DNA of 64,000 bases. Source: Desulfosoma sp. Lineage in GTDB: Bacteria > Desulfobacterota > Syntrophobacteria > Syntrophobacterales > DSM-9756. Location of the stretch: NCBI GenBank assembly GCA_037481875.1, contig JBBFKY010000010.1, forward strand, positions 1-64,000, written 5' to 3'. The number at the start of each line of letters is the position of its first letter. Position 1 is the first letter of the stretch. Of this stretch, positions 1-64,000 are shown piece after piece. The position numbers were made by a program, and so were the translations under genes. The notes beneath the pieces were generated by a model. That model was not told where the DNA came from, did no database searches, and saw only the letters and a program-made list of their open reading frames with translations.

Positions 1-1
1 G

Positions 2-55
2 GGACCGCGCGAACGCAAGCTCTTTGATATGGCTGACCGCCGCGCTTTGGACTAA
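2..55 (+). CDS. C-terminal tail of a gene truncated by the window edge
   Basis: An open frame enters from the left edge and ends at TAA 53-55, encoding GPRERKLFDMADRRALD. It lies 130 bases upstream of acsB on the same strand, so it could be the end of the carbon monoxide dehydrogenase subunit or another gene of the pathway. Seventeen residues are too few to identify it. Confidence 0.45.
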   Translation, partial: GPRERKLFDMADRRALD

Positions 56-67
56 GAAGGTTTGGGG

Positions 68-101
68 GGCCGTCTAGGCCGTTTTTTGAACAGGACGGCC
101 T
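68..101 (+). other. Stem-loop between the truncated gene and acsB
   Basis: GGCCGTC at 68-74 can pair with GACGGCC at 94-100. A competing pairing is AGGCCGT at 76-82 with ACGGCCT at 95-101. No U-run follows directly, so this may be a weak terminator or an mRNA processing or stability hairpin at the start of the acsB transcript. Confidence 0.4.
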
Positions 102-185
102 TCCTATACAAAAAAGGATTCGGCGAGAGGCGTGAAGTTAAGGCATTGAAGGAACCACAACGTCCTTAAGAAAAGGAGTTCGGTT

Positions 186-2399
186 ATGTCTCGGTTGGTG
201 GCCTTTGCGGCGATTCAAGGTGCGTACAATATTGTTTCCAAGGTAGAGGGCAAGTTCAAGGAGGCCATGGATAAATACGGCCCGAACCAGCCTCTGGGAT
301 TTCCAAACACGGCCTATTATCTGCCTATCATTTATTCCATCTTGGGCATCAAGGTGGAAAAACTGGCGGATGCGGAGCCCGTGTTGGAGCGGTGCAAGAA
401 ACTGCTTCCTCCTCACATCAAGGGAAGGATTCACACACCCTACTTGGGTGGAACTTTGGATGCGGGAATGGCGGCGATCTTGGCCGAAGAAATTTTTGAA
501 GCCATCCGCTACGTGGAAGATCCTGACTTTTATCAGCCGGTCGAAGATCCCGATGTGGAAGCCGGAAAGCTATGGGTCGGTGCTGCAGATGATGTCATCA
601 TGCGGAAACGCGGCATCGAATTCGTGGACGGGAGTGCCCCTGGATTTGCGGCCATTGTGGGGGCGGCACCCGATCCCGAAACGGCCAAGATGATTGCCGA
701 AGAGTACCAAAGAAAGAACCTTTATGTGTTCATGTGTGCCAACCAGGCGGGCACGACTTTTACACAGCAGTTGGTGGAAGCGGGAGTCCAGATTGGATGG
801 TCTACACGTCTGGTGCCTTTTGGTCCGGATATTTCCGCAGCTGTCTTTGCGTTGGGGTTTGCCAACCGTGCGGCCATGGCCTTTGGGGGTGTCCAACCCG
901 GGGATTACCGCAAGATCCTTTTGTACAACAAAGACCGAATCTTCGCCTTTGTCAACGCGTTGGGTGAAGTGAATGCGGAATGGGCCGCCAACGCCGCCGG
1001 TGCCATCAACTGGGGGTTCCCGACCATTGCGGATACGGACATTCCCGAAATCCTGCCGACCGGTATTTGTACCTACGAGCACGTGGTGTCCAGCGTGCCG
1101 CACAGTCAGATTTGCTCCAAATCCATCGAAGTGCGCGGCCTGAAGGTCACGATTACGGAAGTTCCTGTGCCTGTGTCCTATGGTCCGGCCTTTGAGGGTG
1201 AGCGTGTTCGAAAGGAAGATGTGTATCTGGAGTGTGGCGGCGGCAAGACGCCGTGCTTTGAGCTGGTGCGGATCGCCGAAATGGACGCCGTTGAAGACGG
1301 GAAGGTGGAAGTGATCGGTCCGGACATCAAAGACGTCCAGCCTGGAAGTCGCCTCCCCTTGGGCGTCATCGTGGAAGTGGCGGGACGTAAGATGCAAGAA
1401 GATTACGAACCCATCTTGGAACGCCAAATCCACCATTTGATCAACTACGCTCAGGGCGTCATGCATATCGGGCAGCGTGACATTGCCTGGTACCGCATCG
1501 GCAAGGGCGCCGTGGAAAAAGGTTTTACGCTCGAGCACATTGGAAAGATTCTCCATGCCAAATTCCATCAGGATTTTGGTGCCATTTTTGACAAGTGCCA
1601 GGTGAAGATTTACACCGACGAGGCCAAAGTCAAAGAATTGATGCCTATGGCGCAACAGATGTACCGTACGCGCGATGAGCGTATCGAAGGTATGACGGAC
1701 GAGACGACCGAGATTTATTATTCCTGCACCTTGTGCCAGTCCTTTGCTCCCACCCATGTGTGCGTCATCAGTCCAGAGCGCACGGGTCTCTGCGGCGCCT
1801 ACAACTGGTTGGACTGCAAGGCATCCTTTGAAATCAACCCCACAGGGCCGAACCAACCCATTAACAAGGGGGAAACCTTGGATGCTCGATACGGCAACTG
1901 GAAGGGTGTGAATGAGTTCGTGGAAAGGGCCTCCCGTGGTGCGATATCCAGCTACAATTTCTACAGCGTGGTCTATGATCCGATGACCACTTGCGGCTGC
2001 TGTGAATGCATCGCCGCGGTCCTTCCCATTTGCAACGGTATCATGACCGTGAACCGTGACTATCAGGGAATGACCCCCTGCGGCATGAAGTTCACCACCC
2101 TGGCCGGAACCATCGGCGGTGGGAATGTGACGCCTGGATTTGTGGGCCATAGCAAGTACAACATCACGCAGCGGAAATTCATTGCCGGTGACGGTGGTAT
2201 CAAGCGCCTGGTGTGGATGCCCAAGATGCTGAAAGAGGAAATCCGTGAACGTCTGATCAAGCGCGGTGAAGAGATCGGCATTCCGAACTTCATCGATATG
2301 ATCGCCACGGAAGAACAAGGTGTCACCGAAGACGAAATCCTGCCGTTCCTCCAGCAAGTGGGCCACCCGGCGCTGGAAATGGAACCGATTCTCGGATGA
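186..2399 (+). CDS. acsB: Acetyl-CoA synthase catalytic subunit (CODH/ACS beta/alpha-type, AcsB)
   Basis: AcsB makes or cleaves acetyl-CoA from CO, a methyl group and CoA at the Ni-Ni-[4Fe-4S] A-cluster. The 737 residues are close to the 729 of the Moorella enzyme. All six A-cluster cysteines are present: C514, C517, C526, C536, then C603 and C605 in the CGC motif, each exactly eight positions after the Moorella numbers. The ATG at 186 follows AAGGAG at about 174-179. acsC and acsE follow on the same strand, so this is an acetyl-CoA synthesis/decarbonylation operon; in a sulfate reducer it can run oxidatively for acetate oxidation (inference). The identification is firm; the direction of flux is not visible in the sequence. 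Confidence 0.97.
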   Translation: MSRLVAFAAIQGAYNIVSKVEGKFKEAMDKYGPNQPLGFPNTAYYLPIIYSILGIKVEKLADAEPVLERCKKLLPPHIKGRIHTPYLGGTLDAGMAAILAEEIFEAIRYVEDPDFYQPVEDPDVEAGKLWVGAADDVIMRKRGIEFVDGSAPGFAAIVGAAPDPETAKMIAEEYQRKNLYVFMCANQAGTTFTQQLVEAGVQIGWSTRLVPFGPDISAAVFALGFANRAAMAFGGVQPGDYRKILLYNKDRIFAFVNALGEVNAEWAANAAGAINWGFPTIADTDIPEILPTGICTYEHVVSSVPHSQICSKSIEVRGLKVTITEVPVPVSYGPAFEGERVRKEDVYLECGGGKTPCFELVRIAEMDAVEDGKVEVIGPDIKDVQPGSRLPLGVIVEVAGRKMQEDYEPILERQIHHLINYAQGVMHIGQRDIAWYRIGKGAVEKGFTLEHIGKILHAKFHQDFGAIFDKCQVKIYTDEAKVKELMPMAQQMYRTRDERIEGMTDETTEIYYSCTLCQSFAPTHVCVISPERTGLCGAYNWLDCKASFEINPTGPNQPINKGETLDARYGNWKGVNEFVERASRGAISSYNFYSVVYDPMTTCGCCECIAAVLPICNGIMTVNRDYQGMTPCGMKFTTLAGTIGGGNVTPGFVGHSKYNITQRKFIAGDGGIKRLVWMPKMLKEEIRERLIKRGEEIGIPNFIDMIATEEQGVTEDEILPFLQQVGHPALEMEPILG

Positions 2400-2479
2400 T
2401 GCATGAGCTGAGGGCGACATGAGGCGCCCTCAGCCTCTTTGCCTATTGTTAACGTGAGAGGCGATGAGGAGAAAAACAG

Positions 2480-3832
2480 ATGGGCCTGACAGGAATTGAA
2501 ATCTTCAAGCTTCTTCCCAAAACCAACTGTGGGGACTGCGGTGTACCCACATGCTTGGCCTTTGCCATGAACCTGGCGGCGGGTAAGGCCGAGTTGGATG
2601 CATGCCCCCATGTTTCTGAAGCGGCAAAAGAAAAACTGGCTGCCGATTCCGCGCCCCCGGTGCGGCCCCTGTCCGTGGGTACCGGCGAATACACCGTCAA
2701 GGTGGGCGGCGAAACGGTGCTCTTTCGTCATGAAAAGACTTTCGTCAATCCTCCGGGGCTGGCCACCCTGGTGACAACGGCGGAAGATGCAGCGTCCGTG
2801 GACGGCAAGATGGCCCGATTCAAAGCGTGCCAGTTTGAACGCGTAGGATTGAATCTGCGGCCTGAGATGTTTGCCGTGAAAGATGCCAACGGAGATGCGG
2901 GGGCTTTTGTCGCGCTTGCCAAGAAGATCGCCGAAGGCACCGGTGCCGCTCTGATCTTGATCTCGGATAAGCCGGATGTTTTGAAGGCTGCCGCGGCTGA
3001 GCTCAAGGATAAAAAGCCGCTCCTTTACGCAGCGACCTCGGATACCGCCGATGCTCTGGGCGCTGTGGCCAAAGAAACGGGATGTCCCTTGGCGGTCAAA
3101 GGCGACGGCTCCCTGGAAAGCGTCGTTGCAGTGACCGAAAAACTGGCGGCCATGGGCCTCAAAGACATCGTGATCGATACGGGGACCCGGGATCTCAAAA
3201 AGGCCTTTGAAGAGCAAATCCAGATTCGCCGCCAGGCCATCAAGAGCCGTTTTCGACCTCTGGGATACCCAACCATTATCTTCGCCAACGAAATGGCCGA
3301 CGACCTTCTCAATGAGGCCGTTGTGGCCGCAACCTTTATTGCCAAGTACGCGGCCTTTATCGTCATGAGCGATGTGAAGCCGGAAGTGCATTTCCCTCTG
3401 CTTCTGGAACGTTTGAACATTTACACCGACCCTCAGCGCCCCATGACGGCGGAACAAGGGATTTATCCCATCAACAACCCGGACGAGAATTCTCCGGTTC
3501 TGGTCACCTGCAACTTTTCGCTCACCTACTTTATCGTGAGCGGCGAGATTGAATCCAGCCGTGTGCCGTCCTGGCTGCTGGTTCAGGATACAGAAGGCCT
3601 TTCGGTCATGACCGCCTGGGCTGCCGGAAAATTCAACGGGGAAACGGTGGGCACCTTCGTGCGTAAGTGCGGCATCATGGATAAGGTCAGACACAAATCC
3701 ATCGTTATTCCCGGCTATGCGGCAGCCATCAGTGGGGAGCTGGAAGAAGAAATTCCAGGTTGGAACGTGGTGGTGGGACCTCGCGAAGCGAGCCACATTA
3801 CCAAGTTTCTTAAAGAGTTCAAGCCGCAATAA
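2480..3832 (+). CDS. acsC: Corrinoid iron-sulfur protein large (gamma) subunit, AcsC/CdhE
   Basis: This 450-residue protein is the large subunit of the corrinoid iron-sulfur protein, which carries the methyl group between methyltetrahydrofolate:CFeSP methyltransferase and AcsB. The N-terminus has the [4Fe-4S] cysteines C17, C20, C25 and C42 (TNCGDCGVPTC and a later Cys). These are followed by a TIM-barrel-like middle and a C-terminal corrinoid-binding region. Length fits the family (about 446). GAGGAGAAAAACAG before ATG 2480 gives a good ribosome site. The partner small subunit acsD is not next to it, or anywhere in this window; acsE follows after 110 bases. Confidence 0.95.
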   Translation: MGLTGIEIFKLLPKTNCGDCGVPTCLAFAMNLAAGKAELDACPHVSEAAKEKLAADSAPPVRPLSVGTGEYTVKVGGETVLFRHEKTFVNPPGLATLVTTAEDAASVDGKMARFKACQFERVGLNLRPEMFAVKDANGDAGAFVALAKKIAEGTGAALILISDKPDVLKAAAAELKDKKPLLYAATSDTADALGAVAKETGCPLAVKGDGSLESVVAVTEKLAAMGLKDIVIDTGTRDLKKAFEEQIQIRRQAIKSRFRPLGYPTIIFANEMADDLLNEAVVAATFIAKYAAFIVMSDVKPEVHFPLLLERLNIYTDPQRPMTAEQGIYPINNPDENSPVLVTCNFSLTYFIVSGEIESSRVPSWLLVQDTEGLSVMTAWAAGKFNGETVGTFVRKCGIMDKVRHKSIVIPGYAAAISGELEEEIPGWNVVVGPREASHITKFLKEFKPQ

Positions 3833-3942
3833 GTGGCGGGACGGGAGGGCTGCAGGCGTCCGTCGAGTCGGGGACTCGGCCATGTGCGGCGCCTCCCGAG
3901 AATCACTAAGCCAATGCCAACCCACAAGGAGGGTGCGATTCC

Positions 3943-4824
3943 ATGAAGCTTATCGGCGAGAACCTTAATATCATGAGCAAAAAGTACGGCAAGGCCCTCA
4001 AGGAGCGCGACGCCAAGACCTTGCAGGAATTGGCGATCCAGGAGGCCCAGGCCGGTATGGATTACATTGATTTAAATATCGGCCCCGCGGGTAAGACCGG
4101 TGAAGAACTGATGTCCTGGCTTGTGCCCGTGATTCACGAAGTCGTCGACCTGCCTCTTGCCTTGGACACCTCCAATATCAAAGCCATCGAAGCAGGGCTT
4201 AAGGCCCATAAAAAATGTCCGGCCATGATCAATTCGATAATGGTGCGCCCGGAACGCATGGACGCTCTTTTGCCCTTGGCAAAAGAATACGAAGCCGAAT
4301 TTATTGGCCTTCTCTGGGGCCCCGACGGGATGCCGCGTGACGAAAATGAACGGGGTGTCTTGTGTGCCGAAATTTTATTCCGTGCCACCGAAATGGGCAT
4401 TCCTCCTGAACGCATTTACATTGACCCCATTCAGACACCGGTCAATGTGCAGCAAAACCAGATCATGAGCGCCTTAAACTTTATGAAGATGTTCCCCGAT
4501 ATGGCGCCGGGCTGCAACAGCACCATCGGACTTTCCAACGTGTCCAACGGCGCCCCCGAGCACCTGCGTCCCATATTGAACCAGGTGATGCTCATTTTGT
4601 GGAAACGTTGGGGCATGAAATCAGCCATTGTGGACACCTTTGACTATGAGCTTCATAAGATCGCGCGCGGCCAAAGACCCGAACTGGAGGCTCTGGTCGC
4701 TAAGGTGGAAGACGGTGAAGAAATCGACATGGCCTCTCTGAGCAAGGAAGAAAAAGATTTCGTCAAGACGGCTCGTGTCATCCTCGGCCATACCCTTTAT
4801 TCCGACTCGTGGCTTGAGGTATAA
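3943..4824 (+). CDS. acsE: Methyltetrahydrofolate:corrinoid/iron-sulfur protein methyltransferase, AcsE
   Basis: AcsE transfers the N5-methyl group of methyltetrahydrofolate to the Co(I) corrinoid of the CFeSP. The 293-residue sequence is a pterin-binding TIM barrel of the dihydropteroate-synthase type. Pterin-site residues known from the Moorella enzyme line up: D75 (LALDTSN), N97 (MINSI), D161 (YIDPIQTP) and N199 (GLSNVSNG). The start ATG 3943 follows AAGGAGG. It is somewhat longer than the usual 262 residues because of a charged C-terminal tail. It is the last gene of the acs run, followed by a clear intrinsic terminator. Confidence 0.93.
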   Translation: MKLIGENLNIMSKKYGKALKERDAKTLQELAIQEAQAGMDYIDLNIGPAGKTGEELMSWLVPVIHEVVDLPLALDTSNIKAIEAGLKAHKKCPAMINSIMVRPERMDALLPLAKEYEAEFIGLLWGPDGMPRDENERGVLCAEILFRATEMGIPPERIYIDPIQTPVNVQQNQIMSALNFMKMFPDMAPGCNSTIGLSNVSNGAPEHLRPILNQVMLILWKRWGMKSAIVDTFDYELHKIARGQRPELEALVAKVEDGEEIDMASLSKEEKDFVKTARVILGHTLYSDSWLEV

Positions 4825-4866
4825 GCCCCAACGAACCTCGCCTGCTGCACGCTTCTTTGGCACAAG

Positions 4867-4900
4867 AACCCCATCCTTGCGAGGTGGGGTTTTTGTGTCT
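4867..4900 (+). terminator. Rho-independent terminator after acsE
   Basis: AACCCCATC at 4867-4875 pairs with GGTGGGGTT at 4883-4891 (one T-G pair) around a 7-base loop, followed by TTTTTGTG. It separates the acs genes from ppdK. Confidence 0.8.
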
Positions 4901-4966
4901 CTTGTCGTTTGGCGTTTTGGGTTGAGACGGTAACGCGAGTGAAGACCAAGGAGGGAAGCAAACCTT

Positions 4967-7708
4967 ATGGGCAAACGTTACGTTTATTTCTTTGGAGAAG
5001 GCAAAGCCGATGGTAGTGCCGCCATGAAACATCTGCTGGGAGGCAAGGGCGCCAATTTGGCGGAAATGACCAATTTGGGCATCCCCGTACCTCCCGGGTT
5101 CACCATTTCCACGGAAGTGTGCACTTATTTTTACCAAAACAAAGGGGTTTATCCGCCTGGTCTCGAGCAGGAAGTGGAAGAGGCTTTACACCGTTTAGAA
5201 AAGATCATGGGAAGACGCTTTGGGGATAAGGAAAAACCTCTTCTGGTCTCTGTGCGATCAGGGGCTGCCGTCAGCATGCCCGGAATGATGGACACCGTCT
5301 TGAACCTGGGCCTCAACGATGAAACCGTGCAAGGCTTGGCTCAGGAAACCAACGATCCCAGGTTCGCCTACGACTGTTATCGTCGATTTTTGAGTATGTA
5401 CGGGGACGTGGTCCTGGGATTGAAGGCGGAAAGTCAGGACGCCATTGATCCTTTTGAAGAAACTATTGATGAACTCAAAAAATCCCGTGGTGTTCGTTTT
5501 GACAACGAGCTGAGCGCCGAGGATCTTAAGGAACTATGCGAGCGTTTTAAGGAGCTTGTTCGGGAGAAGAAGGGCAAGGATTTTCCTCAAGATCCACAAG
5601 AACAGCTTTGGGGAGCCATCGGCGCCGTTTTCGGATCCTGGGATAACCCAAGGGCCATAGCTTACCGCCAGATTCATGGAATTCCCGACGATATGGGCAC
5701 AGCCGTTAATGTTCAATCCATGGTTTTTGGAAACATGGGCGACGACTGTGCCACAGGCGTGGCATTTACCCGCAATCCCGCTACGGGTGAAAATGTGCTC
5801 TATGGCGAATACCTGGTCAATGCCCAAGGTGAGGACGTGGTGGCGGGCATTCGCACACCCCAGCCCATTAATATTCGCCAGAAGACAGATCCGGACATGG
5901 TATCCTTGGAAGAGGCCATGCCTGAGGCTTATGCCGAACTGGAGCGGATTCGTAGGATTCTCGATCGCCATTACCGAGACATGCAGGATATCGAATTCAC
6001 CATTCAACGTGGCAAACTTTGGATGCTCCAGACCCGTACGGGAAAACGCACCGGATTTGCTGCCTTTAAAATTGCCGTCGACATGGTACGCGAAGGCATC
6101 TTGACCCCGAAGGAAGCCCTCCTTCGTGTGGAACCCAATCAATTGAACCAGTTGCTACGCCCTATCTTTGATGCTCGAGCCAAAGAGAAAGCTGTGGCTT
6201 CTAAAGCTTTTTTGGCCAAGGGCTTGAATGCCGGCCCTGGAGCCGCCAGCGGCCGTGTGGTTTTCAACGCTGTGGATGCAGAGAGATGGGCCGAGAGGGG
6301 AGAAAAGGTCATTTTGGTGCGGCTGGAAACCTCCCCGGATGATATTCGAGGAATGCACGCAGCCCAAGGTATTCTTACCTCCCGAGGAGGGATGACGTCC
6401 CATGCGGCCCTGGTGGCCCGCCAAATGGGCAAGGTGTGCGTGGTCGGGTGTGGGGATTTGCAAATTGATTACAAATTGCGGCAGATGACGGTGAACGGCC
6501 GCGTGGTCAAGGAAGGCGACTGGATTTCCGTGGACGGATCCACTGGTGAGGTTTTTCTTGGAGAGATTCCCACAAAACCTTCGGAAGTGATTCAGGTCTT
6601 ATTGGAAAAGACTCTTAAACCCGAAGATTCTTCCATCTTTCAAGACTATACGGAACTCATGCAATGGGCCGACGCTCATCGACGCCTTGGAGTGCGCACC
6701 AACGCCGACCAGCCCGATCAGGCCCAAACGGCCCTGCTTTTCGGTGCCGAAGGGATCGGGCTCTGCCGTACGGAGCACATGTTCTTTGAAGGGGATCGAA
6801 TTCATGCCGTGCGGGAGATGATCCTTGCGGAAACCAAGGAAGGCAGGGAAAAGGCTCTGGCCGAACTCCTACCCATGCAGCGGGAAGATTTCAAGGGCAT
6901 CTTTCGCGTGATGAAGGGATTACCTGTCACCATACGAACTCTGGATCCCCCGCTTCACGAATTTCTACCCTCCGAAGAGGCCGATATTCAAACCGTAGCG
7001 AACCAGATGGGTGTTTCTGTGGAGCGCGTGCGCGCAAAGATTCAGGCTCTTCATGAAGCCAACCCCATGTTGGGGCATCGAGGCTGTCGACTGGGGATTG
7101 TTTATCCGGAAATCACTGCCATGCAAGCGCGTGCCATTTTGGAAGCCGCCTGCGAGGTTAAAAAGGAAGGCATTGACGTCCATCCGGAAATCATGATTCC
7201 TTTGGTAGGTCATGTGGCCGAATTGGCCCATCAGAAACGCGTGGTGGACGAGGTGGCCCGCCAGGTGATGGACCATTACGGCATTCAGGTGGACTATGTG
7301 GTTGGAACCATGATCGAAGTCCCTCGAGGAGCTCTCACAGCGGATGAGATCGCGCAGGAGGCCATGTTCTTTTCCTTCGGCACAAACGATTTAACCCAGA
7401 CTGTTTTCGGCATCAGTCGAGACGACGCCGCCAAGTTCCTTCACGATTATCTGGACAAAAAGATTTGGGATTTCGATCCTTTTGAACGTATTGACCAGGA
7501 AGGTGTGGGCCAGCTAATGAAAACAGGCGTGGAAAAAGGCCGTGCCACACGACCGGATTTGAAGGTTGGCATTTGCGGAGAACATGGAGGCGAACCCTCT
7601 TCGGTGGAGTTTTGCCATCGTATCGGTCTCAACTACGTTAGCTGCTCTCCGTATCGTGTGCCCATTGCAAGGCTGGCTGCCGCCCGCGCCGCCATTCGAG
7701 AGTCTTGA
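4967..7708 (+). CDS. ppdK: Pyruvate, phosphate dikinase
   Basis: This enzyme interconverts pyruvate + ATP + Pi and PEP + AMP + PPi, giving PEP for gluconeogenesis from acetyl-CoA via pyruvate. It has 913 residues, slightly longer than the clostridial 874. Domains in order are an N-terminal ATP-grasp domain ([20 protein letters not shown] near the start), the swivelling phosphohistidine domain with catalytic H479 in GGMTSHAA, and the C-terminal PEP-binding barrel with SFGTNDLTQ and catalytic C870 in CGEHGG. ATG 4967 follows AAGGAGGG. Its place just after the acs genes suits carbon assimilation from acetyl-CoA. Note that this is the dikinase, not PEP synthase. Confidence 0.97.
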
Positions 7709-7733
7709 AAACCCTGACGGACACAGTGAGGCC

Positions 7734-8663
7734 ATGGTCATGGAGCGTCCCATTCGATTGCGTCGATCCATTCTTTCGGTGCCGGCGAATCGAGAGAAAA
7801 TGGTTCGAAAAGCTTTGAGTCTTCCGGCCGATGTTATCATGCTGGATTTGGAAGACAGCGTCCCTGTGGATGAAAAGGAAAAGGCTCGCCAAGCTGTGGT
7901 GGAGGCATTGACGGCTTCCGGATGGGACGGTCGCGTTCGCGCTTATCGTATCAATGATATGGGTACGCCTTTTGCCTACAGAGACTTGGTGGATGTGGTG
8001 GAGAAGGCGGGCCCTCATCTGGACGTCATCGTTGTTCCCAAAGTGAACGACCCAGCGGAAATCAAAGCCATCGACTATTGGCTCACTCAGATGGAACGCC
8101 GTTTCGGTTTTGGCAATCGCATTGGGCTGGAGGCCTCCATTGAAACCGCCGAAGGGATGCTCCGCGTCGGTGAGATCGCTATGAGCTCGCCTCGGTTGGA
8201 GGCTCTGGTTTTCGGCATTGCCGACTACGGTGCTTCCCTGGGAATGCCCGGTGGCGGGATCAGCGGCCATGGCGATGCCGAAGAGGATACTGCCGGCCTT
8301 CGATGGCTCTTTCCGCTCAGCCGCATGGTCATGGCCGCCAAGGCTGCAGGCCTCTCTGCCATAGACGCTCCTTTTGGAGACTTTCGAGACCCGAAAGGTT
8401 TAGCTCGGTCTTGCGCTTTGAGTCGATCCTTAGGCTACGACGGCAAATGGGCCATTCATCCCGATCAACTGGAAGTCATCAACGGGGTTTTTACGCCTTC
8501 GGAGGAGGATGTGGCTCGAAGCCGACGCATCGTGGAGGCGTACGAAACGGCGCGGGCTCGAGGTGAAGGGTCTGTGGCCGTGGATGGCAAAATGGTGGAT
8601 GCCGCTTCCGTTCGTGTCGCTCAGGTGACGGTCAGGGTGGCGGAAGCGGCTCGTCGCCAGTGA
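7734..8663 (+). CDS. HpcH/HpaI (CitE-like) CoA-ester lyase, malyl-/citramalyl-CoA lyase family
   Basis: A 309-residue TIM-barrel lyase of the citrate-lyase-beta/malyl-CoA lyase superfamily. It contains RRSILSVPAN at the start, VIMLDLEDSVP, the metal-site Glu in GLEASIETAEGM, the FGIADYGASLG motif and KWAIHPDQ near the end. Such enzymes cleave or form beta-hydroxyacyl-CoA thioesters such as malyl-CoA, methylmalyl-CoA or citramalyl-CoA; the exact substrate cannot be read from the sequence. The frame is open back to 7566, inside ppdK, but ATG 7734 (or 7740) after AGTGAGG matches the family start. The 25-base gap to ppdK suggests co-transcription. Confidence 0.85.
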   Translation: MVMERPIRLRRSILSVPANREKMVRKALSLPADVIMLDLEDSVPVDEKEKARQAVVEALTASGWDGRVRAYRINDMGTPFAYRDLVDVVEKAGPHLDVIVVPKVNDPAEIKAIDYWLTQMERRFGFGNRIGLEASIETAEGMLRVGEIAMSSPRLEALVFGIADYGASLGMPGGGISGHGDAEEDTAGLRWLFPLSRMVMAAKAAGLSAIDAPFGDFRDPKGLARSCALSRSLGYDGKWAIHPDQLEVINGVFTPSEEDVARSRRIVEAYETARARGEGSVAVDGKMVDAASVRVAQVTVRVAEAARRQ

Positions 8664-8856
8664 GCCGTCATGGCCTAACACTTCATCCATTCTTGAAGAG
8701 GAAGGACCCTGAAGGAAGCGCTCCGTTACCTGTGGAAAAACTCTTCGATTCCATCTCCCTGCCCTACCCAGCTCACGCGCCCTCCCCGGCTCACTGCTTT
8801 TCGCTTCCTTCGGGAAAGCGTTGAACCTTAAAAGGGATGAGATTCGCATAGTCATC

Positions 8857-10545
8857 ATGAATCGGGTCATTACGCCGAAGCGAACGGTATCGCAGTCCCC
8901 TTCAAGGATTCAGGACGTGGACGCTGAGGCGCCATCCGCGCTCAAGGAACAGATTGTTCGACAGAACAATGAACTGCAGATTCTCTTTGACATCTCTTCC
9001 GCTATTCACAGTTCACCTCGCTTGGAGAATGTCCTTGAGCAATCGCTCTTGGCGATTCTGCGCACCCTGAAGCTTAAGATGGGAGCCATCTACCTTCTAA
9101 AGCCTGACGCTCAGGGCCGTGGAACCATGGTCTTGGCCGCTCAGCACGGGTTCTCATCGACTCTCGTGGAAAACATTCGTTCCTTTGACGTAGGCGAGGG
9201 TTGGATCGGTACCGGCCGCCTCAAAAATCCCGTCGCTTGGCTTAAAAGGGAGCAGCTCTTTTTTCCGGCCTTAAGGGAGAGAATGGCCGCTGAAAATATT
9301 CAGGAGATTATACGCATCGCTCTTTTTACTCAAAAAGGCGTTCTTGGCCTTCTTTACGTGGCCAATCACGGGGCCTTGCAGATTCGCCATGATCGCCGAG
9401 AGTTTCTCACCACCATCGGCCAACAGATCGGTGTGGCCATCGAAAACGCACAACTTTTTGAATCCGTCCAACAGGCAAAAACGGAGCTGGAAATAAGCTT
9501 CGATGCCATTCAACACAGCATCTTTCTGCTGGAGTCTTCCGGGCGCATTCTTCGAATCAATGAAACCACGGAAAAAACTTACGGATCCAGAGAGAATCTA
9601 CTGGGCAGGAAATACTGGGAAGTTCTTTATCAAAGCACGGAACCGCCCAGCGGATGTCCTATTCGCGAATGTTCGATGACCCGTAGGCCGGTGCAAAAGG
9701 AAGGACCTCATCCCCGTTGGGGAGGGTTCTATCGGTTGTATGCCTTTCCTGTTCTGAACCTGTCTTCTCAGCTGGAACGCATCGTTTATTATGAAAAAGA
9801 CGAAACGGAAGCGCGAAAACTGGAACAGCGCCTGCAGCAGACAGAAAGGTTGCAATCTCTGGGAACCCTGGCCGCCGGCATCGCCCACGAGATTCGCAAT
9901 CCCTTGGCGACTATCAACTTCAATGCCCAGATGCTTCAGCGGGAATTGCCTTTGGACCAGAATCAATCCCAAATGCTTTCGGACCTGGTTCAAGAAGTGC
10001 GAAAGATCGACAACATCGTGCGAGAAGTTCTCAATTTTGCCAGGCCTCGAGAACCCCAGTTCTTGCCTGCCAACCTGAACGATATTGTACGCTATTGCCA
10101 CAACCTGTCCAAGGTGCACATTCGCAAGGCTGGCATCGATCTTACCTTGACTCTCGACCCCTCCATGCCCGACATGATCATGGATTCCGACCAGATCGGG
10201 CAGGTGGTGATGAATCTGATGATCAATGCCGTGGAAGCCATGCCGCAAGGGGGACGTATGGAAGTCCACACTCGAGTGGAAGAAGCTCGGGATCGAGTCA
10301 TCCTCAGCGTGAAGGACACGGGTGTGGGGATCCTGCCGGAAGACGAGGGAAGGATTTTTGATCCCTTTTTCACTCGAAAGGCGGAAGGGACGGGCCTGGG
10401 GTTGAGCATTTGTCGAAGAATTTTGGAGCGTCATGGAGCCCACATGGAAGTGGAATCCCAGGTAGGTAAGGGAAGCTTGTTCCGTGTTGTGTTTCCCATG
10501 ACGAAAAAGAGGAACCTGCCGGACGTGGAAAGCACCATCAACTAA
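8857..10545 (+). CDS. Soluble sensor histidine kinase (GAF-PAS-HisKA-HATPase)
   Basis: Reading from ATG 8857, the protein has 562 residues and no membrane segment, so it should sense a cytoplasmic signal. A GAF domain fills about residues 30-190. A PAS-like domain follows (SFDAIQHSIFLLESSGRILRI, about 215-320, split here only in description). The dimerisation domain has phospho-acceptor H344 in GIAHEIRNPL, and the ATPase domain has N-box NLMINAVEAMP, G1 DTGVGI and G2 GTGLGL. A TTG at 8821 is an alternative start adding 12 residues; neither has a strong ribosome site. The sigma-54 regulator directly downstream is its likely partner. The signal is unknown. Confidence 0.88.
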   Translation: MNRVITPKRTVSQSPSRIQDVDAEAPSALKEQIVRQNNELQILFDISSAIHSSPRLENVLEQSLLAILRTLKLKMGAIYLLKPDAQGRGTMVLAAQHGFSSTLVENIRSFDVGEGWIGTGRLKNPVAWLKREQLFFPALRERMAAENIQEIIRIALFTQKGVLGLLYVANHGALQIRHDRREFLTTIGQQIGVAIENAQLFESVQQAKTELEISFDAIQHSIFLLESSGRILRINETTEKTYGSRENLLGRKYWEVLYQSTEPPSGCPIRECSMTRRPVQKEGPHPRWGGFYRLYAFPVLNLSSQLERIVYYEKDETEARKLEQRLQQTERLQSLGTLAAGIAHEIRNPLATINFNAQMLQRELPLDQNQSQMLSDLVQEVRKIDNIVREVLNFARPREPQFLPANLNDIVRYCHNLSKVHIRKAGIDLTLTLDPSMPDMIMDSDQIGQVVMNLMINAVEAMPQGGRMEVHTRVEEARDRVILSVKDTGVGILPEDEGRIFDPFFTRKAEGTGLGLSICRRILERHGAHMEVESQVGKGSLFRVVFPMTKKRNLPDVESTIN

Positions 10546-10633
10546 GGCGGCGCTTCATGGCCATGGATTCCCATGCCGATTCCTTTTCCCCGACCTCCGT
10601 GGATTGCGTACGGACCTGTTGGAGCACGCGCCC

Positions 10634-12064
10634 ATGCGAACAATACCAAAGATTCTCATCATCGACGATGAAGCAGGATTTCGAGGGGCCATCGCGCGAT
10701 TTTTAGGCAAGAACTACTCGGTTCACGAAGCGGGCACCGCTGCCGAAGGTATACGCCTAGCCCGGGAACTGGAGCCGGATCTGGTCTTGCTGGATATTGG
10801 ATTGCCGGACCAGAGCGGCTTGGACCTGCTGCCGCAGCTGAAAGAAGGAAGACCGTCACCGACGGTGATCATGGTGACGGCTTACGAGCAGGTTCGGGAC
10901 GTGGTGCAGGCCATGAAAAAAGGTGCCTTTGACTATCTTGTTAAACCCGTCGATCTGGAAGAATTTGAGGTCACGGTCAAACAAGCTCTGGAATACGCCA
11001 GTCTAAGGCATGAAGTGGAGCGGTTGCGTCAAGAAATGCAACGGCTTCAGCAAGTCCGTACCCTTGTGGGGAGTAGCCCCGCCTTCTTGGAAGCTCAACA
11101 GCTGGCTATTCGCAGCGCCCAAAGTCCTGACGCCGGTGTTCTTCTTCAAGGCGAAAGCGGGGTGGGCAAAGAATTGTTCGCCCGGCTGATCCATGCCGCG
11201 AGTCCTCGAGCCTCTTACCCCTTCGTGGCCCTCAATTGTGCCGTCTTTACGCCGGAAATCATTGAAAGTGAGCTCTTCGGCTACGAAAAGGGAGCCTTTA
11301 CCGGAGCGCGTGCGGAAGGGAAAAAAGGGCTGTTGGAAGCCGCCGATGGTGGCACTCTGTTTTTGGACGAGGTCGTTGATCTACCCCCGGAAGTGCAGGC
11401 CAAGCTTCTTCGAGTTTTGGAAGAGCACGAATTTTATCCGCTGGGGTCCACACGAAAGAAGACTGTGGACATTCGAGTGGTATCCGCCTGCAATCGTGAT
11501 CTATGGCAAGCCTGCGAAGAAGGCCTTTTTCGAAAAGACCTCTTTTTTCGTCTGGCAACCATTCAAATCGTTTTGCCGGCTCTTCGCCAACGCCGTGAAG
11601 ATATTCTGCCTTTGGCGCTCTTCTTTCTGGAACAATTCAACGACAAATACAAAAAAAAGTTTCGGGGAATCAGTGAAGAAGCGCAACAAGTCCTGCTTCA
11701 TCACGATTGGCCGGGAAACGTGCGTGAACTGAAAAACACCATGGAACGCATCGTTCTTTTGGAAGACGATGATGTGGTTCTCAAAAGACATTTCCATTTT
11801 CTCCAACCGTCCTCGGACCAAAACTCCGCCGTCAGCGCTTCCTTGCACGGAGGCTTTCTCGCGTGGGAAAACATGCCTCAAGATGGAATGTCCTTGGAAG
11901 AACTGGAACGAAACATCATTCAAGAAGTCTATGAAAGATGTGGCAGAAACAAGGCCAAGGCGGCGCGGTATTTAAGAATTCCAAGACATGTGCTCATTTA
12001 CCGCATGAAAAAATACGGTCTAGACCCTTCCGCTCGTTCGGGGATCCCCGAAAAATCACCGTAG
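10634..12064 (+). CDS. NtrC-family sigma-54-dependent response regulator
   Basis: A 476-residue transcription activator with three domains. The receiver (1-120) has the acidic pair at residues 11-12 and phospho-acceptor D54 in LLDIGLPD. The AAA+ sigma-54 interaction domain has Walker A from G173 (GESGVGKE), the GAFTGA loop and GGTLFLDEV. The Fis-type helix-turn-helix is at the C-terminus (NKAKAARYLRIPRHVLIYRM). ATG 10634 is preceded by GGAG; the TTG at 10604 is less likely. It is paired with the kinase upstream. Targets are unknown; no convincing -24/-12 promoter was found in the window. Confidence 0.92.
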   Translation: MRTIPKILIIDDEAGFRGAIARFLGKNYSVHEAGTAAEGIRLARELEPDLVLLDIGLPDQSGLDLLPQLKEGRPSPTVIMVTAYEQVRDVVQAMKKGAFDYLVKPVDLEEFEVTVKQALEYASLRHEVERLRQEMQRLQQVRTLVGSSPAFLEAQQLAIRSAQSPDAGVLLQGESGVGKELFARLIHAASPRASYPFVALNCAVFTPEIIESELFGYEKGAFTGARAEGKKGLLEAADGGTLFLDEVVDLPPEVQAKLLRVLEEHEFYPLGSTRKKTVDIRVVSACNRDLWQACEEGLFRKDLFFRLATIQIVLPALRQRREDILPLALFFLEQFNDKYKKKFRGISEEAQQVLLHHDWPGNVRELKNTMERIVLLEDDDVVLKRHFHFLQPSSDQNSAVSASLHGGFLAWENMPQDGMSLEELERNIIQEVYERCGRNKAKAARYLRIPRHVLIYRMKKYGLDPSARSGIPEKSP

Positions 12065-12324
12065 AATATTCATCACACACCCAAGAAATAGAGACTATTG
12101 TCCATGTCTTGAAAAGGCCTGCAACCGGCTTTCATGAAAAGCCTGCGGGAAGAAAACCGTTTAGAGGTTTGCAGAATATGGAGAGAATTCTCCATGGGGG
12201 GGCTGCACGAAACAGGAAGCCATCAAAGCACGGTTTTGAAGGCATGAAGTGGAAAGCTCTTTTTCGAACCTCCTGCTCATTTGGTATGCGTCTTGCAAAA
12301 GTTGAAAAAGCGAATGGAGGCGGT

Positions 12325-12783
12325 ATGCAGCGGAATCTCGTTTCGAGTGGGCGAATCCTCCTTGTGGAAAGTGATGCCCCATTCAGGCGTTCTTTGGAAA
12401 ATTGTGTGAAAAGGGCCGGGTACTCCTTTGACAGTTGCGGTACGTGTGATCAGGCGCGGCGGTTTGTTCAAACGAATGCCTACAACCTGTGCGTGGTGGA
12501 ATATCATCTAAGAGACGGCAACGGGGCGCGGCTTGTTGCGGAACTGAAGCAAGTGCAAGCGACTCTTCGAGCGGTTCTCATCTCCTTTTACGATTTCGAG
12601 TGGATTTCTCGCGATGTGGTTCCCGTGGCGGATCAGTTTCTCAAGAAACCCTTTGATTTGCACGACTTCGAGCGAGTTCTGAAATCTTTGACCACGATGG
12701 TTCATGCTCAAGCTCTCATGCGAGGACTCTCCAGTTCCCTAGACCAGGCACCGGCCCCCATTCTCAGGGAAGGGGTTCTCTAA
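12325..12783 (+). CDS. Single-domain degenerate receiver protein (Asp to Glu at the phosphorylation site)
   Basis: A 152-residue protein whose first 120 residues read as a CheY-like receiver: beta-1 ILLVESDAPFRR, beta-3 CVVEYHLRDGNG and the Lys loop QFLKKPFD. Against the neighbouring regulator, phospho-acceptor Asp is replaced by E59 and the Mg-binding acidic pair becomes E15-S16, while the conserved Lys remains. It therefore probably does not cycle through phosphorylation and may act as a fixed, phospho-mimetic partner. ATG 12325 follows TGGAGG, which fixes the start inside a longer open frame. It lies 260 bases after the NtrC-type gene and ends before a strong terminator. Function beyond the fold is unknown. 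Confidence 0.75.
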   Translation: MQRNLVSSGRILLVESDAPFRRSLENCVKRAGYSFDSCGTCDQARRFVQTNAYNLCVVEYHLRDGNGARLVAELKQVQATLRAVLISFYDFEWISRDVVPVADQFLKKPFDLHDFERVLKSLTTMVHAQALMRGLSSSLDQAPAPILREGVL

Positions 12784-12973
12784 GCGATGCGAATGCGGAA
12801 AGCGACCTGACACGTCGAATTCTTGCTCCAGAGGCGATCACACTCACGTGCCATGACTAACGACCTTAGCGACGGCGACACTTCATGTTCACGTTCCCCT
12901 TCAAGCTCAGGCGCGAACGGATGGCGCAAAACTCACGTTCCTGTTGAATCTTCCCAGAGCCCCCTTTCCCTCG

Positions 12974-13014
12974 AAAGGCCGCAGGGCCATGGCCCTGCGG
13001 CCTTTTGCTTTTTT
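12974..13014 (+). terminator. Strong palindromic terminator closing the regulator cluster
   Basis: AAAGGCCGCAGGGCC at 12974-12988 pairs perfectly with GGCCCTGCGGCCTTT across a 2-base centre, followed by TTTTGCTTTTTT. The symmetry would also work for minus-strand transcripts. Confidence 0.88.
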
Positions 13015-13081
13015 CTCATCGAACCTCGCCTTCATTGCCTCATATCAGTAAGGCTATCCCTTGCTTTGTGAGTTTTTTCTC

Positions 13082-13110
13082 TTGATGCCTTGACTGCTAA
13101 TGGGTATAAA
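13082..13110 (+). promoter_or_regulatory. Candidate sigma-70 promoter for the small HTH-like gene
   Basis: TTGATG at 13082-13087 and TATAAA at 13105-13110 are separated by 17 bases. The site sits about 100 bases upstream of ATG 13207 and just after the terminator, so the small gene probably has its own transcript. Confidence 0.5.
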
Positions 13111-13206
13111 AAATCAACTTGACTGCATGTATGTCTCGGCGAAAGGGGCGTTGCCGAATGGAATTGCTCCGGCAACTGATGTGGAATCGAGGTAAAGGAG
13201 GCTTCG

Positions 13207-13383
13207 ATGCTTGAAGTCAAAACGGAGCTTTTGGAAAAGCTGGCGCAAAAAGGAATGGATGTGCACACTCTTGCGCAGGCTATGGAATTCGATCCAGGAA
13301 TTCTCAAATTGTATCTGGTCAAGGACGATTACCCCATTCCCACACGCATCGTTAAAAAGATTGAAGAGGTTTTGGCCAACTAA
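13207..13383 (+). CDS. Small HTH-like protein (58 aa)
   Basis: A 58-residue frame with a strong AAAGGAGG site at about 13194-13201. Its centre (TLAQAMEFDPGILKLYL) followed by PIPTRIVKKIEEVL resembles the compact helical DNA-binding fold of Cro/lambda-repressor-like proteins, including the usual closing helix of XRE domains. The family could not be named. It stands alone, with a candidate promoter upstream and nearly 1 kb of non-coding DNA downstream, so it may be a monocistronic regulator. Good ribosome site and promoter make it likely to be real. Confidence 0.62.
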   Translation: MLEVKTELLEKLAQKGMDVHTLAQAMEFDPGILKLYLVKDDYPIPTRIVKKIEEVLAN

Positions 13384-14352
13384 TCCCTCAGATTTAGCCG
13401 ACGGGGATTGGTTCTGTAAATTCCCTAAGGCTTTGGAGGGCACATCCACACAAAAGGCATATTTCGCGCGAAACGTGAACGGCTTCAACTTGAAAAACTT
13501 CACCCTGAAGAGACCAAGAGACAGTCTCAGCATGTCGTGTCTACCACGTTTTGTGAGGATGCTCTTCTGCGCGCGCTCATGGAGGAGAGGCTCGTGAAGA
13601 TGCGACCCCTTGGGTCAGCGCCTTTTAAGGGTTTTGGACGGACATGCGGCGGCGTGTTCCGTCAAAGAGCAAGGATTTAGACTCTGCCCCTTTCTGTGGG
13701 GTGGTGACTCCCTCCGGCCGGTCAACGGTCGGCATGAACAACGCTCCCCATGAAACCTTTTATATGTAGATACGGATATGATCCGGTTTTATTGAAAAGA
13801 GGTCCCAGAGCGCGTTCTGTTGAGAAAAAGGAACTGGTTCTTCGATAATGAGTCAACCCCCGGGAGCTTGTCCAAGAACGCAGAATGGCCGCCGCGTCGC
13901 ATGCCGTTTTGAGGTGGTGCGAGGCGGCTCCTCGCCCCTATGAGGGGGAAACCGGGCTATTTCGTGGGAGAACAAGCCCTCCGGTCCGCTCATTTTGCGG
14001 GGGTCCCGCCCGCCTAAATGGCGGGTCATGGACCCGAGATGCCAGGAAAACAAAGGTTTTGGAGCGTACAGGCTAGGCGTGTCTCGCCCCTACGGGTTGG
14101 GCTGGAATGGCTCATTCTAAGTTCTCGGCAAGCCTTTTAGGATTCTTGCAGAAGGTTGGGTGTGCTTTCTGAAACTGTGTGTCGCTTGGTGAGGGGACGG
14201 TTGAAGCTTTTGGGCAGGCATACCCTTTTGCAGCGGACTTATTCCCAAGGTGTCTTAAGGGCGCCGACGGGTATCCGCCAAAGGGGTGGACTCCTCTTGA
14301 GCTTGGAAGCTCTGGAGGGATCAGGGAGACTGTATCGGAACAGGAGGCTTTG
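13384..14352 (+). other. Long non-coding gap upstream of the hydrogenase genes
   Basis: No convincing gene was found in these 969 bases. Around 13915-14095 there are GC-rich repeat-like stretches including CGAGGCGGCTCCTCG and TCTCGCCCCTACGGG, which resemble the palindromic elements at 36136 and in the 61-63 kb region. The last 200 bases should hold the hydrogenase promoter, but no standard -35/-10 pair stands out. An open frame running into hynB from 14179 lacks a ribosome site and is not taken as coding. Confidence 0.55.
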
Positions 14353-15303
14353 ATGGAACAGGAACGGAAGCTTCAGAAGAGCTTGGGGCCGAAGGGTGTA
14401 ACACGTCGTGACTTCATGAAGTTTTGCACCATGGTTTCGGCCGCCATGGGGTTGGCGCCGTCTTTTGCTCCGAAGATCGCCGAAGCGTTGACTTCGGGGC
14501 CAAGACCGCCGGTGGTGTACCTGCATTTTGCCGAGTGCACGGGATGTACGGAAGCTGTTCTGCGATCTACGTATCCCTGGATTGACGAACTGCTGCTGGA
14601 AACCATTTCTATGGACTATCATGAAACCATCATGGCTGCGGCTGGGCACAGTGTGGAGGAGGTGCTTCATCAAACCGTCAAGAAGTATGAAGGCAAATTC
14701 ATTTGTGTCGTGGAGGGTGCCATTCCGACCGCCGAAAACGGTATCTACGGCATGATCGGCGGGAAGACCATGCTAGAGATTGCCAAGGAAGTCTGCCCTA
14801 AATCTTTGGCGGTTCTGTGCATTGGAAGTTGTTCTTCTTTTGGTGGCGTTCAGGCAGCGGCGCCCAATCCTACGGGAGCCAAGAGTGTTTCCGAAGCTTT
14901 AGCGGATGTACTAAAGGTTCCAGTGGTGAACATTCCTGGATGTCCTCCCAATCCCATCAATTTCGTCGGCACCGTGGTCAACTATCTTTTGTTTGGCAAA
15001 CTTCCGGATCTGGACGCCCATAAAAGGCCGCTTTTTGCCTATGGCAAATCGGTGCATGACCAATGTCCTCGAAGATCCCATTTTGAAAACGGGGAATTCG
15101 TCAAGGAATGGGGATCTAAGGAAGCCCAGATGGGTTACTGCCTCTACGAATTGGGGTGTAAGGGACCTGAGACGTTCAATAATTGCCCCTTAGTCAAGTT
15201 CAATGACGGGACGAGCTGGCCGGTGGAGGCGGGGCATCCGTGCATCGGCTGCAGCGAACCTAATTTCTGGGATGCCATGTCGCCTTTTTATGAAAAGCTT
15301 TAG
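14353..15303 (+). CDS. hynB: Periplasmic [NiFe] hydrogenase small subunit (Tat-exported)
   Basis: The 316-residue electron-transfer subunit carries three Fe-S clusters and passes electrons from the Ni-Fe site. The N-terminus has a twin-arginine signal (TRRDFMKF, R18-R19) followed by a hydrophobic stretch and AEA, so the heterodimer is exported folded. The proximal cluster motif ECTGCTE (C62, C65) is present, followed by GSCSSFGG and IPGCPPNP; the C-terminal half carries HDQC and [12 protein letters not shown] for the other clusters. ATG 14353 after AGGAGG gives the correct signal peptide. hynA follows after 57 bases. A dedicated cytochrome partner is not adjacent. Confidence 0.94.
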
Positions 15304-15360
15304 CCTGCTTGTTCAAGCTGAAGCCTTAACCAGCAAACCCGCCTCAAGGAGAGACGAAAG

Positions 15361-17001
15361 ATGGCAGAACGTATCGTGGTCGATCCCATTACGAGGATCG
15401 AGGGACATTTGAGAATCGAAGTTGAGGTCGCCAATGGAAAGGTGACCAACGCATGGAGCAGTTCCACGCTGTTTCGTGGCTTGGAAATTATCCTCAAAGG
15501 ACGTGACCCTCGGGATGCCTGGCTCTTTACACAGCGTGCCTGTGGTGTCTGCACCTATGTTCACGGATTGGCCTCCATTCGGTGTGTGGATAATGCGGTC
15601 GGGGTCACCATTCCCGACAATGCTCGACTCATTCGCAACCTGCTCATGGGAGCGCAATTCCTGCACGATCATATCGTGCATTTCTACCACCTGCATGCCT
15701 TGGATTGGGTGGATGTCGTCAGTGCCCTCAAGGCTGATCCCGTCAAAGCTTCTAAGATCGCCAACGATGTTTCGCCGGCGCCCAAGAGTGGCCCGAGCGA
15801 TTTCAAAGCGGTGCAAGCGCGGTTGCAAAAATTCGTGGATAGCGGCCAGTTGGGGCTTTTTGCCAACGGATATTGGGGCCATCCCGCTTACAAGCTTCCT
15901 CCTGAAGTCAACCTGATCGCCGCCGCTCATTATCTGGAAGCCTTGCGGCAGCAAGCTCGAACCGCTCGAATGCACGCCATTTTTGGGGCCAAGAACCCAC
16001 ACTTGCAGACTTTGGTGGTAGGTGGCGTGAGTTGTGCTGCGGATCTCAATGCCGACCGCATTTCCGAGTTTTTGTATTTGTGGAAGGAAACCATGGACTT
16101 CGTCAACAATGTCTATATTCCGGACTTGTTGGCGATAGCGGGTTTTTATAAAGATTGGGGATCCATCGGCGGAACGACCAACTTCCTGTGTTACGGGGAG
16201 TTTCCTCAGAGTGCCAAGGAACCGGAAAGTCTCTTTTTCCCGCGTGGGGCCATCTTCAAACGTAACCTAGCCAAAGCGGAAGCAGTGGATCCGGCCAAGA
16301 TCACCGAACATGTCAAACACAGCTGGTACGAAGGCGACGGCGCTCTTAACCCTGCTCAGGGAGAAACCAAGCCCAAGTACACCAAGTTGGATACGGCCGA
16401 TCGATACAGCTGGATGAAAGCACCTCGCTACAACGGGGAACCCATGGAAGTTGGACCGTTGGCACGAGTTCTGGTGGCTTACGCCAAAGGTCATGAGCCG
16501 ACCAAAAAGGCCGTGGACGGCGTCCTCAAGCAACTGGGTATTCCCGCGGAAGCCTTGTTCTCTACCCTGGGCCGGACCGCCGCTCGAGCCGTTGAAACCA
16601 AGATCATCGGAGAGGCCATGGAAGGCTGGATTATGCAGCTGGTGGAAAACCTCAAGAAAGGGGACACCAAAACCTTTGAGCCTTACCAGATGCCTGAAAG
16701 CGGCCAGGGCATGGGTCTGAACGATGTGCCGCGTGGAGCCTTGGGGCATTGGATTGAAATCAAGGGCAAGAAAATCGCCAATTACCAACTGGTGGTGCCT
16801 TCCACGTGGAACTTGGGACCTCGATGTGCCGCCAACAAGCCCGGTCCTGTGGAGGAAGCTCTTATTGGAACGCCTGTGGCCGATCCCAAACGCCCGGTGG
16901 AAATCCTTCGCACTGTTCACTCTTTTGACCCATGTATTGCCTGCGGTGTCCATGTGATTGATCCGGAAAGCAACCAGGTATATAAGTTCAAAGTCGTGTA
17001 G
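15361..17001 (+). CDS. hynA: [NiFe] hydrogenase large (catalytic) subunit
   Basis: A 546-residue catalytic subunit that oxidises H2 or reduces protons. Both Ni ligand pairs are seen: C61 and C64 in RACGVC and C525 and C528 in DPCIACGVH. All four are Cys, so it is not the NiFeSe type. The last 15 residues after H531 form the extension that the maturation protease removes, and that protease gene is next. RIEGHLRIEVE at the N-terminus is typical. GGAGAG lies upstream of ATG 15361. It should be exported by riding on the Tat signal of the small subunit. Confidence 0.96.
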   Translation: MAERIVVDPITRIEGHLRIEVEVANGKVTNAWSSSTLFRGLEIILKGRDPRDAWLFTQRACGVCTYVHGLASIRCVDNAVGVTIPDNARLIRNLLMGAQFLHDHIVHFYHLHALDWVDVVSALKADPVKASKIANDVSPAPKSGPSDFKAVQARLQKFVDSGQLGLFANGYWGHPAYKLPPEVNLIAAAHYLEALRQQARTARMHAIFGAKNPHLQTLVVGGVSCAADLNADRISEFLYLWKETMDFVNNVYIPDLLAIAGFYKDWGSIGGTTNFLCYGEFPQSAKEPESLFFPRGAIFKRNLAKAEAVDPAKITEHVKHSWYEGDGALNPAQGETKPKYTKLDTADRYSWMKAPRYNGEPMEVGPLARVLVAYAKGHEPTKKAVDGVLKQLGIPAEALFSTLGRTAARAVETKIIGEAMEGWIMQLVENLKKGDTKTFEPYQMPESGQGMGLNDVPRGALGHWIEIKGKKIANYQLVVPSTWNLGPRCAANKPGPVEEALIGTPVADPKRPVEILRTVHSFDPCIACGVHVIDPESNQVYKFKVV

Positions 17002-17033
17002 CGGGCTCAGATAAAAATCGGCTAGCATGGAAA

Positions 17034-17063
17034 GGGGATTCCGGCCTCACCGGCGGAATCCCC
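17034..17063 (+). other. Intercistronic hairpin between hynA and the protease gene
   Basis: GGGGATTCCG at 17034-17043 pairs perfectly with CGGAATCCCC at 17054-17063 over a 10-base loop. No U-run follows, so it is more likely an mRNA stability or processing element that sets the ratio of structural subunits to maturation proteins than a full terminator. Confidence 0.6.
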
Positions 17064-17089
17064 TGTTCCATTCCAAAGGGATAGATGGT

Positions 17090-17656
17090 ATGGGTTTGGC
17101 ATCCCCCAAAATCTTGGTCCTTGGTGTGGGCAATGTCCTTTTGAAGGATGAGGGGCTCGGCGTGCATCTTGTGCGTCGGCTTGAGGCTTCTTATGCTTTT
17201 TCTGAAAATGTTGAGCTGATGGACGGCGGGACATTGGGCCTTCGGCTCTTGGACCCCATTTCCCAAGCGGATCATGTGATCGTGATTGACGCCATTCAAA
17301 AGGGCGAGGCGCCGGGAACGGTGCACAGAATCTCGGCGGAAGATCTTTCGAAAAAGGTGACGTTTAAGAATTCCATTCACCAGTTGGACTTAGTGGAAAC
17401 TTTAGCCTACGCGGAAGTGCTTGGACAGCGTCCCAGTTGTATTATTATGGGCATGGAACCCCTGGATATAGAACCATGGGGCATCACCTTGACGGCGCCC
17501 GTGGCGGCTAACTTGAAGCAATTGGAAACCCTGGTCTTGGAGGAAATCCAAAAAGCGGGCGGGTCCTGGCTGCCGAGGTTTTTAGAGGTGAATCAAAAAG
17601 GTGAGGTGACGGATTATGTGTTTGGCGATTCCGGCGGAGATCCTAGAGATCCATGA
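17090..17656 (+). CDS. hyaD: Hydrogenase maturation protease (HyaD/HynC family)
   Basis: A 188-residue endopeptidase that trims the C-terminal extension of the large subunit after Ni insertion. The N-terminal motif LGVGNVLLKDEGLGVHLV with its metal-binding Glu/Asp is characteristic, followed by LMDGGTLG and the VIVIDAI strand. ATG 17090 follows AAAGGG. The frame is open further upstream, but those residues run through the hairpin and are unlike the family. hypC starts inside its last 41 bases, so the two are translationally linked. Confidence 0.92.
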   Translation: MGLASPKILVLGVGNVLLKDEGLGVHLVRRLEASYAFSENVELMDGGTLGLRLLDPISQADHVIVIDAIQKGEAPGTVHRISAEDLSKKVTFKNSIHQLDLVETLAYAEVLGQRPSCIIMGMEPLDIEPWGITLTAPVAANLKQLETLVLEEIQKAGGSWLPRFLEVNQKGEVTDYVFGDSGGDPRDP

Positions 17657-17837
17657 CGAAATGGCGACGGTGAAGGTGGGTGGCGCCGTGCGTAAAGCAT
17701 CTCTCACGCTCCTGCCCGATGAAGCCTCGGTAGGTGACTATGTCATCGTCCATGCGGGTTTTGCTTTGCACAAAGTGGATCCTCACGAGGCGGAAGAATC
17801 TTTGCGCTTGCTACGTGAGTTAGCGGCTCATGCGTGA
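17616..17837 (+). CDS. hypC: Hydrogenase assembly chaperone HypC
   Basis: A 73-residue HypC/HupF protein starting MCLAIPAEI, with the essential Cys at position 2. It then has VKVGGAVRKASL and GDYVIVHAGFALHKVD. HypC binds the immature large subunit and helps deliver the Fe(CN)2CO group with HypD. It overlaps the protease gene by 41 bases. No other hyp genes are in the window, so this copy is likely dedicated to the adjacent hydrogenase. Confidence 0.95.
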   Translation: MCLAIPAEILEIHDEMATVKVGGAVRKASLTLLPDEASVGDYVIVHAGFALHKVDPHEAEESLRLLRELAAHA

Positions 17838-17862
17838 CGTTCCAGACGGTACCTTTTCTGAT

Positions 17863-19263
17863 TTAGAAATCGGCATGGCCTGGTGTGCGTGGAAACGGGA
17901 TGACCTCTCGAATATTTCCCAAGCCGGTTACAAACTGCACCAGGCGTTCTAGTCCTAGACCGAAACCGGAATGAGGGGCCGAGCCGAATTCGCGAAGATC
18001 CACGTACCAGCCGTAGGCTTCGGGAGAAATGCCCTTACGCTCCATTTGTTCGAGAAGCACGTCCCGCCTTTCTTCCCTTTGAGATCCCCCGATGATTTCA
18101 CCGACTCGGGGCACTAAAACATCCATGGCTGCCACTGTTTTTCCGTCGTCGTTGACTCTCATGTAAAACGGCTTGAGGTCTCGAGGAAAATCAATCACGG
18201 CCACCGGGCGTCGAAATTTTTTCTCCGTCAAATAGCGTTCGTGTTCCGATTGAAGGTCCGTGCCCCATTCCACGGGAAAAGCAAAGGGTTCCTTTGACTT
18301 CTTAAGGATATGGACCGCTTCGGTATAGGGAATCACTTCAAAGGCTTGATCTGCGACGACCTTCAGGGATTCCATCAAGCCGGGTTCCACGAATCGACAA
18401 AAAAACGAAAGATCTTCTTGCGCGTGTTCCAAAAGGTCTGAGACCAGGTATTGAAGGAATCTTTGAGCCAGATCGAGGTCATCTTGAAGGTCCGCAAAAG
18501 CCATTTCTGGTTCAACCATCCAAAATTCCGCCAGATGGCGGCTGGTATTGGAATTTTCAGCTCGAAAAGTGGGCCCGAAGGTGTAGACCTTGCCGAGAGC
18601 CAAGGCATAGATTTCTGCTTGAAGCTGTCCGCTGACGGTAAGAAATGTGGGTTTCTGAAAAAAGTCCTGCATAAAGGCAGAGGCTGCAGATTCCGTCACA
18701 GGTTCGGCCGGGTTCAAGGTGGTTACGCGAAAGACTTCGCCTGCCCCTTCACAATCACTGGTAGTGATGATGGGCGTATGCACATAGAAAAAGCCTTCCT
18801 GTTGAAAGAAGGTGTGAATGGCATAGCTGAGGCGGTTTCGAATGCGGGCGACGGCACTCAGAGTGTTGGTGCGTGGTCGCAGGTGAGCGATGGTTCTAAG
18901 GAATTCAAAGCTATGGCGTTTCTTTTGCAAGGGATACCGCGCCGGGTCGGCCCATCCGAAAAGAACGATGTCTTGAGCTAAGAGTTCGATGCTTTGGCCC
19001 TTGCCGGGCGATGGTGTGATGGTGCCGTGAATTTCCACGGCGGAACCTGTGGTCAGCCGTTCCGCTACGGCTGCCAGATGGGGGCGGTCCCTGTCCAGGA
19101 TCACCTGAAGGTTGCGAAGGCATGAGCCGTCATTGAGTTCGACGAAGCTCACGCCGGCTTTGGAGTCCCTTCGAGTTCGAACCCAACCTTGAACCACCAC
19201 ATCTTTTTCCTGGTAGTGGGATTCGTTTCTGAAAATGTCTGCTATGCGAACGCCCTTGTGCAT
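17863..19263 (-). CDS. asnS: Asparaginyl-tRNA synthetase
   Basis: A class II synthetase of 466 residues, the same length as E. coli AsnS. It has an N-terminal OB-fold (VVVQGWVRTRRDSKAGVSF) and class II motif 2 with the Asn-specific FRAENSNTSRHLAEFW. Motif 3 is GLGLERLVQFVTGL, and the protein ends near PRTPGHADF. The start is taken at 19263 (MHKGVRIADIF), preceded on the minus strand by GGGAGG; an open extension to 19404 has no such support. Convergent with hypC (25-base gap) and divergent from waaA. Confidence 0.96.
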   Translation of the reverse strand: MHKGVRIADIFRNESHYQEKDVVVQGWVRTRRDSKAGVSFVELNDGSCLRNLQVILDRDRPHLAAVAERLTTGSAVEIHGTITPSPGKGQSIELLAQDIVLFGWADPARYPLQKKRHSFEFLRTIAHLRPRTNTLSAVARIRNRLSYAIHTFFQQEGFFYVHTPIITTSDCEGAGEVFRVTTLNPAEPVTESAASAFMQDFFQKPTFLTVSGQLQAEIYALALGKVYTFGPTFRAENSNTSRHLAEFWMVEPEMAFADLQDDLDLAQRFLQYLVSDLLEHAQEDLSFFCRFVEPGLMESLKVVADQAFEVIPYTEAVHILKKSKEPFAFPVEWGTDLQSEHERYLTEKKFRRPVAVIDFPRDLKPFYMRVNDDGKTVAAMDVLVPRVGEIIGGSQREERRDVLLEQMERKGISPEAYGWYVDLREFGSAPHSGFGLGLERLVQFVTGLGNIREVIPFPRTPGHADF

Positions 19264-19522
19264 GGGTAAAGAAACCTCCCTTGACTGAGAACAGGCCCAA
19301 GGCTTCGGGGCCCTCGTGAACTCCTTTTGAACCGTGAGGCATCGCCTTCTTGAAAGCAAGCCGTGGCTTTCACGGTGGGCACTGTCGAGCACCGGCTTTG
19401 ACAAGCCTCAAGGGATTCTGGTAACGGTGCCCTCACAGCCTTGAACCGTGGGGACCGAGGCTTCGTCATCAATCTCGAGGTTTTCTTAAAATGGAAGGCC
19501 CTGAAAGGGCAAGGAGAATCCC

Positions 19523-20737
19523 ATGGGTCGGGGAGAAAAGGAATTTTGGCGCCGGCGTTTTTTAGGCACAGAAATGCTGCAGCCGAACCTTGACGGAACT
19601 CGCGTTTGGTTTCATGCTGCGTCGGTGGGAGAAGTCACAGGGGCCTTGGGTGTCATAAGGCGCCTGAACGCTCTGGATGCTCGAACCCAAGTGTTTCTCT
19701 CCGTAGGAACGCCTCAAGGTTACCTCTTTGCCCGGTCTCACCTCCCCGAAAACGTGAGGGTTTTTGCGGCTCCTTTGGATGTTCCATGGGCCGTGCGGCG
19801 CACGGTCATAAATCTTCATCCACATCTTTTTGTGGCTTTGGAGAGTGAATTTTGGCCTGTGCTCCATGGGTTCTTGAGAAAGTATGGAATCCCTGCGGTG
19901 CTTTTGAACGGCCGTATGTCAGAACGGTCATGGCGGCGCTATCAGAAGTTTTTTTTTCTCTTCGGCCCTGTTTTTGGTGCTATTCAATGGGCATCCGTGA
20001 AAACCTCTGAAGACAAACAAAGACTGATTTCTCTCGGGGTTTCTCCAGATCGAATCACCGTGACCGGTTCCGCCAAATACGATACTTTGCAGGATCGTGC
20101 CGATCCCTCCTTGATCACGTCATGGCGGCGACGCCTGGATCTGGATCAAAACATTCCTGTGATGGTTTGTGGAAGCCTGCGCGGGGAGGAATGCCGGACT
20201 CTGTTGGACATATTTGTCAAACTGAAAAGGGACTGCGCCACTTTGGTGGGTATCTTTGCCCCTCGCCATATGGACAAGGTTTCCTTCATGACGGACTGGC
20301 TTCAAAAACAGGGGATAGCTTACGAATTTTTGTCTTCATTTCTTTCAAAAACTGAAAGCCGGCGTCGATGTGACTGCCTTGTGGTGGACAGTATCGGACA
20401 TCTTTTTGACTTGTACGGTTTAGGGAATTTGATTTTTTGCGGCGGAACTTTGGTTCCTGTAGGAGGACACAACATCGTGGAGCCTGTGGCGTGGGGAAAA
20501 ACGGTGCACTATGGACCTCACGTGGAGAAGGTGATGGAGGAACATCGTGTTCTGCAGGAGCATGGGGTCGGGATCATGGTACGTGGTGCCGAGGAACTTT
20601 ATGAACGATGGCGAAAATCCCTTCTTGCCGGAACCCTTTCCGAATTTCATAGTTCTGCTGCGAGAACAGCACTGCAGGAACTTGGCGGCGTTGCCGACCG
20701 CCAGGTGAAAGCACTGCAGAGGTTTTTGAATCCGTAG
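19523..20737 (+). CDS. waaA: 3-deoxy-D-manno-octulosonic acid (Kdo) transferase, lacking the usual N-terminal anchor
   Basis: WaaA adds Kdo to lipid A precursor, so a Kdo-type LPS is expected. The 404 residues contain the catalytic Glu in FHAASVGEVTGA, ALESEFWP, LLNGRMSERSWRRYQ, GSAKYD and the CMP-Kdo-binding GGTLVPVGGHNIVEP. The family normally starts with a hydrophobic segment of about 25 residues. Here only 26 charged residues precede FHAASVGE, and an in-frame TGA at 19502-19504 just upstream of AAGGAG and ATG 19523 rules out an extension. The enzyme may therefore attach peripherally. Upstream is the 259-base divergent region shared with asnS. Confidence 0.92.
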   Translation: MGRGEKEFWRRRFLGTEMLQPNLDGTRVWFHAASVGEVTGALGVIRRLNALDARTQVFLSVGTPQGYLFARSHLPENVRVFAAPLDVPWAVRRTVINLHPHLFVALESEFWPVLHGFLRKYGIPAVLLNGRMSERSWRRYQKFFFLFGPVFGAIQWASVKTSEDKQRLISLGVSPDRITVTGSAKYDTLQDRADPSLITSWRRRLDLDQNIPVMVCGSLRGEECRTLLDIFVKLKRDCATLVGIFAPRHMDKVSFMTDWLQKQGIAYEFLSSFLSKTESRRRCDCLVVDSIGHLFDLYGLGNLIFCGGTLVPVGGHNIVEPVAWGKTVHYGPHVEKVMEEHRVLQEHGVGIMVRGAEELYERWRKSLLAGTLSEFHSSAARTALQELGGVADRQVKALQRFLNP

Positions 20738-20843
20738 CCGATACCGAAGGCTTCCAATTAGCCTTAGGCTTTCTGTGTTTTTCTCTGATGCAGACGACTG
20801 ATAGTAAATTGCAACAATAGGTCAAACAGACGTGGAAGCGACC

Positions 20844-21635
20844 ATGGAAAGACTTATTCAGTTGTTGAAAGCGTACAAAGAGGGATCTGTGGAGTTGGAT
20901 CAACTTTTGGATTTTCTTAATCGTTTGCCTTTTGAGAATCTGGGTTTCGCTCGAGTGGATCATCATCGATTGTTGCGGCGAGGCTATCCTGAAGTTGTTT
21001 ACGGAGAGGACAAAGATGCCTCCCAAATCCTCCAGATCCTTAAAGCCATGTCTGTGACGGGAGCTCCGCTTTTGGTGACGCGTGTCAATCAAGAAAAGGC
21101 CATGGAGGTTTGTGCCTCAATGACGGATCTGCACTATGAGCCGAAGGCCCGCGTGCTGTACAGGAGAGGGTCGGCTCAGGAGAGTGCGGACTTAAAAAAA
21201 AGGCCTGTGCAGGTGTTGTCGGCGGGTTCTTCGGACCTACCGGTTGCCGAAGAAGCCGCCGTGACCGCGGAAGTTTTGGGACAACGGGTCCAGCGTTTCT
21301 ATGATGTGGGTGTGGCCGGCCTTCATCGATTGTTGCATCTTCTGGATGAATTGTCTCAAGCCGCCGTTTATGTGGTGGTTGCGGGCATGGAGGGAGCGCT
21401 TCCCAGTGTCGTCGCCGGCTTGGTCAGGCGTCCCGTGATCGCTGTCCCGACAAGCATTGGCTACGGAGCTTCTTTCAAAGGACTTGCCCCCCTCCTGGGC
21501 ATGCTAAACAGTTGTGCTCCCGGAGTGGCCGTGGTAAACATCGACAACGGTTTTGGAGCCGGCTATCTCGCGAGTATGATTGCCGATATGGCCAATGCTT
21601 GCCGGCTTGACGAATCCGAAGGTTCGGGAAAGTAA
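20844..21635 (+). CDS. larB: LarB: pyridinium-3,5-biscarboxylate mononucleotide synthase (nickel-pincer cofactor pathway)
   Basis: A PurE-related protein of 263 residues from ATG 20844 (GTG 20832 would add four). The N-terminal region has FENLGFARVDHHR and FPEVV-like RGYPEVVYGEDK. The C-terminal half has the carboxylase core: VLSAGSSDLPVAEEA, VVVAGMEGALPSVVAGL and PTSIGYGASFKG. LarB carboxylates and hydrolyses nicotinic acid adenine dinucleotide in the first step of nickel-pincer nucleotide synthesis for lactate racemase-type enzymes. larC and larE are not nearby, so the pathway must be completed elsewhere or this paralogue has another role. The unknown 141-residue gene follows after 12 bases. 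Confidence 0.88.
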   Translation: MERLIQLLKAYKEGSVELDQLLDFLNRLPFENLGFARVDHHRLLRRGYPEVVYGEDKDASQILQILKAMSVTGAPLLVTRVNQEKAMEVCASMTDLHYEPKARVLYRRGSAQESADLKKRPVQVLSAGSSDLPVAEEAAVTAEVLGQRVQRFYDVGVAGLHRLLHLLDELSQAAVYVVVAGMEGALPSVVAGLVRRPVIAVPTSIGYGASFKGLAPLLGMLNSCAPGVAVVNIDNGFGAGYLASMIADMANACRLDESEGSGK

Positions 21636-21647
21636 CAAGGAGAAACT

Positions 21648-22073
21648 ATGGCACGGGACTGGCGACCCAATGCGAGGGAGATGTCGGTCATCTCGAGGCT
21701 GGATCAAGCCAAAGAGGTGCAGCGTGCGCGGGCCCTGCAGTTGCTTCGGGACCATGTGGATGACCTCAGCGGGCGCATCGCCATGAAACTCATTGAAAAC
21801 AAACTGGTGGAAACCACCAGCAAGAACGAACTGGAGGAGCAAATTCACCGCTGCTTGACCACTTTGCTTACAGCCGAAGAATTTGAGGTTCAGTACCAGG
21901 TTGCCAATATTCGTGATCTGGTGCCTCGACCCCATTTTGTAAGCCTCTACGTCACGGCTTATATCATCGAAAAGCTTATCAATCACCGCTGCATCGTGGA
22001 TATTTACGGCACCGACGAAGAAATCTACCGCTGTGTTCATGCCCAGGTATCGCGCCTGATCCCTCTTCAGTAA
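21648..22073 (+). CDS. Protein of unknown function (141 aa), downstream of larB
   Basis: The family was not recognised. It is a soluble, charged, mainly helical protein with no signal peptide, no membrane segment and no obvious cysteine motif. The middle (NKLVETTSKNELEEQIHRCL) looks amphipathic. The C-terminal part (FVSLYVTAYIIEKLINHRC) is more hydrophobic. AAGGAG six bases before ATG 21648 and the 12-base gap to larB argue for a real, co-transcribed gene. It converges with the thiW operon with only seven bases between stop codons. Confidence 0.7.
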   Translation: MARDWRPNAREMSVISRLDQAKEVQRARALQLLRDHVDDLSGRIAMKLIENKLVETTSKNELEEQIHRCLTTLLTAEEFEVQYQVANIRDLVPRPHFVSLYVTAYIIEKLINHRCIVDIYGTDEEIYRCVHAQVSRLIPLQ

Positions 22074-22080
22074 CCCTCTT

Positions 22081-22647
22081 TCAGCACCGCACCAGCAGAT
22101 CGCAGCGGTCCATCAGTTGTTCCATGCGAAGACGTTCTCGAAGCGAAAAGGCGTCACAGCCTAAGCTTTGTCCGTAGTACCCGTTGACCACGCGCGTCGA
22201 AAAACCGTTCAGCCACGCCAACAATTTCTCCACAGGCCGTCCCTGCAGATACAGCGAGACGTCATTGACGAAGACCGCCTGTGCCAGAGCCGGTGTCATT
22301 TGCCTTAAAAGCAATTCGATGCGTTGGGCGTTTTCTTCGGCAAGCCGCCACCTTTCCTCCAAGGTCGCGGCTTGCAATCTAGGTGCAGCCAGCGTGGTGA
22401 AAAAGTAATGAATCTGCTCTGAAGCTGCAGGTGCCAGCCGACCTCCGATACCGGCCTGAAAGGCGGGATGCGTACTGGTGTGTGGAAGTTGAGGCGCCAG
22501 ATCCACAACGGCGACTGGTTCAGGGAAGGTTCGGCAATAGCTTTCGAGAAGCCGGGCCGTCAAAGTTGTTTTCCCTCGGTTGACTTCGCCGACGATAAGA
22601 ACAAATCGCCCTCGACAATCGTGGACGGAAATTGTTTTCGCTCTCAC
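22081..22647 (-). CDS. P-loop NTP-binding protein, last gene of the ThiW ECF operon
   Basis: A 188-residue protein starting at GTG 22647, whose GTG overlaps the TGA of the T-component gene (GTGA), so translation is coupled. Walker A is GEVNRGKTTL at residues 20-29, followed by VAVVDLAPQLP, where DLAPQ sits where Clp1/Nol9-type P-loop proteins have a D-x-D-x-GQ-like strand. There is no ABC signature, so it is not a transporter ATPase. Being fused by overlap to an ECF transporter is unusual. It might be a kinase or chaperone acting on the imported substrate (inference only). Confidence 0.7.
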   Translation of the reverse strand: MRAKTISVHDCRGRFVLIVGEVNRGKTTLTARLLESYCRTFPEPVAVVDLAPQLPHTSTHPAFQAGIGGRLAPAASEQIHYFFTTLAAPRLQAATLEERWRLAEENAQRIELLLRQMTPALAQAVFVNDVSLYLQGRPVEKLLAWLNGFSTRVVNGYYGQSLGCDAFSLRERLRMEQLMDRCDLLVRC

Positions 22648-23351
22648 CTTATCGACCTTTCCCAAAGAAACAGTCCCAGGAAAACGGCAAACGCCAACAC
22701 GGCCCAGCAAATGTCTCGCCGAGCCAAGGGACCTAGGCGCCTTTCAGCTTTGGTTTGGCGCGAAAAGCCCCTGGATTCCATGGCCAGGGCTAAGTTTTCC
22801 GCCAGCACAAAGGCTTGGACCAACAAGGGCATGACGAGGGCGAAAAGACGAGCCACATTGCTCAGTCGAAGGCGCACATCGATGCCTCGTGCCGTTTGCG
22901 CGTCATGGATATGATGAAGCGCCCGCCCCAGTAAAGGGACGTATCGCATGGCCGTGAGCAAAATGAACACTAGGGTGGCCGGCACTTTAAAGGATCGAAG
23001 TGCGAGGGCTAATTCCTCCGCCTTCAGAGTCTGAAAAAACACAGCCGATGCTGCGAAAAGATTGATGAGTCGAAGGGCCACATCCACGGCTGTTTCCAGG
23101 TCAAAGGCTATGGCGGAGATGACGAAAACCATCGCGACCATGGGCCAGACAAGATGAACCCAAGAAAGGCGAAGGGTTTCACGGGCCAGGGTGAAAAGTC
23201 CTATGGTGAGAAGCCCACTTTGGGCCATGAGTGCGGGTCGAGTTCTCGTGAGCAGAACCGCTGTGACCGCCAGCACTCCGATGAAAAGGCGGACCCTAGG
23301 ATCCAGTCGACGTGAAGTTTCCCATGGACCTTTGGAGGCAGCCTCTGTCAT
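22644..23351 (-). CDS. ecfT: ECF transporter transmembrane (T) component, CbiQ/EcfT family
   Basis: A 235-residue membrane protein with about five hydrophobic segments. It has the two short coupling motifs of T components: TARGID in a cytoplasmic loop (around residue 150) and ESRGF nearer the C-terminus. These Ala/Ser-Arg-Gly signatures contact the ATPase pair. Its ATG at 23351 overlaps the stop of the ATPase gene as ATGA. With thiW and the fused ATPase it forms a complete group I ECF vitamin transporter. Confidence 0.88.
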   Translation of the reverse strand: MTEAASKGPWETSRRLDPRVRLFIGVLAVTAVLLTRTRPALMAQSGLLTIGLFTLARETLRLSWVHLVWPMVAMVFVISAIAFDLETAVDVALRLINLFAASAVFFQTLKAEELALALRSFKVPATLVFILLTAMRYVPLLGRALHHIHDAQTARGIDVRLRLSNVARLFALVMPLLVQAFVLAENLALAMESRGFSRQTKAERRLGPLARRDICWAVLAFAVFLGLFLWERSIR

Positions 23352-24805
23352 GAGTGTTCTCTTTCAGGATCCATGGATTGATCTTCCACGAGGCGCCCCT
23401 GCTCCAGCACCAGACGACGGCGGCATACGGCCCGCGCAAAATCCGTGTCGTGGGTGACCACCATGATGCCCATGTGCCGATCCTTGGCAAGGGCTTTGAG
23501 CAGCTCAGCAAGTTGCCGGCGGAAACGACCGTCTTGGCCTGCTGTGGGTTCGTCCAGCACCAAAACCTGAGGTTTCAGGGCCAGAATGGAAGCAAGAGCC
23601 ACCCTTTTTTTCTCACCCTCACTAAGCCGATAAGGGCTATGATTCTTGAACTCGGTCAGGCCGCAAAGCTCGAAGGTTTGAGCCATCCATTCGCGGTCGG
23701 CCGGGAAACCTTTTCTTTCGAGAAACTTCGGGCCTGCCCATACTTCGTCCTCAACCCTCACTTTGAAGAATTGATCATTGGGGTTTTGAAAGCTTACCCC
23801 TATATGCTGCGCTCGTTGTGAAGGAGGCATCGTGTGAATGGGTTGACCGCACCAGAGCGCGGAACCTTCATGGGGCTTTAAGAGTCCGCCGAGAATCTTG
23901 ACCAGGGTTGTTTTTCCGGACCCGTTGGGGCCGGTGACGGCGACCCGTTCTCCCGCTCTAAGGGTAAACGACACTTTGTCCAGAATGGGCCTCTTATCCC
24001 GATAAAAACTGACCTGATTCAGCTCAAGCACTTCTGGCGCCTCAAGGATAGAGTCATCCTCCATGAGGTGCGAGTATTGTGGAAGGATACCCACATCCAT
24101 GAGATGGGAAAGAGATGCCTGCGGAGAGCCGTCAAAACGAACGCGGCCCGATTCCATGACAAGGCATCGATTTCCAGGGAAAGCCTTCGCTTCAAAAAGA
24201 TGTTCCGCCACTATGAGGCTTGTGTCGGAGTGAAGGACAGAGTTCAAGGCCTGCTGAACTCGTTTCCGATTTGGAGCGTCCAAATGGGCGTAGGGTTCGT
24301 CCAAAACCAAAAGACGAGGCTTGAGACACAAAGCGGAAGCCAAGGCAGTAAGCTGTTTTTCTCCGCCGGAAAGATCTTGCGGAGCCCGATGCCTTAGGTG
24401 TTCGATGCCGAAGAAGGAGAGAATTTCTTCGATTTTCTTGGAAAAGAGATGGTACGGGGTGGTGGAACGTTCCAAGGAAAACCGAAGTTCTGCTTCCACG
24501 GTGCTACAAAAAAGATATGCATCCGTGTTTTGGAGCACCAAGGCTACGTGTTCGCTCAGAACCGCCGGAGGTGTCTCGGGAACAGGTTGGTTGCAGACTT
24601 TTCCCCTGCCTGAAAAATGGCCGCCGAAAAAATGGGGTACCAAACCGTTAAGCACGTAAGTTAAAGTGGATTTTCCCGAACCGCTTGGGCCCAGAATGGC
24701 CAGCGACTCTCCAGGTTGCACATCCAGGCTGACATGATCCAGCGCCCACGAAGCCATTTCCTGGCGGCTCGGATAACGATACGCCACATTGTGCAAGTGA
24801 ATCAC
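23348..24805 (-). CDS. ECF transporter ATPase, two ABC domains fused (CbiO/YkoD type)
   Basis: A 485-residue protein with two complete ABC ATPase halves. Half 1 has Walker [10 protein letters not shown], signature LSGGEKQ and Walker B LLVLDEPYAHLD. Half 2 has GPNGSGKTT, LSEGEKK and VLVLDEPTAGQD. The start is GTG 24805, whose last bases form the TGA of thiW (GTGA overlap). A much longer open frame to 25300 only reads thiW out of frame. Fused A1-A2 subunits of this kind are typical of thiamine-related ECF systems such as YkoD (family knowledge). Confidence 0.92.
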   Translation of the reverse strand: MIHLHNVAYRYPSRQEMASWALDHVSLDVQPGESLAILGPSGSGKSTLTYVLNGLVPHFFGGHFSGRGKVCNQPVPETPPAVLSEHVALVLQNTDAYLFCSTVEAELRFSLERSTTPYHLFSKKIEEILSFFGIEHLRHRAPQDLSGGEKQLTALASALCLKPRLLVLDEPYAHLDAPNRKRVQQALNSVLHSDTSLIVAEHLFEAKAFPGNRCLVMESGRVRFDGSPQASLSHLMDVGILPQYSHLMEDDSILEAPEVLELNQVSFYRDKRPILDKVSFTLRAGERVAVTGPNGSGKTTLVKILGGLLKPHEGSALWCGQPIHTMPPSQRAQHIGVSFQNPNDQFFKVRVEDEVWAGPKFLERKGFPADREWMAQTFELCGLTEFKNHSPYRLSEGEKKRVALASILALKPQVLVLDEPTAGQDGRFRRQLAELLKALAKDRHMGIMVVTHDTDFARAVCRRRLVLEQGRLVEDQSMDPEREHS

Positions 24806-25284
24806 GGTTGCCAGAGGCCTCCCTTGCGCAGCAAATGCAAGGCGGCCAGTCCCAGCAGGGTGCCTCCTAAGGTACTGATGCTGAAGGCGGTCATAAGGGT
24901 GATTAAGGGAATGGTTTTTTTCATGAAAACGGGAGCCACAATCCAGACGCTCACCAAGGCTCCAAGAACTCCCGTGCCCAGAATTTCCCCAAGGGCGGCG
25001 GCGTAGATGTTTTTCGTGGCCTTGTAAGCGAGACCCGCAAGAAGAGCTCCGATCATTCCGCCGGGAAAGGCCAATAAGGTGCCCAGCCCCAGAAGATTGC
25101 GAATGACAGCGGCTGTGGCGGCAACCACCACGGCATACCACGGACCAAGCATGACAGCGCTCATCACGTTGATCATGTGCTGCGCGGGAAAACACTTGGC
25201 GATTCCCACCGGAATGAAAATGGGAGACAAAGCCACGGCGAGAGCCACAAAGATAATCGCTCTGGCAATGTGACGCGTCTGCAT
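24802..25284 (-). CDS. thiW: ECF transporter substrate-binding (S) component, ThiW family
   Basis: A 160-residue membrane protein with about five helices. It contains the ThiW hallmarks SPIFIPVGIAKCFPAQHMIN, GPWYAVVVA, IRNLLGLGTLLAFPGGMIG and LGEILGTGVLG. ThiW is thought to take up the thiazole precursor of thiamine. ATG 25284 follows GGGGGGAG on the minus strand. It is the first gene of a four-gene operon with successive 4-base overlaps. Thiamine relatives usually carry a TPP riboswitch upstream, but I could not recognise one here, so regulation or substrate may differ. Confidence 0.88.
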   Translation of the reverse strand: MQTRHIARAIIFVALAVALSPIFIPVGIAKCFPAQHMINVMSAVMLGPWYAVVVAATAAVIRNLLGLGTLLAFPGGMIGALLAGLAYKATKNIYAAALGEILGTGVLGALVSVWIVAPVFMKKTIPLITLMTAFSISTLGGTLLGLAALHLLRKGGLWQP

Positions 25285-25642
25285 CTTTCTCCCCCCTCAA
25301 ATCCTGATGAAAAAAGCTTGCACCTTGAAGGGCTTTGAATCATTCCTTGCCCGTTCCAAGTCGATTTTCATAACATGGCCCCATGCAAAGCGCAACGAAG
25401 CATCCGTCAAAGTCCCCTTGGCTGCATGCACACATGATTCAGGAATATGGAAAGGCTTTGATGGAAAATCCAAAGCAAAGGCTCTTTTCGACGAGTCTTT
25501 ATGGGGAAACGCCCGGTTTGGTTGACACACACGCCGACGGAAGGCTATGGTAGGGCGCATCTTTGTAGAATATGGAGAAAAACAGTCACGACTGTCATGA
25601 ATAAGGCCGGGGGCCTTGCCTTGAGATGGTGGAGCCGCAGGA
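25285..25642. other. Divergent intergenic region between thiW and the glycosyltransferase gene
   Basis: These 358 bases must hold the promoters of the minus-strand thiW operon and of the plus-strand sugar genes. No TPP riboswitch core, clear terminator or convincing small gene was seen. Confidence 0.5.
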
Positions 25643-26905
25643 ATGGGTAAGAATATTGGTTTTGTGTCCACTCGATTCGCCGGAACAGACGGCGTTTCTT
25701 TGGAAGCTGCCAAATGGGCTCAGATGCTTTGGGATCATCGCCATGTGTCCTATTGGTTTGCAGGGGTTTTGGATCGAAATCCTGATGTGAGCTTTTTGGT
25801 CCCGGAAGCTTTTTTTGATCATGAAGAAAACCAATGGATCAACCGTCGTGTTTTCGGTGTTCAGAAACGCACGCCTTACATTACGGGCCGTATTCATGCT
25901 CTTCGTGAATATTTGAAAATCAAGCTTTACGAGTTTATCGCCAAATTTGATATCGATATTTTGATCGTGCAGAACGCCGTCACCATTCCCATGCATATTC
26001 CCTTGGGATTGGCCATCACGGAACTGGTGGCCGAGTCGGGCATTCCGACGGTGGCGCATCATCATGATTTTTATTGGGAGCGCACGCGTTTTTCCGTAAA
26101 CGCCATTCAGGACTATCTACAAATGGCGTTCCCCCCCAAGTTGCCCAATATTCAGCATGTGGTTATCAATTCCATCGCTCAAGAAGCTTTAGCGCTGCGC
26201 ACGGGTATTTCTTCCATTATTATTCCTAATGTTTTGGATTTTGAGAATGAGCCATACGTGGACTGGGAATTCACCCAAAACTTTCGGGCGGAACTTGGGT
26301 TTCGTGAAGACGATATCCTCTTTCTTCAGCCGACTCGAGTGGTGCAGCGCAAAGGTATCGAGCATGCTATTGACCTGGTCCATGCTCTCGGGGATCCCCG
26401 TGTGAAACTTATCATTTCCCATGCCGCAGGAGACGAAGGCTTAGATTACTACCAATGGCTTCAGGATTATGCAGCGGACCACAACGTGGATATGCGTCTG
26501 ATTTCCCATCACGTGAGTGACAAGCGTGGTGTGAATCAAGACGGCTCGAAACGCTATGCTCTGTGGGACGTCTATCCTCACTGTGATTTCGTGACGTATC
26601 CCAGCACCTACGAAGGGTTCGGCAATGCTTTTTTGGAAGCCATCTATTTTCGCAAACCTCTTTTGGTCAATCGTTATGATGTTTTCGTGCGGGATATTGA
26701 GCCTCAGGGTTTTGATGTGGTGGTTATGGACGGATATGTTTCTGATCGTGTGGTTCGGGAGGTGCGGGAGATTTTGGAATCCTCGGAGAGGCGTCGGCGC
26801 ATGGTGGAGCACAACTACGCCGTGGCGACACGCCATTATTCCTATTCGGTGCTGCGAAGGCGGCTGGCCTTTTTGATTTCGAACTTTTTCGGCATTGAAA
26901 TTTAG
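25643..26905 (+). CDS. Family 4 (GT-B) glycosyltransferase
   Basis: A 420-residue retaining glycosyltransferase. The N-terminal half begins NIGFVSTRFAGTDGVSLEA and has VAHHHDFYWER. The C-terminal donor-binding half has FLQPTRVVQRKGIEHAIDL and ends in the acid cluster TYPSTYEGFGNAFLEAIYF, the E-x7-E-like motif of GT4. The ribosome site is modest. It leads the nucleotide-sugar cluster and precedes manC by 35 bases, so GDP-mannose is a plausible donor. Its overall shape recalls mannosyl-glucosylglycerate-type synthases, but this is not established. Confidence 0.82.
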   Translation: MGKNIGFVSTRFAGTDGVSLEAAKWAQMLWDHRHVSYWFAGVLDRNPDVSFLVPEAFFDHEENQWINRRVFGVQKRTPYITGRIHALREYLKIKLYEFIAKFDIDILIVQNAVTIPMHIPLGLAITELVAESGIPTVAHHHDFYWERTRFSVNAIQDYLQMAFPPKLPNIQHVVINSIAQEALALRTGISSIIIPNVLDFENEPYVDWEFTQNFRAELGFREDDILFLQPTRVVQRKGIEHAIDLVHALGDPRVKLIISHAAGDEGLDYYQWLQDYAADHNVDMRLISHHVSDKRGVNQDGSKRYALWDVYPHCDFVTYPSTYEGFGNAFLEAIYFRKPLLVNRYDVFVRDIEPQGFDVVVMDGYVSDRVVREVREILESSERRRRMVEHNYAVATRHYSYSVLRRRLAFLISNFFGIEI

Positions 26906-26940
26906 TAAAGGTGGCTTTGTGCCGGCTGAAGGGGGCAGCG

Positions 26941-28014
26941 ATGGTTGCGGTGGTCATGGCGGGAGGATCCGGAACACGATTTTGGCCTTTGAGCCGAGCT
27001 TCGTATCCCAAGCAGTTCTTGAAAATCATTGGGGATAAGCCCCTGCTTCGCGTAACCTATGAGCGTATTCGGCCGCTTTTTCAAGAGGATCGCATTTTGG
27101 TGGTGGTCGGGGCCGAGCATGAAGCTGAAACCCGTCGAATCCTTTCCGATACGCGTGCCAGAATCTTGGTGGAACCCTTTGGGCGAAACACGGCTCCTTG
27201 TGTAGGACTGGCTTCCCGATACGCCGCCTGGATGGGTGTCACGGAGCCCTTGGTGATTCTCCCGGCGGACCATTACATTGCCGACGCGGAAGCCTTTTGC
27301 CGTGCCATTGAAACGGCCGGTGCTCTGAGTGTGGCCGGTGGCATCGGCACCTTAGGGATTGTGCCCACGAGACCGGAAACGGGTTATGGCTATATTGAAG
27401 CGGTTCAAGATAATCCCATCAGCGACGGGGCCTATTCCGTGCTACGGTTCGTGGAAAAGCCGCCAGTCCATGTGGCCGCTGAATACTTTCAAAGCGGTCG
27501 TCATTATTGGAATGCGGGCGTTTTTGTGGCCACTCCGCAAACCCTTCTGCAGGAATTTTCAAAGCACATGCCGGCCTTTTTCGAGGGACTTAAGACCTTG
27601 GATTTGGTTTTTGAAACGCCTCGATTGGCAGATCATCTGACATCCATTTATGGTGAGGTGGAAAATATCTCTTTTGACTACGCTATCATGGAAAAGACGA
27701 GTCAGCCTGTGTTTGTGGTTCCTGTAAACTGTGGGTGGAGTGACGTGGGTTCTTGGATGAGTGTTTACGAAGTTCGCCGAAAAGACTACGGGGATGCGGA
27801 AGGCAACATCGTGCAAGGGGACGCCCACGCTATCCGATGCCGGGAATGTTTCGTCGTGGCGGAAGGAGGACGATTTGTGGCGCTCCTAGGTCTGGATCGA
27901 GTCCTGGTGGTCGACACGCAGGACGCTTTGTTGGTGGCCGGCCTTGAAAGCAACCAGGATGTACGGTTGATCGTCGACCATCTGAAAGAGCATGGACGAA
28001 AAGAACTTCTATAA
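26941..28014 (+). CDS. manC: Mannose-1-phosphate guanylyltransferase (short, single-domain type)
   Basis: This enzyme makes GDP-mannose from mannose-1-phosphate and GTP. The nucleotidyltransferase signature [20 protein letters not shown] is at residues 8-27. [23 protein letters not shown] and WNAGVFV follow in order. At 357 residues it lacks the C-terminal cupin isomerase domain of bifunctional enzymes. ATG 26941 follows AAGGGGG; an upstream GTG at 26911 is less likely. The Nudix gene starts inside its last 23 bases. Confidence 0.93.
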
Positions 28015-28537
28015 ATATTGTCCTTACTGCGCAGGTCCGGTGAAGCTTAACACTAAAGGTCGGCTTCATTGCGCGGTCTGCGATGTGGTGTTTTACAGAA
28101 ACCCGACGGTGGGCGTGGCGGTGGTGGTTTTGGAAAGCGGAAACCTGCTCCTGGTGCGTCGTCGAGGGCGGTATGAGGGACAATGGTGTATTCCCTGCGG
28201 TCATGTGGAGTGGGGCGAGGATGTGCGAGAAGCCGCCGCCAGGGAGCTCCTGGAAGAGACCGGTGTGCAGGTGCAGGTGGGGCCTGTGGTGGCGGTGCAC
28301 TCCAACTTTCACGATCCGGCGCAACTGACCGTGGGGATTTGGTTTTACGGACGCCGAATTGGAGGCACGCTACGGGCGGGATCCGATGCGCAAGCCGTCG
28401 GTTTTTTCCCCTTGGATCATTTGCCTGAACCGTTAGCATTCCCAACGGATGAGCGAGTGTGTGCCCTATTGCGTCGACATGCGCAGCATGGAACATTGGA
28501 GTCGTGGATTGCCTGCCTGGATAACGGTTTTGCTTAG
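27992..28537 (+). CDS. Nudix hydrolase with N-terminal zinc ribbon
   Basis: A 181-residue protein with a zinc ribbon (C10, C13, C28, C31) followed by a Nudix fold with the full box [20 protein letters not shown] plus TG. Enzymes of this build hydrolyse nucleoside diphosphate derivatives such as NADH, ADP-ribose or nucleotide sugars; which one is not visible. It overlaps manC by 23 bases, which suggests coupled translation and perhaps a housekeeping role towards nucleotide sugars (inference). Confidence 0.88.
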
Positions 28538-28558
28538 GGATAGAAGGACAATGAAACC

Positions 28559-29692
28559 ATGCAAACATGGCTCGTAACGGGAGGGGCTGGTTTCATCGGC
28601 AGCAATTTTGTCCATCTGGTGCGCGGCCTCAAAAAGGCTCGTATCGTGAACTTGGACAAATTGACCTATGCCGGGCATCTGGAATCTTTGGAACCGCTTG
28701 CGGAGGATTCGGACCACATCTTTGTTCGAGGAGATATCGGTAATGTCGAGTTGGTCTTCTACCTGTTGAGCACCTTCGGGGTGTCCGCCGTTATAAATTT
28801 TGCGGCGGAATCCCATGTGGATCGTTCCATCGATGGGCCTGGAGATTTTGTCCAAACGAACATTGTGGGGACATTTCGACTTCTGGAGGCGGCTCGCCAT
28901 TATTGGAACACTTTGGATTCCGATCATCGAGCCCGTTTTCGGTTCCTGCATATTTCCACCGATGAAGTCTATGGATCTTTAGGACCTGAAGGTTTTTTCA
29001 CCGAATCGACACCCTACGCGCCCAATTCTCCTTATTCCGCGTCCAAAGCGGCTTCGGATCATCTGGTACGCGCCTATCACGAAACCTACGGACTGCCGAC
29101 CTTAACCACCAATTGTTCCAACAACTACGGTCCATACCAATATCCGGAAAAGCTCATTCCTCTCATGATTCTGAACGCCTTGGAAGGAAAGAACCTGCCC
29201 GTTTACGGAGACGGGCTTCATGTGCGCGATTGGCTTTACGTGGTGGACCATTGCGAAGCGATTCTGCGCGTCCTGGACTCCGGTCGTCCTGGGCAGACTT
29301 ACAACATCGGCGGTCATAACGAAAAGACCAACGTGGAAGTTGTTCGAACCCTGTGTCAGGTTTTGGAGGAAATGGTGCCCTCTCGGGACAACCCGGCTTT
29401 GCAGCCGAAAGGTTTGCGTTATGAAGACCTTATCACGTTTGTTTCAGACCGCCCCGGCCATGACCGTCGCTACGCCATCGATGCGTCCAAGATTGCTCGA
29501 GAACTGGGCTGGCGCCCCAAGGAAACCTTTCTTTCAGGCTTGCGTAAGACCGTCCAGTGGTACTTAGATCATAGGGATTGGTGTCGAAGAGTCACGGAAG
29601 GGGTGTACGATCGATCCCGATTGGGAACGGGGATTCAAGGTGCCGGGCCGCGCGCTCGACAATCCTCTCAGATTCTAGGAGAGAATAGATGA
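28559..29692 (+). CDS. rfbB: dTDP-glucose 4,6-dehydratase
   Basis: An extended short-chain dehydrogenase of 377 residues making dTDP-4-keto-6-deoxyglucose. It has the NAD site [11 protein letters not shown] and [14 protein letters not shown], typical of Rml[18 protein letters not shown] and the catalytic [11 protein letters not shown] follow, then [18 protein letters not shown] 28559 begins MQTWLVTGG. The stop overlaps the start of rfbA as ATGA. Together they give an activated deoxy-sugar precursor, but rmlC and rmlD are not in this cluster. Confidence 0.94.
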
Positions 29693-30789
29693 GAGTTATG
29701 AAACCCTATGAAATGAAGGCTTTGGTTTTAAGCGGTGGTTCAGGAACCCGCCTTCGACCTCTCACCTACACCGGCGCCAAACAACTTGTTCCCGTTGCCA
29801 ACAAGCCTATTCTTTTTTACGTGCTGGAAAACATCGCCGCGGCGGGTATTCGGGATGTGGGGCTCGTGATTGCGCCGGAAACCGGCCAGGAGGTTATGGA
29901 AGCCGTGGGAAACGGAAGCCGCTGGGGTCTCAACGCCGAATACATTTTGCAGGAGCGGCCCCTGGGATTGGCGCACGCCGTGCTCACAGCCAAGGATTAC
30001 TTGAAGACAGCCCCTTTTCTCATGTACCTGGGGGATAACCTTATAGGATGCCGAGTTCGCTGCGAGGTGGAGCAGTTCCTTGAGGACGATTCTCTTTCGG
30101 CGGCCATTTTCCTTAAAGCCGTTCAGAACCCAAGAGCTTTCGGGGTCGCCGTCGTCAACGGAGACGGTCAGGTGGTGGACTTGGTTGAAAAACCCTCGGA
30201 GCCTCCATCCAATCTCGCCCTGGTAGGCATTTATCTGTTTCGGCCGGAAATTTTTGAAGCCATTGGAAACATTCGGCCTTCTGCACGGGGAGAACTGGAG
30301 ATCACGGATGCTATTTCATGGCTCATCAAAAGCGGTCGAAAAGTTCATAGTCACATTATTGAAACATGGTGGTTGGATACCGGCAAAAAGGACGATCTCC
30401 TTCTAGCCAATGATACCGTCATGGACGATTGGCTCAAGACCCACATTGCTGGTTTTGTGGACCCTCAGAGCCATGTGACCGGGCGCGTTCATATTGAAGA
30501 AGGAGCCCAGTTGATTCGGTCTGTGGTACGAGGTCCCGTGATCATCGGAGCCGGAGCGAAACTGGTGGAAGCCACCATTGGACCTTTTACGGCCATCGGA
30601 CCCGGCGTGCTTATAGAGCGTTCCACGGTGGACCATTCGGTGATCATGGAAGGATGTCACATTCGGGATATTTCGCGGCTTGAAAATTCCGTGTTGGGAC
30701 GCCGAGTGAGAGTCTGTCCAACTTCAACCCCCCATGGAGCCATCAGCCTGATGGTGGGGGATGATTGCGTTGTTGAGATCAAGAGATGA
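29689..30789 (+). CDS. rfbA: Glucose-1-phosphate thymidylyltransferase, long form with left-handed beta-helix
   Basis: A 366-residue nucleotidyltransferase starting with [20 protein letters not shown] and a product-site GDNLIG motif. The C-terminal 110 residues have hexapeptide-like repeats ([20 protein letters not shown]), as in the StrD-like long form rather than the 290-residue RmlA. It supplies dTDP-glucose to rfbB. ATG 29689 follows AGGAGAG and overlaps the rfbB stop; ATG 29701 and 29713 are weaker options. Confidence 0.9.
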
Positions 30790-30916
30790 GAAGGGTGTGA
30801 TGGATATTCATTGACGAGGGACCTGACCCTTTGCTACAGAAAACACAAACTCTGAGAGGCGAAAGAAGCGCAAAAGAACGCTCGTTGTAGAAGCCCAGCC
30901 GTAAGAGGAGGCCGAC

Positions 30917-31120
30917 ATGTGGGGAATTGATTTTATGTGTGCCGCGTTGAAGCGTAGTCTAGCCAGTATGCTTCCGTGGGACATTCCGTGGTACGATCCC
31001 AGCCATGCTGTCTTTTTCGCTGCACTTTACGGGGCCTTAGGGGTTATCGGCCTTGGTGTGCTTATCGCCGTCCTTATGACCCTTAAAGATCTCAAGAAGG
31101 GCAACGGCGCGCACCACTGA
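30917..31120 (+). CDS. Small single-span membrane protein (67 aa)
   Basis: An unrecognised protein with one clear membrane helix (about residues 33-57, FFAALYGALGVIGLGVLIAV) and a short charged tail (LKDLKKGNGAHH). The N-terminus is aromatic (MLPWDIPWYDP). AGAGGAGG lies before ATG 30917 and a strong terminator follows, so it is very likely expressed as its own short transcript. No function can be given. Confidence 0.7.
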   Translation: MWGIDFMCAALKRSLASMLPWDIPWYDPSHAVFFAALYGALGVIGLGVLIAVLMTLKDLKKGNGAHH

Positions 31121-31186
31121 TTTCTTGTCGCCCGTGCCTCGGTGTTTTTCGTGCCCCCATAAAAAGGGCTTCTCCTGCATTGCCTC

Positions 31187-31214
31187 AAAGGCGGTCCTGC
31201 AGACCGCCTTTTCC
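31187..31214 (+). terminator. Terminator after the small membrane protein gene
   Basis: AAAGGCGGTC at 31187-31196 pairs with GACCGCCTTT at 31202-31211 over a 5-base loop (CTGCA), followed by a short T-run. Confidence 0.82.
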
Positions 31215-31281
31215 ATCCCTGAATTCTTGAATTTTCCTCATACAGCAGGACTCAGAGACCGAATGGACAGGAGGACGGCGC

Positions 31282-32640
31282 ATGGATCCGAAAACGTTTC
31301 GCGAATATGACATTCGCGGTTTGGTGGACAAAGAGATTCATGACGAGGATGTGGAGCGGCTGGGCAAGGCTTTTGCCACCTATTTGGCCCCGTTTGGTCG
31401 TCGTCGTGTGGTTGTGGGGCGGGACTGCCGTCTGAGTTCGGAGCGGTACCGAGACCTTTTGGTGCAAGGCATGCTTTCCGGAGGACTGGACGTGGTGGAT
31501 GTGGGTGTCTGCCCGACCCCTCTCCTTTATTTCGCCATTCGACATCTGGACCGGGAGGGCGGCATCATGATCACGGCAAGCCATAACCCTCCGGAATATA
31601 ACGGCTTTAAAATCTGCAACGGCTACGACACCATTTCGGGTCCCGAAATTCAGAAACTCAAGGCCGTCATGGACGCTGGTAACTTTGTTCAGGGATCCGG
31701 CACTCTTCGTCATGAAGACATCGTGACACCCTATTGGGAGTTCGTCAGTGGGAATATAAAATTGGATCGGCCTCTGAGGGTCGGGGTTGATGCAGGCAAT
31801 GCCGTGGGAGGCCCCGTGGCGATTCCTTTGCTGGAAAGATTGGGCTGCCGGGTCTACCCCCTCTATTGTGACATGGACGGCACTTTTCCCAATCATGAAC
31901 CCGATCCGACGGTGCTGGAAAACCTCAAGGACCTCATTGAGTTGGTTCGGCGTGAATCCTTGGATGTGGGGATTGCTTACGACGGGGATTGCGACAGACT
32001 CGGCGTCGTGGATCATGAAGGGCGCGTGGTTTACGGGGACAAACTGATGATCATTTTCGCTCGAGAAATTCTCAACCGAAAACCCGGCGCCGTCTTCATC
32101 TCAGAGGTCAAGTGCTCAAAGACCTTGTACGATGACATTCAAAAACGTGGTGGGACCGCCATCATGTGGCGCACCGGCCATTCCTTGATCAAAGCCAAGA
32201 TGAAGGAAACGGGAGCCGACTTAGCGGGCGAAATGAGCGGCCATATGTTTTTTAAGGATCGCTATTTCGGGTTTGACGACGGTATTTATGCCTCCTGCCG
32301 GCTTCTGGAGATTTTAGCTCGCACGAACAAGAGAATTCCCGAGCTCTTGGAAGGTGTTCCGGAAACGGTGACGACCCCGGAAATCCGCGTGGCATGTCCG
32401 GATGAGATCAAGTTTCAGGTGGTGGAGCGGGCCGTGGAGTATTTCAAAAAGGCCGGCTATGACGTGATTGACGTGGATGGAGCCCGCATTGTGTTTCCCG
32501 ACGGCTGGGGATTGGTAAGGGCTTCCAACACGCAACCTGTGCTGGTGCTGCGTTACGAGGCGGAAACAGAGCATCGACTCAAAGAAATTCAGAAGCTCAT
32601 TGAAGACACCATTGAAAAGATTCGATCCGGGGCCATGTAA
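31282..32640 (+). CDS. manB: Phosphomannomutase/phosphoglucomutase
   Basis: A 452-residue alpha-D-phosphohexomutase converting hexose-6-phosphate to hexose-1-phosphate, feeding manC and rfbA. The phospho-serine loop is TASHNPPEYNGFK, the metal loop DGDCDRLG, the sugar-binding loop GEMSGHMFF, and the C-terminal phosphate site SNTQPVLVLRYEAE. These features fit the bifunctional PMM/PGM (AlgC-type) group. ATG 31282 is preceded by GGAGGA. It converges with wbpA across a long palindrome. Confidence 0.93.
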   Translation: MDPKTFREYDIRGLVDKEIHDEDVERLGKAFATYLAPFGRRRVVVGRDCRLSSERYRDLLVQGMLSGGLDVVDVGVCPTPLLYFAIRHLDREGGIMITASHNPPEYNGFKICNGYDTISGPEIQKLKAVMDAGNFVQGSGTLRHEDIVTPYWEFVSGNIKLDRPLRVGVDAGNAVGGPVAIPLLERLGCRVYPLYCDMDGTFPNHEPDPTVLENLKDLIELVRRESLDVGIAYDGDCDRLGVVDHEGRVVYGDKLMIIFAREILNRKPGAVFISEVKCSKTLYDDIQKRGGTAIMWRTGHSLIKAKMKETGADLAGEMSGHMFFKDRYFGFDDGIYASCRLLEILARTNKRIPELLEGVPETVTTPEIRVACPDEIKFQVVERAVEYFKKAGYDVIDVDGARIVFPDGWGLVRASNTQPVLVLRYEAETEHRLKEIQKLIEDTIEKIRSGAM

Positions 32641-32707
32641 AAATACCCTGAGCGCTCGACATAAACAGCCGAGTTCAACCGGCGGATGCGCTCCATCCCT
32701 TGGACCC

Positions 32708-32743
32708 ATCGACGGGGCGGACCCTTGTGTCCGCCCCGTCGAT
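32708..32743. terminator. Perfect 15-bp palindrome acting as a bidirectional terminator between manB and wbpA
   Basis: ATCGACGGGGCGGAC at 32708-32722 pairs with GTCCGCCCCGTCGAT at 32729-32743 over CCTTGT. It lies between two convergent genes. Its core GGGGCGGAC...GTCCGCCCC is shared with the dispersed repeats at 56533, 56666, 61383 and 62812. Confidence 0.7.
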
Positions 32744-32764
32744 CCCGCGAAAGCTTTAGAGAGC

Positions 32765-34078
32765 TTAAGCTTTGACGATTTTTTCCCTACCTTCCAAAAC
32801 GCCTTTGGTGGCGTTTCGTGTATCGATCACAAGAGGGGCATGACGAACGATCCAAGAATAATCGTAAGCGCTGTGGTCCGTCAGAATCACCACGGCGTCT
32901 GAGGATGATAGGGTTTCTTCGTTGAGAGGCACCGATTCCAGATCGAAACGATGCTTACGACCCGGTTTTAATTTCGGAATATGGGGATCGTTGTACGAAA
33001 CAAGGGCTCCTCGTTCCTGCAGCAACTGCATGACTTCATAAGACGGAGATTCACGATCGTCATCGATATCCTTTTTATAAGCCACGCCCAGAATGAGAAT
33101 ACGCGATCCTTTCAAACATCGACAGCGTTCGTTGAGGGCTTCGATGATACGTTCCAGGACGTAATAGGGCATGGAGACATTCACTTCGCCGGCCAGTTGT
33201 ATGAATCGAGTGGCGAAATCGTATTCCCGAGCTTTCCACGACAAGTAAAAGGGGTCGATGGGGATGCAGTGCCCCCCCAAACCCGGGCCTGGGTAAAAGG
33301 GTGTGAATCCGAAAGGCTTGGTAGCCGCCGCTTCGATCACTTCCCAGATATCGATACCCATACGAAAAGCCAAAACCTTGAGTTCATTGACCAGAGCAAT
33401 GTTGACACTTCGGTAAATATTTTCGAGAAGCTTGGTGAGTTCCGCAACCCGAGTGCTGGAGACGGGCACGACGCGTGTCACGGCATGGCTGTACAAAGCC
33501 TTGGCACATTCCAGACATGCCGGCGTGACACCACCCACCACCTTGGGAATGTTGCCCGTGTGGAACTGAGGATTTCCAGGGTCTTCCCTTTCGGGAGAAA
33601 AGGCAAGGAAAAAGTCATGTCCTACCCGAAGCCCGGTGCGTTCCAATTTGGGCAGCATGAGCTCCTCGGTGGTGCCGGGATACGTAGTGCTTTCCAGCAC
33701 CACAAGATGCCCGGCTCTGAGATGCCGGGCAATGGTGTCTGTGGTACTTTCGATGTAACGAAGGTCGGGTTCCATTTTGTCGGTCAACGGAGTGGGGACG
33801 CAGATGATGATGCAGTCGGCTTCGCGAAGCCGCTCGAAGCTGATGGTCACATCCAACTGTCCGGCTTCGAGAAATCTTTGCACAGGTTCGATGGGAATAT
33901 GCCGAATATAGCTTCTTCCGTGCAGCAGAGCATTGATCTTGGCGCTGTCCACATCGAAGCCGATGAGAGGAAATCCGGCTTCTCCGAAACGGATCAACAG
34001 AGGTAAGCCCACGTAGCCCAGTCCAATGATGCCGACGGTGGCTTTTCGCTCGTGAATCTTTTGAAGCAAGTTTTCCAT
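32765..34078 (-). CDS. wbpA: UDP-N-acetylglucosamine 6-dehydrogenase-like nucleotide-sugar dehydrogenase (WbpA/WecC family)
   Basis: A 437-residue NAD-dependent dehydrogenase oxidising a UDP-sugar to its uronic acid. VGIIGLGYVGLPLLIRFGEA is the NAD site. GESYI-like GRSYIRHIP, ESTTYPGTTEE, FSPEREDPGN and the catalytic-Cys region GPGLGGHCIPIDPFYL follow, and the C-terminal domain has GVAYKKDIDDDRESPS. The pattern fits the WbpA group better than UDP-glucose dehydrogenase. ATG 34078 follows GGAGG. It diverges from the epimerase gene by about 90 bases, and the two probably serve one O-antigen or capsule route. Confidence 0.88.
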   Translation of the reverse strand: MENLLQKIHERKATVGIIGLGYVGLPLLIRFGEAGFPLIGFDVDSAKINALLHGRSYIRHIPIEPVQRFLEAGQLDVTISFERLREADCIIICVPTPLTDKMEPDLRYIESTTDTIARHLRAGHLVVLESTTYPGTTEELMLPKLERTGLRVGHDFFLAFSPEREDPGNPQFHTGNIPKVVGGVTPACLECAKALYSHAVTRVVPVSSTRVAELTKLLENIYRSVNIALVNELKVLAFRMGIDIWEVIEAAATKPFGFTPFYPGPGLGGHCIPIDPFYLSWKAREYDFATRFIQLAGEVNVSMPYYVLERIIEALNERCRCLKGSRILILGVAYKKDIDDDRESPSYEVMQLLQERGALVSYNDPHIPKLKPGRKHRFDLESVPLNEETLSSSDAVVILTDHSAYDYSWIVRHAPLVIDTRNATKGVLEGREKIVKA

Positions 34079-34168
34079 AGATGTAGAACCTCCGATTTTG
34101 GGTTGGGTCTCCAAGCGAGAAAGGGAAAATATTGAAGAAGATTCTGCCTAAGAAAAGAGCAAAGAGCA

Positions 34169-35155
34169 ATGGAGAAACGACAAAAACATTCTGAAATCTG
34201 CGTGGTGACAGGTGCCGCCGGTTTCGTGGGAAGCCATCTGTGTGAAAAACTTCTGGCCTTGGGGTATACCGTTGTCGGTATCGATAACTTCTTTTCCGGA
34301 CATCGGGAAAACCTGGAACCCTTTGTGGAGCATCCTCGATTTTCTTTTCATGAAAGGTCTGTGACGGAGCGCGGCCTGTTAAAGGAGATCAGGGAACGCC
34401 AGGGGGCTCTCTTTGCCGTTTTTCACCTGGCGGCCATTGTGAGTGTGCCTTATTCGCTGGAACATCCCCAAGAGACTTTTCATGTGAACACGGAGGCCAC
34501 CCTTTTTCTTTTGGAAGAAGCCGAAGGGTTGGGGGCACGTTCCTTTGTGTTTGCGGGATCTGCTGCAGAATATGGCGATCAGGACCGCGTGCCCTTGAGT
34601 GAGGCGGATGCCGACGATCACACTCGATGGTTAAGTCCTTATGGGGAAGCTAAGTATCGGGCGTCCATGGCTGTGGCGTCCCGCCGAGGTCCTCTGCGAG
34701 GGGTATCCTTGCGATGTTTTAATATCTACGGTCCCCGGCAGGATCCTTTTAGCCCTTACAGCGGCGTGATTTCCCGTTTTGTGGATATGGCCCTAACCCA
34801 AAGGCCTTTGACCGTCTTCGGAGACGGTCTGCAGACCCGAGATTTCGTTTTCGTCTCGGATGTGGTGGATGCGTATTGTCGCGCCGGTCTAAGAATCGAA
34901 GACGACGATAAGATCGTTTCAGGTATTTACAATGTGGGATCGGGGCGGGCAACCTCCATCGTGGATCTGGCCCGATTGATTTGTCGCTTGACACAGCGGC
35001 CGGAATCCATAACGTTTGGTCCAGAACGTCCCGGGGACATTCGACATAGCACTGCGAACATCGACGCCATCAAAAGAGATCTCAACTGGATGCCCCGGAT
35101 CGGCTTGGAAGAGGGTTTGACGAGAACCATTCAGTGGATGCGCGGTTCGAAATGA
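34169..35155 (+). CDS. NAD-dependent nucleotide-sugar epimerase/dehydratase (UDP-GlcNAc 4-epimerase WbpP-like)
   Basis: An extended short-chain dehydrogenase of 328 residues. It has VTGAAGFVGSHLCEKLLALG for NAD, GIDNFFSGHRENL, FHLAAIVSVPYSLEHP, the catalytic PYGEAKYRA (Y-x3-K) and NIYGPRQDP. The neighbouring wbpA suggests it works on UDP-GlcNAc or its uronic acid, as in WbpP/TviC routes, but the exact product cannot be read. ATG 34169 has a weak site; the gene is divergent from wbpA. Confidence 0.83.
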   Translation: MEKRQKHSEICVVTGAAGFVGSHLCEKLLALGYTVVGIDNFFSGHRENLEPFVEHPRFSFHERSVTERGLLKEIRERQGALFAVFHLAAIVSVPYSLEHPQETFHVNTEATLFLLEEAEGLGARSFVFAGSAAEYGDQDRVPLSEADADDHTRWLSPYGEAKYRASMAVASRRGPLRGVSLRCFNIYGPRQDPFSPYSGVISRFVDMALTQRPLTVFGDGLQTRDFVFVSDVVDAYCRAGLRIEDDDKIVSGIYNVGSGRATSIVDLARLICRLTQRPESITFGPERPGDIRHSTANIDAIKRDLNWMPRIGLEEGLTRTIQWMRGSK

Positions 35156-35216
35156 CGTGCGGCAAGCAGAGCCTGTCTTTGAGGACCCAAGGTTTTCATC
35201 AGCAAAGGAGGAAACC

Positions 35217-36020
35217 GTGAAGAAAGCGATCGTAGCGGGTGTGGCGTGCCTGGCTTTGGCGCTTGTGGTCGTGACGTGTAAACGTTTTCGCGACGAAGGT
35301 CAACTGCCCATGAGTCGAGCTCTTGAGCCGTATCGTGCCATGGATTTCGGTCACCTTTTGGGGATGGAGGGTTTCAGTGACGCCCTTCTCAAGATGCATT
35401 TCACCCTGTATCAAGGCTATGTGAACAATACCAACGCTCTTTTGGAAAAGACTCGAGCCTTGGCCAAAGAAGGTAAAACTGATGGGCCGGAATATGCCGA
35501 ATTGAAAAGGCGATTGGGTTTCGAATTCAACGGTATGAAACTGCATGAGTATTACTTCGGCAATCTGGGCGGATCCGGCGTTTTGCCTGAAGGCAATCCT
35601 CTCTATGAAGCTATAGTGGAAAACTTCGGCAGCTTTGAAAACTGGAAAGCGGATTTCATTGCTACGGGAAGAATGCGCGGCATCGGTTGGGTTGTTCTTT
35701 ACCAAGACCCGGCAACGGGCCGTTTGGTGAATACGTGGATCAACGAACACGAAACGGGGCATTTTGTGGGATGTCTGCCTTTGTTGGTCATGGACGTTTT
35801 TGAACATGCTTATGTGACGGACTACGGTCTCGACCGCAAGGCCTACATCGAAGCTTTCTTTAAGAACCTTAACTGGAAAGTGGTTTTGCAACGTCTCGGT
35901 GTTGCGGTCAAAGAGACCGATTTTCCCGAACCCAAGACGTCGGCGCCCAAAGGTGGGTCTCAGGGGGAAAAAACAGGGCCGGCGGCATCGGAAAAGGTGA
36001 CGGAAGCGTCGAAGTCTTGA
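35217..36020 (+). CDS. sodB: Exported Fe/Mn superoxide dismutase
   Basis: A 267-residue superoxide dismutase with all four metal ligands, H61, H110, D193 and H197, at the family spacing. Unlike cytoplasmic SOD it begins with a signal sequence (AIVAGVACLALALVVV) and then a Cys at position 21 (VVTCKRF), so it may be a lipoprotein or a periplasmic protein. The tail after residue 235 is rich in Pro, Lys, Gly and Ser, beyond the usual fold. GTG 35217 follows AAAGGAGG at ideal spacing. Export suits oxygen defence in a strict anaerobe with periplasmic hydrogenase. Confidence 0.9.
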   Translation: MKKAIVAGVACLALALVVVTCKRFRDEGQLPMSRALEPYRAMDFGHLLGMEGFSDALLKMHFTLYQGYVNNTNALLEKTRALAKEGKTDGPEYAELKRRLGFEFNGMKLHEYYFGNLGGSGVLPEGNPLYEAIVENFGSFENWKADFIATGRMRGIGWVVLYQDPATGRLVNTWINEHETGHFVGCLPLLVMDVFEHAYVTDYGLDRKAYIEAFFKNLNWKVVLQRLGVAVKETDFPEPKTSAPKGGSQGEKTGPAASEKVTEASKS

Positions 36021-36423
36021 GAGGGCCAACAAGCATACGGGATTATTAGGAGACGGAAGGGCTGGTGTCTCGCCCGCATCATGAGGGGTCCCTCGGCCCG
36101 TGCGTGTAGGAGAACAACCAGTTTCAGGCTTGCAAGGGCGAGGCGTGCCTCGCCCCTACCATGCAAGGCGGCCAGGGTTCGGCAAGCACGAGGACCGAGA
36201 GAGCGCGATACCTTCATTGTAGGTCATGGCGTCGGAAGGATAGAGCAAAACAAAAGATCTTTTTTTAGACAAATGGTCCACGGGCTCCGGGCTTTGAACA
36301 GGGGCCCGCACGCACGTGAGAAAGGCTTTTTTTTGTTGCATTCTTGAACCCGCTCGGCCAAAGGCGCGTGGCTGGAGTGGGATTCTTTTTCCGAACCGAT
36401 TGAGGCCTTTTGGAGAAACAGCG
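36021..36423 (+). other. Intergenic gap between sodB and glnD, with a palindromic repeat
   Basis: No gene was recognised in these 403 bases. They contain GC-rich repeat sequence including the perfect palindrome at 36136-36155 and a related TCTCGCCCGC stretch at about 36069-36078. An open frame joins glnD from 36316 but has no ribosome site and a non-conserved sequence. Confidence 0.5.
36136..36155. repeat. Dispersed palindrome copy (GGGCGAGGC type)
   Basis: GGGCGAGGC at 36136-36144 pairs perfectly with GCCTCGCCC at 36147-36155 around GT, followed by CTACC. Similar GGGGCGA/TCGCCCC palindromes occur at 61601-61627 and about 13915-14095. Confidence 0.65.
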
Positions 36424-39024
36424 ATGGAAAGCATGGTGGAATCCCTGAGAAGACAAAGAGAATTGGTTTTGCAGGGTGCCGATGACGAAGCATTGCGTCG
36501 GCACATGAGCCTTTTGGAGATTGCGGTCATCAGTTTGCATAATCGTCTCGTAAACCGAATGGCCTCGGAATCCGAGCGGTTTCGTTCCAGCGGCGCCATC
36601 TTAGCCGTGGGACTCTTGGGACGGGGTCTTCTTGGTCCTCAGGATCCGGTAAGCCTTTTATGGCTGCGCACGGAGACCTTTCCTTGGGACGAGAATGCGC
36701 AGCGGGAGATAGTAACGCCCCTCAAAGAGGCCGGGTGGCAGGTGCGTTTGCAATGTGCCACGATCCCGGAACTGTTGGAGGAAGCGGGATCTCGGCTAGG
36801 TTTCTTTTTTGAACTGCTCGATGCCCGCTATCTTTCCGGAAACCGACAATTGGTGGCCGAACTGGATCATGCTCTGGACGATTTCATCCTTGAGCATCAA
36901 CGACCCCTGTTAGACCATCTCTATGAAGGGATTCGAGCACGTCAAGCACGGCTTTCCATGGCCGAAGACTGGCTGGAACCAGACATGCTGGATAGCCCGG
37001 GAGCCCTCAAAGACATCGATACCATTCGCTTTGCCGCGCGTATCCTTTTGGACGTTCGCTGCTTTGACGATGCCATTTTTCAAGGATATCTGACGCGCAA
37101 GGAAGTGGATCGACTGCAAAATGCAGAAAAAAAACTGCTTAAATGGCTCAATCTGCTTCGCACCGTGAAGGGTGACCGCCAGAGTGTTCTGGATTTCAAG
37201 GTTCAAGAGATTTTGGCCGAAAAACTAGGCTACAGCGGCAGGTCCGGCTTTCTTCCTGTGGAATCTTTCATGCAAGAAGTGCATGAAACACTGCATGACG
37301 TGTTTTGTGTCAGTTCAGAGTTTTGCGAACGTCTTCAGGAGACAGGGAAAATCGCCTTGGGGCCTTCGCCTTCGGGACCTAGAGTGGCCGTAGAAGAAGG
37401 AGTGTCTCTGGTTGGTGGACGGCTCCATGTGGATCCGGGACGCCTTGAGCCCACCGCAGCCAACGTGATCCGCCTCTATGTGTTGGCGGCGCAGCACAGA
37501 GCCGGCTTTTCCAGTGCCACGCGTCGTTGGCTGCATCATCACCGTAGCGTTGTGGAAACCTCCACAGGGGACCCCGAGGTCCAAGAGGCTTTTCTACGGT
37601 TGCTGTCCATCGATGACGGTCATGTATCGGTGATTCGGCGCTTCTACAATGACGGATTTTTAAGGGCTCTCGTTCCCGAAACGTCCTTGGTGCACGCCCT
37701 CGTGCAACACGACGCTTTCCACGTATATCCGTTACATGAACACCATTTGAGGACCTTGCGGGAAATCAAACGGCTTAAAGCCGGCGAGTATCAAGAGGAA
37801 GAGCCGGAACTGACGTCATTGGCCCAGGAAATGGGGGACAATCCATGGCTTTCTCTGGCGGCTCTCTTTCACGACATCGGCAAGCATGCTGGCAGTCATC
37901 ATGCCAAACATGGAGCGGATATGTTTCCTGTGATCGCTCGGCGTCTCGGCATTAGCCCCGAAGGGTCTGATTTGGTCAGTTTCCTGATTCGAAACCATCT
38001 GCTGCTTATGGACACAGCTTCCATGAGGGATCTCGGCGACATGGAACTTCTGGTTCAATGCGCCCGTACCGTTGAAGATCCTGAACGATTGCATCTGCTC
38101 ATGCTCTTGAGTTTTGCGGACATGATGGCCACAGGGCCGCGAGCTGTGCAGAAATGGCGGGATACCCCGGTCCATGAGCTTTACCGAAAGTTACTGGATC
38201 TTCTGGAAAAGGGGGAGCCTGGGGAAGAGATTCTTGCAGAACGCCTGCAAAGACTGAAGGAGGCGGTTCTTGAAAAAATGGCCCACTTGGTGGACCGCTC
38301 CCGCTTAGAAGAACACTTTCGTGACCTGGCTCCTCGTTACGTGCTGACCAGTTCCCCGGAAGCCGTGGCGCGCCATCTCCGTTTGGAAATGGAACTAGGA
38401 CCTGAACCCGAAGCCTTTGTCTGGGAAGTGGAAAAGGAAAACGGAGGCGTGGAAATCACGGTGCTCAGCCGCGAAGTGCCTGGTTTTCTTGCAAAAGCGG
38501 CCGGCGTTTTGACCCTCCACAATCTGGATATTCGAGACGCTCGAGTTTTTACCAAAAAAAACGGTGTCATGATTTTCGTTTTCAGATGCCGATTTGTTTT
38601 TCCAACCCAGGAAGAACCCGATTGGGGATCGGTGCGCGCCGATCTGCGTCGTCTTCTGGAGGGGCGATTGGCTCTGGATTACCGCATCGCCGCCCATGCA
38701 GCGGCCAAAAGATTATCGCCTGCACGCTCCTTGATTCCCAGTCCCAGCCGTGTTCTTTTGGATAACGATTCGGCCAAGGATTACACCATCGTGGAAGTGT
38801 ACACCATGGACCGCCCGGGGCTTTTGTACACCATCACTCGAACGCTCTTGGATTTACAAGTGCGCATCTATGTGGCCAAAATCACCACCAAGGTGGATCA
38901 GGTCGCGGATATCTTCTACATCAAGAATCATCGAGGAGAAAAAGTGACCGACCGCGAACAGATGGATGAGATTTGTCGGGCGCTGCTTTTCTATCTCGAC
39001 GGACCGGCTGGGTTCGAATCCTAA
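36424..39024 (+). CDS. glnD: GlnD-like PII regulator with degenerate nucleotidyltransferase domain
   Basis: An 866-residue homologue of the bifunctional PII uridylyltransferase/uridylyl-removing enzyme. Order: nucleotidyltransferase region (60-200), helical linker, HD phosphohydrolase domain (about 450-590; H483-D484 in LFHDIGKHAGSHH), ACT1 (about 677-745) and ACT2 (about 787-860), the glutamine sensors. In normal GlnD the first domain reads GGxGRGELxPxSDxD; here residues 62-80 read AVGLLGRGLLGPQDPVSLL, so both catalytic Asp are gone, and the later Asp is not evident. The protein probably keeps de-uridylylation or glutamine sensing but not uridylyl transfer. ATG 36424 follows TGGAGA. A normal glnD may exist elsewhere. 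Confidence 0.85.
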   Translation: MESMVESLRRQRELVLQGADDEALRRHMSLLEIAVISLHNRLVNRMASESERFRSSGAILAVGLLGRGLLGPQDPVSLLWLRTETFPWDENAQREIVTPLKEAGWQVRLQCATIPELLEEAGSRLGFFFELLDARYLSGNRQLVAELDHALDDFILEHQRPLLDHLYEGIRARQARLSMAEDWLEPDMLDSPGALKDIDTIRFAARILLDVRCFDDAIFQGYLTRKEVDRLQNAEKKLLKWLNLLRTVKGDRQSVLDFKVQEILAEKLGYSGRSGFLPVESFMQEVHETLHDVFCVSSEFCERLQETGKIALGPSPSGPRVAVEEGVSLVGGRLHVDPGRLEPTAANVIRLYVLAAQHRAGFSSATRRWLHHHRSVVETSTGDPEVQEAFLRLLSIDDGHVSVIRRFYNDGFLRALVPETSLVHALVQHDAFHVYPLHEHHLRTLREIKRLKAGEYQEEEPELTSLAQEMGDNPWLSLAALFHDIGKHAGSHHAKHGADMFPVIARRLGISPEGSDLVSFLIRNHLLLMDTASMRDLGDMELLVQCARTVEDPERLHLLMLLSFADMMATGPRAVQKWRDTPVHELYRKLLDLLEKGEPGEEILAERLQRLKEAVLEKMAHLVDRSRLEEHFRDLAPRYVLTSSPEAVARHLRLEMELGPEPEAFVWEVEKENGGVEITVLSREVPGFLAKAAGVLTLHNLDIRDARVFTKKNGVMIFVFRCRFVFPTQEEPDWGSVRADLRRLLEGRLALDYRIAAHAAAKRLSPARSLIPSPSRVLLDNDSAKDYTIVEVYTMDRPGLLYTITRTLLDLQVRIYVAKITTKVDQVADIFYIKNHRGEKVTDREQMDEICRALLFYLDGPAGFES

Positions 39025-39042
39025 GAAACGAGGATGCATTCC

Positions 39043-40068
39043 ATGTCTCTCTATATTCGTCGTCTATGGGAAGGCGGTCACACCCATTATGTGCTTAAGG
39101 AATCTTATTGGAACGGATCGTGTTTTGCCACGAGAAGCATTCTCGATTTGGGAACGGATCCCACGGAGTATATTGTTTACACGGGAGGCAATGGGTTCTA
39201 CTTCAGTGACGCTGTGGAGGAGGCTTTTGCCCGCTTGGGGCTAGAACCGGAAACGGAGGATTTGGAAAAAGCTTTTCTGTTGTATCTTGATCCGCACATT
39301 CGAAGAATTATAGAAAATTTTACCACGGGAAAAAAAGCACCTTCCCTTTCATGGAATGCCGAAGAATGTGCCCATCACCAAAGATTCCTTCATCCTTTCG
39401 ATAAAAGGCGTATGCATTTTTTGCGATGCGGTCGAATCGACATTGGAAACCTGGAAGGTAAATCCTGGAAGTTTCTCAATGTGCTGTGCGATAAAAGCCG
39501 AGACGAGATCGAACATGTCATTGAGGGTATGGAAAAGGATCTCCGTCCTCAGGAGCGAAGAAACTACCTGTTTACGGCGCTGGAACTTCAAAGGTACTTT
39601 CCAAGCCATCTTCTGAAAAACAATCCCGCCGCCTTGGATTCGGAAAAAGTTGATGCCTATTTCCTCGAGGAAATTTGCAGACTGAACGAAGACGCCACAT
39701 TCTTTTTCGGCGTTGAAGACCATGATCCTCGAAAGCTGCATTCTTTCCTTGTCAAGTACGTCATCATGTATTTCGATCACAGCTTCACCCCTGAATCCTT
39801 GTGGAACCGGGTCTTTAACGACTTTCTACGCAACCGACAATTTCGCTTTCAGCCTCCTGCACGCCAGACCTTAACGGAAGAGGAAGCCTGTGCCTGTTTG
39901 GGACTCCATCCAAAAGAATACCGGGCCATGAGCGCGCAGGCTCTGACCCGGCATTATCGTAAGCGAGCCAAAAAGCACCACCCTGATACGGGCGGGGATC
40001 ACGAAACCTTCATTCGCCTTTCTCAAGCCTACGAGTGCCTCGTTCGCCGCAAGGCACATCGGCATTAA
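39043..40068 (+). CDS. Protein with C-terminal J-domain (DnaJ-like) and unknown N-terminal region
   Basis: A 341-residue cytoplasmic protein. The last 70 residues form a J-domain: RHYRKRAKKHHPDTGGDHETF with the HPD motif at 313-315, then FIRLSQAYECL. This part should stimulate a DnaK-type ATPase. The first 270 residues, with no membrane segment, begin with a short repeat-poor domain (MSLYIRRLWEGGHTHYVLKE) and were not recognised. ATG 39043 after GAGG is preferred to ATG 39034. It follows glnD by 18 bases, so the two may be co-transcribed. It is not DnaJ itself: no G/F region or zinc fingers. Confidence 0.75.
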   Translation: MSLYIRRLWEGGHTHYVLKESYWNGSCFATRSILDLGTDPTEYIVYTGGNGFYFSDAVEEAFARLGLEPETEDLEKAFLLYLDPHIRRIIENFTTGKKAPSLSWNAEECAHHQRFLHPFDKRRMHFLRCGRIDIGNLEGKSWKFLNVLCDKSRDEIEHVIEGMEKDLRPQERRNYLFTALELQRYFPSHLLKNNPAALDSEKVDAYFLEEICRLNEDATFFFGVEDHDPRKLHSFLVKYVIMYFDHSFTPESLWNRVFNDFLRNRQFRFQPPARQTLTEEEACACLGLHPKEYRAMSAQALTRHYRKRAKKHHPDTGGDHETFIRLSQAYECLVRRKAHRH

Positions 40069-40086
40069 GAAGCACGGCTGCAGCGA

Positions 40087-41043
40087 TCATCGCAGCTCAC
40101 ACTGGAGCAAATCCTGGACCACGGTGTAGGGATCCGTTTCTCTTTGTGTGACCTTGCTTACCAAATCGTCCAGGCTTTGTCCTCTTTTTTCCATGCGTCG
40201 CAGCAACTCCGCCAAAGCTTCTTCCCGCAGAGTCTCCAAAAGTTGCGTCCTAGCCCTTTTTTGGGAAACGGCTTCCCATTGGATCCTATCGTTTTCCAGC
40301 AGGTACTGCCGATGACGTTCCACGGCTTCCAGAAGTTCCGGAACGCCTCGCCCTTTCAAGGCTTCGGTTTCGATGATGGGCGGTTCCCAGTGCTGATCCT
40401 GCGATCTTCTGAGACCCAGTTCGATCAGGTTTCGCAATTCCCGCACAGTCTTACGGGAGCCTTCGCGATCCGCTTTGTTGACCACGAAGATGTTGCCGAT
40501 TTCCATGATGCCGGCCTTGATGGCCTGCACTTCGTCGCCCATGCCGGGAATGGTCACGAGGATCGTGGTATGAGCGCAATTGGCGATGTCCACCTCATCC
40601 TGGCCCACCCCGACGGTTTCCACCATGATCACGTCTTTACCCATGGCATCCAGGACAGTGATCATGTCGTTGGTGGACTTGGTGAGTCCACCGAAGTGGC
40701 CGCGCGTGGCCAAACTGCGAATAAAGACGCCGCCATCCAAAAAATGGCGCTGCATACGAATGCGGTCCCCCAAAATGGCTCCGCCTGTAAATGGGCTGGT
40801 AGGATCGATGGCCAGAATACCTACGGTAAGGCCTTTCTTTCGATATTCCATGGCCATTTGATCCACCAACGTGCTCTTACCCACTCCCGGGGATCCCGTA
40901 AATCCCAGAATGTAAGCCCGACCTGTGTGGGGGTAGAGCTCTTTCAAAATCTCCCGCGCGGAAGGCATTTGGTCATCGATGTCCCGCAGAAGGCGAGCGA
41001 CGGCCCGAACATCTCCCGCCAGGATTTGGTCCACGATGCTCAT
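40087..41043 (-). CDS. meaB: MeaB/ArgK-type GTPase chaperone for a B12-dependent acyl-CoA mutase
   Basis: A 318-residue G3E-family GTPase that loads and protects adenosylcobalamin in acyl-CoA mutases. Walker A is GSPGVGKSTLVDQ. IDPTSPFTGGAILGDRIRM, ETVGVGQDEVDIA and VVNKAD follow, with the helical C-terminal dimer arm. The start 41043 gives MSIVDQILAGD; the open frame continues upstream through the intergenic space but into no conserved sequence. It is the last gene of the icmA-icmB-meaB run, 16 bases after icmB. Confidence 0.94.
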   Translation of the reverse strand: MSIVDQILAGDVRAVARLLRDIDDQMPSAREILKELYPHTGRAYILGFTGSPGVGKSTLVDQMAMEYRKKGLTVGILAIDPTSPFTGGAILGDRIRMQRHFLDGGVFIRSLATRGHFGGLTKSTNDMITVLDAMGKDVIMVETVGVGQDEVDIANCAHTTILVTIPGMGDEVQAIKAGIMEIGNIFVVNKADREGSRKTVRELRNLIELGLRRSQDQHWEPPIIETEALKGRGVPELLEAVERHRQYLLENDRIQWEAVSQKRARTQLLETLREEALAELLRRMEKRGQSLDDLVSKVTQRETDPYTVVQDLLQCELR

Positions 41044-41059
41044 GATTTGTGCCTCTTTG

Positions 41060-41482
41060 TCATTCAGCCACCATGGCTTTCCTCGGTTTGACATTGGTAC
41101 GGACCCATTGAACGATATCGTCCAGTTTGGCCCCTGGCTCAAAAATTTCTTTAATCCCGATGGCCTTGAGTTTGGGAATGTCTTCAAGCGGGAAAATGCC
41201 GCCGCCGATGACCGTGATGTCTTCGGCATTATTTTCTTTGAGCAGTTCCATGATTCTCGGAAAAGAATACCGATGGGCTCCGGACAGAATACTTAGACCG
41301 ATCAGATCCACATCCTCCTGAATGGCGGTGCTGACAATTTGTTCCGGTGTTTGATGGCATCCAGTGTAGACCACTTCAAAACCAGCGTCGCGAAAGGCTC
41401 GAGCGATTACACGGGCGCCTCGATCATGCCCGTCCAGTCCCGGTTTGGCGATTAATATACGAAGTTTCCTTTCATCGGCCAT
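41060..41482 (-). CDS. icmB: B12-binding small subunit of acyl-CoA mutase (IcmB-like)
   Basis: A 140-residue cobalamin-binding domain with the base-off DxHxxG motif (GLDGHDRG) and the SGAH (LSILSGAH) and GGG (VIGGGIFP) loops. Free-standing subunits of this size pair with a separate catalytic chain in isobutyryl-CoA mutase (IcmB about 136 residues) and in some archaeal-type methylmalonyl-CoA mutases. ATG 41482 follows GGAGGG. Specificity comes from the large subunit, encoded 310 bases upstream. Confidence 0.9.
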
Positions 41483-41792
41483 GGAAACGGTCCCTCCTGT
41501 GTCGTCGTTCTTTGTCGATTCACACATGCGGGCCGCAAAGAGCGGCACATTCGATCATGTCGTACCAGAATGAGTGCGAAGCGGTTTCTTCCATTCGTGT
41601 GAGGCTGCTCGACAACGCACCACAACCGTCACCTTGTACGCTCCTTCAAGGTATGGGCAAAACGGGCCTCGTCCCGACAAGCCTGAAACTGCGTTTTTTC
41701 TCGAGAAAGCAAGCCTCTATCACGCTCACTATGCGGACGGGACGCCCGCACTTCAAGACCCCCATCGCCCTTCCTCATTGTTGGACCACTAC
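41483..41792 (-). other. Gap between icmA and icmB
   Basis: No gene or clear terminator was seen in these 310 bases. A small inverted pair (GCGGACGGGACGCCCGC near 41732-41748) might weaken read-through from icmA to icmB-meaB. Such a gap is large for subunits of one enzyme. Confidence 0.45.
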
Positions 41793-43493
41793 CTAGAAAG
41801 TTCCCGGGTCGCTATAGGTGCCGAAGACTTCCCGATAGAGATCGCAACACTCCTGTTCCGTGGCACCGGCTCGCACCGCTTCGATCAGAGCCGGCATCAC
41901 ATTGTTTTCCCAACAAGGCGGCCCTTCGCAGCGCCGACGTAGCTCATCCATAGCCTTTTGCAACTTGACCTTGTCTCGTTTTGCCTTAAACTGGCGTGTG
42001 CGCTCAATCTGGAAATTTTCCAATTCATCGTCGATGCGAAGCACAAATTCCAGATCCGGTCGAGCACTGGGGAATTTGTTGACTCCGATGATGATTTTTT
42101 CGCCCTTTTCCACCTGCTGCTGAAAGTGATAAGCTGCATCCGCAATTTCCATCTGCGGATAGTCCTTTTCAATGGCCGCAACCATGCCGCCCAGCTCGTC
42201 GAGCTTACGGATGTAAACCATGGCCTCTTCTTCCATCTTGTCTGTCAGGGCTTCCACAAAGTAGGAACCGGCCAGAGGGTCAATCACGTTGGCCACGCCC
42301 GTCTCGTCGGCCAAAATCTGCTGGGTCCTCAATGCAATGCGCACCGCCTCCTCACTGGGAATCATGTACACTTCGTCCAGCGAGTTGGTATGCAGGGATT
42401 GGGTGCCGCCCAGAATGGCCGCTAGAGCTTCCGTGGTGGTACGAATAATATTGTTGTACGGTTCCTGAGCTGTCAGAGAACAACCCGCTGTCTGGGTGTG
42501 GAAACGACACATCATGGAACGTGGCTTTTGCGCCTTGAAACGATCCTTCATCAAGCGGGCCCACAGGCGTCGTGCGGCACGCATTTTTGCGATTTCTTCG
42601 AAGAAATCGATATGAGAATTCCAGAAGAAGGACAAGCGCCCCGCAAAGTCATCCACCTTAAGACCCCGCTTGAGACACTCTTCCACATAGGTGATCCCGT
42701 CGTAGATGGTGAAGGCCAATTCTTGAACGGCCGTGGCCCCCGCTTCTCGAATGTGGTAGCCGCTGATGCTGATGGTGTTCCATCGCGGCACTTCATAGGT
42801 TCCGAATTCCACGGTGTCCACCACAAGCCGAAGGCTCGGTTCCGGAGGGAGCATCAGAGTCTTTTGAGCGATGAACTCTTTTAAGCAGTCGTTTTGAATA
42901 GTGCCGCCCAGCTTCCTTCGATCGTAGCCCTCGTTTTCCGCATTGGCAATGTACATGGCCCAGATGACGGAAGCCGGAGGATTGATGGTCATGGAGGTGG
43001 TGACTTCTTCCAGATTGATCCCCGCAAAGAGACGCTGCATGTCGTCGATGGTGTCGATGGCCACACCGCACTTGCCGCATTCGCCACGGGCCAATGGAGA
43101 TTCGGTGTCATAGCCCATCAGGGTCGGAAAATCAAAGGCGGTGCTCAGCCCCGTCTCCCCATGCTCGATAAGATAATGAAACCGTTTGTTGGTGTCTTCG
43201 GCGGTGCCGAGCCCGGCAAACATACGCATAGTCCATAGACGCGCCCGATACATGGTGGGCTGAACACCTCGCGTAAAAGGATACTGCCCCGGAAACCCAA
43301 TGTCCTGCAAGTAATCCTTTTCCTTGATGTCCAGCGGTGTGTAAAGCGCCTTCACTTCCATGTCGGACACGGTGGAAAACCGTTCCAATCGTTCCGGCAT
43401 CTTTTGCAGAGCCTTTTCGTACTCCTGCAGCCAGTCCTTGTATTCCTTTTCCATGCGATCCAATTGTGATTCCGAAAACATCTTTTGGCCCAT
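41793..43493 (-). CDS. icmA: Isobutyryl-CoA mutase large subunit (IcmA), B12-dependent; usually labelled methylmalonyl-CoA mutase
   Basis: A 566-residue TIM-barrel chain of the B12 acyl-CoA mutases, without a cobalamin domain. Catalytic Y246-H247 (SISGYHIREAG) are present. Two residues set substrate choice. The Tyr of methylmalonyl-CoA mutases (WTIRQY) is F92 here (WTMRMF), and the Arg of EFMVRN is Q210 here (EFIAQK). They are 118 residues apart, as are Y89/R207 in Propionibacterium and F80/Q198 in isobutyryl-CoA mutase. The carboxylate-binding Arg is therefore missing, and isobutyryl-CoA to butyryl-CoA is the best prediction. Length equals that reported for Streptomyces IcmA. ATG 43493 follows GGAGGG. 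Not a fused type. Confidence 0.85.
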   Translation of the reverse strand: MGQKMFSESQLDRMEKEYKDWLQEYEKALQKMPERLERFSTVSDMEVKALYTPLDIKEKDYLQDIGFPGQYPFTRGVQPTMYRARLWTMRMFAGLGTAEDTNKRFHYLIEHGETGLSTAFDFPTLMGYDTESPLARGECGKCGVAIDTIDDMQRLFAGINLEEVTTSMTINPPASVIWAMYIANAENEGYDRRKLGGTIQNDCLKEFIAQKTLMLPPEPSLRLVVDTVEFGTYEVPRWNTISISGYHIREAGATAVQELAFTIYDGITYVEECLKRGLKVDDFAGRLSFFWNSHIDFFEEIAKMRAARRLWARLMKDRFKAQKPRSMMCRFHTQTAGCSLTAQEPYNNIIRTTTEALAAILGGTQSLHTNSLDEVYMIPSEEAVRIALRTQQILADETGVANVIDPLAGSYFVEALTDKMEEEAMVYIRKLDELGGMVAAIEKDYPQMEIADAAYHFQQQVEKGEKIIIGVNKFPSARPDLEFVLRIDDELENFQIERTRQFKAKRDKVKLQKAMDELRRRCEGPPCWENNVMPALIEAVRAGATEQECCDLYREVFGTYSDPGTF

Positions 43494-44462
43494 AATGCTG
43501 TCCCTCCTCCATCAATGAAAACCCGCGAGTCACAAGCAGATGCAGCGTTGGCGGCGAAAGGCTTCAAGAACGAAAATGACTCGTCTTTCAGGATTCCATG
43601 AAAACGTCATTTCGTACCCGTACCTGAACCATGCGCCGTTCCTTGCTTCGTCAAAGGACCAGCTTTTGAAGGCCCCGTCAAGAATTCTTTTGCAAAGAGA
43701 CGCCATGAAGGGACGCCCCTGACTTTCGGTTGTTGCAGATGAGTGGTGATTGAGAGCCGAAGAGCCGGCTTGGAGCCTGTGAAACCGTGCTGTGCATGAA
43801 ACAGGTGTGCGGCATGGGATTCACGCGCCCTCTTTGCGTGCCGTGACGGACGGCCAAGACGGGTCCATTCCTGAGGGCCTTCCCCAACCACACGGACCTT
43901 AAAAGAGAGAGTTATGCATTGTCAAACAAATTTTTTTTTACTTGACCACGGCAAAAACGCTGATGTAGGAAGGAACCGCACGGGTACCAATGGCTCTCTT
44001 GAGCACGTTGTTTTCCGTTCTCATGAGGTTCTCCCCTGCAGCGCATGCGCCTCCTCGAGCCAACCCCCTCTTTCACATTGGTACCTGAAGAAGGAACGTC
44101 CTTTCTTAACGTGCCGTACCCTCGGCAAGCCCTTGCCACGACGGCTTCGGTTCTTGGTGGTGTGCATGCTGGTCACAGCGCGCCAATGCAATCCAGTGTT
44201 CTTGATCCCAGCGGGAAGGTACGGTTTTTCTATGGTCACATGAGACAGGCTTGCATGGACCGCCGGCTTTCGGGCAGCATCAAGGTGATGTGCCTTTCGT
44301 GCCGCCCGAAAAAGCGGCGAAGTGTACCGAGGTGGCTTTCTTGTGTTTTCAAAAAGTGGCGGTTTCAAGTTCTCAGGGAAAGGAGGTGATGTACCGAGAG
44401 CACTATGGGCTGAGGGGATCTATTGCGGATGAATTTTATTGGCACGTACAGAGGAGGTCGCA
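43494..44462. other. Divergent regulatory gap between icmA and the symporter genes
   Basis: No convincing gene was found in these 969 bases. A weak minus-strand promoter for icmA may lie at 43898-43925 (TTGACA, 16 bases, TTTAAG on the minus strand). A structured stretch is at 44266-44316. No B12 riboswitch core was recognised, although the mutase needs cobalamin. Confidence 0.45.
44266..44316 (+). promoter_or_regulatory. Alternative-pairing RNA element in the symporter 5' leader
   Basis: TTTCGGGC at 44268-44275 can pair with GCCCGAAA at 44304-44311. The bases GGC at its end can instead join an inner hairpin GGCA-G-CATCA (73-82) with TGATG-TGCC (44286-44294) over AGG. The two forms exclude each other. 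It lies about 150 bases before ATG 44463. The role is unknown. Confidence 0.35.
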
Positions 44463-44699
44463 ATGTTTAAGGGAATGCCAAAAGTTTTCTGGGCTGGTAT
44501 GTCACTTCTATATGGGTATTTTTTCCTATTTTTCTTTTTGGAAATTACCATTCCCAAGTTTCCTCTCGCCAAGTTTCTGGGAATTCCGGCGTGTTATGTG
44601 TATAATTGGATCATCGGTTTGTGGGTGATTAACATGATCGTTGCAGCCCTCTTTTATCTGGCCGAGGAAGCTCGAGAAGCTCGGCTGACAAAGAAATAA
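44463..44699 (+). CDS. Small membrane subunit of a sodium:solute symporter
   Basis: A 78-residue protein with two membrane helices (WAGMSLLYGYFFLFFFLEIT and YNWIIGLWVINMIVAALFYL) and a charged tail (AEEAREARLTKK). GAGGAGG precedes ATG 44463. It sits 10 bases upstream of the symporter gene, the place of the DUF4212-type small subunits of acetate/SCFA symporters. I assign it by position and build, not by clear sequence identity. Confidence 0.72.
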   Translation: MFKGMPKVFWAGMSLLYGYFFLFFFLEITIPKFPLAKFLGIPACYVYNWIIGLWVINMIVAALFYLAEEAREARLTKK

Positions 44700-44709
44700 G
44701 GAGGTTAGA

Positions 44710-46305
44710 ATGGGTGCCAATCCAATCGTTATTATTGGGGCTCTAATCTATTTTGCCATTATGATCGCCATAGGGGTCACCACGCGAAAGGCGGCGCTCA
44801 ACGCCTCCGATTACTATGTGGCGGGTCGCAAAGTGGGCTCTTTCATCAACGGGGCCGCTTTGGCGTCCACCTATTTAAGCCCCGCGAGCTTTCTCGGACT
44901 ACCGGCGTTCATCTTCCTTTTGGGTTATCCCTTCTGGTGGGCTCTGGTAGGCATTATCGGCGGCATGCCCATTGCCACGCTTCTCACGGCGGCTCCCCTG
45001 CGTAAATACGCTCCCACATCCTTTACGGACTACTACGCCGATCGTTACGACACCAAGTGGATGCGCCTTATTGCCGGTGTTCCCACCATCATCGCGGGTT
45101 TTGCCTACGTCACTCTATCTATTGTCGGTACCGCTCTTTTCATGCTCGCCATCTTAAAGCTCAATTACAACGTTTCTGTGGTTCTCGGTGCCCTGGTGGT
45201 TTTCATCTATGTGTTTTACGGCGGCATGGTGGCCACCACCTGGTCGGCGGCTTTTCAAGGGGTGACCATGGCTGCTGCAGCGGTGATAGGTGCCATTTAC
45301 ACCATTGCTCATTTCGGCGGCATCAATCCCATGACCGATGCCATTTTGAGCGTGACGCCTAATTTCTTTAATGCGCCCTATGTGAATGAAAAACCTTCCA
45401 GTGCCCTAATGGGCATGTGGACCGGTATTGTCGGCTTTTACTTTACATGGCATTTCGGTTTTGCGGCCATGCCCTACACAGTGGTGCGCTTCTTTACGGC
45501 GCAAGACATCAAATCTGCGCGTCGTAGCGTGTTCTGGGCGATTTTCTTTGGTGGCTCCATGTATGTTGGGTTGATCATCATCGGTTCCGCGGCCCGAGTG
45601 CTCATCGAAACGCTGCATCCCTACATGAGTGTTGAAGGGGTCAAGGATGCCATGGGTGTGCTCAAGCACATGAAGGGTGTCTACGGCGTGGGTGGTGCGG
45701 CTGTCACCGACTACTCCATGATCGCCGCCATGGAAGGCCTTAAGAGCCCCTTCCTTCTGGCTGTCATTGCCGCTGGTGGTTTGGCCATCGCCATGTCCAC
45801 GGCGGCAGGCTGGACCATGGTGCTCAACGTTCTTCTGGGTCGTGACCTGATCGGTAAGGTTTTCGGCAGCAAGTGGCCTGAAGAAAAGCCCGTTCAGGTT
45901 ACACGGGTGATGACCGTCATTATCACCGTCATTTGTACCTTGGTGGCTTTCAGCCCTCCGGCGCTTGTTTTGGACATATCCGGTGCCGCCTTTATCGTGA
46001 TCCTGTGCTCCGTAGGGCCGCCTCTTGTTTTGGGCATCTGGTGGGACAAAGCCAACACGACGGCGGCTGTCACCAACATTATCGTCATGACCATACTGTC
46101 CACTTTCTCGTGGATGTACGCCAACTCCAAGCTGGGTAGCGCCCATTGGTTTTTCCTCGGTCAAAAAGGCGGCCTTGTGACGCCTCACCAATTCTACTGG
46201 GTGTTCATTGGGCTTATCTTCTTTATCCTTCTCAGCTTGGTGACGAAACCCAATCGGCCTGAGGTCATCAAGAAGTATTCGTACGACCTGAGACCCGAAA
46301 ACTAA
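44710..46305 (+). CDS. Sodium:solute symporter (SSS family) for a carboxylate
   Basis: A 531-residue membrane transporter with about 13 helices. SSS signatures are seen: SDYYVAGRKVGSFINGAALASTYLSP (given as 44797-44874), YGGMVATTWSAAFQG and the sodium-site helix. The family moves acetate, propionate, pyruvate, proline and others with Na+. The neighbours here (small subunit, CoA-transferases, CBS/DUF294 protein, exonuclease) point to a short-chain carboxylate such as acetate or isobutyrate. AAGGAGG precedes ATG 44710. Confidence 0.88.
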   Translation: MGANPIVIIGALIYFAIMIAIGVTTRKAALNASDYYVAGRKVGSFINGAALASTYLSPASFLGLPAFIFLLGYPFWWALVGIIGGMPIATLLTAAPLRKYAPTSFTDYYADRYDTKWMRLIAGVPTIIAGFAYVTLSIVGTALFMLAILKLNYNVSVVLGALVVFIYVFYGGMVATTWSAAFQGVTMAAAAVIGAIYTIAHFGGINPMTDAILSVTPNFFNAPYVNEKPSSALMGMWTGIVGFYFTWHFGFAAMPYTVVRFFTAQDIKSARRSVFWAIFFGGSMYVGLIIIGSAARVLIETLHPYMSVEGVKDAMGVLKHMKGVYGVGGAAVTDYSMIAAMEGLKSPFLLAVIAAGGLAIAMSTAAGWTMVLNVLLGRDLIGKVFGSKWPEEKPVQVTRVMTVIITVICTLVAFSPPALVLDISGAAFIVILCSVGPPLVLGIWWDKANTTAAVTNIIVMTILSTFSWMYANSKLGSAHWFFLGQKGGLVTPHQFYWVFIGLIFFILLSLVTKPNRPEVIKKYSYDLRPEN

Positions 46306-46384
46306 AGATGAGGCGAAGGACCGAAAGGGAGACCTTTCGGTCCTTCACGGCAAACCGAGAAGCCAAGATTTTTCGAGGCGACCC

Positions 46385-46618
46385 ATGGCAGAGCAAAGGA
46401 AAAATGAAAGACTGGAACGCTGGGAGCGACATCGGCGTCGATGGTATCTTCTGTATTTTTATGTGGGTGTCGGCGTTAATTTGTTACTTTATTTTACGAA
46501 ACCTTATGGCTTTGATCCCAGCGGAAGTCTTTTTTGGGGGTCTTTTTACGGTATCGGGATTCCTTTGTGCACCATGTTTCTTGGTGTTTCCATTCATCGT
46601 AAGCTTCTTGGTGTTTAA
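46385..46618 (+). CDS. Small two-helix membrane protein
   Basis: A 77-residue protein with a basic, helical N-terminus (RKNERLERWERHRRRWYLL) and two hydrophobic segments (YFYVGVGVNLLLYF and FYGIGIPLCTMFLGV). CGAGG precedes ATG 46385. The build resembles 2TM/DUF485-type proteins that accompany acetate symporters. The next gene may start just before its stop. No precise function. Confidence 0.6.
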   Translation: MAEQRKNERLERWERHRRRWYLLYFYVGVGVNLLLYFTKPYGFDPSGSLFWGSFYGIGIPLCTMFLGVSIHRKLLGV

Positions 46619-46625
46619 GTTTTCC

Positions 46626-47531
46626 ATGAAATCATGGTGCTGCCTAGGCCGATTCCTTGTCGTGTTGTTTTTGGTGCTTTTTGGCGCCGTGGTGCAGGCT
46701 CAAGGGGATGTGACCTTTGTCCATGACGTGGAGGCGGAAGACCTGTTCACGGGCAAGAAGGCGCTCACCTTGATGACCAGTTATCGCGCCGACGGCATGT
46801 ATATGGACCAGCAACGGAGATATACTGGTTCTTGGATGCGCCTTCTTTTCGGAGGCGTTCGGGAGGATCGCCGAACGGTGATCATTTCCTTGGCCTCTCA
46901 AGATATTCGTGAAATTGACTGGGGTCGCGACAAATGTCGCATTTTTCCTCTGAATCGTCTGAAGGATCCCGAATGGCTGCGCACCTTGGAAAAGCCTCGT
47001 GAGGAATCGATGCCTCTGATGGCCGATCGCTACCAGGTGCGGACTCCTGAAATGACCATCAAAGTTGAGCCGGCGGTGGAAACCGTCGGCAGATATGCGT
47101 GCCGAAAGGTCGTGGCTCGGCTGCGCCAGGATACGTACGACAGGCTGCGGGAAGCACATAGTGTGACGGAGGTGGAGCAGCATCTTTGGGTTTCGAACGA
47201 GGTGCCGGGTCTCGATGAAGCTCTTCGTGTTCAGGCGCAGCTGGGAGCGATCCTTGGCATGGAAGTGGAGCGCCTTGGACCTCTGTCCTTTCTTCTGTCG
47301 TACTGGCAAGGAACCTTGCAGCCTTTAGCAGAGGATTTGGCGCGGGCGCGGGGGTACCCGGTAAAGAGCGTGGTGCGTGTGACGGCGCACTATATTCCCA
47401 AGGAAGGGGAATCCAGAAGGGTGAGTCGTGTCGTCAATGAGGAAACCAGCCTCTTGAAAGAGGTGCTCACGAAGTTTGATGAAGAAGTGTACAGAGTTCC
47501 ACCTCACTTCACAACGGTTCATGTTCCATAG
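46626..47531 (+). CDS. Exported protein of unknown function (301 aa)
   Basis: The N-terminus is a signal peptide (GRFLVVLFLVLFGAVVQAQG) with a likely cut after AQA/VQA. The mature part starts with DVTFVHDVEAEDLFTGKK and reads like a soluble beta-rich periplasmic protein (VETVGRYACRKVVARLRQ). It recalls DUF4412-type proteins but is not firmly placed. The frame is open back to 46308, over the preceding gene; ATG 46626 (or GTG 46611) gives the signal peptide. It is located between the symporter and CoA-transferase genes. Confidence 0.68.
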   Translation: MKSWCCLGRFLVVLFLVLFGAVVQAQGDVTFVHDVEAEDLFTGKKALTLMTSYRADGMYMDQQRRYTGSWMRLLFGGVREDRRTVIISLASQDIREIDWGRDKCRIFPLNRLKDPEWLRTLEKPREESMPLMADRYQVRTPEMTIKVEPAVETVGRYACRKVVARLRQDTYDRLREAHSVTEVEQHLWVSNEVPGLDEALRVQAQLGAILGMEVERLGPLSFLLSYWQGTLQPLAEDLARARGYPVKSVVRVTAHYIPKEGESRRVSRVVNEETSLLKEVLTKFDEEVYRVPPHFTTVHVP

Positions 47532-47576
47532 GCGAAAGGATTGACAACACAAGGATGGAATGAAGGGGAGAGATTC

Positions 47577-48920
47577 ATGGCACGAGAAGACTATTTCAAA
47601 TGGGCGGAGAGTGTTCTTGATCCTTCCAAGACCTTTAAAAAGCCGGAAGCTCTGGCGGACATCAAGATCGTAGAGTTATGCACGCTGATTTTGGGGCCTT
47701 CTTTACCCAGTTATCTTTCTGAACTGGGGGCGACTGTCTTCAAGGTGGAACTGCCTGGCATGGGGGACACCATGCGGTCTCTGACCCCTTTTGCCAAGTT
47801 CTTTAACGGAGCGGCCATGGGGTGGCTCAAGGAAGCACGCAACAAGTATCATCTGGCCATCGATGTGCGCGTGCCCGAGGGTGTGGAGCTTTTCCGGGAA
47901 CTGGTCAAACGCTCTGACGTGGTGGTGGAAAATCTTCGTGCAGGCACCATGGACAAGTGGGGTATCGGCTATAGACAATTGCGTGAGATCAACCCGAGGA
48001 TCATTTACATTGCCCTGAACGGCTTTGGACAATGGGGGCCGTATCTGGAACGTCCGTCTTATGACGCCATTGCGCAGTCCGAATCCGGGGAAGCCTGGAT
48101 CAGTGGTTTTCCGGACAAACTTCCCATGAAGGCGGGCATCTGGTTGGCGGACTATTATGGAGGTCTTGTGGGTGCGATTGGTGTATTGGCCGCTTTGGCC
48201 CATCGAGACCGCACAGGACGCGGCCAATACATCGAGTATTCTCAGGCGGAAAACCTTATGCGCGCCATGGACTGGACGTGGCTGTACCAGCATTTTACCG
48301 GCAAGTGCCGAGAACGTTATGGAAACCGAGATGTGAGCATTTGCCCGGCGGACATCGTTCCCAGCAAAGACGGGGAAATGGTGGCCATCGGAGCGGCGAC
48401 GGACAAACAGTTTCAAGGGCTGTGCCGGGCCATGGGCAAACCGGAACTGGCCCAGGATCCTCGGTTTGCCACGCACCAGGAAAGGCTGAAGGAAGAAAAC
48501 GCCGTGGAACTTTTGTCCCTCATTCGAAATTGGGTTGCAGGCAAGACCTATGCGGAAATCGACCAATTGGCCGGTCAATACGCTTTTGGTGCCGAGAAGG
48601 TGGCCAACGGCAAGGATCACTTTGAAGATGAGCACTTGAGAAAACGCAATTTTACCTACTACGTGGATGATCCAATCTACGGGGAATTTTGGGAGGAAGG
48701 TATTGCGCCCAAGCTTTCGGAAACCCCGGGGCGCATCAAATGGGCCGGTAAACCTGTGGGCTTTGACAATGAATATGTCCTCAAGCGTTTTCTCGGCCTC
48801 AAAACCAAGAAAATCAAATACCTCAAAGAAAAGAACATTATCGGCAAATGGGTGGACGTTCCTCCCGGTCGCAAGCCTCCGCAGAACTGGGACGGCACAT
48901 CAGGTGTCCTTTTGGTTTAG
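47577..48920 (+). CDS. Family III CoA-transferase, catalytic subunit (CaiB/BaiF type)
   Basis: A 447-residue family III CoA-transferase. [20 protein letters not shown] is the Rossmann start, [18 protein letters not shown] and GFGQWGPY follow. The catalytic Asp that carries the acyl anhydride is D192 in [14 protein letters not shown], matching D169 of formyl-CoA transferase. ATG 47577 follows GGGGAGAG. The next gene is a paralogue lacking this Asp, so the two likely form a hetero-oligomer, as in succinyl-CoA:benzylsuccinate CoA-transferase. The acid substrate is unknown; nearby icmA suggests a short or branched acid. Confidence 0.85.
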
Positions 48921-48979
48921 TTTCTGACGTAAAAGTGATCCACGAAAGAGAACTCTGTGTGTGCAGGGAGGAGAAATCA

Positions 48980-50302
48980 ATGCATATGGAAAAAGAACAA
49001 AGCTGGGGCGATTGGATTCGGGAGTTGGACGATCCGGCAAAGAACCGTGAAAAGCCTGAAGCGCTGGATCATATTACAGTGTTGGATGTGAGCTACGCCA
49101 ACATGGCCGGATGTTTCTGCACATCCACTTTGGCGGAATTCGGTGCCAATGTCATTCGTATTGAACCACCAGGAGGAGACCCGGCTCGTACTTTCAGCCC
49201 TTGGGGTTACCTGCATAAGGGCACCGGCCTGGGGTATTTGAACGAAGGGCGCAACAAGTTTCATGTGACCTTGAACTTGGAATGTGAAGAAGGCCAGGAA
49301 ATCTTTCGAAAATTGGCCAAACGGGCCGATGTGGTGGTGGAAACCTTTCTTCCCGGCACCATGGATGGCTGGGGGATCGGGTACCGTCAGCTTAAGGAAT
49401 TAAACCCCCGCCTCATCTATTGCGCTCTTTACACTTACGGTCAATTCGGCCCCAAGGCCGCTTGCGGCAAGGCTGATGTGGACGTTGTGGACCAGGCCTA
49501 TTCCGGGATTGTGTCCGTCAGTGGAGAACCACCGGAAGATCCTCAAAACCCAAAGCCGTCGGAAGTTCCAACCAAGCAAGGGAACTGGATGGGATGGTAT
49601 GCCGGTGGTGCGTGGGCCTGTGTGGCCATTCTAGCGGCGCTTCACTACCGCGTCCAGTCCGGCAAAGGTCAATTTATCGACGTGTCTCCGGCCGAAGCTT
49701 ACGGTCGATGTATCAACTATGGCATCACCTACTACTATGGCTTTAAAGATACCATACCTCGAGTGGGTAACTACGACGTAGGTGTTTTTCCATATACGTA
49801 TTTCAAATGTAAAGATGGTTTCGCCTTTTTGTCCGGTTTCGCCGATCCCAACTGGAAGGCGCTCTGCACCATCATCAACCGTCCGGATTTGCAGCAACAG
49901 TTTCCCACCATTTTCGAACGCCTGAATGTGGACAATATGAAAGTCATGTACAAGGAAATCGAAAAGTGGACCATGGCGCACACTTATGATGAAATTTTTG
50001 ATGCGGTCATGGACTACAACAAGAACATCGGGCAGGGTGTGGTGGTTCCCGGCCGCATCAGTTCGCCGATGGACACCATGAAGGCGGAAAACTGGTGGGT
50101 GCGTATGGCGTTGGAAACCATCGACGATCCCCATTACGGCGAGGTGACCATTGCCAATCACGCTCACAAAATGACGGAAACACCCCCAAGGGTCAAATGG
50201 ATTTGCCGACCCGTAGGTGCGGACAATTATTACATCTATGCGAAAATGTTGGGCTATGGACCTAAACGGCTTGAAGAACTGAAAGAAAAAGGCGTTCTAT
50301 GA
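48980..50302 (+). CDS. Family III CoA-transferase-like subunit without the catalytic Asp
   Basis: A 440-residue paralogue of the upstream protein with the same fold markers ([51 protein letters not shown]). In the segment equal to [11 protein letters not shown] it reads WMGWYAGGAWA, so the catalytic Asp is W206. Both genes share an extra C-terminal region ending in KWxCxPVGxDN-like sequence, absent from simple CaiB proteins. ATG 48980 follows GGAGGAG. It probably acts as structural or acid-binding partner of the upstream subunit. An intrinsic terminator follows. Confidence 0.8.
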   Translation: MHMEKEQSWGDWIRELDDPAKNREKPEALDHITVLDVSYANMAGCFCTSTLAEFGANVIRIEPPGGDPARTFSPWGYLHKGTGLGYLNEGRNKFHVTLNLECEEGQEIFRKLAKRADVVVETFLPGTMDGWGIGYRQLKELNPRLIYCALYTYGQFGPKAACGKADVDVVDQAYSGIVSVSGEPPEDPQNPKPSEVPTKQGNWMGWYAGGAWACVAILAALHYRVQSGKGQFIDVSPAEAYGRCINYGITYYYGFKDTIPRVGNYDVGVFPYTYFKCKDGFAFLSGFADPNWKALCTIINRPDLQQQFPTIFERLNVDNMKVMYKEIEKWTMAHTYDEIFDAVMDYNKNIGQGVVVPGRISSPMDTMKAENWWVRMALETIDDPHYGEVTIANHAHKMTETPPRVKWICRPVGADNYYIYAKMLGYGPKRLEELKEKGVL

Positions 50303-50330
50303 TCATGGACCACACTTAAAGCACAAAGAG

Positions 50331-50356
50331 AAAGGCCACTCTGTGGCCTTTTTCTT
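50331..50356 (+). terminator. Terminator between the CoA-transferase and CBS/DUF294 genes
   Basis: AAAGGCCAC at 50331-50339 pairs with GTGGCCTTT at 50343-50351 over TCT, followed by TTTCTTT. The next start codon is only about 20 bases away, so read-through could decide expression of the downstream regulator. Confidence 0.78.
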
Positions 50357-50372
50357 TGCGGAAGGTTCCATA

Positions 50373-52178
50373 ATGATTCCCCCCAAAGAATTTCTACGGA
50401 AGATCAAACCCTTTTCTTTTCTTCACGAGGAACATTTGACCGCGCTCACAAGCAGTCTGGACGTGGCCATGTACGGTGCGGGCATGGTCATTTGTGCCAA
50501 GGATGAGGTGTGCCCTTCCGTGTTTCTTGTTTTTTCAGGGCTTGTCGGCCTTTACGATGGCGACGAACTTGTGGATCTTGTTTCGAAAGGCGAAATATTC
50601 GGGCTGCTTTCCGCCTTGCATCAGACACCGTCCTATTACGAAGCTCGCGCTCTGGAAGACAGCATCTGTTACCTTATCGACGGCGAGGCCTTTGAAAAAG
50701 TCTATCGAGCCCATAGTGCCTTTGCGTCCTTTTTCAGCACCTTCATTGAGCGGCGTTTTCGTTCCTTTGCTCGGTTAGCCCGTCAAGAGGAGTCCATGCA
50801 GGACGGTGCCACGGGGGTCCTGGTGGAAACCTTGGTGACCAAGGCGCCGGTGACGTGTGCCCCTGAACGCCTAGTGCGAGAAGCTGTGAGCCTTATGGAT
50901 GCTCACGGTGTAGGTTCCGTGGTGGTCACAGAACACGATCAACCCGTGGGCATTTTGACCAACCGGGACATGCGACGGGTTCTTGTTTATGGAAGTCCTG
51001 ACAGTGCGGTCAGGGACTTCATGTCGGCTCCGGTCATCACCCTGGATCGCCGAGCTTCGGTGCTGGAAGCCTACACGACCCTTCTTCGTACAGGGATCGA
51101 CCATCTGGTGGTGATGGATCGGGACCGGGTTTACGGGGTTGTCACCAGCAAGGATGTTCTGGCAAAGATGGAGCCATCCTCGTCCATTTTGACTATTTAT
51201 CGAAAAATCCTTAAAGCTGTGGATCTGGAAGAGCTCAAGAGCGCCTTTCATGCCATTCGCGTGGCCGTCTCGGAAATGGCTCTTAAAGGGGTTCATTTTT
51301 ACCAGCTGTCTCAAATGATCACAGCCGTTTATGACACTGTGGTGGTTCGTGTTTTGCAAAGGCACACGGCTCCCCATGAGGCGAAGCATTTTGCTTGGAT
51401 TCACACGGGCAGTTCCGGCCGCAAGGAACAGATTCTCACGACGGATCAGGACAGTGCCATCATCTGCGGAACAGCCGGCCCATGTTTGGACGTGGCCGAA
51501 GCCGTCACGCACAATCTGGAGGCTATTGGGATTCCGAGATGCCCTGCAGACTATATGGCTTCCAATCCAAAGTGGCATCTCAGCCTCGACGAGTGGAAAG
51601 AGAACTTTCGCCGTTGGTTTGTGGAACCCATTCCGGATCATGTGCGTTATCTGACAGTCTTTCTGGACTTGAGAGTCGTTTACGGGAATGGCGAGTTGTT
51701 GGCACGGCTGATCAGCGCCATTCATGAAAGCGTGACCAACCAAGCGGTGCGTTTTCTGGCCTATGATGCAGCCTTACATGAACCGCCCATCGGCATTTTT
51801 GGCATCAAGCATCGAGATCGAGGCATTGACTTGAAAAAATATGGCATTTACCCCATTGCCAACGGTATTCGCGTGATGATTTTGGCCAATAGAATGCTCA
51901 ACGTGACCAATACCAGGGAACGCATCGAAGCGCTGCGGGATGGTGGGGTTTTGGGTAAGGACACCGCCGGCGATCTTTTGGAAGCATACGCCTTTCTTCA
52001 AGATCTTCGTCTCAGGCATCAGGCTCGAGCCCTCAAACAGGGCCGCTCGCAAACAAACCTTATCATGGCGGATCAATTGGACAAGATGGATCTGCTGGTC
52101 TTGAAAGAATCTCTGAAAGTGGTGGCGTCTTTTCAAAAGAACCTCAAAGCCCTTTACGGCGTGGATCGAGGGCTTTGA
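50373..52178 (+). CDS. CRP-like/CBS/DUF294 putative signal-transduction protein
   Basis: A 601-residue cytoplasmic protein. Order: cyclic-nucleotide-binding-like domain (10-130), a CBS pair (about 145-265; GVGSVVVTEHDQPVGILTNRD and GIDHLVVMDRDRVYGVVTSKD), a nucleotidyltransferase-like DUF294 domain with GSSGRKEQILTTDQDSAI, and the DUF294 C-terminal helical domain. The GS and DxD residues of a nucleotidyltransferase are kept. Such proteins are regular neighbours of acetate symporters and of a DEDDh exonuclease, as here, and are thought to control transport (family knowledge). ATG 50373 follows GGAAGG. Its stop overlaps the exonuclease start. Confidence 0.86.
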   Translation: MIPPKEFLRKIKPFSFLHEEHLTALTSSLDVAMYGAGMVICAKDEVCPSVFLVFSGLVGLYDGDELVDLVSKGEIFGLLSALHQTPSYYEARALEDSICYLIDGEAFEKVYRAHSAFASFFSTFIERRFRSFARLARQEESMQDGATGVLVETLVTKAPVTCAPERLVREAVSLMDAHGVGSVVVTEHDQPVGILTNRDMRRVLVYGSPDSAVRDFMSAPVITLDRRASVLEAYTTLLRTGIDHLVVMDRDRVYGVVTSKDVLAKMEPSSSILTIYRKILKAVDLEELKSAFHAIRVAVSEMALKGVHFYQLSQMITAVYDTVVVRVLQRHTAPHEAKHFAWIHTGSSGRKEQILTTDQDSAIICGTAGPCLDVAEAVTHNLEAIGIPRCPADYMASNPKWHLSLDEWKENFRRWFVEPIPDHVRYLTVFLDLRVVYGNGELLARLISAIHESVTNQAVRFLAYDAALHEPPIGIFGIKHRDRGIDLKKYGIYPIANGIRVMILANRMLNVTNTRERIEALRDGGVLGKDTAGDLLEAYAFLQDLRLRHQARALKQGRSQTNLIMADQLDKMDLLVLKESLKVVASFQKNLKALYGVDRGL

Positions 52179-52780
52179 TGCTTGTAACCGAAGCAGCGTT
52201 TGTGTCCGTGGATGTGGAAACCACCGGGTTGGATGTGCGAAAGGACGAGATTATCGCCATCGCCTTGGTGCCTATGGAAGGCTTGAAGATTCGAGTGCGC
52301 CATGCCTTCTACACCTTGGTGAAACCCCGTAAGTATCGGCCGCACACCATGAAGTACCATGGAATCGCCCTTGAGTCTCTGGAGCGGGCTCCGAGTTTTG
52401 AAGAAATCGCTCACGAACTTTTATCCCGCTGTCAAGGCATTCTTTTGGGACACTGTGTGCACATCGACTATGAGTTTCTTCGACGTGCATTTAAAGGGAT
52501 GGGAATACGATTTGAGCGTGATATGGTAGACATTGCGGAAGTGGAGAAATGGATCGGGCAGAAAACTTCGCATCGGCCGAAATGTGAAGAACTGAGTCTA
52601 GATGCTTTAATCCATCGCTACGGCCTCAAGGAACATTACCGGCATCACGCTTTAGCCGACGCTTTTTTTGCAGCTCAGATTTTTCAGATTCAGATGACAC
52701 GATACGGTGTTCCTTATGTCCATCAGTTGCTTAATCAGCTTAAAAACCAAAAAGTCTGCGACACACCCTTTCTTCTGTAG
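52178..52780 (+). CDS. DEDDh 3'-5' exonuclease (PolC/epsilon-like)
   Basis: A 200-residue exonuclease with Exo I FVSVDVETTGLD, Exo II GHCVHIDYEFL and Exo III YRHHALADAFFAA, giving the D-E-D-H-D set. It should remove nucleotides from a 3' end, yet it is translationally overlapped (TGATG) with the CBS/DUF294 gene. In that setting it is known as part of symporter regulatory loci rather than DNA replication, though its substrate is unknown. Confidence 0.88.
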   Translation: MLVTEAAFVSVDVETTGLDVRKDEIIAIALVPMEGLKIRVRHAFYTLVKPRKYRPHTMKYHGIALESLERAPSFEEIAHELLSRCQGILLGHCVHIDYEFLRRAFKGMGIRFERDMVDIAEVEKWIGQKTSHRPKCEELSLDALIHRYGLKEHYRHHALADAFFAAQIFQIQMTRYGVPYVHQLLNQLKNQKVCDTPFLL

Positions 52781-53010
52781 AACCTTTCTTGAAAATCCCA
52801 ACGATGGTTTGCTAAAGGGATACTTATGCAGGCGTCCGCTTGGTCTTTAGAGCAGTTAATGCCTTTCGAGGACATGCCATCAGGAAAAAGGCTTTGTCTT
52901 CCAGGCTCTTTGTGCTAGTCAAAAAAAGATTCACAGAAGCGTAGGTGACACTTTGGGTTCAGAGCCATGAGCCCAGGATGATGTGACAAGGGTGCCAACA
53001 AAGGAGGTCG

Positions 53011-53841
53011 ATGATGAAAAGATGGACGGTGGTTGTGGGACTTGCCGCAGCTTTGGTGACGGCGATGGCCGTGTATGGCTGGACGGCGGACATTGAATTG
53101 GCCAAAAAGTCCACCTTGGAAGAGATTCTTAAGCGCGGTGAACTTCGCGTAGGCTTTGAAGCGGGTTATATGCCTTTTGAGATGACGGACAAAAAGGGCA
53201 ATTTCGTGGGCTTTGATATCGACATGGCCAAGGAAATGGCCAAAGCCATGGGTGTCAAGTTTGTTCCCGTGAACACGGCCTGGGACGGCATCATTCCGTC
53301 GCTCATTACAGGCAAGTTCGATATCATCATGAGCGGCATGACGGTCACGCAGGAACGAAACCTGAAGGTGAACTTTGCCGATCCTTACATTATTGTCGGT
53401 CAGACCATTCTGCTGAACAAGAAACATGAAGGCACGGTGAAGTCCTATAAGGATCTGAACGATCCCAAATACATCGTCACCTCCAAGCTGGGCACCACCG
53501 GTGAACAGGCGGTCAAGCGACTGATTCCAAAGTGTACCTACAAGTCTTTTGAAACCGAAACGGAAGCCGCCCTGGAAGTGGTTAACGGTAAAGCGGACGC
53601 CTTTGTCTATGACCTTCCTTTTTGCGTGGTGTTTTTGGCCCAACAAGGAGCTGGCAAATTGGTGTTTCTAGATGAACCTTTTACCTATGAGCCTTTGGCA
53701 TGGGCCGTGAACAAGGGGGATCCCGACTTCCTCAACTGGTTGAACAACTTCCTGCGCCAGGTGAAAAACGACGGCCGGTACGAGCAAATCTACAACAAGT
53801 GGATCAAGAGTACGGATTGGATTCAGGATGTGGCTCAATAG
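53011..53841 (+). CDS. Amino-acid ABC transporter substrate-binding protein (SBP family 3)
   Basis: A 276-residue periplasmic binding protein. A signal peptide spans residues 1-25 (VVVGLAAALVTAMAVYGWTA). The mature protein has LRVGFEAGYMPFEMTDKKG, VGFDIDMAKEMAKAMG and FDIIMSGMTVTQERN, the signatures of polar amino-acid binders. AAAGGAGG lies just before two ATGs at 53011 and 53014. The permease and ATPase follow as one operon. The ligand (Gln, Glu, basic or other) is not decided by the sequence. Confidence 0.92.
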   Translation: MMKRWTVVVGLAAALVTAMAVYGWTADIELAKKSTLEEILKRGELRVGFEAGYMPFEMTDKKGNFVGFDIDMAKEMAKAMGVKFVPVNTAWDGIIPSLITGKFDIIMSGMTVTQERNLKVNFADPYIIVGQTILLNKKHEGTVKSYKDLNDPKYIVTSKLGTTGEQAVKRLIPKCTYKSFETETEAALEVVNGKADAFVYDLPFCVVFLAQQGAGKLVFLDEPFTYEPLAWAVNKGDPDFLNWLNNFLRQVKNDGRYEQIYNKWIKSTDWIQDVAQ

Positions 53842-53888
53842 GGGAAGGAGCTCTTGACCACTGGGTCGGGGGGTGAGGATAAGGGCTC

Positions 53889-54890
53889 ATGGCGAGGGTG
53901 TCGCAGAACATGACTCGAGGGGCTTACGCCTTTTGGGTCATGGTTTTTTTTCTGATGGTATCCGGGGTTGTGGGAATTCTTTACTACGCCACGCAAAAGG
54001 TGGATTACGTGTGGCGCTGGTATCGAGTGCCCCAATATTTTTACTACAAAGAAAAAATTGAAATTCGTTCGGAAATTCAGGGTCGTGTCCAAGAGATTGC
54101 ACGCACCGCCGATGAGGCTTCCATTCAAGTGCTGGGAGACGGAGAAACGGCCCAGTACAAGGTTCCGGTTCAAGGTGTGCGGGTGGACGTCGGGGATACT
54201 GTCTATCCAGGAGACGTTCTCGGCGTGTATCATCGGTGGAAGGTGGGCATTCTCATGCAGGGGCTCTGGTTGACCCTCAAGGTCAGCCTGATTTCCATTC
54301 TGCTGGGTATAGTCATCGGCCTGATAGCCGGCTTGGCACGTATTTCTTCCAATCCGGCACTCAAGTGGTCGGCTGTCACCTACGTGGAGGTCATTCGGGG
54401 TTCACCGCTGCTGGTGCAAATCTTTATCTGGTATTTTGTCCTTGGCACCGTGATCAACACGCTTTTGGCCAAAAACGGCCTTAACCAGCTGCCACCGCTC
54501 TGGTACGGTGTGGCCTCCTTGGCTTTCTTTTGCGGAGCGTACGTGGCGGAAATCGTGCGGGCCGGCATTCAGTCCATTCACCGAGGGCAAATGGAAGCGG
54601 CCCGATCCCTAGGAATGAGTTACCCTCAGGCCATGCGTCACGTGATCCTGCCTCAGGCTCTTCGACGTATTCTGCCTCCTTTGGCTGGTCAGTTCATCAG
54701 TCTCATCAAGGATTCATCCCTCTTGGGTATCATCGCCGTTCGGGAACTCACCAAAGCGACCCGCGAAGTGGTCACGACAAGCCTTCAGCCCTTTGAACTG
54801 TGGTTCATGTGCGCTCTCTTGTACTTGGTCCTCACCTTTGGGCTGTCCATGTTTGTCCAGTATTTGGAAAGGAGGACGGCGGTTTCGTGA
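53889..54890 (+). CDS. Amino-acid ABC transporter permease with an inserted barrel-like domain
   Basis: A 333-residue HisM/GlnP-type permease, about 110 longer than usual. An extra first helix (18-34) leads to a non-membrane domain of about 60 residues (55-116): [20 protein letters not shown], then [20 protein letters not shown]. This reads like half of a lipoyl/HlyD barrel. The normal permease follows from [18 protein letters not shown], with [13 protein letters not shown] and the EAA loop [20 protein letters not shown]. The stop overlaps the GTG of the ATPase gene. Confidence 0.9.
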
Positions 54891-55618
54891 TTACGGTGGA
54901 GAATGTTTCCAAAACATTCCATGCCCCTCATGAAGTCAAGGCTCTTCAGAGTGTGTCCTGCCAGGTGTCCAAAGGGGAGGTGGTGGTGATTATCGGTCCT
55001 TCGGGGTCGGGCAAAAGCACACTCCTTCGATGCCTGAACCGCCTGGAACATGCGGATACCGGCCATATTTACATCGACGGTGTGGACATTCTGGACCGCA
55101 AGACAGACATCAATAAGGTGCGGGCGGAAGTGGGCATGGTGTTTCAGTCTTTCAACCTTTTTCCCCACAAGACCGTGCTGGAAAACATCACGCTGGCTCA
55201 AATGGTGGTGCGCAAAAGGCCCCAAAAGGAAGCCGTGGACAAGGCAATGGCTCTCTTGAACAAGGTGGGCATTCCGGACAAGGCTTCAGTCTATCCGGAT
55301 CGTTTGTCGGGAGGTCAACAGCAGCGCGTGGCCATCGCTCGAGCCTTGGCCATGGATCCCAAGGTCATGCTTTTTGATGAACCCACTTCGGCCCTGGATC
55401 CGGAAATGATCGGTGAGGTTCTTGACGTGATGAAAGCCCTGGCTCGAGAAGGCATGACCATGGTGGTGGTCACCCACGAGATGGGTTTTGCACGAGAAGT
55501 GGCCGACCGTGTCATCTTCATGGACCAGGGGTGCATCGTGGAAGAAGGAACTCCGGAGCACTTCTTCACCAACCCGACGCATCACCGAACCAAACTCTTT
55601 TTGAGCCAAATACTGTGA
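54887..55618 (+). CDS. glnQ: Amino-acid ABC transporter ATP-binding protein (GlnQ family)
   Basis: A 243-residue ABC ATPase: Walker [15 protein letters not shown]-loop [17 protein letters not shown], signature [15 protein letters not shown], Walker [13 protein letters not shown] and H-loop VVTHEMGFA. This arrangement is the polar amino-acid (GlnQ/HisP) type. The start is GTG 54887, sharing four bases with the permease stop and preceded by AAAGGAGG. It completes the three-part importer. Confidence 0.94.
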
Positions 55619-55637
55619 TGCCAGGGAGGCAAGGACG

Positions 55638-56492
55638 ATGGAAAAGCACCTTTTGATCACTGTCAGTGATGAAATGTCCCACCTCTGCGGTGTGCGCTTC
55701 GTAGCCTGCTTTTTCAAAAACAAGAAGCCGTTTCGCCTGACGCTTTTCTATGTGGCTCCCACGCACACGGGAGACTGGAAACCCGATAGACCTCTGCCCA
55801 AGGCTAAAATTGCCGAAGAGACTCGAATGCGAGCTGAAAAGGCTTTGGAACGCAGTACCGAAATCCTCTTCGAAGCCGGGTTTAATGAGTCCCAGATTCA
55901 ATCCAAGATCGTCCCTAAGGAAATGGAAACAGTCAAAGAGATTGTTATGGAAGCGCGTCGAGGTCACTACGACGCTGTTGTGCTGGGACGGCGAGGATAT
56001 GCAGCCTTTGCCGGCGTGTTTTCGACGAGCATCAGCACCGAAGTGCTTCGGCAACCTCTCCCATGCCCCATGTGGATCTGTCGGAATCCGGGATTTGAAC
56101 ATGAACGGCTGCTCTTGTGTGTCGACGAGTCTGAGGCCAGTGCACGCATAACGGACCACGTGGGATTCATGCTTCGAGAGGAAGACCATAAAATATGTCT
56201 TTTCCACGTGATTACCGATCGAGGAAGACAGACTCGTGAGATCATTGACAGGGCCAGAAAGGTGCTTGAAGAAAACGGTGTCTCTCCGCAACTCATCGAC
56301 TGGAAGATCATGGTGTCCCAAAACGTGGCCGAATCCATCATGGAAGAATGCCAGGTGAATCCGGCCTCAGTTATCGCCTTGGGCCATGAAAACGATGGAA
56401 GCCGAGGCTTTTTCGGGGGTCTTTTTTCCGGTTCGGTGTGCTCGGGAGTGCTGAAGCGGTTTGAAAACGGAGCCTTGTGGATTTCCAAGTAA
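55638..56492 (+). CDS. Tandem universal stress protein (UspA family)
   Basis: A 284-residue cytoplasmic protein made of two Usp folds. The first half begins HLLITVSDEMS and has DAVVLGRRGYAA; the second has RLLLCVDESEASARITDHVG and VIALGHENDGSRGFFGG. The ATP-type GRR/G-x9-G(S/T) loop is only partly kept in each half. It starts 20 bases after the ABC ATPase gene, so it may be co-expressed with amino-acid uptake. Role unknown beyond stress response of the family. Confidence 0.85.
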   Translation: MEKHLLITVSDEMSHLCGVRFVACFFKNKKPFRLTLFYVAPTHTGDWKPDRPLPKAKIAEETRMRAEKALERSTEILFEAGFNESQIQSKIVPKEMETVKEIVMEARRGHYDAVVLGRRGYAAFAGVFSTSISTEVLRQPLPCPMWICRNPGFEHERLLLCVDESEASARITDHVGFMLREEDHKICLFHVITDRGRQTREIIDRARKVLEENGVSPQLIDWKIMVSQNVAESIMEECQVNPASVIALGHENDGSRGFFGGLFSGSVCSGVLKRFENGALWISK

Positions 56493-56757
56493 AGCCGGCG
56501 GTGACCTGTGCGCCTTCGAAACCAATCCCTGTAGGGGCGGACCTGTGTCCGCCTCTGTGCCATCCCAATGGCGTTGACTTAAGGATTTTTCAGCTTCTTA
56601 CTTTTCCCTGAGCACCACTTGGTAAAGCCGGCGGTGACCTGTGTACCTTCGAAACCAGTCCCTGTAGGGGCGGACTTGTGTGTTCGCCCCCGTGCCATCC
56701 CAATGCCGTCGACTTAAGGATTGTTGAGTTTCTCGCTTTTACCTCAGCACCGCTTGT
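56491..56757. repeat. Two tandem copies of a ~132-base repeat
   Basis: AAAGCCGGCGGTGACCTGTG begins at 56491 and again at 56623. Each unit contains CCTTCGAAACCA, a GTAGGGGCGGAC palindrome arm and its partner, CGACTTAAGGATT-like sequence and GAGCACC-CTTG. A third, partial copy matching over about 50 bases starts at 61356. No coding function was seen. Confidence 0.85.
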
Positions 56758-56814
56758 TGAGAGGCGGTTTGGTGATGCAGGGCTGAGGGGGTCGGGCAGA
56801 TTGTGGTCGATGGT

Positions 56815-57640
56815 ATTCCACACGAGAGATTGGATAAAGGATTTCGTCTAAGATCTCGACAGCCTTTGAGGATCATCAAGGACCAGCACGGTGGCTTCCG
56901 CTGCCGGTGTCATGACGGCATTTTTGAACTGGATTTCGGCACCCTTTGGGTCGTCCACCTCGGGCGCAATGACCGTGAGGGTTCGGGCAACGACGGACAG
57001 AATGACCACGGCGAACAGTTCCTGACGAATGCTATTGGGGGTTTTGCCACGAAACCTTTCGATCTCGAGCACGATCTTCTCGCTTCTGTAAGGATCTTTC
57101 ACGGTTCATCTGCGGAAGCAAAGCTCGATGATTTCCTCTCAGGGGAAACTGCCCTTGTGGTGCGGTTGGTGAGAAACACCGAGACCTTTCCTTCAGGCCT
57201 TGCCAGCCGGATCATGCGCAGTTGAAGGCCCGCCGGTTTCTAGCGTTGCTCGGTGCTCAGCCTTCTGGGGTCGTTGCTGGAACGGATGATCGATATCTCG
57301 ACTTCTTATCGGCCGCTGCGAACGAAAGCCTCGACAGCCGAAAAAGTGCGTTCGGCCGGACAGCGGAAAAGAAAGTAACCTCTGTCGATATCTCTGAGAT
57401 AGCTGATGAAATTGAAACTCGGGTAGCCCCGCTCGAACAGCGGCACGCAGCTCGAAGGGATAAACGGCAACAGGGCCTGAGCTTGTTCGCGCTCGCATTC
57501 ATGCAGGTTCACGACACTTCCGGCGATGGGAAGACGCCTGAAGACATCCTAGGCAGTGGTCACCAAACACTGAGGATAATGCCCGCTTACCCTGGAAGGG
57601 GTACCGTGATCATGGGTGAGTAAAGCTCAGCTCTTGCAAA
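56815..57640 (-). pseudogene. IS4-like transposase remnant
   Basis: Minus-strand fragments in different frames look like one decayed IS4-type transposase. From upstream: a fragment with NLHECEREQAQALLPFIP and then LFERGYPSFNFISYL (about 57512-57306). A middle piece has RMIRLARPEGKVSVFLTNRT (about 57225-57160). The last fragment (57102-56848) has YRSEKIVLEIERFRGKTPNS and IRQELFAV, the C-terminal Y-x2-R/E-x6-K-like region. Stops and frame changes mean it cannot be active. Terminal inverted repeats were not located. Confidence 0.65.
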
Positions 57641-57698
57641 GAGGGGGTGATATTTCTGCTGATCGGAAATGGCCCAACATTTAACGAGGAGAGAGAGG

Positions 57699-58963
57699 AT
57701 GGATTTCGACACGCGCTACCGGAAGGTGCTCGATTTGCGGGAAAGCCTCAGGCAGCACCGGGAGCAATTGATAGAGCTGGCGGTGCGCAACCTGCAGTTC
57801 ACCGTCAGAGACACCGAAAAGGAGGTGGATATCACCCTGGAGCGCCTGCAGATGTTGGAGCAAGTCCGAGATGAGCTGGCCCGGCGGGCTCCGCTTTGGG
57901 GCTCGGACTCCCAGGTGGCCCTGATGCTGTCCTACAACAGCAGCGCCTGGCTGAATACTGCCATCGCCTCCATCTTCGTGGCAGGAAACCGGGTAGAGGT
58001 GAAGTTCTCCTCCAAGGGCCGCGATCTGATGGAACTAACCGCCGCCATTTATGCCCCGATCTTCGGTCGCGAGATCAACTTTGTCAGGGTTCCGGGAAGA
58101 GCTTCATGGAGATGGCGCTGAAAGATCCAGCAGTAAGCGCCATCATCGTTTTCGGTTTCGACGCCAATATCTTGCCCTATGAAGATGCGATCAGGCAAAG
58201 CGGGAAAAAACTCTTTTTCGAAGGTCCCGGACAGGATCCGTTCATCGTTTTCGCCGATGCCGACATGGAGCTGGCTCTGGAGGATCTCATCGATGCCAAG
58301 TTCATGATGTCGGGAAAGACTTGCACGGCCCCCAAGCGGATCTTCATTCAGGCGGAGGTGTATGACACGTTCCTGGATGCGGTGGTGGAACGGGTAAAAA
58401 GGCTGGTAGTCGGGGATCCGGCTGACGCGCGCACGGACGTCGCTCCGGTCGCCAGCCTGGTGGCGGTGGAAAGGATCAAGGCCCAGCTCAAGGAAACCGC
58501 GGAGCGCGGCGCCGAAGTCATTGCCGGTGGGCGTATTCAGGGCCGCCTGGTAGAGCCAACCGTGGTCAAGAATGCCACTGACGACATGTTGGGGATGCGG
58601 GAGGAGGTATTCGGTCCGGTGCTTTTTACCACCAGCTTTCACACTGCAGCAGAGGTGCCGTGCAGGGCCAGGAACCACAAGTACGGGCTGCGAGCGGCGG
58701 TATTCGGCGGCGGGGAGGCGGCGTCGGTGGCCCAAGCGATCGCCGGAGAGCCATATTGCCATCAGGTCCCTAGTGATACCTTCGGGCGCTTCGGCACCGT
58801 GGCCTACAACCAGACCCGAAGCGAGTCCTGGCGCGGGGCGCTGATCACCAAACCCATCGGCGGCTACGGCTATTCCGGGTGGATCTGGGAGACCGATCCA
58901 AGAGGCTTCCGCCTAAAGCAGAGCCCCAAGCTCTTCAGCTTGGAGACGACGAAGCCGGCCTGA
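57699..58963 (+). pseudogene. Aldehyde dehydrogenase family gene broken by a frameshift
   Basis: The first part (57699-58096, MDFDTRYRKVLDLRESL) and the second part (58097-58963) are adjoining pieces of one NAD(P)-dependent aldehyde dehydrogenase. The frame moves by one base near 58095-58097, consistent with a 1-base loss between VPG and KSFMEMAL. The second part keeps the nucleophile region MSGKTCTAPKRIF, FADADMELALEDL, EEVFGPVLF and PIGGYGYSG. The ribosome site before ATG 57699 (GAGGAGAGAGAGG) is intact, so the break may be recent, or a sequencing error. It lies between transposon remnants and looks richer in GC by eye than neighbours. Confidence 0.78.
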
Positions 58964-59039
58964 AGCGAGGCGCGGCACTATCGGTGGGCACCGACTGCGG
59001 GGAGCGACCCCGAGAGGCTTGCCAGCTTGTCCAGTGGAG

Positions 59040-59553
59040 GCGGATCGACGGTGCCGGACCCAGGTTTTTTCAGGACTGCGCGGCTCATTAATAATCCAGC
59101 CTTCTAGTATCACAGACGAACCACAAAGGGCTGAAAATTCATCGGTGGACCGGAAATTGATCGATGCCCATGCGGGCAAAGATTTTTTCCTGGCGGTAAA
59201 GAGCGGGGCATTGCAGAACTTTGCGATCACGATGGCCACAAAAGTGGACGCGGTGGCCATGGCCTTGGGAAGGATCTCGGCAGGGGCTGGAGCCATTTTA
59301 CCGTCGACCCCTGGGTTTCCAGCCCTTCGCAGCCCTTGCAGGCATACCTGCAACCGACCTGTTGGATGGCCTTCACTTGAGCGGGAATGCTCTCCTGGTT
59401 TTCCGTAACCTCCTCGCCGACCTTTGTCAAAACGGCCCCACAGGCGCACATTTTTTCTTCTTCGGGAAGATCGTAAACGACCCTTTTGCGGGGCAGATGC
59501 TGCAGCAAAGGACGTTTCTTAGGTTTGCGGGATTTGTGGGGTGTGACCGCCAC
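59040..59553 (-). pseudogene. IS66-family TnpC transposase remnant
   Basis: The minus strand from 59553 has the zinc-finger part of IS66 transposases: HLPRKRVVYDLPEEEKMCAC, then IPAQVKAIQQVGCRYACKGC. Another frame continues about 59300-59040 with MAPAPAEILPKAMAT and VIAKFCNAPLF, the next part of TnpC. The frame break near 59290 and loss of the catalytic C-terminal part show it is dead. Confidence 0.68.
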
Positions 59554-59589
59554 TTTGGGAGGAAGTTCTTTACCCGGAAAGCGGGTCTA

Positions 59590-59831
59590 ACGTCTCCCAC
59601 AACAATGACTCCGGCCACCTCTACCAGCGCCGAAGCACTTTCCTTTTCCTTGATTCGCCGTTTCCAGTAGCGGAACCGGCTTTCTGTCAAACCTCGCTTT
59701 CGGCAAAAAGCCGCCTGACTGAGCCCGCTGACTTGCCATGAAGCCATACGGGCCCGTCGCTGTTTCAGATGTGTGCTCTTGTACTTGCCGTTCCCCTGGT
59801 TCCTTGATAACCTTGTTAGGCTTTTCGGCAA
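59590..59831 (-). pseudogene. IS66-family TnpA (accessory) remnant
   Basis: The minus-strand frame from 59831 contains SGLSQAAFCRKRGLTESRFR then YWKRRIKEKE, the helix-turn-helix of IS66 TnpA. It runs directly, out of frame, into the TnpC remnant, with TnpB missing, so the element has suffered an internal deletion. Confidence 0.65.
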
Positions 59832-60158
59832 TCATGAACCAAAAGGCTAGGGACCGGAAGGTAGGATTCCCCGAGCGCCTACGCACAAAACAAAGCTCGG
59901 AGTCAAAGAACCCCGGATGATTTTGCCGTCCACAGCTTCGAGACTCTTTCACAACATCTCGGAACCCTTTGTCTGAACACGATCCGCTTCACGATACCAG
60001 GAACTTCAGGCTAAAAGGGATCGGGGTGGTGGTGATGGTCACTTCCCTGAGTAAGCGGGAGGGGGAACGGCTTCGAGAAGCCTTGGAGGGAAGAGACTAG
60101 GCCGAGGATCGCGACTCGGCGGGTGAACAAGAAGCCATAGGGTTTCAGGGAGGGTTGC
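59832..60158 (+). other. Gap between IS66 remnant and lipoprotein gene
   Basis: These 327 bases hold no recognised gene or clear repeat. The last bases give the CAGGGAGGG ribosome site of the lipoprotein gene. Confidence 0.45.
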
Positions 60159-60566
60159 ATGAGGCATTTGGTGCTTCTCTTTTTGTTCGGTGTCGTTATG
60201 ACAGGACTGGCGGGTTGCGGCAGTCGTGTGGGTGCTGTGGTGGGCGACGAGGTGAAAGTGGTCGAGGGGGGAGGACCTCCCCCGTGGGCGCCTGCCCATG
60301 GCTATCGCGCCAAGTACCGTTACCACTACTACCCCGATGCAGCCGTTTACCTGGATGTGGGAAGGGGCCTGTATTTCTACCTGCAAAACGGCCGGTGGAT
60401 CGTGGCAGCCGCTCTGCCCAAGGGAATCACCATCGATCCGGGTCGGTACGTGGTTCTGGAGATGGACGCGGACAAACCTTATGTGTATCACCAAGACATC
60501 GTCCGAAAATACCCTCCCGGCCAGACGAAAAAGACGGGCAAACCGTCTGGCAAGACAAAGTGGTAG
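60159..60566 (+). CDS. Lipoprotein of unknown function (135 aa)
   Basis: A signal peptide with lipobox LAGC (Cys 20; VVMTGLAGCGS) shows a lipid-anchored envelope protein. The mature part has a Pro/Gly-rich linker (EGGGPPPWAPAHGYR), then a compact domain with Tyr-rich strands (YRYHYYPDAAVYLDV, GLYFYLQNGRW, YVVLEMDADKPYVYH), ending in a basic Lys/Gly tail. GGGAGGG precedes ATG 60159 and a terminator follows. It is intact while flanked by transposon debris. The family was not named. Confidence 0.78.
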   Translation: MRHLVLLFLFGVVMTGLAGCGSRVGAVVGDEVKVVEGGGPPPWAPAHGYRAKYRYHYYPDAAVYLDVGRGLYFYLQNGRWIVAAALPKGITIDPGRYVVLEMDADKPYVYHQDIVRKYPPGQTKKTGKPSGKTKW

Positions 60567-60570
60567 GCCC

Positions 60571-60591
60571 GGCGGGATAAACCCGCCTTTT
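60571..60591 (+). terminator. Terminator after the lipoprotein gene
   Basis: GGCGGG at 60571-60576 pairs with CCCGCC at 60582-60587 over ATAAA, followed by TTTT. Confidence 0.7.
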
Positions 60592-60649
60592 CATTCCAGC
60601 CGCCGAACAGCCAGGTCTGATATCAGTTCCTGAAAAGATTCGGCGCGGA

Positions 60650-61030
60650 CCTTAACCGAACCGGCCTGAAGCTTTCGTCCTCTCAATCGGTTTGGTGCCG
60701 TACTGCCCTACGAGGCGCTCAAAAAGCTGGGTATGGCGGGTCGAGGCGTTGCCGCAATGTTTTGTCCGAAAACACCCTTCGGATGCCCAGTGCCTCCTTG
60801 AACCAGTCACCGTCCGTGAATCCCTCTGCGGCTTCAAGGTCACTCCTGCCCAGACACAAGAGACCGAGATGGATCATCACCACATCTCCAAGCAAGACTC
60901 TCGGCTGTCTGGAAACTTCCTTTTTCTGCCGTTCGCCCAGGCTTGTGTCCCCGTTGATCAAATATCTTTACAGAGCCAAAATCGAGTGGCTGTTGTAGAA
61001 GGCTGCCGAAGACCGTTCGATCACGATTTT
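60650..61030 (-). pseudogene. Transposase remnant, possibly IS1380-like
   Basis: The minus strand between 60961 and 60719 encodes MIHLGLLCLGRSDLEAAEGF and then WFKEALGIRRVFSDKTLRQR-LD, the pattern of the N-terminal part of IS1380-type transposases. Neither the start nor the catalytic part is found, so it is a small fragment. Identification rests on pattern memory only. Confidence 0.45.
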
Positions 61031-61355
61031 GGGCTTTTCGCCGTTTTATGTGGAAATCGCAAAGGAGGGGATCAGGGAGCTCACCATCATTTAGGTTGGG
61101 CGATCTCGTTTGGAAAGACGCTAACATGGGCAAAGGTGATGTCAAGAACAAACCTAAAGTAGATTCCATTGTCACGACAGGTATTGAAAAGATTTAAGGT
61201 GTCGTCTGGGTTCATGACAATTCCCTTTCCTGATTTTTTTCGGTGGTCACCGATTGAGGACCCGAGTTTTCTGTAGGCCTCAAGGGACCTACCCTTGTCG
61301 GAAAACCGAGCTGAGACAATCGGCCCCTGGAAACACTCCCTGAAGGAGCTGTGTG

Positions 61356-61457
61356 CTGTGCGCCTTCGAAACCAATCCCTGTAGGGGCGGACCTGTGTCC
61401 GCTCCTGTGCGATCCCATGCCAAGATTGTGGGGCGAACACATGGGTCCGCCCCTACG
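61356..61457. repeat. Third copy of the 132-base repeat core plus an inverted palindrome copy
   Basis: CTGTGCGCCTTCGAAACC at 61356 onwards matches 56507 onwards almost exactly for about 50 bases through the AGGGGCGGAC...GTCCGC palindrome (61383-61406). A second palindrome in the other orientation, GGGCGAAC to GTCCGCCC, follows at about 61430-61453. Confidence 0.75.
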
Positions 61458-61600
61458 GACGAACATACGGCATACTTTTCCATATGGAGCGAGGACACAG
61501 GACCGCCCTTGCAGAGCACAATCCGGCATTCATTACCGAACGGACACCTGAAGCCTGTTCGAAGTTTCAGGCTACCAATGTATCGAAGGCCATTGGCACG

Positions 61601-61627
61601 GAGGGGCGAGGTGCCGCTTCGCCCCTC
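61601..61627. repeat. Dispersed palindrome copy (GAGGGGCGA type)
   Basis: GAGGGGCGA at 61601-61609 pairs perfectly with TCGCCCCTC at 61619-61627 over nine bases. It lies about 100 bases past the stop of the minus-strand MetE-like gene and could also help end its transcript. Confidence 0.65.
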
Positions 61628-61727
61628 TTGTGATATGGCATTGAATGAAACGGTCCTTCTCATTTTCGGACAGCACGAGAATACGTGGTGGGTTGAACGC
61701 GAGGAACGACCCGTCTTTTTGCTTTCT

Positions 61728-62753
61728 TCACAAAAAGTGAAAACGTTCCCGAAGTCTTTGGCTCAGCAGTTGAATCACCTCGAAAGCTTTTTCCACCGTG
61801 CGCGTGCCGTCAGGGTTCACCAGGCAACAGGTTGCAGGAGACAACAGGCTACGCGAAACCAGCTCCTCTGTTTCAATTCCTCTTCGGGCCAATTTGTCCC
61901 ACAGGCCCAGCAACCGTGCTTCCAGGGAATCCACCGATTCGGCTTCAAAGGGTTCTACGTTTGTCGGGACCATGCCCCATATCAGGATGCCCCCCCGATC
62001 CAGAAACCGACGAATGGCGCTGCTATAGGAAACGAAAATCTCACCGTTGGAATACATGTCCAACGATAAGACGTCCAGATCCAGGCTGAGGAGAAAGTCC
62101 CAGTCCGGATTGCCGCAGAGGTGAATGCCGCGCGGCCTTTCGATCCCGGCAAAAAAGGTTTCCATCTCCTGCCGTGCGGTAATGTGATTGTAGCCACTCA
62201 AGGCGCTGAAGACAAACTGCAGGCCGGGTTCGTCCACAAACATAAAGGCGTCGGGGTGCAGGGTTTTGAGCCGCCGAAGTTGCACGTTCACCCGCCGGGC
62301 CATGAATTCAAAAAGAAAAGGACGAACCGTGTCGTGAAACAGAATGGGACGATCGGATTCATCCTGCACATTGAAACCGAAACTTACGGGCCCTTCCAGT
62401 TGGCCTCGAATGGCTGCCCGATCGGAAAAGTCCATCTGCAGAAACCGATGATACACGGCAGAGTATTGAGGGCTGATGTCAAACAGAACGGGGTCGTCAA
62501 ACCGGTTCAGGACATCCGGAAGTTCTCGAATAAATTTTTCTGTGGAAAACCGAAGGGACCTATTTTCAAGATCCAGAACGATACCCGGAAAATGCTCAGA
62601 CGCTTGCACGTACATGTCTTCATAATAACTGAGCAAAGGCAGTTGCGGCCAGAATGGAATATCCAGGGACAAGGCCGCCTCGAGGGCACGGTCCACATCC
62701 CGATGCGGCATGACGGCCATAGCTGTCGTCAAAAGATTTCCAGGTATGGGCAT
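61728..62753 (-). CDS. MetE/UROD-like methyltransferase (short, core-only)
   Basis: A 341-residue TIM-barrel protein of the cobalamin-independent methionine synthase/uroporphyrinogen decarboxylase superfamily. It lacks the N-terminal half of MetE. Likely zinc ligands are H and C in GIHLCGNPDW and a C in LSPATCCLVNP; LSLDMYS takes the place of the next acidic ligand. It also has VDEPGLQFVFSAL. Short homologues in CODH/ACS-bearing anaerobes are thought to take methyl groups from corrinoid proteins (family knowledge), but the substrate is not proven here. ATG 62753 follows GGAGA; a longer frame to 62933 crosses a repeat and is not used. Confidence 0.72.
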   Translation of the reverse strand: MPIPGNLLTTAMAVMPHRDVDRALEAALSLDIPFWPQLPLLSYYEDMYVQASEHFPGIVLDLENRSLRFSTEKFIRELPDVLNRFDDPVLFDISPQYSAVYHRFLQMDFSDRAAIRGQLEGPVSFGFNVQDESDRPILFHDTVRPFLFEFMARRVNVQLRRLKTLHPDAFMFVDEPGLQFVFSALSGYNHITARQEMETFFAGIERPRGIHLCGNPDWDFLLSLDLDVLSLDMYSNGEIFVSYSSAIRRFLDRGGILIWGMVPTNVEPFEAESVDSLEARLLGLWDKLARRGIETEELVSRSLLSPATCCLVNPDGTRTVEKAFEVIQLLSQRLRERFHFL

Positions 62754-63069
62754 TGGATTTTTCTCCGGGTTTTCCACAACAGAATCTTCACATTTTCGCA
62801 CCGATAAGCTTGGCGGACACACAGGTCCGCTCCTACAGAAGGAAACCATGGCTCCCAATGCCACTTCATGGGTAGGGGCACGCCGTGCCCCCTGTGAGAG
62901 CGCCGATTTTCGCGGAAGCGCGGGAAGTTGCACTTCATGAGAAGCCGACTAAACGGCCGCACTCCCAGAGAACCATGGAGTGGCCTCGTTGTTGAACCGG
63001 CTCTTGAAGGGCTCCATCGCTGATCCGAGATCGGACCGCGAAGGGAGCCCGATTGTTCAAGAGTTCCGA
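62754..63069 (-). other. Gap between hcp and the MetE-like gene, with repeats
   Basis: No gene was recognised in these 316 bases. They contain an inverted copy of the GCGGAC...GTCCGC palindrome at 62812-62830, a GGGGCAC/GTGCCCC palindrome at 62875-62891, and the long hairpin at 63001-63064. Confidence 0.55.
63001..63064 (-). terminator. Long imperfect hairpin just after hcp
   Basis: CTCTTGAA (63001-63008) pairs with TTCAAGAG (63057-63064), and GGGCTCC (63009-63015) with GGAGCCC (63044-63050), with a bulge on one side. It starts six bases after the hcp stop. No U-run is seen on the minus strand, so it may end or protect the transcript rather than act as a classical terminator. Confidence 0.45.
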
Positions 63070-64000
63070 TCAGCCTTCCAAAATGGCCTTGAGATCCTCC
63101 TCGGGAGTGCTGATGGCTTTGATGTCAAAATTTTGCACCAGCACCTGCAACACATTGGGACTGATAAACGCGGGCAAAGACGGTCCCAATCGAATGTTCT
63201 TGATACCGAGGAAGAGAAGACTCAGAAGAATCGCCACGGCCTTTTGTTCATACCAGGACAGGACAAGGGAAAGTGGCAAGTCATTGACACTCACGTTGAA
63301 CGCCTTGGAGAGGGCCAGGGCGATCTGGACCGCAGAATAGGCATCATTGCACTGGCCGACATCCATGAGTCGTGGCAGACCGCCGATGGTTCCCAGGTCC
63401 TTGTCGAAGAAGCGGAATTTACCGCAGGCCAAGGTCAGCACCACACAATCTTGAGGGACCAGTTCCACAAAGCGGGTGTAGTAATTTCGGCCCGGCTTGG
63501 CGCCGTCGCATCCGGCCACGAGGAAGAAATGGCGAATGGCACCGCTCTTAACCGCTTCAATGACCTTATCGGCGACCCCGAGCACGGTGTTACGGGCAAA
63601 GCCCACCAGAACATGGGTGCCGTTGACATCATCCGTGAATCCGGGAAGTTCCAAGGCTCTTTGAATGACCGGGGAAAAATCCCGACCCTTCACATGGCGC
63701 ACGCCCGGCCATCCCACCACGCCGCTGGTAAAGATGTTGTCCTTGTAACTTTCCTGAGGCTTTTGAATACAGTTGGTGGTCATCAGAATGGCACCGGGAA
63801 AGGCCGCGAATTCCTTGGCTTGATTTTGCCAGGCGGTGCCGTAATGACCGTAAAGATGCTCATATTGCTTCAAGCCGGGATACCCGTGACACGGAAGCAT
63901 CTCGCCATGGGTGTAAACCGTGATACCTTTACCTTCTGTCTGTTTGAGAAGCTCCTCCAGATCTTTCAGGTCGTGGCCCGACACCAAAACGGCTTTTCCC
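63070..64000 (-). CDS. hcp: Hydroxylamine reductase (hybrid cluster protein), 3' part only
   Basis: About 310 C-terminal residues of the prismane protein; the 5' end lies beyond the right edge. Visible hybrid-cluster ligand regions are [50 protein letters not shown] and [11 protein letters not shown], giving the later Cys ligands. Hcp reduces hydroxylamine or NO-related species and is common in sulfate reducers for nitrosative stress. The frame is open to the last base with no start codon in the family position. Confidence 0.93.

Follow-up and report, generated by a model that had tools for sequence, protein, structure and literature searches.

Organization of the glnD2 locus

The window (the whole stretch of DNA analysed, 64,000 nucleotides of Desulfosoma sp. 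contig JBBFKY010000010.1) contains an open reading frame, verified together with its translation, whose product is a paralogue of GlnD. The name GlnD2 is coined here for this protein. The features of the locus are the following:

36424-39024, + strand: glnD2, encoding an 866-aa GlnD paralogue, almost certainly uridylyltransferase (UTase)-dead, with a pseudo-nucleotidyltransferase domain, HD, ACT1 and ACT2
36571-37041, + strand: pseudo-nucleotidyltransferase domain (approximately residues 50-206), its fold kept in the predicted structure
36619-36660, + strand: degenerate UTase motif GRGLLGPQDPVSLL (residues 66-79), with P75 and S77 in place of the catalytic Asp
36646-36648 and 36652-36654, + strand: codons of P75 and S77, the positions of the two catalytic Asp
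36982-37041, + strand: degenerate second UTase motif DMLDSPGALKDIDTIRFAAR (residues 187-206), replacing HLKEGxGGLRDxHxxxW
37699-38223, + strand: HD domain (approximately residues 426-600)
38440-38658, + strand: ACT1 (approximately residues 673-745), diverged
38767-39021, + strand: ACT2 (approximately residues 782-866), the best-kept domain
39034-40068, + strand: downstream open reading frame, starting 9 bp beyond glnD2, with a J-domain at its C-terminus

Three Pfam domains scored above their gathering thresholds in GlnD2 (PF08335, 79.5 bits; HD, 29.8; ACT, 38.3), and this is the architecture of the GlnD superfamily. The score against the equivalog model TIGR01693 was 451.9 bits, below the cut-off of 519.4; six GlnD2 orthologues gave 427-455 bits, and canonical GlnDs of the same class 593-681. 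Since GlnD2 fails both this cut-off and the residues that define the UTase, "PII uridylyltransferase" should not be used as its name, although similarity could lead to that label despite the missing transferase site. The failed membership weakens the view of GlnD2 as a uridylyltransferase and not that of a sensor working in the manner of GlnD with an HD output.

Loss of the uridylyltransferase site

In the GlnD proteins that have been studied, the N-terminal nucleotidyltransferase (NT) domain attaches UMP and the central HD domain removes it (PMC4285133, PMC3480911). The two catalytic Asp of the NT domain (E. coli D105 and D107) aligned with P75 and S77 of GlnD2. The initial annotation had read residues 66-79 as GRGLLGPQDPVSLL and had claimed that both metal-binding Asp were lost. 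This was borne out by aligning the NT domain across relatives: when 22 canonical GlnDs, E. coli b0167 among them, were aligned with 34 GlnD2 orthologues, every canonical protein (22/22) had Asp in both columns and none of the orthologues (0/34) had it in either. Of the orthologues in which the motif could be read, 48 from five families, none had the DxD, whereas no canonical GlnD aligned over this motif lacked it. The consensus of the orthologues at this position is GRGxxGPxQPVxLL, in which the GRG loop is mostly conserved.

The damage extends to the second UTase motif, KEGxGGLRD, a point overlooked by the initial annotation. Where the canonical paralogue has K187 and R194, GlnD2 has L189 and K196, and each of the two canonical residues was retained in 3% and lost in 97% of the orthologues. 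A displaced catalytic DxD was sought in the alignment and in the AlphaFold models of GlnD2 and canonical GlnD, and none was found; D74, the sole nearby acid, is Gln in most orthologues. Losses of canonical-invariant columns in the NT and HD domains (7/22 and 5/34, respectively) did not differ significantly (Fisher p = 0.18), and the argument therefore depends on the identity of the lost residues and not on their number. As judged from these sequences, it is nearly certain that GlnD2 is UTase-dead.

Predicted structure

AlphaFold2 models were obtained with a mean pLDDT of 88.0 for GlnD2 and 84.5 for the canonical GlnD of a relative. Helices and strands followed one another in the same order across both NT domains, and the columns of the lost Asp lay where the same strand begins (residues 76-82 in GlnD2 and 78-84 in the canonical protein). 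Residues 1-302 of GlnD2 matched the N-terminal adenylyltransferase domain of GlnE (1v4a) with Z 24.0 and an rmsd of 3.9 over 293 aligned residues, and the canonical NT domain matched it with Z 23.9. In addition, the fold of residues 323-599 matched the HD region of 3wfq (Z 24.5), as did the canonical HD domain. A sequence search for solved structures gave no GlnD; what it returned was limited to the HD region of a poly(A) polymerase/tRNA-processing enzyme. The models thus retain the NT fold but lack the catalytic pair where it normally sits.

HD and ACT domains

The initial annotation had described the HD domain as normal. The H483-D484 pair of its motif is present as claimed, and all the metal ligands expected for an H..HD..D site (H440, H483, D484, H493, H525 and D566) are found in the window protein. 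The neighbouring invariant Asp (E. coli D469) did not fit that description: it corresponds to H438 in GlnD2, and the column is His in 29/34 orthologues. H440, H483, D484, H493 and H525 were kept in 34/34 orthologues and D566 in 31/34. The three exceptions are the family f4 genomes (L070, L080 and L081), in all of which the Asp of the ADxxATG motif is Val; both active sites look damaged in the GlnD2 of these genomes. In the four other families all the HD ligands are invariant, together with K487, R535, D536 and D539. Overall, 22 of the 34 canonical-invariant columns of the HD domain were retained in at least 90% of the orthologues. Near the HD site, Y463 is replaced by F432 and L613 by P582 in 34/34 orthologues, and F432, P436 and P582 are invariants of GlnD2's own around this site.

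The ACT domains, both taken as normal in the same annotation, behaved differently from each other: none of the 14 canonical-invariant columns of ACT2 was lost, versus 5/11 in ACT1. Because the D469 position is His in 29/34 orthologues and ACT1 has suffered these losses, the HD specificity and the effector may be altered.

Canonical GlnD and PII proteins of the same genome

A whole-genome search with PF08335 revealed a second full-length GlnD on contig C7 (G000:C7), 34% identical to GlnD2, with the motif GGFGRGQLSFFSDLDLVFL, an intact SDLD and a normal HD domain. Its gene is the next one downstream of glnB, with glnA close by. The possibility that the window protein is the only GlnD of the genome is thereby ruled out. 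Two full-length PII proteins were also found, GlnB (C7) and GlnK, whose gene adjoins amtB (C9), and both carry the EIYRGAEY T-loop including Tyr51. A third PII-like match is fragmentary, has an in-frame TGA and is possibly a remnant (L010; G000:C5:19359-19547).

The earlier proposal that PII control would be one-way, or that PII is not uridylylated, finds no support, given the canonical GlnD with SDLD and HD and the two Tyr51 PII proteins. Since canonical GlnD, GlnB and GlnK are all encoded in this genome, normal uridylylation of PII is expected, with both attachment and removal carried out by the canonical enzyme.

Distribution, descent and selection

GlnD2 was found in 38/39 genomes of the order and in 52/55 of the class, partial copies being counted, and is thus conserved class-wide. 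Its hosts include Desulfosoma, Desulfacinum, Desulforhabdus, Desulfoferrobacter and Syntrophobacteraceae; in Desulfacinum hydrothermale, of which a culture exists, GlnD2 is in L111. It is nearly always accompanied by a canonical GlnD, the exceptions being mostly draft or incomplete genomes. Two single-contig f5 genomes, in which absences are unsure, depart from this pattern: G044 (62% complete) has GlnD2 without canonical GlnD, and G045 (88% complete) has neither.

In the phylogenetic tree, all 34 GlnD2 orthologues fell in one clade (SH-aLRT 100) and were grouped by host family. On this tree, the origin of GlnD2 is one old duplication or acquisition that predates the diversification of the class, followed by vertical descent. 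Outside the class, 15 of the best-scoring matches in 395 genomes across the phylum were inspected and all had the DxD, and plasmid-borne relatives were weak, the best among the matches listed having 27.5% identity. Pairwise dN/dS within the genus, rough values as synonymous sites are near saturation, was 0.044-0.068 for GlnD2 and 0.085-0.091 for canonical GlnD. As estimated by this comparison, GlnD2 is under purifying selection. The open-licence literature searched yielded no paper that describes a second GlnD or one without the UTase.

Gene neighbourhood

In family f5, glnD2 comes immediately after glutamate-synthase genes in three loci (L073, L074 and L077) and immediately before the glutamine synthetase gene in two (L071 and L072). 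These two arrangements come from different genomes, and both flanks were never seen in one, partly as a result of contig ends. The neighbours are different in the remaining families. An enoyl-CoA hydratase neighbours glnD2 in a cluster of 13 loci (one member was tested with Pfam) and a HisH-like protein in nine loci (named by eye from the sequence). The J-domain reading frame is a neighbour of glnD2 only in the window's own family, and the neighbours in the window genome are non-nitrogen genes. The genomic context thus supports a nitrogen role in one family only, f5. Sigma-54 promoter matches in the window occurred at chance level, with none at approximately 36.0-36.4 kb, near glnD2, and no Rfam RNA was identified in the window or in three f5 loci.

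Relation to known systems and possible function

GlnD is the textbook bifunctional glutamine sensor. GlnD2 resembles it (TIGR01693; E. coli b0167) in the NT-HD-ACT-ACT order, in an alignment that runs from end to end, in the HD metal ligands and in the predicted NT and HD folds. It differs in lacking the catalytic Asp pair and the K and R of KEGxGGLRD, in scoring below the TIGR01693 cut-off and in having invariants of its own in the N-terminal helix, in parts of the HD domain and in ACT1. Among solved structures, the pseudo-NT domain is best matched by the N-terminal domain of GlnE (1v4a), an adenylyl-removing domain of the NT fold. In GlnE removal is done by an intact NT site, whereas in GlnD2 the NT site is dead and any removal would fall to the HD domain. 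Plant ACR (ACT-repeat) proteins, which are described as structurally similar to GlnD (PMC12702975), share with GlnD2 the presence of GlnD-related ACT domains without a UTase, and the Pfam ACR9 ACT model matches ACT2. ACR proteins consist of ACT repeats (PMC12702975), whereas GlnD2 retains the NT fold and the HD domain.

The explanation that we prefer, with nearly an even chance of being correct, is that GlnD2 is a UTase-dead paralogue acting as a removal-only, amino-acid-gated PII-UMP hydrolase beside a normal GlnD. On this explanation, glnD2 arose long ago as a paralogue of glnD, was passed on vertically, lost UTase activity and now works alongside the bifunctional GlnD. Its HD domain would hydrolyse PII-UMP (GlnB-UMP and/or GlnK-UMP), gated through ACT2 by an amino acid, probably glutamine, and the pseudo-NT domain would be retained as a structural or PII-docking module. 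UMP could then be taken off PII more rapidly than by canonical GlnD on its own, or under conditions that this enzyme by itself does not allow. The absence of UTase activity, an active HD site, PII-UMP as substrate and glutamine as effector are what we infer for this protein. The remaining options of the initial annotation, a new glutamine-sensing role or a removal-only activity, come close to this explanation once they are placed beside a normal GlnD.

Against the removal-only reading, a bifunctional GlnD with an intact HD domain is already in the cell. The change of D469 to His, the losses in ACT1, the loss of D566 in f4 and the non-nitrogen neighbours in the window genome also argue against it. 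Moreover, as D566 is Val in f4, HD catalysis cannot be the sole conserved function everywhere. We also give considerable weight, somewhat short of an even chance, to a broader possibility, namely that GlnD2 is a signalling protein in its own right throughout the class. It would then be a gated HD hydrolase whose substrate is not PII-UMP, or else a partner of PII or GlnD that senses amino acids without catalysis. If so, these bacteria would have two GlnD-type sensors with different outputs.

One form of non-catalytic protein, a pseudoenzyme serving as glutamine-responsive scaffold or competitor that binds PII or canonical GlnD, with a structural or vestigial HD domain, seems unlikely. It would accommodate the f4 genomes, all three of which keep the gene without the HD ligand D566, as well as a UTase site that is dead everywhere and an ACT2 that is the best-kept domain. 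The GlnD2-specific invariants S37, N40, N44 and R54 in the N-terminal helix would be a candidate new binding surface. Yet the invariance of the HD ligands and of K487, R535, D536 and D539 in four families is seemingly beyond the needs of a scaffold.

The odds are decidedly against an HD domain active on another substrate, which could be another nucleotidylylated protein, such as AMP-modified glutamine synthetase, or a free nucleotide. The changes near the HD site (Y463 to F432, D469 to H438 and L613 to P582) and, in f5, the position of the gene next to glutamine synthetase or glutamate synthase are in its favour, but GlnD2 has the architecture of GlnD along its full length and PII is the only known substrate of GlnD (PMC4285133).

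That GlnD2 still uridylylates, with acids located elsewhere in the NT domain, is highly improbable. The preserved NT fold and the mostly conserved GRG loop speak for it, but neither Asp has a conserved acid in its place, the conservation of D74 is poor, the K and R of the second motif are also lost, and the modelled secondary structure preserves the register of the lost Asp. Finally, a sequencing error or a decaying gene, for which nothing speaks beyond the missing motif, was ruled out by the full-length reading frame, the low dN/dS, the same loss in 48 genomes of five families and the single clade in the tree.

Attachment and removal, the halves of a classic two-way switch, may thus have been separated in this class. 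A conserved half-switch paralogue together with a complete GlnD in one cell is a natural separation-of-function experiment, through which it can be tested whether attachment and removal must share one protein, to what the ACT domains respond and how ammonium assimilation is tuned in syntrophic and sulfate-reducing bacteria.

Additional observations

A GlnE-like protein of 1270-1295 aa, similar in its N-terminal part to the ACT region at the C-terminus of GlnD, was observed in families f4 and f5 near glnB, glnD and glnA (L086:4258-8106, - strand; L091:4710-8519, - strand; L090:8255-12139, + strand; L087:15326-17224, + strand). It is apparently an ACT-GlnE fusion; the L087 reading frame has 633 aa and that of L090 was assigned by size, position and sequence start only. 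In the window, a second protein of the nucleotidyltransferase fold is encoded approximately 11 kb downstream of glnD2 (50373-52178, + strand). It has cNMP-binding, CBS, DUF294 and DUF294_C domains and the motif GSSGRKEQILTTDQDS, in which the DxD is present, and its gene is followed by that of a 3'-5' exonuclease (52175-52780, + strand).
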